Virus record (IMG/VR): IMGVR_UViG_3300028610_001021
Location: 1-25,730 of that record
Strand: one strand, 5' to 3'
From: a virus
DNA length: 25,730 nt
The notes beneath the pieces are model-generated. The model made no database searches. It was not told where the DNA came from and was given only the letters and a program-made list of their open reading frames with translations. Positions 1 to 25,730 of this stretch are shown here, piece by piece. Position numbers and translations under genes: made by a program. How positions within the stretch are numbered: position 1 is the stretch's first letter; each line of letters starts with the position of its first letter.

Positions 1-74
1 CTTCCCAACCGGACATTGTTCCAATAAATCTGACAAGGCCCCATCGGAATTTTTTTAGCCACTGCTACACTCAT
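1..74 (-). CDS. Phage tail structural protein, N-terminal fragment (runs off the left edge)
   Basis: Only the first 24 or so codons are in the window. The ATG at 74-72 overlaps the stop of the upstream gene in an ATGA junction, so translational coupling supports this start. The peptide begins MSVAVAKKIPMGPCQIYWNN. The GPCxIYWN pattern near the N-terminus resembles phage tail-tube or other virion proteins that follow the neck genes. Its position right after the tail completion gene agrees with a tail-tube role. The rest of the gene is outside the window, so the family assignment is tentative. Confidence 0.6.
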   Translation of the reverse strand, partial: MSVAVAKKIPMGPCQIYWNNVRLG

Positions 75-481
75 ATCTTATTTCTCCTGTAATGCACCTG
101 GAATATTAAACCTCTTCCAAATGCTCGCATATCTTCGTCATATAGTTCTTCGGTCATAGTATCTAATATAACTCTAATTCCGTATTCATCGCTTCTTGGA
201 GTTTGATTTAATAACCGGATCACTCTTTCAGCTATCGTTTCATAACTGGCATCTGTTGACCATATTGTAATAGTCAACGGTATTCTCATAATCCGGTAAT
301 CATCATCCTCCTGCGATTTTACGGCATTACCAAACCGATATATGACTTCTGGCAATTCTGGTTTCTCCGGCGGTTGAATGTAATATGTCTTATAAGGTGC
401 AGAATCAGGATCACCGAGCAATTGTAAATAAGTCGGATCGCCCGTTAATATATTAAAAACCTGATCCTTTAAATCTATCAT
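71..481 (-). CDS. Putative tail completion / neck protein
   Basis: This 136-residue protein sits between an HK97-gp10-like protein and the start of a tail protein, the usual place for tail terminator/completion proteins of the DUF3168 / HK97 gp11 type. The N-terminal part (MIDLKDQVFNILTGDPTYLQ) looks like the helix-plus-loop opening of such proteins, and a central strand-rich part (about residues 60-75, RIPLTITIWS) is followed by a helix (ERVIRLLNQ), as expected for that fold. It overlaps the upstream gene by 4 bases. The function is inferred from position, size and general pattern, not from a diagnostic motif. Confidence 0.6.
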   Translation of the reverse strand: MIDLKDQVFNILTGDPTYLQLLGDPDSAPYKTYYIQPPEKPELPEVIYRFGNAVKSQEDDDYRIMRIPLTITIWSTDASYETIAERVIRLLNQTPRSDEYGIRVILDTMTEELYDEDMRAFGRGLIFQVHYRRNKI

Positions 482-903
482 CCAAATACCTTTGATAACT
501 CCCTTGCTATTGTATCAATATTTTCTTTCTGCATATCTTCCATTCCTGGTTGCAGAAAAGGAAAAGCCCTTCTATTCGGCCCCCCTAACTCAACAGCCGC
601 TGCATAATCTACATCCGGCCCTCCGGCATGTATTGTTGTCTGCGCTCCATTTGGATAAGCCTTATAATATCCCCTACGAATCGAGTTTATCAGCTCTTGC
701 GACCAAACATAAAAATGTTTATGCGGGTGCGCTGCTGTCGTTTTCCTCCCCAGCGGTTTCCCCCACTGGTGATCCTGCTTCGTCTTTATGTGATTGATCG
801 TATTTCCGGCCGCTTCTTGCAATGCTCTTTTTATCGCCGGATTTGTCCAATCGTTCACTTTTTGCAGATTCTTTCTTAACTCTTCTAATCCCCGCAAGGC
901 CAT
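478..903 (-). CDS. HK97 gp10-like head-tail / tail component
   Basis: The 141-residue product begins MALRGLEELRKNLQKVND and ends with AFPFLQPGMEDMQKENIDTI. The pattern of an N-terminal L-x2-L helix, a central Y/VDYAAAVELGGPNRRAFPFLQPG segment and a C-terminal helix is typical of HK97 gp10-family phage proteins, which act in head-tail joining or tail assembly. A strong ribosome binding site (GGAGGAATTGT before the ATG) fixes the start at 903, inside the preceding ORF (719-1006). It ends in a 4-base overlap with the tail completion gene. Confidence 0.78.
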   Translation of the reverse strand: MALRGLEELRKNLQKVNDWTNPAIKRALQEAAGNTINHIKTKQDHQWGKPLGRKTTAAHPHKHFYVWSQELINSIRRGYYKAYPNGAQTTIHAGGPDVDYAAAVELGGPNRRAFPFLQPGMEDMQKENIDTIARELSKVFG

Positions 904-1006
904 ACAATTCCTCCAAGGTATATACCTTATGCCGATAATTTATGACTTTATCGCCTCTCGCTTCGGCTGCTTTAATATGTTCTACTGTCAACCTTCCTGG
1001 CAACAT
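719..1006 (-). CDS. Small hypothetical phage protein overlapping the gp10-like gene
   Basis: A 95-residue ORF whose ATG at 1006 forms a TAATG junction with the upstream adaptor gene. Without it about 100 bases between the two neighbours would be empty, unusual for this packed operon. Residues 1-38 (MLPGRLTVEHIKAAEARGDK onward) look protein-like. The rest overlaps the gp10-like gene by 185 bases in another frame and becomes low-complexity and charged (Ser, Lys, Glu, Gly), as expected for a disordered overprinted tail. I do not recognise the family. The coupled start favours a real gene, but a shorter functional product cannot be excluded. Confidence 0.5.
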   Translation of the reverse strand: MLPGRLTVEHIKAAEARGDKVINYRHKVYTLEELYGLAGIRRVKKESAKSERLDKSGDKKSIARSGRKYDQSHKDEAGSPVGETAGEENDSSAPA

Positions 1007-1362
1007 TATCTATTTTCCACCTTCTTGGCATAGACTTCCTTGTGATCCTCAAACCAGTCTACAATCAGCACTTCATAATAATCCGTCGGTGCATCATCTT
1101 TTCTAATCCTGTGCATAGTTGACACAGTTGAAGTCCAAGGAAATATAATCAAATCAGTTGCTTCGGAAATAACTCCCTTAGTCTCCCGCCTTGAACTTGC
1201 CCGATACGGAAAAAACATTACTGTGCTAACCGATACAGTTGAACTTGCAGTTTCAACATGCGGTCTCAATTCATAATCAATGGTTGCGGAATAAACCGTT
1301 ACCGCAACCGTTCCCTCCGTATCATCGCTAATAATGCTTACTGTATCATCCCTTCTGCTCAT
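1006..1362 (-). CDS. Putative head-tail adaptor / head closure protein
   Basis: This 118-residue, beta-rich protein lies between the small connector gene (ATGA overlap at 1359-1362) and the 95-residue ORF. The C-terminal pattern TMHRIRKDDAPTDYYEVLIV followed by WFEDHKEVYAKKVE fits the end of head-closure (stopper) proteins of siphoviruses, where a central strand is followed by a coordinate-setting D/H and a short strand. There is no catalytic motif. The assignment rests mainly on gene order (capsid, connector, adaptor, gp10-like, tail completion) and size. Confidence 0.55.
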   Translation of the reverse strand: MSRRDDTVSIISDDTEGTVAVTVYSATIDYELRPHVETASSTVSVSTVMFFPYRASSRRETKGVISEATDLIIFPWTSTVSTMHRIRKDDAPTDYYEVLIVDWFEDHKEVYAKKVENR

Positions 1363-1619
1363 TCCCTTGTATCTCCGATCAACTCGGATATCTCTACGCC
1401 AAACTCATCGACACCATACGCAATATGCCTGATGTCTTCATACGGCTCTACTTCGGCGAGGGACTGATAAAGTTCCCTCGCCTTCAGTAAAGTATTTAAT
1501 ATTTCTGACTTATTAACTGATTTCTGGCCTAATTTATAAGATGCAATATCATCTGGACTTGCCACAATAGCAGCAATCTTCACATCAATAGCGGCCAACG
1601 TATCAGTTACAGTACTCAT
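1359..1619 (-). CDS. Small head-tail connector-like protein
   Basis: An 86-residue protein directly downstream of the major capsid gene. It is predicted to be mostly helical, with the central motif SYKLGQKSVNKSEILNTLLK, like the YxIGxRSVxRxxL segment seen in small gpW-type or similar head-tail joining proteins of siphoviruses. It overlaps the next gene by 4 bases (ATGA), so the two are probably translated together. Family membership is inferred from motif and gene order. Confidence 0.6.
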   Translation of the reverse strand: MSTVTDTLAAIDVKIAAIVASPDDIASYKLGQKSVNKSEILNTLLKARELYQSLAEVEPYEDIRHIAYGVDEFGVEISELIGDTRE

Positions 1620-1629
1620 TTTCTACCTC

Positions 1630-2781
1630 TTAGGCATTACCTGTACTGCCGAACACATAACGGTTTGTTACTGCTCCACATCCGCCCATGAACCGGCTCT
1701 TAAACTGAAAGAGGACATCCCTTTTGAATTCATCCTCACTACCCTTCTTGGCTTGGAAAGTTTGCAGCGGAAATACTTCAGTATAAACAAACTGCTTTTT
1801 CGGATCGCCATAGTACCAATATGTCGCACCTCTCCGGCTGTCAATAAGTGGACTGTATAGGTGCTTAATTCCTAATTCCTGCGCATATACATCATAAATC
1901 TTTTCAGGAAAAGTTGCTGCGGTAACACCCTGCGTTCTAGTAATCCTACGTGCTATTCCCAACAGCCCTTGAGCAGTCAATAAAATCTTCGGAGTAACGG
2001 CCATTATGTTGCCCTTTTCGTCTGTATAAGTTGCCATGGCCACAGTAGCTATATCAAGGTCTGTTTCATCCACCAGGATATTTGTGCCCAGGTTATTGAG
2101 AGTACCGGCAGCAGTGCTATATGGATCAGTAGAAGTTGCACTATAAAGTGTAACCGCAGATCCGGCCGGTCTCCATGCAGCGTATGAACCACTTGCCGGC
2201 AATCCGACAACAGCCCCTATAATTATGTATTCCTGCTTGGCTTTAGCCATTTCTCCAATACGCCGTGCTCTGGAAACAATCTGTCCAGTCTGATCAAACT
2301 TCACCATCTCTTCTGATAATGAAATTAACCGACCCCATTTTCTGTTTTTAATTTTGTGGTACTTCTCAACAACTGTGCCTTCCTGATACGGCATCAGTTC
2401 CGGCACTTCAAGCATCACGTCATCATCGGCAAAACCGACAATAGTTTCATCAAGCTGTGTAGCCGGAATTTTTGTAACCAACTGCATACCGATACCGTAT
2501 TCCAGTTTATAAGCTTCCTGGACAACTTTGCTGATCAGCGCACCAGTAACCTTCGGAAAGAGTGAACTTCCTGTTGCTTCTTGAAATTCTGCCTCAGTGA
2601 TCCGCATATCATTAATACGCTTATCACGTGCGAAATCCGGACTTCCCATTACTTCCCACATACCCTTAAGCGAGAAATTATCTGCGTTCAACTTCCCCTC
2701 ATGAATGTTGTTAATCATGTTTGTAGCGAACCTTTTTTCACCGTCCGCTTTGTACAATTCTTTCAGTCTTGTATAATTCAT
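1630..2781 (-). CDS. Major capsid protein (HK97 fold)
   Basis: A 383-residue protein following a protease/scaffold and a decoration protein, where the major capsid protein is expected. Residues about 60-125 (ITEAEFQEATGSSLFPKVTG through the IPATQLDETIVGFADDDV segment) resemble the N-arm and E-loop region, and the C-terminal part (GIKHLYSPLID, YTEVFPLQTF, DEFKRDVLFQFKSRFMGGCG) matches the P-domain/A-domain endings of HK97-like capsid proteins in which a strand-rich F-Q-x-K-x-R-F motif precedes the C-terminus. It should form the icosahedral shell after cleavage or release of scaffold. The next gene starts about 10 bases downstream. Confidence 0.85.
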   Translation of the reverse strand: MNYTRLKELYKADGEKRFATNMINNIHEGKLNADNFSLKGMWEVMGSPDFARDKRINDMRITEAEFQEATGSSLFPKVTGALISKVVQEAYKLEYGIGMQLVTKIPATQLDETIVGFADDDVMLEVPELMPYQEGTVVEKYHKIKNRKWGRLISLSEEMVKFDQTGQIVSRARRIGEMAKAKQEYIIIGAVVGLPASGSYAAWRPAGSAVTLYSATSTDPYSTAAGTLNNLGTNILVDETDLDIATVAMATYTDEKGNIMAVTPKILLTAQGLLGIARRITRTQGVTAATFPEKIYDVYAQELGIKHLYSPLIDSRRGATYWYYGDPKKQFVYTEVFPLQTFQAKKGSEDEFKRDVLFQFKSRFMGGCGAVTNRYVFGSTGNA

Positions 2782-2792
2782 TAGATTATCCC

Positions 2793-3248
2793 TTAAATTG
2801 CCAGTATCTGCGCCTGGAACATTCCCGGTAAGAACTGTACTAATACTTCGGTTCCTGCTGTATCCAAATCTTCAATACAAACAGCAACGCAGTTTGTACC
2901 AGAGGATGCAAAAGTAGTCATCTCGCCGTTAGAATCCAAAGTCTGATTGCCTGTGATGATAAAGTATGTTCCAACTGTATAGGTTGAACTATCATCAACT
3001 GTAAACTCAAATACTGTACCGTGTCCGATTTCTGCTACTCTAATCTGTTGGTCAGTAGCATCGCTGGTAGGAGATGCAGACATTGCGATTCCCATAATAT
3101 CAGTTGCATTTGCTGAAGTAGTAGCCGGGGTAACTGTACCACCGCTTGCCCACTTCAATATATCGCCTTGCTCGACATCAACCGATGTCGCTTTGTGAAC
3201 CCACTTCAAAGATAAGGGGCCCCATCTGTATCGCATTACATTTGCCAT
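2793..3248 (-). CDS. Capsid decoration / cement-like protein
   Basis: A 151-residue, Thr/Ser/Ala/Gly-rich, beta-strand-rich protein between the protease/scaffold and the major capsid gene. The pattern VDVEQGDILKWASGGTVTPA then TDIMGIAMSA and DQQIRVAEIGHGTVFEF matches small head-decoration proteins (DUF2190-like: an early G-D-x-V/L strand, a central V-G-x-A segment, and repeated turns). It probably binds the outer capsid surface. Its ATG overlaps the stop of the protease gene (TAATG). Confidence 0.7.
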   Translation of the reverse strand: MANVMRYRWGPLSLKWVHKATSVDVEQGDILKWASGGTVTPATTSANATDIMGIAMSASPTSDATDQQIRVAEIGHGTVFEFTVDDSSTYTVGTYFIITGNQTLDSNGEMTTFASSGTNCVAVCIEDLDTAGTEVLVQFLPGMFQAQILAI

Positions 3249-4669
3249 TACGCTAAAGCTTCCTCATATTCTTTTTCTTTTGCTTCGATCATTTCTTTAG
3301 TCTGCGTTTTTTCGTCGTCATCGAGATTTTTTTCATCGCCCATGTTTTTAACGCCCGATACAGACTGTTCAATCAGTTTTACCCGATCCTCGATGAGTGC
3401 CTTAATATCCGCCTCATCTTTCGCTTCTCTCAAAGATTCCATAAACCTTGGAGTTACAACATCCTTCTTATCTTTAAGCTTTGACGCTTCGATAAGTTCA
3501 AGAATCTGTGTCTCCCGTTTTCTGGCCGCTTCTACAACTTCGCCTTCATCTACTTTCTTTTTCAAATCAGCATTTTCAGTCTTTAAAGTTGCATTAGTTT
3601 CTTCAAGAGCTTTTTGTTCATCGTTACTTTGCATGCTTTCTTTTACCTCATTTTGCACAGCTTCTATAATGTCAGGCCGTGCTTCTTTCAGCTCTGTCAA
3701 ATTTATTTTACCGTATTCCATTTCTGGTTCCTCTTCTAATTCCTCCGTATGTTTTGACTCAAATAGATTTATTGTTGATCCTGTCTCGGTTACAAGATCG
3801 GCGGAAACTACTCTTGCCATACTTTCGGCAATTCCTACGTTTCGATCCCGGTTTACACTCATAGGCCCGAATGCATGTATAGATAATCCTATTTTATCGG
3901 CCATGTTGTCAACTAGGTCTTCAAGAAATTCTGAATGTGCTTTTAAGTAATGAATATCAGCTCGGACAACCTTATTTTCATCAAGTCGTCCATTTTCAAA
4001 ATACCCTGCTAAATCCCTAATTCTCCTGATACCACGGTTATCTTTATCTTCCTGTTCTCCCGGATGGTCGATATAGAATTTATTCCCAGTGATTAATCTC
4101 GCAACATCATTCAGGGCTTGTTCAGAGAATTCAGTTCCTATCGTACCCCTTATATAACTGTTTCCAGATGTTGGGTGCAAAATAGCAACATTACTTATTG
4201 TTCTAGCCTCTTTATTCAGGTTAGATTCTATAAATTGACTATCAATAATAGCTTCTCTAATTTCAATATCTTTCACTTTATTCTCCTGCTTTTTTTTGCT
4301 ATACGTTCCAATATTATATGCTTGAAGTAATTTCTTAATTTTAGATTTGATTTCACTCGGCATCTGCATTTTACCTTCTATTGTAGTTGCTGTTATAACA
4401 ACAGCAATAGCTCGCAATGCTCCCAGATTAACCGCGCCAGCAGATCGGTATAATCCAGTATCCGGGTCTATCCCGCCCGCACCTTCACGATAAGGTAAAT
4501 GCCATGTATTTTTTTTATTTGAACTTTCTGTCCACAAAAAGCATGATCTAGGTAGTTTGCTTTTATCTACTTCTATCCACGCCTGTTGATTTTTGCTGTG
4601 TTTTATTAGTTCCTGTATACGCTGTTCCAAATATACAGCACACAATACATTATTTGTTACTTTATCCAC
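3248..4669 (-). CDS. Capsid maturation protease fused to scaffold
   Basis: A 473-residue protein upstream of the decoration and capsid genes. Residues about 33-90 (LPRSCFLWTESSN, HLPYREGAGG, NLGALRAIAVVI) match a conserved N-terminal segment of phage prohead proteases. Residues about 160-290 form the likely protease core, with F-Y-I-D-H-P around residue 198 placing a candidate catalytic His, and strands ending in LSIHAFGPM. Residues about 305-473 are highly charged coiled coil (TLKTENADLKKKVDE), the expected scaffold part. The start codon is GTG, directly after the TAA of the upstream gene, so translation is likely coupled; an internal start is possible. Confidence 0.75.
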   Translation of the reverse strand: MDKVTNNVLCAVYLEQRIQELIKHSKNQQAWIEVDKSKLPRSCFLWTESSNKKNTWHLPYREGAGGIDPDTGLYRSAGAVNLGALRAIAVVITATTIEGKMQMPSEIKSKIKKLLQAYNIGTYSKKKQENKVKDIEIREAIIDSQFIESNLNKEARTISNVAILHPTSGNSYIRGTIGTEFSEQALNDVARLITGNKFYIDHPGEQEDKDNRGIRRIRDLAGYFENGRLDENKVVRADIHYLKAHSEFLEDLVDNMADKIGLSIHAFGPMSVNRDRNVGIAESMARVVSADLVTETGSTINLFESKHTEELEEEPEMEYGKINLTELKEARPDIIEAVQNEVKESMQSNDEQKALEETNATLKTENADLKKKVDEGEVVEAARKRETQILELIEASKLKDKKDVVTPRFMESLREAKDEADIKALIEDRVKLIEQSVSGVKNMGDEKNLDDDEKTQTKEMIEAKEKEYEEALA

Positions 4670-5122
4670 TTACCATATTTTGTGCAGATGTGCCTTTTTA
4701 TCTATCTCAATCCGGTCACCATAACCAACCAATCTGCTATTTGGTTCATTAAGGATTTCCCTGCGCTCTTCTTTATAAACTTCTTTAATATATTGCAGTA
4801 CAATTTCTTTATAGCTTTGATTTTCTGTTCTTCGTAATTCTTCAGCTTTTCGCCGTTCTTCTCTGATCTTTAACCGTTTAGCTTTAATTCGATCTTCATC
4901 TACTAATCTTTTTTGTGCAACATCTTCCTGTAATGCTTCATCTGCATCGAGTGCTTTATCAAGTTCTGTATTCCATCTGCCAAACTTTAACGCAAGATCA
5001 GCCGCCAATTCAGTTATCATTATACCGCCGGGTTGAGACAGCCCTTTCTCAATATGATTCACATATTTCTGATCGACTTTTTTGCCTCTACCCATATCTT
5101 TCGTAGTGGTTTCTTTAGCCAT
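4670..5122 (-). CDS. Hypothetical charged coiled-coil protein in the head module
   Basis: A 150-residue protein rich in Lys, Arg and Glu. Residues about 60-125 (DEALQEDVAQKRLVDEDRIK and following) should form a long helix. The ATG at 5122 has an AAGGAG site about 8 bases upstream. It lies between the minor head protein and the protease/scaffold gene, so an assembly role is plausible. The N-terminal part (KKVDQKYVNHIEKGLSQPGG) faintly resembles an XRE-type helix-turn-helix, but the match is not convincing. I do not recognise the family. Confidence 0.6.
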   Translation of the reverse strand: MAKETTTKDMGRGKKVDQKYVNHIEKGLSQPGGIMITELAADLALKFGRWNTELDKALDADEALQEDVAQKRLVDEDRIKAKRLKIREERRKAEELRRTENQSYKEIVLQYIKEVYKEERREILNEPNSRLVGYGDRIEIDKKAHLHKIW

Positions 5123-5166
5123 TATCGAACTCCTTAGCTATATTCTTTCGCTTTTTTATTTTTTTG

Positions 5167-5532
5167 TCAAGTGCTTTTTAAAATACTTGATGTGGTACCT
5201 TTTTTAAGCACATCCTGTTTAAAAACATCAGTTAAAAAACATAAGCATTGAGGGTGCGAGGACGGGATTTCTCCACCTGGATAAACACCGTCTCCATTGA
5301 TACCACCAGAAGCATAACCATCACATTCGGCGCATTCCTTTGCCCCCGCAACTCTATGCCATTTAACACCAATAATCCACGTACGTGATGCCGCATATTC
5401 GCTTTGTGCTAATCTGAATGCATTATTGGTTTCTGTTCTTATTACCCTTTCCGTATTTTTGTATGCTGATCTATAGACTCCCCTCCCTGGCGGATGTTCT
5501 TTAAAAAACGCTCGCCATTTTTTTGTTCTCAT
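5167..5532 (-). CDS. Minor head protein, C-terminal part (Mu F-like), split by frameshift
   Basis: This reading frame holds the C-terminal half of a phage Mu F-like/minor head protein: GVYRSAYKNTERVIRTETN, then SEYAASRTWIIGVKWHR, then CAECDGYASGG and IPSSHPQCLC, the Cys/His-containing end typical of the family (R-T-E-x-N ... K-x-W ... C-x-x-C-D ... HPxCxC). The ATG at 5532 is probably not a true start: the region just before the conserved part lies in the neighbouring frame (5501-6088). The two frames join smoothly if one base is lost from a run of seven A (T on the + strand, 5518-5524). Either a sequence error or frameshifting explains the split. Confidence 0.7.
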   Translation of the reverse strand: MRTKKWRAFFKEHPPGRGVYRSAYKNTERVIRTETNNAFRLAQSEYAASRTWIIGVKWHRVAGAKECAECDGYASGGINGDGVYPGGEIPSSHPQCLCFLTDVFKQDVLKKGTTSSILKST

Positions 5533-6088
5533 AATCTGATATTATTAAAAACCTTCTTACTTCCTGCGCTATTTTATGACTCGGCTCTCCGTATAAATAG
5601 CCTTTTGCTATATGCTTTCTTATTTGAGTAATACTTGTTTGATGGATATTCCAGACTCTTTCGCTCAGTTCTATTCCATCAAGCGGCCTTCTTATTAAAG
5701 CTCTTACTGCCGCATGATGGACACTATTAAATACTGATGACGTCAACTTAATAGCAAATGTAGCCGGTAGAAATTCTTTATATACCTGCAATCGGTCTAT
5801 TGTATTCTTTAAGCTCATTTTTATTGATTTGTTAGATGCAGTTTGAATAGTGCTTAATATCTTATTATCCAATCGTTTCATTTCAGATGTTATGCTATCC
5901 AGAAACGTTCTAAGTGCAGCCGGAGCCAGGGGTGCATCTGCCGCCATTATCTTTGATCCTATTTTACCAGCCGCTTTTTTATATATCCGCCATAATTGTT
6001 TTTCACTGACTTTCTGATATGCTAAATGCGCTTTTCTGCCCTTGAGTAATGCCTTATTATATTTAACGGTTGCCTCAGTTATTGTCAT
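5501..6088 (-). CDS. Minor head protein, N-terminal part (Mu F-like), split by frameshift
   Basis: This 195-residue frame starts with an ATG that overlaps the portal stop (ATGA) and holds the helical N-terminal domain of a minor head protein. The end, YLYGEPSHKIAQEVRRFLI, is the segment that normally leads directly into the RTE motif of the C-terminal domain. Here it runs into a run of seven A and stops after ENKKMASVF. With one A fewer the protein would continue as ENKKWRAFFKEHPPGRGVYR, the beginning of the other frame, giving one protein of about 300 residues, the usual family size. Its place just after the portal gene is typical. Confidence 0.72.
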   Translation of the reverse strand: MTITEATVKYNKALLKGRKAHLAYQKVSEKQLWRIYKKAAGKIGSKIMAADAPLAPAALRTFLDSITSEMKRLDNKILSTIQTASNKSIKMSLKNTIDRLQVYKEFLPATFAIKLTSSVFNSVHHAAVRALIRRPLDGIELSERVWNIHQTSITQIRKHIAKGYLYGEPSHKIAQEVRRFLIISDYENKKMASVF

Positions 6089-7602
6089 GCTTCTGGCAAG
6101 TCCTCATCAGCTTCTTTTTTAAAGGATTCATCTTCCCGATCTTCCGGTAAGTCCTCTTCTCCGTTGCCCTCTTCTTCCTCTTCCTGCTTAATCAATTCTT
6201 GCTCTTTATCATAATCTCTATCAAGATCGGCGCATGCGGTATGATTGGATACCCAGCCCTCACCTTTTTGAATTACCAGAGCTTTACACAATTTCTCAAT
6301 ATCTCTTGCCACGATCTCCGGGAATACAATATTGCATTCTGTACTTAAGGGCTTGGTTACTTCCTGCTCTTCAAATGTTTTTACGCCGTCAACTTCTTTT
6401 TCGACTTTTTCGGTTACAGTTTCGCTGACTGGTAATATCCCTTTATCTATGCCGAATTGAATAACTCGCTCGAATATATCAGTAAAGATTATTGCAAAAA
6501 AGTCCTGCCAATCTTCAAACTCCATCACTGCTGGCCCTTCAGCTATCATGGTACTTGCATAAGAACTATTTGAAGCATCACCAGATGTCATATATTCTGG
6601 AAAACCGACACCTGTAGCAATCGCTAATAAAATAGCTCTGCCATCATGCTGTACATCGCTTGCTTGTAAATTTGGAGCCAGCATGTCATATTCAACACCC
6701 TTATTGGTAGTAAACATACTTACGCCTTCTGGTGCTCTTTGTTTCGCTGTACCATCAGCTGCTAATTGTTTACTGGTTTTTACTCTAGTTGCATCTGCAA
6801 TATTAGCGGCTTGTGAAGGTGATCCGGTTATTTTCCGTACTATAGCAACCGCTGCTCTAACCTTATTAAGCTTCATCCGATCTTTTAGCCAATCATTATA
6901 CATCTTAATTAATGGAGCAACAATTTCTAAAATAGACCGGCCTCGCTTTACATCCGAATCAACCATTATTTTATAATGATCAACTTCTTTAGCTTTTATT
7001 CTGTCGCCCTTATACCAGTACGCTAATACAGTTTCAATATCGTCTTTATCGGTTTCAATTCCATAAGTACATTTCCCGGTCATACCTTTAACTTTTCCTA
7101 ACTCTGGCCCCGGTTCTGGATCTGCCACCTTTCCAGGATTCATAAACCTAAGCGCAACTATTTCATGATCGTCAAAATATCGGTTAAATATTTCACCATC
7201 CCGGAATACTCTCCGCACAATTTCTTTCTTTCTCAAATCCATTTTATTGTGCTTCCAGAATTCTTTCCAAACTTCTTCAACGGCCTCTACTTCAGACATC
7301 GGCGATACAGAAAACCCTCTGCCTACAACATACTTTTCGAGTAACCGAATTATATTCCTGGCATGAGGTTCTTTATAATAAAATTTAGTTGCCTGTGTTC
7401 TGAGTGTTTCGCTATCAGTCGGACTTAATTCTTTCTCGCTTGATTCACCTAATAATATCCAATCATCTTCATCGGGGTCTTTTAAGCTATCCAGCGATTT
7501 CAAAGTATCTGCTTCTATATGCTCTATAACTTTAATCGCTAATTCTGCTTGCTTGATTCCTAAAATATGATCAAGTCTTCGTCTTCTCAATCCTTCAAAC
7601 AT
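6085..7602 (-). CDS. Portal protein
   Basis: A 505-residue protein between terminase and head genes. Recognisable features are the FYYKEPHARNIIRLLEKYVV segment near residue 75, the FRDGEIFNRYF motif near residue 140 (typical of the portal wing), VDSDVKRGRSILEIVAPLIK around residue 215, and a long stem/crown helix region. The last 40 residues are very acidic (many Glu and Asp), as in several portals of this type. The portal forms the dodecameric ring through which DNA is packaged and to which terminase docks. Its stop overlaps the start of the minor head gene. Confidence 0.85.
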   Translation of the reverse strand: MFEGLRRRRLDHILGIKQAELAIKVIEHIEADTLKSLDSLKDPDEDDWILLGESSEKELSPTDSETLRTQATKFYYKEPHARNIIRLLEKYVVGRGFSVSPMSEVEAVEEVWKEFWKHNKMDLRKKEIVRRVFRDGEIFNRYFDDHEIVALRFMNPGKVADPEPGPELGKVKGMTGKCTYGIETDKDDIETVLAYWYKGDRIKAKEVDHYKIMVDSDVKRGRSILEIVAPLIKMYNDWLKDRMKLNKVRAAVAIVRKITGSPSQAANIADATRVKTSKQLAADGTAKQRAPEGVSMFTTNKGVEYDMLAPNLQASDVQHDGRAILLAIATGVGFPEYMTSGDASNSSYASTMIAEGPAVMEFEDWQDFFAIIFTDIFERVIQFGIDKGILPVSETVTEKVEKEVDGVKTFEEQEVTKPLSTECNIVFPEIVARDIEKLCKALVIQKGEGWVSNHTACADLDRDYDKEQELIKQEEEEEGNGEEDLPEDREDESFKKEADEDLPEA

Positions 7603-7881
7603 TTAATATTCACCATTTGCATAAAACTCTGCTATTGACTCTGCCACATTTTTATTATAACCTTCTGCGATCAGTTGTCCAGTATTGTAGCGAATTGTTT
7701 CACCAGTACCGCCTTGGCGCAAACTTCCTTTAAACGGAATATTCTTGCTCTTTCTCCACTGGCCGTAACATATCCCGGCTCTTACTTTTTGCTCATACTC
7801 TACAACCATAGTTGAATTTGACATACATCTTGATATGAATATTTTTTCTTCTTCACCTTTTGCCGGCGTCGGTATCGGCAT
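7603..7881 (-). CDS. Conserved small phage protein upstream of portal
   Basis: A 92-residue protein ending directly before the portal start. It begins MPIPTPAKGEEEKIFISRCM and continues with YEQKVRAGICYGQWRKSK. This M-P-x-P-x-x-x-E ... F-x-R-C/F-M ... Q-R-x-A-x-C-Y-x-Q-W pattern is common in small phage proteins located next to portal or head genes; no function is established that I know of. GGAGGA about 7 bases upstream fixes the start at 7881, inside the end of the antitoxin-like ORF (7853-8032). Confidence 0.75.
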   Translation of the reverse strand: MPIPTPAKGEEEKIFISRCMSNSTMVVEYEQKVRAGICYGQWRKSKNIPFKGSLRQGGTGETIRYNTGQLIAEGYNKNVAESIAEFYANGEY

Positions 7882-8032
7882 TATTATCCTCCTCCAAATC
7901 TAAATCCTTAAAAAAATCTTCAATATTATCAAACACTACACAATTTCCACTTAATGTTTCAGCTATAGCATCTCGTGTTTCTTTGTTAGGAATATGAATA
8001 GTTTGACTATCGTTACTTGTTTGTGATTCCAT
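7853..8032 (-). CDS. Small RelB-antitoxin-like protein
   Basis: A 59-residue ORF. The peptide contains IHIPNKETRDAIAETLSGN followed by VVFDNIEDFFKDLDLEED, which resembles the RelB-family antitoxin core (IPN-x-ET-x-x-A ... G ... sVEELmkDL). GGAGG lies 6-7 bases before the ATG at 8032. The ORF overlaps both neighbours by about 20-30 bases, consistent with a packed operon. No RelE-type toxin gene is next to it, so it may be an orphan or an anti-defence antitoxin. The family call is from the short motif only. Confidence 0.55.
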   Translation of the reverse strand: MESQTSNDSQTIHIPNKETRDAIAETLSGNCVVFDNIEDFFKDLDLEEDNNADTDAGKR

Positions 8033-8546
8033 TATTATCCTCCATCTTTATTTTATACAGTCGCCCTCTTCCAGCTCTGTCTATTCGTGTTTCAACTATA
8101 TCGCCGGTTTTTATATCTTCTCCGGCGATACCAGCAGTATTATATTTGCTAATAGCTCTATTCAGTAATGGATTTTTCTCTCCGTATAATCTCGCTAGTT
8201 TTCTATATATGCTTGCACCCGATAAGCATAATCCTTCATAAAATAATGCATTTTTTTCTTGATCCATTTTAAGATCATGTTGGGCTGCTGCCACCTTACC
8301 ATTAGCGTCTAAATAAATCGAACAAACTGCAACCGCACTCATTTTCATTTTAATCCTTAATAAATTTCCTAATGTTGCTAGCCATGCAGAAAACTTATAT
8401 TGTTTAAAATTCTGACCAGTCCAGTATAACGGATACTTTCTTTTTTCTAACCACATCCCCCACATAAACAAATCCATAGATCGCAATAATAACCAATTGC
8501 TAAACTTTCCTTTTAAATTGATTTTCCTAGTCTTATTCTTTTTCAT
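8013..8546 (-). CDS. Hypothetical phage protein
   Basis: A 177-residue basic protein. GGAGG sits 5 bases before the ATG at 8546, so I prefer this to the GTG one codon upstream. Residues 1-70 are rich in Lys, Trp and Tyr (LFMWGMWLEKRKYPLYWTG). Residues about 90-145 look globular (SAVAVCSIYLDANGKVAAAQ). The end (GIAGEDIKTGDIVETRIDRA then GRLYKIKM) resembles a small beta-barrel. I do not recognise the family. It lies between unknown small genes and the head module. Confidence 0.6.
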   Translation of the reverse strand: MKKNKTRKINLKGKFSNWLLLRSMDLFMWGMWLEKRKYPLYWTGQNFKQYKFSAWLATLGNLLRIKMKMSAVAVCSIYLDANGKVAAAQHDLKMDQEKNALFYEGLCLSGASIYRKLARLYGEKNPLLNRAISKYNTAGIAGEDIKTGDIVETRIDRAGRGRLYKIKMEDNNGITNK

Positions 8547-8576
8547 CACATCCTCCTATCTCTCTTTTTTATCTAT

Positions 8577-8735
8577 CTATTGCCTATATATTTTATCTAT
8601 CAAAATACTAGTTTCAATTATTTCTGTATTATATATTTCCCAAACCGATCTCTGCATATTCCAAACTGGTTTATGCACAGAGCCCTCTGTTCCGTCGTCC
8701 CATAATGTTGGCACATCTTCTCCTCGTATTAACAT
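8577..8735 (-). CDS. Very small hypothetical protein (52 residues)
   Basis: A short ORF that fills an otherwise empty 190-base gap. The peptide begins MLIRGEDVPTLWDDGTEGSV and ends ETSILIDKIYRQ. An AGGGGGA sequence upstream could serve as a ribosome binding site, although the spacing is somewhat long. It almost abuts the end of the upstream paralogue gene, in line with the tight packing here. I do not recognise it. Codon composition looks like the neighbours, but a short length makes a chance ORF possible. Confidence 0.45.
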   Translation of the reverse strand: MLIRGEDVPTLWDDGTEGSVHKPVWNMQRSVWEIYNTEIIETSILIDKIYRQ

Positions 8736-8741
8736 ATTATT

Positions 8742-9143
8742 CTATCGCTCCCCCTCTTTTATTATTTCTGATTCTTTCCGCCCTTTCAACCATCGCTTTA
8801 AATCAAAATACTTCCACGTATCCGGTTTCTTGATTATACCACAATCATAAGCCTTTTCATACCAGCAATGTTTTTTCCATCCGATGATATACATTCCTAA
8901 ATGTCTATATAATCGGCCTGTTTCTTCACTATTAACTTCATCATCTATCATAAGGCAATTATGATTTATTCCATATCCAACCAGTTTATCATCATGTATA
9001 AAATACATCTTATCATACTTTATAAGTTTCTTTGGTTGTTTTTTTACCATGCGGAATACATATCCAGTCGTCATATAATAGTCTCGTTTGTCCGCTCTAG
9101 TTTGTAAGTATACCTTTTTATCAAGCCTTATAATTATATCCAT
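8742..9143 (-). CDS. Tandem paralogue family, member 4 (unknown function)
   Basis: A 133-residue member of a family present four times in a row (also at 9369, 9879 and 10290). Shared features in order: MDII(I/V) start; a central QPKK basic turn; MYFIHDDKLVGYGI (the strand-turn-strand D-x-K-x-V-G-Y-G); a D-D-E segment; LGMYIIGWKKHCWYEKAYDC; and the C-terminal WKYFDLKRWLKGRKESEI. The strand pattern with K-x-V-G-Y-G recalls PUA-like folds (ASCH or EVE), but this is inference. It differs most from the others at the N-terminus. The start lacks a strong ribosome binding site. Confidence 0.65.
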   Translation of the reverse strand: MDIIIRLDKKVYLQTRADKRDYYMTTGYVFRMVKKQPKKLIKYDKMYFIHDDKLVGYGINHNCLMIDDEVNSEETGRLYRHLGMYIIGWKKHCWYEKAYDCGIIKKPDTWKYFDLKRWLKGRKESEIIKEGER

Positions 9144-9159
9144 TAATTATTAACTCGCT

Positions 9160-9369
9160 TTACAATTTATTAAACCTCATTATATCTTTCACCAGAGTTT
9201 CTTCTGTAATATTCCGTTTCTTACCTGCTCTATAATTCCGCTTTACACAACCGCACACAATCGGATTACCGCTTCTATCGGCTCCCAGGTATCCCCGACC
9301 ATAACATTTTTTACAGCTATTGTGCGCATAATCTTTTAGTACTATTTTTTCTTTTGTATTATATTCCAT
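9160..9369 (-). CDS. Small zinc-ribbon / DnaJ-type zinc-finger-like protein
   Basis: A 69-residue protein with the metal-binding pattern CKKCYGRGYLGADRSG and then IVCGCVKR: C-x2-C-x-G-x-G followed by C-x-C, like a minimal DnaJ-type zinc finger. The ATG at 9369 forms a TAATG junction with the upstream paralogue gene. It separates two members of the four-copy family. It probably binds zinc and perhaps nucleic acid or protein; the partner is unknown. Confidence 0.65.
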   Translation of the reverse strand: MEYNTKEKIVLKDYAHNSCKKCYGRGYLGADRSGNPIVCGCVKRNYRAGKKRNITEETLVKDIMRFNKL

Positions 9370-9878
9370 TAAATATCTTCACCTAATGGATGCTCTAATA
9401 TATTATCGTATTCTATTCCTTTTTTATGAGTTTCGGTATATCTTTTTAATCGTTCCATTTTATCTTTTTCGATTAAATATCTAATATCGACTATTTCTGA
9501 TTCCTCCCTATTCCCTAACCAGCGTTTCAGATTAAAATATTTCCAGTCTTGCGGTTTTCGTATCTTGTTACATTCGTAAGGCTGTATATACCAGTTCTGC
9601 TCTTTCCAACAAACTAAAGTTTTACCTAATTCTAAATACAACTTTCCGATAAATTCAGCATTATACTCGCTATCGACATATTCAGTATGGCATACCACAC
9701 CATACCCAACTAATCTACGATCATGTTCAAAATATATTTTTCCTTTTCCATATATTTTTAATTTTTTAGGTAGACTTTTTACTGTATGAAAGTGCCATCC
9801 TTCTTTTTTTGTAAAATCTCTTACATCGCCCAATAATCGCTGATATTCCGGTTCTTCTAATCTAACTATTATATCCAT
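9369..9878 (-). CDS. Tandem paralogue family, member 3 (unknown function)
   Basis: The longest member of the four-copy family, 169 residues. Shared core: SLPKKLKIYGKGKIYFEHDR, LVGYGV, then VDSEYNAEFIGKLYLELGKT, WKEQNWYIQPYEC, and WKYFNLKRWLGNREESEIVD. It has an extra C-terminal extension of about 30 residues (YLIEKDKMERLKRYTETHKK) with high charge. The start and stop each form TAATG junctions with neighbours. The function is unknown; a PUA-like fold is a guess from the strand pattern and G-Y-G motif. Confidence 0.68.
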   Translation of the reverse strand: MDIIVRLEEPEYQRLLGDVRDFTKKEGWHFHTVKSLPKKLKIYGKGKIYFEHDRRLVGYGVVCHTEYVDSEYNAEFIGKLYLELGKTLVCWKEQNWYIQPYECNKIRKPQDWKYFNLKRWLGNREESEIVDIRYLIEKDKMERLKRYTETHKKGIEYDNILEHPLGEDI

Positions 9879-10286
9879 TTATTTCTCCCTAATTTTCTCT
9901 ACATCAATCAGTTGTGGTTCTTCTCGACCAGCTAACCATCTTTTAAAATTGATATACTTCCACCTATTTTTCTTTAAGCTTTTATTATATTTATATTGTC
10001 TATCATACCAATTATTACTTCGCCACCTAATCATGACTTTTCCAACGTGTTCCCATATACCGCCTATACTTTCGGCCATTAATTCATCGTCTATCGGACA
10101 TATAAAATTAACAATTCCATACCCGACTATCTTACTATCGCAACAGAAATATATCTTATCTTTTTCTTTTGTTTTTTTCGGCATACTCTCAACTATAAGA
10201 AAAAAGTATCTATTATGGTAATAATCCTGTACTCCTTCTATTAACGATTCATATTGTCTTTTTGTAAATTCGCCTACTATATCCAT
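9879..10286 (-). CDS. Tandem paralogue family, member 2 (unknown function)
   Basis: A 135-residue paralogue: MDIVGEFTKRQYESLIEGVQ start, then SMPKKTKEKDKIYFCCDSKI, VGYGIVNF, DDELMAESIG, WRSNNWYDRQY and WKYINFKRWLAGREEPQLID. The conserved W-x4-WY and W-K-Y-x-x-x-K-R-W-L-x-G-R blocks are present. Divergence between copies is strong outside these blocks, so the duplications are probably old or under diversifying pressure. The function is unknown. Confidence 0.68.
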   Translation of the reverse strand: MDIVGEFTKRQYESLIEGVQDYYHNRYFFLIVESMPKKTKEKDKIYFCCDSKIVGYGIVNFICPIDDELMAESIGGIWEHVGKVMIRWRSNNWYDRQYKYNKSLKKNRWKYINFKRWLAGREEPQLIDVEKIREK

Positions 10287-10289
10287 TCA

Positions 10290-10682
10290 TCAAACCTTTA
10301 TTCTTGATTCTGTTCTACCGTTTAACCACTTTTTTAATTTGAAATATCGCCAATTATAAAAACCAAGCTTTTTAGTATAACTATATCCCTCTTGATACCA
10401 ATATTTATCTCTCCAAGCGATAAAATATTTCCCTATTATTGCCCATAATCGACCACGAAATAATGTATTATATTCGTCATCAATTAATCTAATAAAATCC
10501 AAAATAGCATAGCCAATTATTTTACCATCGCAAAGAAAATATATTCTATCTCCCTTCTTTGTTTTCTTCGGCTTTTTATTAACCGAATGAAATTGAAAGC
10601 CCTCCGGCTTTTCAAGATACTTTTCTCCATCGGCTATTGTTGAGTCATACTCTTCTGGCTGGAATTCTATTATTATATCCAT
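10290..10682 (-). CDS. Tandem paralogue family, member 1 (unknown function)
   Basis: The first transcribed member of the four-copy family, 130 residues: MDIIIEFQPEEYDSTIADGE, KKPKKTKKGDRIYFLCDGKI, IGYAILDFI, DDEYNTLFRG, WRDKYWYQEGY and WRYFKLKKWLNGRTESRIKV. The GDRIYFLCDGKIIGYA strand resembles the core of ASCH/EVE-type PUA-like domains (G-D-x-I-x-F ... G-x-I-x-G-x-A), which bind nucleic acids or modified bases. This is the copy where that likeness is clearest. It follows the Cys-rich gene at 10682 with a one-base overlap. Confidence 0.68.
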   Translation of the reverse strand: MDIIIEFQPEEYDSTIADGEKYLEKPEGFQFHSVNKKPKKTKKGDRIYFLCDGKIIGYAILDFIRLIDDEYNTLFRGRLWAIIGKYFIAWRDKYWYQEGYSYTKKLGFYNWRYFKLKKWLNGRTESRIKV

Positions 10683-11110
10683 TATGTTCTTATCTCAATA
10701 TCTTCTCTATTTAAATGTGGACATTCGCTGCTGCAATAATTGTTTATTTTATTAGGATGCTGACAACCGGTAGGGTTCATAGTAATTTTTCCATCAGCAT
10801 TAAGATGTTTTCCAAGCTTATCTAAATGATTCATGGGCTGAACATCTATAATTACTTCACCACTTCTAAATGGACAATGTTTAATAAGCTCTCGATAAGT
10901 TATATTCTGTCCTCCATTAACTGGTATTTTACTATCTCTCATAGCCATCTTCTTTGCATATTGTTTTATATATTCACAAGTATCATAACAAGTTTCTTGT
11001 TTCCCTGAGGCATAGCAAGCCCAACTAATTTCACAGTAATCACAAGGTCGTAGATTTAATTCTATTGCACCAGCCGGATTAAGCGGGGTTTTCATTATAT
11101 TATCTGACAT
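10682..11110 (-). CDS. Cysteine-rich hypothetical protein
   Basis: A 142-residue protein with many Cys: RPCDYCEISWACYASGKQET, CYDTCEYIKQYA, KHCPFRSGE, and near the end GCQHPNKINNYCSSECPHLN. The spacing suggests two metal-binding clusters, one N-terminal and one C-terminal (C-x2-H ... C-x3-C-x-H). I do not recognise the family. The first codons overlap the end of the small membrane gene upstream (11100-11261), so the two are likely coupled. Confidence 0.62.
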   Translation of the reverse strand: MSDNIMKTPLNPAGAIELNLRPCDYCEISWACYASGKQETCYDTCEYIKQYAKKMAMRDSKIPVNGGQNITYRELIKHCPFRSGEVIIDVQPMNHLDKLGKHLNADGKITMNPTGCQHPNKINNYCSSECPHLNREDIEIRT

Positions 11111-11261
11111 TTTTTTCCTCCCAAATAGTTACTTCTAATGTCCACACTAACCAAGAGAATTGAATAGCTGCAATATAGGGTGATCGGAATATTATAATGG
11201 TTGGTAATATATAAAACATATATTGTCTTTCAGTTGACTCATTATATAATTTAATTTTCAT
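11100..11261 (-). CDS. Small membrane protein (53 residues)
   Basis: The ATG at 11261 has a perfect TAGGAGG site 5-6 bases upstream, and the stop lies inside the next gene's start region (ATGTCAGATAA), both signs of a real gene. The peptide has a hydrophobic stretch (YMFYILPTIIIFRSPYIAAI) and a second aromatic, hydrophobic part (FSWLVWTLEVTIW), so one or two membrane passes are likely. The function is unknown. Confidence 0.62.
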   Translation of the reverse strand: MKIKLYNESTERQYMFYILPTIIIFRSPYIAAIQFSWLVWTLEVTIWEEKNVR

Positions 11262-11270
11262 TTTATCCTC

Positions 11271-11477
11271 CTATAAATACCCCCATTCATCTGTTCTTTT
11301 AAAGACAGGTATCATATCACCACTACGTAAAGCGTTTCGCTCTTTAGCTTTTCTCGCTCTTTTCCTTTCATACTTCCATACTTTGTCCGGTTTATACCAC
11401 GGCTTTTTATCTCGGTGATTAACAAGAGTACCCATTAATCTAAAACCTTCAGGATATGTACGATGTGTTCTACTCAT
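11271..11477 (-). CDS. Small basic hypothetical protein
   Basis: A 68-residue protein rich in Arg and Lys (KVWKYERKRARKAKERNALR), with a C-terminal DMIPVFKRTDEWGYL. The start overlaps the end of the upstream gene by 4 bases (ATGA). The basic middle may bind nucleic acid, but no motif proves it. I do not recognise it. Confidence 0.58.
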   Translation of the reverse strand: MSRTHRTYPEGFRLMGTLVNHRDKKPWYKPDKVWKYERKRARKAKERNALRSGDMIPVFKRTDEWGYL

Positions 11478-11773
11478 TCTGGCATTCCATAATTCCTTAC
11501 TGCCATATCTCCAAAAGCATCAGCTTCCATCAAAGCTGTTATTAATTCTTTTCTCTCTATTACATTTAGGCACACCATGTCAGAAAAGACATTACCGGTT
11601 ATTATAATATGCCAACAATATCTAAGCCTTTCTTTTAAGCTCATGTTCCATTTGCCGTATACCCAATAAGATAAATACGTTTCCACAATACTACTGTCTT
11701 TTGTAACTTGAATTATTTCGTGTTCAATCCCGATCCCGTGCGCCCCACATTCACATTTAATAAACGTTTTCAT
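11474..11773 (-). CDS. Small phage protein of a CxC-containing family
   Basis: A 99-residue protein starting MKTFIKCECGAHGIGIEHEI, with later SYWVYGKWNMSLKERLRYCW and VIERKELITALMEADAFG. The order (N-terminal K-C-x-C-x-x-H, a central W-x2-R-L-R-x-x-W helix, then a V-x-L-x-x-x-D/E-x-x-x-L helix) is that of small proteins common in phages near replication or packaging genes; the function is unknown to me. The start overlaps the preceding gene's stop (ATGA). Confidence 0.62.
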   Translation of the reverse strand: MKTFIKCECGAHGIGIEHEIIQVTKDSSIVETYLSYWVYGKWNMSLKERLRYCWHIIITGNVFSDMVCLNVIERKELITALMEADAFGDMAVRNYGMPE

Positions 11774-11901
11774 TTAATATTTTCCTTTCGGGTTGCCAAT
11801 ATCCTCTGACATTTTTTTATCATATCTTCTAATGTCTTCGTATATTTAATATCTATAAAATGTTTTGGATCAATCCTATAGTATTTCCCACATATTATCA
11901 T
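11770..11901 (-). CDS. Very small hypothetical protein (43 residues)
   Basis: A short ORF that fills the gap between the large terminase gene and the 99-residue gene. Its ATG overlaps the terminase stop (ATGA at 11901-11898) and its TGA overlaps the next ATG in the same way, so it links the two genes by translational coupling. AGGAAGGAG lies upstream at good spacing. The peptide, MIICGKYYRIDPKHFIDIKY and following, is basic and soluble. I do not recognise it. Confidence 0.6.
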   Translation of the reverse strand: MIICGKYYRIDPKHFIDIKYTKTLEDMIKKCQRILATRKENIK

Positions 11902-13418
11902 AACAATACTCCTTCCTCTTCCTTAGCTTCCTGGTAATCGTCTACCCCTTCAACTATATCGACTCTCGCTAAACAGTACACAAAAGAATCGCCTTTATCC
12001 GGTGATCTGCCTAACCGCTTTTTATACTCTTCTTTGAGTTCTGCCTTTCTTCTGCTATCACTATGTATTTTATATTTCATCCCGCTTAGTTCTTCAATAA
12101 GCTCTGGATCATCGGGAATTGATATTACATTTCCCTCTTTATATTGCCGCTCGAATATAGCCCTGGCATGCCACCACATTTCCATTCTGTAGTTATAAAA
12201 AGTATCTCTATCATAAGCGCTTGACCCTGACATTAACCCATAACAGGCATATCCCAATTCGGCCAATCTATCAAATACACCGCTCCCCACTCCATCAGCA
12301 TCTATTTTTATTATCCCTCTAAGTAGAGAAGCGTGCGGCAATATACCTCTTTCTTTCATTTCAATTGCGATAATACCAGAGGTCTCCATCGTATTTTGCA
12401 TCTCTGTTAATACGCTTCTATCATCGCCCATCCGTGCAACATCTGCTCCGAACGTTAAAGGGAATTCGTTTTTATCAACCTCTGCTTCTACAGCCGATAA
12501 TAGCCATGCCAGCGGTATAATATTGTCAACTCCTTGCTCCCAAAATTCGCCTATAACTTTGCATGACCATAACTCCGGTCGATCTATTTTCCATGCTTCT
12601 TCTCGACCATCAATCCACGTATCATCGGCTATTTGTATCTTCTCTATAAGTGCTATCGGCCATTCTGCTTTATTTTTAAACTTGCCAAACGCAAACAACT
12701 TTTTATTAAGATACTTTTTATATTCTTTTCTTACTGTAGCCGGACTAACAAAAGGTGAGTCCCAAGCCGACATATTTATACATTTCCATTCACTTCTCCG
12801 GCTTGTGTGGTGCTGTCTGAAGGGTGCTAACTGATCTGCTCCATCGGTGGTTGATATTTCCAGCATTTTAGCTTTACCACTCATACTACCGTCAAGCGCA
12901 TCATAACACCACTGTGGAATACCTTTTGCTTCATCTAAAATAAATAATATATGAGCACTATGCCAACCCTCTATTCTTGTGGCATTATCGGTGGCAAAAC
13001 CGATCATATAGCTTTCAGGATTGCACTTAACTTCTACTTGCAGGCAAGTACCCCTGAGCTCTTTACCGATCCGCATATATATTTCTCTGATCTCTTTCCA
13101 TAAAAGTTTTTCTATTTGCCGGTTACCGGGAGCTGTGGTTACAACAATCGCATCTTCATAAAGGTTTAAATAAGTTACCGCTATTGCAGCCGCTACCTTA
13201 GTTTTGCTTATTGCATGGCAAGCTCTTATGCTTACTCTCTTATTATTCCAGACAGCGTCTATCGCCATTCGCATACCCGACCATAATTTAATACCGAGTT
13301 TATGCTCAATAAAAAAGTCTGGATGTTGGAGATAAGTATATTCCAAATCCGCTTGCGCCTTTGCTATATCTGAGATTGGCTTTTTAGTTGTTTGAAGCGA
13401 TAATATCTGTTGGGACAT
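11898..13418 (-). CDS. terL: Terminase large subunit
   Basis: A 506-residue packaging motor. The ATPase domain has an adenine/Walker A region near residue 65-75 (IRACHAISKTKVAAA), a Walker B with catalytic Glu at FILDEAKGIP (about residue 160), and an STTD coupling motif (about 190). The nuclease domain has TFGADVARMGDDRS (about residue 320), IKIDADGVGSGVFDRL and a C-terminal GDSFVYCLARVD (RNase H-like acidic residues). The Walker A is unusual: Ser replaces the last Gly of GxGKS/T. It cuts and translocates DNA into the prohead through the portal. The start lies inside the end of the small subunit gene (35-base overlap). Confidence 0.9.
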   Translation of the reverse strand: MSQQILSLQTTKKPISDIAKAQADLEYTYLQHPDFFIEHKLGIKLWSGMRMAIDAVWNNKRVSIRACHAISKTKVAAAIAVTYLNLYEDAIVVTTAPGNRQIEKLLWKEIREIYMRIGKELRGTCLQVEVKCNPESYMIGFATDNATRIEGWHSAHILFILDEAKGIPQWCYDALDGSMSGKAKMLEISTTDGADQLAPFRQHHTSRRSEWKCINMSAWDSPFVSPATVRKEYKKYLNKKLFAFGKFKNKAEWPIALIEKIQIADDTWIDGREEAWKIDRPELWSCKVIGEFWEQGVDNIIPLAWLLSAVEAEVDKNEFPLTFGADVARMGDDRSVLTEMQNTMETSGIIAIEMKERGILPHASLLRGIIKIDADGVGSGVFDRLAELGYACYGLMSGSSAYDRDTFYNYRMEMWWHARAIFERQYKEGNVISIPDDPELIEELSGMKYKIHSDSRRKAELKEEYKKRLGRSPDKGDSFVYCLARVDIVEGVDDYQEAKEEEGVLL

Positions 13419-13905
13419 ATCCTAACTCTTTTGCTTTTTTAGCAGCATTCAGCATTTCATCAATAGGAGAATGTTTTTTAACTGTCATGTCTATATTCTG
13501 TTTTATAGTTCTACCATATATGTTAGGCTCCATTCTCTCAAGATACCATGCAGCCGCTTGCCATGTTTTGACTGCCGCTGCCTGAATGATCAATACATTC
13601 CTTGCTATGGCCTGATGCCTCCCCTTTTTTACTATGTCCATGAAGTTTAGAAGCAAATCGGCCTCATGCTTCTTTTTTAGTGTAGGAAATTCAACTTTCT
13701 TTTTGCTTGATAACTCAGCGGATATATTCTCAGCTTTAGTTTTCCAATAATACCATGTTGACCTGGGTATACCTAACTGACCGTATATTGTTTTATCATA
13801 AAGGCCGACTTTGCAATATTTCTCTATCTCTTTTAATAGTTTTTCTGTTAGGCATACCTTGCGTGTTTTGCTTTTGATTATTTTATCCAGTTTCTGTTTG
13901 GGCAT
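13384..13905 (-). CDS. terS: Terminase small subunit
   Basis: A 173-residue protein directly before the large terminase gene. The N-terminal half has a helix-turn-helix of the terminase small subunit type: residues about 33-57, GLYDKTIYGQLGIPRSTWYY. The central part (DLLLNFMDIVKKGRHQAIAR, then AAAWYLERMEPNIYG) is helical and contains the A-x-x-WYLER-x-x-P-x-x-Y/F-G motif common in this family, and the C-terminus is the part expected to bind the large subunit. It recognises phage DNA for packaging. Confidence 0.85.
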   Translation of the reverse strand: MPKQKLDKIIKSKTRKVCLTEKLLKEIEKYCKVGLYDKTIYGQLGIPRSTWYYWKTKAENISAELSSKKKVEFPTLKKKHEADLLLNFMDIVKKGRHQAIARNVLIIQAAAVKTWQAAAWYLERMEPNIYGRTIKQNIDMTVKKHSPIDEMLNAAKKAKELGYVPTDIIASNN

Positions 13906-13907
13906 AT

Positions 13908-15173
13908 TTATTTCCTTATTTTGCCATTTAACTTAATTTTTATTTTTCGTTCATTTTTAACGCACCAATCCTTATATCTCTGTACTATTACATCGCAATA
14001 CTGCGGTTCTATTTCCATGCCATAACATATTCGGTCAGTTTTTTCGCAGGCAATGAGGGTGGAGCCAGAGCCAAGGAATAAATCAAGAATAATTATATCC
14101 TTACATCCATATTTTTCAAATATCCATTCATATAATGCAATTGGTTTTTGTGTCGGATGTATTCTTTTGTTTCCATGTTCGCTTGCTTTTATCATTCCAC
14201 TCCATTTATGTCTACATATACCTATTGATCTTTTTATATTTGTCCATGCAATCTCCCCATCGCCAAATGTTCCGGCTGTCTCTTTATCCCATATTATCCA
14301 ACATGAAGCTGGTTTTAATTTATGCGCATAATAATTACCACCCCATAATATTATTTTTTTTATATTTAGCTCTTTACAGATAATATATGCTTTTAAAGCT
14401 GTTTCTATTGAATCATCATTTTTTATTTTTTTATATATGTTTGCTTTACATATTGAATCTGCTCCTACATATCCGCTTGTTCTTTTTCCTGTTGTTTTCC
14501 CAAATGATTTATCACCTCCAATCTTTCCTATTTTAACTATATTTATTCCATAGGGCGGATCATTTACTGCCATATTTATTTTATTATTATTCACCAATCT
14601 ATTGACCTGTTCTATATCCGTGCTATCCCCGCATAACACTCGATGTCCATTCAATTCCCACAAATCGCCCATTTTAGTTATTGTTTTGACTTTTTCTGGT
14701 ATTTCATCGTCGTCAATAGTTTCTTCTTCGGGAAACACAATATCAATATCAGGTATTTCTATTGTATCTATCAAAGACTCTATATCTAAATCAGCCTCAT
14801 TAATAAAATCCATTAATCCTGCCTCAGTTATTATTCCATATTGGCTTGCGATTCCAAGCAATTTTTCTTTAGCTTCTTTTTTATTATCAGCTTTTATATA
14901 GTCGATTGGCAATTTTGCTGGTATCTTATATCCTTCCTTCTGCAATTCCAATAAGGCTTTAACTCTTGAATGACCATCCAAAATATATGCTTTGCTTTTG
15001 TCGGATTTTTTCCATATAAAGATCGGTGCGCTGAAATTGTTTTTAATGATATTATTCTTAAGTTTCTGCATATTCTCAGGCGTAATCTTTTTGAGATCGC
15101 CCTGGAAATCTATCAGCTTATTGATCGGCAATAAACCGGCTCCCTTACAAGCTATCTTAATTTCCTTTGCCAT
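13908..15173 (-). CDS. ParB-like nuclease domain fused to DNA methyltransferase
   Basis: A 421-residue protein. Residues about 10-130 are a ParB/Srx-like domain (INKLIDFQGDLKKI, AYILDGHSRVKALLELQKE with the GHxR motif). Residues about 175-410 are a DNA N4/N6-type methyltransferase: VNDPPYGINI (DPPY catalytic motif), WIIWDK, IHPTQKPIALYEWI, LDLFLGSGSTLIACEKTDR (SAM-binding FxGxG), and MEIEPQYCDVIVQRY. The catalytic motif comes before the SAM motif, the beta-class order. Such fusions are frequent in phages upstream of terminase and protect DNA from restriction or mark packaging substrates. No partner restriction enzyme is next to it. Confidence 0.88.
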   Translation of the reverse strand: MAKEIKIACKGAGLLPINKLIDFQGDLKKITPENMQKLKNNIIKNNFSAPIFIWKKSDKSKAYILDGHSRVKALLELQKEGYKIPAKLPIDYIKADNKKEAKEKLLGIASQYGIITEAGLMDFINEADLDIESLIDTIEIPDIDIVFPEEETIDDDEIPEKVKTITKMGDLWELNGHRVLCGDSTDIEQVNRLVNNNKINMAVNDPPYGINIVKIGKIGGDKSFGKTTGKRTSGYVGADSICKANIYKKIKNDDSIETALKAYIICKELNIKKIILWGGNYYAHKLKPASCWIIWDKETAGTFGDGEIAWTNIKRSIGICRHKWSGMIKASEHGNKRIHPTQKPIALYEWIFEKYGCKDIIILDLFLGSGSTLIACEKTDRICYGMEIEPQYCDVIVQRYKDWCVKNERKIKIKLNGKIRK

Positions 15174-15373
15174 TATCTCACCTTTGGCTTTAATGGTATC
15201 ATTATTGGTATTCCTAATATATGGATTATTATTACATATTTATCTATGCGTAATCCGAATATCGGATAGCTTCCATATTCGTCGAATATTCCAATTACTA
15301 TTATATAAATAATAAAATAATTTCTGCAAATAGCCAATTCAAACAAACTAATCTTCAAGGAAAGTTTCCGCAT
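15173..15373 (-). CDS. Small hydrophobic membrane protein
   Basis: A 66-residue protein. GGAGG at 15380-15384 is 6 bases from the ATG at 15373, so I choose this over an ATG six bases upstream. Most of it is hydrophobic (NYFIIYIIVIGIF, then YVIIIHILGIPIMIPL), giving two likely membrane segments. It overlaps the nuclease gene's end and touches the methyltransferase start. The function is unknown; a phage membrane or lysis-related role is possible but unsupported. Confidence 0.5.
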   Translation of the reverse strand: MRKLSLKISLFELAICRNYFIIYIIVIGIFDEYGSYPIFGLRIDKYVIIIHILGIPIMIPLKPKVR

Positions 15374-15908
15374 AATCATCCTCCCCGTCTTTTATTGGAA
15401 TTGCAACCCTCGGCTTGCCGTTTAGTTTATATGGCCGCACATCTATTATCTTAGCCGGAATTCTCAATACGTCAAACCATTGTTTCCTTAATGGTAAGTA
15501 TAAACCTTTGTCTCTTAGTTCTTCAAGCTGGCTTTTAACTATTGAACAGCGCATTTCCCAGGCTTTTTTATTCGGCTGGATAAAGAATAGATCAAATCCT
15601 ATCCGATATAAATATATTCCGACTATTATTATCGGCGTTGAAAGTACTGAATTGGTTTCTATCAGGCAAAGATTATCTATCTGATGTTCGCTTAATTTCT
15701 GAAATGGAAAAGCCTGATAACCCTTAAGCATCTTTGTTTCAAAATAGTAATGAAAACTATCTAATACAGCATATCCATCATGTGGCCGTCTTATATTAAA
15801 TCGTTGACCTTCATCATCGGTAAACATCGGATCGGGAATTTTATAAGCAAATCCGCCGGCTGCTTGAAAGTTCTTTACTATCAGACTATTAAGATTTACT
15901 TCTTTCAT
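15348..15908 (-). CDS. PD-(D/E)XK-type nuclease (Holliday-junction resolvase / RecU-like)
   Basis: About 186 residues. The core is RRPHDGYAVLD followed by YYFETKMLKGYQAFPFQKLS and EHQIDNLCLIE. The D ... E-T-K arrangement is the PD-(D/E)XK catalytic set, and the F-P-F-x-x-L-S-E-H-Q block following it is characteristic of RecU-like or related Holliday-junction/endonuclease proteins. It may resolve replication branches before packaging, in line with the neighbouring terminase. GGAGGGC just upstream favours the start at 15908; an ATG at 15920 is the alternative. It overlaps the upstream gene by about 20 bases. Confidence 0.68.
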   Translation of the reverse strand: MKEVNLNSLIVKNFQAAGGFAYKIPDPMFTDDEGQRFNIRRPHDGYAVLDSFHYYFETKMLKGYQAFPFQKLSEHQIDNLCLIETNSVLSTPIIIVGIYLYRIGFDLFFIQPNKKAWEMRCSIVKSQLEELRDKGLYLPLRKQWFDVLRIPAKIIDVRPYKLNGKPRVAIPIKDGEDDYAETFLED

Positions 15909-16161
15909 CATGCCCTCCATATAGTATTTCGTTTCGCCGGTTAAGCGTTGCCATTAAATTATCTATAGTATTTTTATTCATCGGTGACTGAACTATATGA
16001 CTAATTGTTTCACTTTCAATTATTTTATCAGGATGTTCTTCACAAAATATAACCAAAATATTTCTATATCCTTTTTGCTGCAAAAAAATTATTACAGATT
16101 GACCAGCAATAGTACCCCTTTCTTGACAATCTTCCGGAATAAACCGATTTCCAATCTGCAT
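15889..16161 (-). CDS. Hypothetical phage protein
   Basis: A 90-residue protein starting at a TAATG junction with the upstream gene: MQIGNRFIPEDCQERGTIAG then VIIFLQQKGYRNILVIFCEE. The alternating hydrophobic stretches suggest a small alpha/beta fold. Its end overlaps the nuclease gene's start. I do not recognise the family. Confidence 0.6.
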   Translation of the reverse strand: MQIGNRFIPEDCQERGTIAGQSVIIFLQQKGYRNILVIFCEEHPDKIIESETISHIVQSPMNKNTIDNLMATLNRRNEILYGGHDERSKS

Positions 16162-17318
16162 TATTTTAACGGCTTACATTGTCCGGCAGATAATTTTTCG
16201 ACTATTCCTGGATTATCAAATTCAAAGGAACCGTACACAAAACCGTAATCATTTGAAACAGGCAAATCCCGGCCTTTGTGCGACTGTACAACATCCCACT
16301 GTGTACTGACATATAAATCAGTCGAACTATTTTTTATACAAGGCAAATAATCCCTATTAAGACATGACCACAACGATAGTATTTTATATCCTGTTGTGTA
16401 ATTCTGAATATATCCATACCCTCTGTGCATCGGCCACAATCTATTCAACACAGAAGGGCAATAGGTTGAATTTTGATTTATTATTAGATCATTAATCAAA
16501 TCTTCTTCTATCCATTTCCGCCAATCTATTATTGTATTACCTATCGGCGGCCCCAAAATATCACCCGTAGGAATACCAATCGCTAAAGATTTATTTTTAT
16601 CATTAAGGTCTTTTCTTATTTCTCTAATAAATTCAGTTAAATATGAACCAAGCAAATAGCGCCATGTATCCAAATCAAAATCATCATTACAAATATCTTT
16701 ATAATGATCTTTTCTTACTGGCTCATTAAATTCAAACTGATCTGCAAAATCAGCCGGTTTTGATTGCGATCTTAAACAGATAAATAAACCATCAAAATCA
16801 GTATCATCTATTAAATTTATAAAATGTTCTCTGAAATATTTCCGCACTTCTGGATAAGCCAAACTTAAAACGCCCCATTGTCTTTTGGTTCCGCTTCGAT
16901 CCACTCTATGATATTCGGGGTGTTCATAAGCAAATCTGCTCAAGCGAGCAGTATATTGCACTTTAGTACTATGATAACTGACCTTTCGTTCTTTTAATGA
17001 CGGTAACGGCCAACCCTCATCAAACAAATGAACATATAAATATATTTTCATTCCCATTCTATGTGCTATAGCCGGTACTTCATGATCTTCCACATCTGTG
17101 GCTTTGGCCTTCGGTTTTTTGCAGATCATATTATGAAATGAATTAAACGGTTTATGTTCTGCTTTTCTGATTCCTCGCCAGTATATTTTTTCAATATTTA
17201 ATTTATCTTTCCACATCTTCATCCTGCGCTCTATAGCATCTAAAGTTAATAATTGACTATCGCCGCTTTTTTCATAAGATTTATGGTCACCCCAGGATAC
17301 ATTAATTATGTTTTTCAT
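16161..17318 (-). CDS. Glycoside-hydrolase-like TIM-barrel protein
   Basis: A 385-residue protein with a layout recalling family-10-like putative glycosyl hydrolases (GHL-type): an early strand (INVSWGDHKSY), a central strand MKIYLYVHLFDEGWPLPSLK, FAYEHPEYHRVDRSG, then LSLAYPEVRKYFREHFINLI, DFDGLFICLRSQSKPADFAD, and FEFNEPVRKDHYKDI. The Y-P-E-V-R-x-Y-F ... D-x-DG-x-F-x-x-x-R-S ... F-N-E-P sequence is the recognisable part; the Glu in FNEP is a candidate catalytic residue. It has no signal peptide, so it acts in the cytoplasm or on the virion. The end and start overlap neighbours by one and four bases. The substrate is unknown. Confidence 0.6.
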   Translation of the reverse strand: MKNIINVSWGDHKSYEKSGDSQLLTLDAIERRMKMWKDKLNIEKIYWRGIRKAEHKPFNSFHNMICKKPKAKATDVEDHEVPAIAHRMGMKIYLYVHLFDEGWPLPSLKERKVSYHSTKVQYTARLSRFAYEHPEYHRVDRSGTKRQWGVLSLAYPEVRKYFREHFINLIDDTDFDGLFICLRSQSKPADFADQFEFNEPVRKDHYKDICNDDFDLDTWRYLLGSYLTEFIREIRKDLNDKNKSLAIGIPTGDILGPPIGNTIIDWRKWIEEDLINDLIINQNSTYCPSVLNRLWPMHRGYGYIQNYTTGYKILSLWSCLNRDYLPCIKNSSTDLYVSTQWDVVQSHKGRDLPVSNDYGFVYGSFEFDNPGIVEKLSAGQCKPLK

Positions 17319-17962
17319 AATCTTCTAATCTCAAGAAACGCTTTTTCAATATCCTCATATTTTTCAGGGAAATATCCGAGATAGTCTATGACCTTATTCA
17401 TAATCGCCATTTCCAGCGGATAGTCAATGTCAATTTTCATCGCTGTTTTTGTCGGTGGCATTATATCCGAACAATCAACCCTTAGATACCGAGGATCCCC
17501 TTCTGGTATTACATGAGCCTGTGCGTAACATTCTTGAATTTCATCTCTATTGCTGCATGATTTATAAGCCTTTACTTGAGCTTCAATACCTTTTCTTGAT
17601 ATTCCGGTACTTGAATGTCCACTAACAGGACAACCTAAAGGTGTATAAGCTCCATAAACCCAATGCTGCGGTTTTTCTCGCATAACATTAATTATTCTTT
17701 GTGCTATTTCTAAATCGAAAAACGGACTGTCACCAGATAATGTAAGAGCATGAGTTATACCAAACATATTCCATGTTTCAATATGCCGGTCTGCTAACTC
17801 AAAATTTGATCCTCTATAACAAGCTATATCGTTTGCTTCTGCTATTTCTTGCAATATATCATCAACCTTTAATACGGATGTTGATAATACTACACCGTCA
17901 ATATTTTTAAGCTTCTTACTTTTTGCAATTATCTGTTCTATCATAGCTTTTCCGCCAAGCAT
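17315..17962 (-). CDS. SpsF-like nucleotidyltransferase, second copy (N-terminal motif out of frame)
   Basis: This 215-residue frame matches the body of SpsF/cytidylyltransferase-like sugar nucleotidyltransferases: LGGKAMIEQIIAKSKKLKNI, VVLSTSVLKVDD, then LADRHIETWNMFGITHALTL, SGDSPFFDLEIA and MKIDIDYPLEMAIMNKVIDY. The only ATG/GTG/TTG start is at MLGG, which leaves out the nucleotide-binding N-terminal motif. That motif is present directly upstream in the same frame (17963-18004, ARCSSGRFPNKVLS), but no start codon precedes it before a TAG. It overlaps the end of the first copy (17941-18594). It might be a truncated gene or part of a frameshift product. The role is presumably in activating a surface sugar. 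Confidence 0.7.
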   Translation of the reverse strand: MLGGKAMIEQIIAKSKKLKNIDGVVLSTSVLKVDDILQEIAEANDIACYRGSNFELADRHIETWNMFGITHALTLSGDSPFFDLEIAQRIINVMREKPQHWVYGAYTPLGCPVSGHSSTGISRKGIEAQVKAYKSCSNRDEIQECYAQAHVIPEGDPRYLRVDCSDIMPPTKTAMKIDIDYPLEMAIMNKVIDYLGYFPEKYEDIEKAFLEIRRL

Positions 17963-18594
17963 AGAAAGAACTTTATTCGGAAATCTACCGGATGAACACC
18001 TTGCTGTAGTGCGACTTCCAGCGGATAAGCTATGTTTAAACTAATCAGATATTTATTTCTTAAGGCTTCATCTTTCCAATCATATAAAAAATATCTTTCT
18101 CCTTCTGGTCGTTCTACCCACCATAGCTCTTGATCAGTTCCTTTTTCTTTATACTTCTCAATAACACTTCTATTTAGAAGACTATGGAAGATTCCTTCTG
18201 ACGATACGTGCATATACCTATAATATATATGTCCTGGATGCATTCTTGCAGCTTGTATTGTTTCTTCTATTAATTTTATTTCTATAAACGGCCAATTAGC
18301 CGGTTGCGGATAAAAATAATCCAGATCGTATTTCATTACAGCTTCATAATATCTTAATCCCCGATCATCCGGCGGCCCCGTAATAAACTGAACTCCATAT
18401 TTACCAGCTAAATTCATTAACCATTTATCCTCTGGATAGTCTGTAGTCGATAAAATAATTTCATCAAAGCCTTTGATCTTTACCAATCTTTCAATCACTC
18501 TTTCGATGATTGATAATCCTCCCAGTTTGGCTTTGATCTTATCCGGCCATCGGCCAAAATTTGATCTTGCTAATACAATCGCACCTATTTTCAT
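17941..18594 (-). CDS. SpsF-like nucleotidyltransferase, first copy
   Basis: A 217-residue protein with an intact N-terminal nucleotide-binding segment: MKIGAIVLARSNFGRWPDKI then KAKLGGLSIIERVIERLVKI (A-R-x2-S/x-G-R-x-P-x-K and LGG). EIILSTTDYPEDKWLM, YDLDYFYPQPANWPF and the late SLNIAYPLEVALQQG follow the family's order. SpsF-type enzymes activate sugars as nucleotide derivatives (often CMP) for surface polysaccharide synthesis. The normal YPLE motif is close to the C-terminus, after which about 20-30 residues seem missing compared with the second copy. It starts at an ATGA overlap with the membrane protein gene. Confidence 0.72.
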   Translation of the reverse strand: MKIGAIVLARSNFGRWPDKIKAKLGGLSIIERVIERLVKIKGFDEIILSTTDYPEDKWLMNLAGKYGVQFITGPPDDRGLRYYEAVMKYDLDYFYPQPANWPFIEIKLIEETIQAARMHPGHIYYRYMHVSSEGIFHSLLNRSVIEKYKEKGTDQELWWVERPEGERYFLYDWKDEALRNKYLISLNIAYPLEVALQQGVHPVDFRIKFFLCLAEKL

Positions 18595-18842
18595 TTTACC
18601 TTCCTCCCTTCTTCAAAATCCTTTAATATTTTTCTTACTTGTTTTTTGTAGGCAAAATAGTTTATCGTCATTTTGCCACCTTCTGTAATTATGCTTACTA
18701 ATAGCATTGGTATCATTATAATTAACATAACCAGCAATAGAGAAATCGCCATTATTAGTACACAAGGAATTATTATCGGTGCTAACATTATACTGGCTAT
18801 AATAATATAGATTTTAGGTATTTCTTTTGCTTCGTTTTCCAT
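18591..18842 (-). CDS. Small membrane protein with basic tail
   Basis: An 83-residue protein: a short acidic N-terminus (MENEAKEIPKI), about 45 hydrophobic residues (YIIIASIMLAPIIIPC onward, two likely membrane helices), then a basic cytoplasmic tail (YKKQVRKILKDFEEGRKVK). The tail ends in an ATGA overlap with the first nucleotidyltransferase. Its family is unknown. Confidence 0.58.
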   Translation of the reverse strand: MENEAKEIPKIYIIIASIMLAPIIIPCVLIMAISLLLVMLIIMIPMLLVSIITEGGKMTINYFAYKKQVRKILKDFEEGRKVK

Positions 18843-18854
18843 TTCTATCTCTCC

Positions 18855-19055
18855 TTAAACTCTTAGCACTTGAGTTGTCATATTTTCATAGTTTTTTATT
18901 ATATCCTGAGATGCTTCCTCTATAGCTATTTTTAATTTATTCCGTTTCTTCCTTCTAAACATTAAGCTAGGGTCAAACCATTCAGCTTTAAGCTCTGTAT
19001 ATAATAGCCAAAGTTGTCCATTTTCAACTATTAATTCCGCCAAATTCTCTTTCAC
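18855..19055 (-). CDS. Small hypothetical protein
   Basis: A 66-residue protein, MKENLAELIVENGQLWLLYT followed by a basic middle (MFRRKKRNKLKIAIEEA). It is mostly helical and soluble. AGGAGAGGTAGAAGTG lies before the ATG at 19055, a usable ribosome binding site. I do not recognise the family. Confidence 0.52.
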   Translation of the reverse strand: MKENLAELIVENGQLWLLYTELKAEWFDPSLMFRRKKRNKLKIAIEEASQDIIKNYENMTTQVLRV

Positions 19056-19071
19056 TTCTACCTCTCCTTCA

Positions 19072-19185
19072 TTACATTACCAAATAAAGTATAAAATATA
19101 AACTTATAGTCAAAAGAAAAGCTATGCCCATAATTATCCAATCGCCTTTATCTGGTTCATACGACCTGTCTTCATCTAGGTGCAT
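19072..19185 (-). CDS. Very small membrane protein (37 residues)
   Basis: The peptide begins with an acidic head (MHLDEDRSYEPDKGDW) and then one hydrophobic helix (IIMGIAFLLTISLYFILYLV). AGGAG lies about 10 bases before the ATG, overlapping the stop of the upstream permease gene. A single-pass small membrane protein is likely. It fills the space between the permease and the 66-residue gene. The function is unknown. Confidence 0.5.
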   Translation of the reverse strand: MHLDEDRSYEPDKGDWIIMGIAFLLTISLYFILYLVM

Positions 19186-19192
19186 AATTTAT

Positions 19193-20020
19193 CTACTCCT
19201 TTGTCGCCCCTGAGAATATGTTCTTTAAAAAATGCTTTTGGAATACTGCAAATATAATAAGCGGCGGCATAAAAGCAAAAGTAGCACATGCGTTTTTTAA
19301 TCCATAATGTTCAAGTCCAGATTTAAAAAGTATCTCTGCGCTGGTTACTATCTTCAATATTCCAACCGGCAAAGTATATATATCTTCTGACTGCGCAATT
19401 ATCAACTGCCACATTAAAGCATTCCATCCGCCTATAAATCCAATCAGAAACATAGCAGCAGCCGGAGCCATCGATAAGGGGATCACTATTTTTATCAACT
19501 TAGTTATCTCTCCGGCTCCGTCTATCTCTGCAATATCTAATAAATCATTCGGAAACGATTTTAAAAACTGCCGATAAAAAAATATATAAACAGGTGAAGC
19601 TAATCCTGGTATAACCATTCCTGCTAGTGTATCATACAATCCCATTTTCTTAATCATCAGAAATAACGGTATCATTTTACTCTGCATCGGAACCATTAGA
19701 GAAGCTAAAAATAACATAAAAATAGTTTCTTTATATGGTATTTGTTTTTTAGCAAAAGCATATCCGCTTAAGATGCTGAATGATGTCGCACCAAACGCTC
19801 CAACCGCCGATACAATAAAACTATTAAAAGTCCATCTCAATACCGGCCATTTAAATAAAGTTATGTAATTATCAATAGTCGGTTTTCTCGGTAATAATGT
19901 TGGCGGCATTGCAACAGCCCCTAATGCTGATTTAAAAGAACCGCTTATCATCCAGATAATCGGAAATAAAAGCAATAAGGCTAATAATATTATTATAATT
20001 TGATTAATTGTTTTTGTCAT
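19193..20020 (-). CDS. Sugar ABC transporter permease, MalG type
   Basis: A 275-residue inner-membrane protein with about six membrane helices, the first at residues 5-25. The permease signature EAA loop is EIDGAGEITKLIKIVIPLSM (about residues 165-185). MISGSFK after helix 1, NSFIVSAVGA and the FNxLMW-like WNALMWQLIIAQSED segment fit the MalG/CUT1 family. It pairs with the MalF-type permease at 20430 and the binding protein at 22740 to import a carbohydrate. No ATPase gene lies in the window; a host MsmX/UgpC-like ATPase could serve. It is separated from its partner by a zinc-ribbon gene. Confidence 0.85.
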   Translation of the reverse strand: MTKTINQIIIILLALLLLFPIIWMISGSFKSALGAVAMPPTLLPRKPTIDNYITLFKWPVLRWTFNSFIVSAVGAFGATSFSILSGYAFAKKQIPYKETIFMLFLASLMVPMQSKMIPLFLMIKKMGLYDTLAGMVIPGLASPVYIFFYRQFLKSFPNDLLDIAEIDGAGEITKLIKIVIPLSMAPAAAMFLIGFIGGWNALMWQLIIAQSEDIYTLPVGILKIVTSAEILFKSGLEHYGLKNACATFAFMPPLIIFAVFQKHFLKNIFSGATKE

Positions 20021-20095
20021 TTTTTATCCGGTACAAAAGCCAAACTATGCCGATTATCATACAACCAGCCACCAAGTATACGGGTTACAAAATAT

Positions 20096-20116
20096 GGGCT
20101 ATTCTTTAAATAGCCC
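20096..20116 (-). terminator. Hairpin, possible weak terminator, between permease genes
   Basis: A perfect 8-base stem, GGGCTATT (20096-20103) and AATAGCCC (20109-20116), with a 5-base loop. On the minus strand it is followed by ATATTTTG, a poor U tract. It could reduce transcription into the MalG-type gene, or be an RNA structure. A 22-residue ORF (20106-20174, MDTQEIETEQ...) with a GGGAG site ends inside the stem; it is too short to call a gene. Confidence 0.35.
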
Positions 20117-20177
20117 TATCCCTGAACTTCATTTTAATTAAGTCTTGCTCAGTTTCTATCTCTTGTGTATCCATATC

Positions 20178-20208
20178 TTACTCCCTATCAATCAAGATTT
20201 TCTTTTGT
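20178..20208. repeat. Direct repeat, copy A (31 bases, one mismatch)
   Basis: 27 identical bases followed by one mismatch and three more matches are shared with 20430-20460. Copy A spans the end of the zinc-ribbon gene; copy B spans the end of the MalF-type permease gene and its following GGGAG. The two copies are 252 bases apart and bracket the 78-residue gene. This suggests that gene entered by duplication or recombination at the permease end. Confidence 0.85.
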
Positions 20209-20424
20209 GTCATTTATTTCTTGTTCAAACTGTTTTGAATATTCAAGAAAATTTAAATATTCTTTTCGGTTCATTTTCCTTAAATATTTTATACCGCAAT
20301 ATGGATTGGAGCAATATAAATTATAATAATGGTTTTTATTATCATTCCATAAAAACCTAAAAAATTGATTTTCTTGTTTTAATGGTTGTGAACAAACCCG
20401 ACATATTTGTGTTAAATATCCCAT
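20188..20424 (-). CDS. Small zinc-ribbon-like protein between the permeases
   Basis: A 78-residue protein with two Cys pairs: QICRVCSQPLKQ near residue 8-11 and LYCSNPYCGIKYLRKMNRKE near 38-43. The C-x2-C ... C-x4-C spacing suggests a zinc ribbon. The last residues (NDTKENLD) come from a copy of the permease 3' end read in another frame (see the direct repeat). The ATG at 20424 has a GGGAG site upstream supplied by the permease end. It interrupts the importer operon and has no obvious transport role. I do not recognise the family. Confidence 0.6.
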   Translation of the reverse strand: MGYLTQICRVCSQPLKQENQFFRFLWNDNKNHYYNLYCSNPYCGIKYLRKMNRKEYLNFLEYSKQFEQEINDTKENLD

Positions 20425-20429
20425 CTTTT

Positions 20430-20460
20430 TTACTCCCTATCAATCAAGATTTTCTTCTGT
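20430..20460. repeat. Direct repeat, copy B (31 bases, one mismatch)
   Basis: This is the partner of 20178-20208. It encodes the last residues of the MalF-type permease (QKKILIDRE and stop) and carries the GATAGGGAGTAA that supplies the ribosome binding site of the next gene. As copy B is in frame with a normal permease end, it is probably the original and copy A the duplicate. Confidence 0.85.
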
Positions 20461-21296
20461 ATTATTGTTAATGTAATAATTATTGTGAATACAACTAAAC
20501 TTTCCGCCGCTCCCAATCCATATTTACCGCTTTGAAAAGCTCTAACGAATATTTGATATACCAAAGTAGTAGTTGCATAATACGGCCCGCCCCCGGTTAA
20601 TATATACGGAATTTCCCAAATCATCATTACACCAATTGTCTGCACTATTAAAATAAAAGCTATTATCGGCAGCATTAACGGCATAGTAATATAAAAAGCT
20701 TTTTGTCCGTTACTACAGCCGTCTAACTCAGCAGCATCATATAATTGAGTATCGATAGTCGATAAAGCCGACATATACAGAATGACATTAAATCCCATCG
20801 ATGAAGTTACCATAACAATACAGATCGAAAAAAAAGCCGACGGCATAGTTCCTGTCCAGATAACAGGTTCTATTCCGATTAATCCTATTAAATAATTTAG
20901 TAGCCCGTATTGAGGGTTGAATATCCAACTCCATACTACTGACACAATCATTCCCGCCGATATTAAAGGAACATAATAAGCAAATCTAATGAATGATTGC
21001 ATTTTTCCCGACATGTCATGCGCCACCAACGAAACAAAAAATGGTATCAACACCATTAAAGGAACACAAAAAGCCACAATGCTTATAGTCGTTTTCATTG
21101 ACTTCCAAAATATATCATCGTTTACCAAATATATGAAATTATCGAATCCGATAAATCTGCTAACTCGTGCATTCGCTCTAAAAAACGCAAGGGCAACCCC
21201 CTGTACTGTGGGAATAGCTGTGAAAGTAATAAAAATTATCAGAGCTGGGGCGAGCAATATCAGCCCTGATAAATTACGATTGGACTTCTTTGCCAT
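20430..21296 (-). CDS. Sugar ABC transporter permease, MalF type
   Basis: About 288 residues with six membrane helices; the N-terminus MAKKSNRNLSGLILLAPALI is a typical CUT1 permease start, so I prefer the ATG at 21296 over one at 21314, which would add MRANFF encoded inside the last degenerate repeat of array 1. The EAA loop is YDAAELDGCSNGQKAFYITM followed by PLMLP. IPYILTGGGPYYATTTLVYQ is the MalF-type segment after it. Together with the binding protein and the MalG-type permease it should form a sugar importer in the inner membrane. Array 1 lies directly upstream, so its mRNA leader is the repeat array itself. Confidence 0.84.
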   Translation of the reverse strand: MAKKSNRNLSGLILLAPALIIFITFTAIPTVQGVALAFFRANARVSRFIGFDNFIYLVNDDIFWKSMKTTISIVAFCVPLMVLIPFFVSLVAHDMSGKMQSFIRFAYYVPLISAGMIVSVVWSWIFNPQYGLLNYLIGLIGIEPVIWTGTMPSAFFSICIVMVTSSMGFNVILYMSALSTIDTQLYDAAELDGCSNGQKAFYITMPLMLPIIAFILIVQTIGVMMIWEIPYILTGGGPYYATTTLVYQIFVRAFQSGKYGLGAAESLVVFTIIITLTIIQKKILIDRE

Positions 21297-21300
21297 AAAA

Positions 21301-21453
21301 AAATTCGCTCTCATATTTTGGTTTTCTCTTTATCAGTGGCTCGCTAGGCCCCGATGGTTTTCTCATCTATTGTGACTCGCTTCCTCTTACTGGTTTTCTC
21401 GTGGTTATTGGCTCGCTCTACCCACGTGGTTTTCTTAATCGTCCTGGCTTATT
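21301..21453 (-). repeat. TIGR-like interspaced guide array 1 (4 units)
   Basis: On the + strand TGGTTTTCTC starts at 21319, 21355, 21391 and 21427, exactly 36 bases apart. Halfway between lies TGGCTCGCT (21337; TGACTCGCT at 21373; 21409; degenerate TGGCTTATT at 21445). A further degenerate half-repeat AAATTCGCT is at 21301. Spacers of 8 bases (TTTATCAG, ATCTATTG, GTGGTTAT, AATCGTCC) and 9 bases (CTCATATTT, AGGCCCCGA, TCCTCTTAC, CTACCCACG) alternate and are all different. The array fills the gap between the HNH-Nop gene stop (21454) and the permease start. It is read as a guide array in the sense of TIGR systems; strand is assumed from the gene direction. Confidence 0.88.
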
Positions 21454-22425
21454 TTATAAATCTTCTGGATACAGCCAACCCCTTTCTTTCGGATCGATCT
21501 GATCATCATGTCCCAACATATCTTTACCATAAGTATTATCAGTGGAGAGACCTAAAAATTTACGAGCTACAACCCAATAATCGCCGCTTAATTCTTTCAT
21601 CATTTTTCTATAAGCTGCCCCATGTCGATGGCATTTCATTGCATCTTTCCATTTTAAAGTTACAAGCTCACCTTTTCGGTTTCGGCTTTTGACGGGTTTT
21701 TCACTTATAGCAAGACGGTCTTTGATTCTATCGCCAATTACTCGATAGGGGCATTCCCTGTTTTTCCACATCGAATCAACAGCCCGCCATAAAGCAGTCC
21801 TTAAACTTTTGTTCCCCCCACTAGTTTCGCCCTTTGTATAACGGTCATGGCTCGGCCTATCTAATCCTATATACTTCCAGACAGACGAACGATGTTTTGC
21901 TTTTTCAGGAATGATATAAGTCAACAGGTAAGCTATTGTTTGCGCCGCCAAACCCTTAACATTCAAAGCTGATTTAACAATACCTTCATCTTTATGATCC
22001 TTAACCCATATTTCTATCAGTCTCGTTCTCTGCAATACTTTGTCATGTAATTCCGGTAACATTTCTTCTAATTGAACTTTAGTTATTTCTGAACAGTCGT
22101 CGGTTTTTCTGTTATAGGCTCTCAGTTGATTTTCAATTTTGTTTTTGAGTTTTAACCATTGCTCTCGATCATCAATCGCTATTTTTAATGCGCCCAGATC
22201 TTCGGGTCTTATTCTATGAGCACCATGCCTTTTCATGTGGCAGGTGGGGCAGGCTAGCCGTGTATTATCTATTTCATATCCTTGTCCCTGGGCTTTCGGT
22301 ATTAATCGGTCTGTATCAATTAATCCTTTTTCGATTTGGTCTTTCGTAATTTCACCACCACAGATATAACAATAATATCCATGCTCTTCTCCAACCTTAT
22401 TCTTTAACCCTATTTTATTACCCAT
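21454..22425 (-). CDS. tasH: TasH-like protein: HNH nuclease fused to Nop / IS110-C-terminal-like domain
   Basis: A 323-residue protein with a perfect AGGAGGT site before the ATG. Residues about 15-70 are an HNH domain: YYCYICGGEI (C-x2-C), DTDRLIPKAQGQGYEIDNTR, then LACPTCHMKRHG (N and second C-x2-C). The usual DH of the motif reads DR here. Residues about 105-300 hold a helical Nop / Transposase_20-like domain: VKGLAAQTIAYLLTYI, SSVWKYIGLDRPSHDRYTKG, SGGNKSLRTALWRAVDSMWK and YWVVARKFLGL. Nop domains bind box C/D-type RNAs, and HNH-Nop proteins beside interspaced repeat arrays define TasH of TIGR-Tas. Arrays lie on both sides. It lacks the DEDD RuvC-like domain of an IS110 transposase, so it is unlikely to be one. 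Confidence 0.82.
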   Translation of the reverse strand: MGNKIGLKNKVGEEHGYYCYICGGEITKDQIEKGLIDTDRLIPKAQGQGYEIDNTRLACPTCHMKRHGAHRIRPEDLGALKIAIDDREQWLKLKNKIENQLRAYNRKTDDCSEITKVQLEEMLPELHDKVLQRTRLIEIWVKDHKDEGIVKSALNVKGLAAQTIAYLLTYIIPEKAKHRSSVWKYIGLDRPSHDRYTKGETSGGNKSLRTALWRAVDSMWKNRECPYRVIGDRIKDRLAISEKPVKSRNRKGELVTLKWKDAMKCHRHGAAYRKMMKELSGDYWVVARKFLGLSTDNTYGKDMLGHDDQIDPKERGWLYPEDL

Positions 22426-22473
22426 CTGTTACCTCCTAAATATTTACCATTCTCCAACAGAGAATTGATTTTA

Positions 22474-22734
22474 AAAAACGCTTACCTTATTTGGTTTTCT
22501 TAGAACTAATGGCTCGCTCATATTAGCTGGTTTTCTCCTGATACTTGGCTCGCTTGTATATTTTGGTTTCCTCGCATTCCCTGACTCGCTCATTCAGCAT
22601 GGTTTTCTCTGATAACGTGGCTCGCTCCCCGGATGTGGTTTTCTCTCAATCAATGGCTCGCTCCGATCAAATGGTTTTCTCTCTTTGGTTGGCTCGCTCA
22701 GGGCGCATGGTTTTCTCAAGATCGCTGGCTCTTT
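22474..22734 (-). repeat. TIGR-like interspaced guide array 2 (7 units)
   Basis: TGGTTTTCTC (+ strand) starts at 22492, 22528, 22564 (TGGTTTCCTC), 22600, 22636, 22672 and 22708, and TGGCTCGCT at 22510, 22546, 22582 (TGACTCGCT), 22618, 22654, 22690 and degenerate TGGCTCTTT at 22726. All are on one exact 36-base period with half-repeats 18 bases apart. A degenerate half-repeat AAAAACGCT at 22474 closes the other end. Spacers of 8 bases: AGAACTAA, CTGATACT, GCATTCCC, TGATAACG, TCAATCAA, TCTTTGGT, AAGATCGC. Spacers of 9 bases: TACCTTATT, CATATTAGC, TGTATATTT, CATTCAGCA, CCCCGGATG, CCGATCAAA, CAGGGCGCA. None is shared with array 1. The array lies between the binding-protein stop and the tasH leader. 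Confidence 0.9.
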
Positions 22735-22739
22735 ATTTC

Positions 22740-24071
22740 TTACTCTGAAAGAATCTTATTAGCTCGCCTATCAAACTCTGCTGCCGCTTCTGCCGGGGTG
22801 ATTTCATTGATCAGCATTCCCTGAAGAATCGCCAACCAAATTTGGCGCAGTTCGTTATATACTGGAAAACCAATCCCCATATCATATATTCCCCGATCTT
22901 TGATAATCTGCGACATTTGTCGCATAGCATTACCGATTAATCCTGATCTTGTCGGCATTCCAGCGGTTTTTAATGGACTAAATTTCGAATATATTCTTTG
23001 TAGTGTCGTCTGTACTTCGGCTCCGGTTATATACTGCAAAAATACTAAAGCTCTTTTGATTTGTGCAGGATCACCGTTATCGATAACCATAGCCAGATCA
23101 GGCCCAAAGCATGGAGCAACACCGTCAACTCCCTCAACATGCGGATATTCCATCAACACAACTTCAAACTCTGCTTCTACTACTCCGTCTTTTACAGCAT
23201 ATATACCAGCTTCTACTCCGCCAGGAACATTGCCTCTTATTCCTAATTTACCCGAATTAAATAGCATAGCCATATCGCCGTCGTACAGCCCTGATGCTCC
23301 ATAGGGCACGTAGCCGTTTTCGTGCAGGTAATGAATATATTCCATTCCCTTAATTCCTTCAGGAGTATTTAAAGTTGCTCTGCCATTTTCATAAAGATTA
23401 GCTCCGAATCCACCGAGCATATTCAATACCCAATAATCACCACCGCATTCTTTGGCGATAATATAGTAACCGTAATATTCATCGCCCAAAGCAGTAATGG
23501 CCTTTACTGCTCGGTCAAATTCCGCTACCGTCCATGACCTATCAAGATCATCATCGGCCGGTAATACATCCGCAACTCCTGCTTGTTCAAATAAAGTTCT
23601 ATTAGCTAGTAAACAGACAGCCCAACCCAACATCGGCAAAGCGTATAATTTACCATCTCTTTCAAATTGTGAAAGAGCCGATTGTTTAAACTGATTGATA
23701 AACTCTTCCGGTAATGCTTCATAGAGATTAATCCCAAAATCAGCATTAGCGAATTTATTGACCCGCCCAGCATAACTCCAGATAACATCGGAAGGTTCAC
23801 CGCTTGCCAAATCCATATCCAGACTTGTAGCGGTATTATCAATTGCATCTGAATAGGTTCGTAGCTCTACCTGTATTCCTGTTCTTGCTTCGAACTCAGG
23901 GAGAATATTGTCCTTCCATAAATAGCCCTCAAACCCGCCATCGGGGTATTGGTCTTCTGCAACATCCGATACAATCGCAAATATTAGCGGCTTTTCAACC
24001 TCTTGTTGGCCTTCGGCAAATGCCATAAATGCCAACATAAAAACCATTAAAAACAAAATAATTCTTTTCAT
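22740..24071 (-). CDS. Sugar ABC transporter substrate-binding protein
   Basis: A 443-residue family-1 extracellular binding protein. The signal peptide MKRIILFLMVFMLAFMAFAE ends in AFA before EGQQE, a signal-peptidase I type without a lipobox Cys, as often seen in Spirochaetes. ILPEFEARTGIQVELRTYSD, then SGEPSDVIWSYAGRV, RDGKLYALPMLGWAV, GYYIIAKECGGDYWVLNMLG and MAMLFNSGKLGIRG follow the family order; the C-terminus EITPAEAAAEFDRRANKILS is the usual closing helix. It should capture a sugar in the periplasm for the two permeases downstream. AGAGGT lies about 7 bases before the ATG. Array 2 begins 6 bases past the stop. Confidence 0.88.
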   Translation of the reverse strand: MKRIILFLMVFMLAFMAFAEGQQEVEKPLIFAIVSDVAEDQYPDGGFEGYLWKDNILPEFEARTGIQVELRTYSDAIDNTATSLDMDLASGEPSDVIWSYAGRVNKFANADFGINLYEALPEEFINQFKQSALSQFERDGKLYALPMLGWAVCLLANRTLFEQAGVADVLPADDDLDRSWTVAEFDRAVKAITALGDEYYGYYIIAKECGGDYWVLNMLGGFGANLYENGRATLNTPEGIKGMEYIHYLHENGYVPYGASGLYDGDMAMLFNSGKLGIRGNVPGGVEAGIYAVKDGVVEAEFEVVLMEYPHVEGVDGVAPCFGPDLAMVIDNGDPAQIKRALVFLQYITGAEVQTTLQRIYSKFSPLKTAGMPTRSGLIGNAMRQMSQIIKDRGIYDMGIGFPVYNELRQIWLAILQGMLINEITPAEAAAEFDRRANKILSE

Positions 24072-24100
24072 TCTTTTTACCTCTTCTATACTTATTTATT

Positions 24101-24113
24101 CCGCCAACGGCGG
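24101..24113 (-). terminator. Short GC-rich hairpin upstream of the binding-protein gene
   Basis: CCGCC and GGCGG pair around a 3-base loop (24101-24113). It lies between the lipoprotein gene stop and the binding-protein start. It has no clear U tract on the minus strand, so it may be a weak terminator or an mRNA structure near the ribosome binding site. Confidence 0.3.
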
Positions 24114-24128
24114 GGTTATTCTTACTAA

Positions 24129-24713
24129 CTATTTATTAATCTCAATAGTAAATGCAGATGGTTTGTCATCAGCTCTTATCCAACTACCATCGCCATTCAT
24201 TTCAACTGCAAAAGGGAATGTCGTAACTTTATGCTCAGTATAAATTGGTGTTATTGAACCATCTGATTGAACAAATAAAACCCATGTACCATCTGTATTT
24301 TTTGAACTAAATAAACCGTTTGGTTCAGCTTGTTCTGTAACAGCGAATCCTCCTTGATAATATTTAGCAGCTATCTTTAGAGGATTGGTTAAACTTGTAT
24401 CAGCAGGAATACCATACCCAATCGATACACCATGAAAAAACGTTTTACCAGTAATACTCTCAATCACTGTATAAGTAGTATAAGTTCTTGTTGTTACTAC
24501 ATCATAAATCTGGATAAGAATATCACGGGGAATGCTATAATCATAAAATGGCACAGGATGTATTTTTAAATAATGCTTTTGTTGTATTTCCACAATTGCT
24601 TTATCTTGACTATCTGAAGATGCTTCCCCTGATTGACAAGTTGACAGAACAACCATACCGCTTATACTCAATATAATTATAATAAGAACTACTGATATTT
24701 TAATAATTTTCAT
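24129..24713 (-). CDS. Phage lipoprotein of unknown function
   Basis: A 194-residue protein. MKIIKISVVLIIIILSISGM leads to VVLSTCQSG, a lipobox-like L-S-T-C at residue 26, so it is probably a lipoprotein. The body has KHYLKIHPVPFYDYSIPRDI, VTTRTYTTYTV, ISIGYGIPAD-like VSIGYGIPADTSLTNPLK, VTEQAEPNGLFSSKNTDGTW and IYTEHKVTTFPFAVEMNGDG. To my recollection the blocks P-V-P-x-F/Y-x-Y-S, SIGYGIPxDTSLTNP and EQAEPNGL recur in many phage proteins without a known role. AAGGAG precedes the ATG at good spacing. A surface role, such as altering the host envelope, is only a guess. Confidence 0.65.
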   Translation of the reverse strand: MKIIKISVVLIIIILSISGMVVLSTCQSGEASSDSQDKAIVEIQQKHYLKIHPVPFYDYSIPRDILIQIYDVVTTRTYTTYTVIESITGKTFFHGVSIGYGIPADTSLTNPLKIAAKYYQGGFAVTEQAEPNGLFSSKNTDGTWVLFVQSDGSITPIYTEHKVTTFPFAVEMNGDGSWIRADDKPSAFTIEINK

Positions 24714-24715
24714 AT

Positions 24716-25027
24716 TTATCTCCTTGCGATCAAAGTTAATATTTCTATTGGAACCTGACTTTTATCAAGTCTTGAAACCTCAACTTTCATACGATTTAAC
24801 AAAACTTTTTTGTGTGCTTCCTCTGCTGTTTGGTATTCCTCATATAATTGCCATAATAATGATATTTTAGATTCAGAATATTGCAAACTTGATTTAATAG
24901 CCTGTCTTTTCAAACCAAGTTTATATTTTAAAAGACCTAAATTGCCAAACTCCAATAGAGTAGCTATGACAAAGAAAATTAATATTATTAATATGCCAAC
25001 ACCTATCCATTTCCAATATTGTTTCAT
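24716..25027 (-). CDS. Single-span membrane protein with coiled coil
   Basis: A 103-residue protein: MKQYWKWIGVGILIILIFFV starts a single N-terminal membrane segment (about residues 8-27). The rest (KLGLKRQAIKSSLQYSESKI, YQTAEEAHKKVLLNRMKVEV) is a charged helix likely to lie outside the cytoplasm or form a coiled coil. An AAGGGGG site precedes the ATG. It sits directly before the lipoprotein gene, often a co-occurring pair in phages. The function is unknown. Confidence 0.6.
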   Translation of the reverse strand: MKQYWKWIGVGILIILIFFVIATLLEFGNLGLLKYKLGLKRQAIKSSLQYSESKISLLWQLYEEYQTAEEAHKKVLLNRMKVEVSRLDKSQVPIEILTLIARR

Positions 25028-25229
25028 TTTTTCCCCCTTCTTCTTTAAATCAATTATAAACCCTATTTACAATATTCCTGGCAAAGTCTAATCCTACCGG
25101 CGTTTTTAGCTCTGCCAGGAATATCCATACCATCACTTTAAATAATCCTGGTGAAACTTTTCTTGCAGAGGGGAGGGGACGTCAAATTCTCGCCATACAA
25201 AAAATTAGCAGCCCCACCAGGAATTTTAT
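25028..25229 (-). promoter_or_regulatory. Non-coding region with four CCAGGA/TCCTGG sites and possible promoter
   Basis: One of the longest gaps in the window. Two inverted repeats occur: 12 bases at 25072-25083 with 25113-25124 (ATATTCCTGGCA and TGCCAGGAATAT), and 8 bases at 25146-25153 with 25215-25222 (TCCTGGTG and CACCAGGA). All four arms share TCCTGG or CCAGGA, so they could be paired operator half-sites or the stems of a structured RNA leader. TATAAT (minus strand, 25053-25058) is a possible -10 box; a good -35 is not visible, and the inner repeat arm lies where one would be expected. The region may also end the outer-membrane gene. Confidence 0.5.
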
Positions 25230-25730
25230 TTAGTATGTTATTTTTGCCTTTACGTACACGCCGCCATTCTCCGGTTCATCTGGTGCTTCCTCAAATATTT
25301 CCGCCCCTACGTCTGTCAATAGGTAACCAACTGTAATTTTAGCGGGGCCTAGATTATAAAATGCAGAGAACTCCGCACCCTGGAAATCCTCTTGTTCGGG
25401 ATCAAGCAATACGCAAGTTGTTATATTAAAGCCGAAATTTTCATAAGCGAAATCTACCCAACTTTTATTTTTTCTTAGCTCTAACTCTTTCTCGCCGTAT
25501 ATTTTTGATCCGAATACAAAACCCGATATGGAATATGTAGCGGCAATATCATATTCCCAGAATTTCTCTTCGGCTTCCATGTCGATATTATATTCACCGT
25601 TTGCATCGAATCGCAAAGGCCCGACTTCCAGAAATATGCCCTGGTTAAACCATATCTTTTGATAGTCCTCTCCCTGCATTCCTGATGTTGAAGTACTTCC
25701 TCCGACATCAACCGCCATCATGCTGACTGT
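25230..25730 (-). CDS. Outer-membrane beta-barrel-like protein (5' end outside the window)
   Basis: At least 166 residues, open to the right edge. Alternating strands are visible (YDIAATYSISGFVFGSKIYG, AEFSAFYNLGPAKITVGYLL), with many Tyr, Phe and Gly, and the last residues GGVYVKAKITY alternate hydrophobic and polar positions and end in an aromatic, the C-terminal signal read by the outer-membrane assembly machinery. It is probably a porin or small barrel. An outer-membrane protein beside phage genes points to a diderm host. It could be a moron gene or host flank. Confidence 0.65.
   Translation of the reverse strand, partial: TVSMMAVDVGGSTSTSGMQGEDYQKIWFNQGIFLEVGPLRFDANGEYNIDMEAEEKFWEYDIAATYSISGFVFGSKIYGEKELELRKNKSWVDFAYENFGFNITTCVLLDPEQEDFQGAEFSAFYNLGPAKITVGYLLTDVGAEIFEEAPDEPENGGVYVKAKITY

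Follow-up and report, generated by a model that had tools for sequence, protein, structure and literature searches.

In a 25,730-nt stretch of viral DNA (hereafter the window; positions 1 to 25,730 of IMG/VR record IMGVR_UViG_3300028610_001021), four adjacent genes encode diverged copies of a small protein whose predicted fold is PUA-like. We put forward, with a probability of about one half, that this array is a lineage-specific tandem expansion of single-domain, ASCH-like accessory proteins that bind nucleic acid and whose ligands have diversified, probably in the course of phage-host conflict. Stand-alone proteins resembling ASCH and EVE domains occur widely, and for most of them no function is known. 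As many as six diverged copies sharing one slot in close phages constitute a natural specificity series, in which a single scaffold with differing α1-β2 segments would make the recognition properties of the fold, and its switching between targets, directly testable.

The four genes lie on the minus strand at 10290..10682 (paralogue 1, 130 aa), 9879..10286 (paralogue 2, 135 aa), 9369..9878 (paralogue 3, 169 aa, with a C-terminal extension of ~35 residues) and 8742..9143 (paralogue 4, 133 aa). An initial annotation, made from the sequence alone, had described them as four tandem, diverged paralogues built on a fixed motif frame, and this description is borne out: the proteins align end to end, all-against-all BLASTP yields pairwise identities of 37-47% with E-values of 1e-21 to 1e-35, and copy 2, used as a query on the record, retrieves the other three with E-values of 2e-30 to 1e-27. 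Paralogy of the four window copies is far beyond chance. Their full-length alignment contains 29 invariant columns, which include M-D-I, P-K-K, Y-F, D, G-Y, D-x-E, W-x4-W-Y and W..Y...K.W-L..R.E. The genes stand where the initial annotation placed them, but the array is not an unbroken tandem, being interrupted between copies 3 and 4 by a 69-aa Cys-rich ORF (9160..9369, minus strand) with the motif CKKCYGRGY..CGC (CxxCxGxG). Gene junctions across the block, this ORF included, measure 3, 0, -1 and 16 nt, and such tight spacing suggests that the block forms a single coupled unit of transcription and translation. Promoter-like sites showed no enrichment over shuffled sequence. A second Cys-rich ORF of 142 aa (10682..11110, minus strand) adjoins the array on its upstream side.

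Searches with Pfam, PHROGs, NCBIfam and PADLOC profiles and sequence searches of the PDB gave no credible match to the family, and scattered single-member profile hits at E-values of 0.002-0.1 were discounted, the families involved being unrelated or unknown. This is a previously unclassified sequence family, unseen by all four profile collections. Direct scans with the four window sequences, covering IMG/VR, 84,980 species genomes and 50,697 phage records, found no homologue. Relatives were reached solely through the terminase, in records of the same phage lineage with 69-97% terminase identity, and copies in these terminase-linked records were counted by means of a profile built from the four window sequences. 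The family is present once each in G001/L005 and G006/L010 (profile E-value 1e-39), in at least four copies in G003/L007 and in at least six in G004/L008, the last two counts being lower bounds because the arrays reach the contig ends. Homologues were found in these four IMG/VR records only, all of the phage lineage of the window. Wider scans anchored on terminase, portal (2 loci) and capsid (41 loci) reached ~40 further records, mostly fragments that may miss the relevant interval, and neither the capsid- nor the portal-anchored scan, nor that on terminase, added a family member. A counterpart of the 69-aa Cys-rich ORF accompanies the single copy in L005 (69% identity), L010 has only a remnant match, and the N-terminal half of the 142-aa ORF is common to the ORF heading the L007 and L008 arrays. 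L010 is nearly identical to L005, but its terminase and head-protein ORFs are disrupted by frameshifts or deletions (10001-11526 and 15123-16045); these broken ORFs could reflect a decayed copy or assembly errors.

Further comparisons cover 11 family sequences. A common core is retained (MDI, KxPKK, YF, GY, W94 and Y112), with W94 invariant and Y47, G56 and Y112 each present in 10 of the 11 members. Net charge ranges from +4 to +14 in ten members and is +1 in the remaining one.

An AlphaFold2 model of the single-copy L005 homologue, built on the 11-sequence alignment, reached a pLDDT of 84.6 and a pTM of 0.76 (five models spanned pLDDT 82.7-84.6), with secondary-structure elements in the order E-H-E-E-E-H-E-E-H. 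Foldseek comparison of this model with the PDB ranked ZmASCH first (E-value 1.3e-4, probability 1.00), and the list below it comprised other ASCH proteins, VcaM4I, TRIP4, EOLA1, McrB and YTH. With VIA-align, for which Z-scores under 8 may be common, the model superimposed on ZmASCH with a Z-score of 9.6 at 3.2 Å over 112 residues, nearly the whole domain, and scored 8.0 against the TRIP4 ASCH domain, 7.7 against EOLA1, 7.5 against EVE, 7.1 against the McrB N-terminal domain and 6.3 against YTH. We give weight to this fold assignment because PUA-like domains make up nearly all of the ranked PDB matches and the alignment spans the domain. Many of the named matches in BFVD, a viral structure library, are likewise ASCH, DUF3850 or EVE proteins, including those of phages. 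The assignment is read from one model, that of the L005 homologue; a model of window copy 1 derived from only four sequences reached a pLDDT of 56.7 and gave no useful structural match. Since the window copies are homologous to the modelled L005 sequence (E-values of 1e-19 to 1e-26; 37% identity and 2e-24 for paralogue 1), the predicted fold carries over to them. The initial guess of a PUA-like fold related to ASCH and EVE domains gains support from this confident model and its extended best match to an ASCH protein, and we consider it very probable that the family has a PUA-like fold, the model being nearest to ASCH domains within that superfamily.

Proximity in structure does not extend to sequence. 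ASCH domains (PF04266; ZmASCH 5guq/5y6b, TRIP4 ASCH, YqfB) are the best structural match of the family, but its members share 12-13% identity with ZmASCH, are arranged in tandem arrays and give no hit to the Pfam ASCH profile at E-values up to 5 in any of the 11 members or in the records, control genomes being positive. The ASCH signature GxKxxxxR, as defined in PMC5615036, is missing from all 11 sequences, and its absence throughout identifies the family as a new divergent branch of the PUA-like superfamily, outside Pfam ASCH. EVE proteins are single-domain readers of modified bases in conflict contexts (PMC7641849). The EVE/DUF55 domains (2eve, THYN1) share the PUA-like fold, but their structural match to the family model (Z-scores of 7.4-7.5) is weaker than that of ASCH, and Pfam EVE (PF01878) matches none of the 11 members; the m6A reader YTH and the McrB N-terminal domain share the fold at a greater distance than ASCH (5.7-7.1), all of these scores lying below 8, where values may be common. 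DUF3850 and ASCH proteins of phages in BFVD are, like the array proteins, stand-alone PUA-like proteins, the closest predicted structure being A0A8S5L992 of Myoviridae sp. ctPuP5 (TM 0.57/0.63, 21% identity) and another match being A0A2U7NYH3 of Hot spring virus BHS1, but no sequence-level link to the family was found among the 50,697 phage records. We know of no tandem arrays of phage DUF3850 or ASCH proteins, and a search of an incomplete literature library turned up no description of ASCH genes arrayed in tandem in a phage.

Under the interpretation we favor, the array would be an expansion of single-domain PUA-like proteins specific to one lineage of uncultured tailed phages, each protein binding RNA, or DNA or RNA carrying a modified base, through a pocket and a basic cleft beside the β-barrel. 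ZmASCH is a Mg-dependent ssRNase that binds nucleic acid in a cleft on the side of the barrel (PMC5615036), ASCH/PUA and EVE domains recur as readers of modified bases in defence and conflict systems (PMC7641849, PMC12839542), and excision of 5hmC from phage DNA by an ASCH-like protein is described in a preprint (PMC13160076). By analogy with these relatives we deem nucleic-acid binding by the family reasonably likely; its net positive charge and conserved K-x-P-K-K loop are suggestive of such binding, and only that. The α1-β2 segment, which in ASCH proteins holds GxKxxxxR and part of the cleft, is together with residues 101-109 the least conserved part of the family, so that different copies probably recognize different ligands. 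That each copy has its own partner or target, as first surmised from the retention of four distant copies, would fit their variable number and fast divergence. This combination of a conserved core and variable segments fits a constant scaffold whose recognition changes, but variable loops are common to most protein families. The dispensability, local occurrence, amplification and rapid evolution of the family make conflict with the host or with rival elements the most likely driver, and the proteins may compete for, mask or mis-report a nucleic-acid mark read by defence systems. That conflict has diversified their targets is a claim we make tentatively, and modified-base binding and an anti-defence role are likewise inferred. 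A more specific version, in which the phage would carry a repertoire of PUA-fold readers, each copy dedicated to one modified base or RNA mark and turned over as the modification-sensing defences of its hosts change, strikes us as unlikely. Against an anti-defence reading, the genes are tightly spaced within the structural (late) region, which is an unusual location for early-acting anti-defence genes.

Small phage anti-defence proteins often act by blocking proteins, and the PUA-like scaffold might have been reused for inhibitors that bind a host defence protein, or some other protein, one per copy, with no nucleic-acid ligand. The family's rapid divergence, its amplification, its dispensability and its lack of the ASCH motif would all suit such inhibitors, but nearly all copies combine the basic K-x-P-K-K loop with a positive net charge and the relatives of the fold are overwhelmingly nucleic-acid binders; we rate this explanation at perhaps one chance in several. 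Less probable still is that the proteins are ASCH-type enzymes, either a YqfB-like ac4C amidohydrolase or a ZmASCH-like ribonuclease, acting on RNA or nucleosides of phage or host. The shared fold of ZmASCH (PMC5615036) and YqfB (PMC6972931) and the rank of ZmASCH as top match speak for catalysis. YqfB, an N4-acetylcytidine amidohydrolase, depends on three residues in the stretch covered by GxKxxxxR, namely Lys21, Thr24 and Arg26, and its Thr-Lys-Glu triad draws Lys21 and Thr24 from the GxKxxT portion of it (PMC6972931). No family member has GxKxxxxR, segment 17-34, where these residues would lie, is unconserved and has no Lys or Thr common to the family, and the conserved polar residues include no obvious candidate for a catalytic triad. 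Since the segment of the YqfB catalytic residues is unconserved here, an enzyme of the YqfB type appears unlikely.

The genomic position of the array is shared by its relatives. In every record holding both borders, the family sits between the terminase large subunit gene (TerL; 11898..13418, minus strand, upstream of the array in the window) and the portal gene (6085..7602, minus strand, downstream), the latter assigned from gene order and conservation with L005. The TerL-portal interval measures 4.3 kb in the window, falls to 2.1-2.2 kb in L005 and L010, and is just 30-303 nt in L025-L027, L049-L051, L053, L056, L062 and L063; it is occupied by unrelated genes in L047 and L066, and unrelated ORFs are also present in L005. 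Because its size and contents vary among related phages, the interval is an accessory-gene (cargo) slot, in which the number of family copies varies from 1 to at least 6. A role in packaging or head assembly, with selection for a location between the terminase and portal genes, would account for the fixed position within the late gene block. Such a role is nonetheless quite improbable, given that most related phages have no such gene in the slot, that in L005, L047 and L066 it houses unrelated ORFs, and that 1 to at least 6 fast-diverging copies are atypical of packaging parts.

The array proteins diverge much faster than their neighbors when the window is compared with the single-copy phage. 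Over the full alignment, the window copies are 33-38% identical to the family member of L005, against 78% for TerL, 73% for portal, 71% for capsid, 67% for a ParB-methyltransferase and 69% for the 69-aa ORF. Pairwise identity among the copies inside L008 is merely 20-34%. In a maximum-likelihood tree with mostly unresolved deep branches, the four window copies cluster (weak support, 73/83) and most L008 copies fall elsewhere, which suggests that the two arrays probably expanded separately. L007 and L008 differ at 26 positions over 4,051 nt, and the four genes they share are intact, with 2 synonymous and 2 non-synonymous changes. Relaxed tandem duplication, in which redundant copies drift with no distinct functions, would explain high divergence and variable copy number, but it is the least probable of the explanations considered, in that every complete copy, despite the divergence, is still an undisrupted ORF and keeps the conserved core, W94 included, and the near-identical L007 and L008 arrays contain no disrupted gene.

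The ParB-methyltransferase gene (13908-15173), beside that of the small terminase, combines an apparent ParB-like domain, recognized by eye, with an N6/N4 DNA methylase (PF01555, E-value 1e-15). It is 67% identical in L005 and L010, lacks a counterpart at the syntenic position in L007 (a 5.7-kb fragment) and is matched only as separate pieces in the distant L026. As a candidate writer, this adjacent enzyme might supply a mark for the array proteins to read. That possibility is disfavored because L007 carries an array while lacking the gene at the corresponding position, and it is further weakened by the distant L025, in which a relative of the ParB part occurs and the array is absent. In L025, a small ORF at 1336-1623, between the ParB-like methylase and terminase genes, resembles S-adenosylmethionine decarboxylase by eye.

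Further along the window, positions 16161-18594 hold two adjoining cytidylyltransferase-like genes and a gene whose 385-aa product gives a weak GHL10 glycosidase-like match; this last gene also lies upstream of terminase in L007. Between 19193 and 24071, two ORFs resembling ABC sugar-transporter permeases by eye accompany a solute-binding protein (Pfam SBP_bac_1, E-value 8e-21) whose N-terminus, FAEGQQE, is reminiscent of spirochaetes; these sugar-transporter genes are either cargo or a prophage-host boundary. A period-36 array with no Rfam match, in which two ~10-nt repeats, TGGTTTTCTC and TGGCTCGCTC, alternate with each other across variable ~8-nt spacers, occupies positions 21306-21435 and 22479-22734. 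These repeats flank an HNH-containing ORF (21454..22425, minus strand) whose C-terminal half looks by eye like an IS110 transposase.
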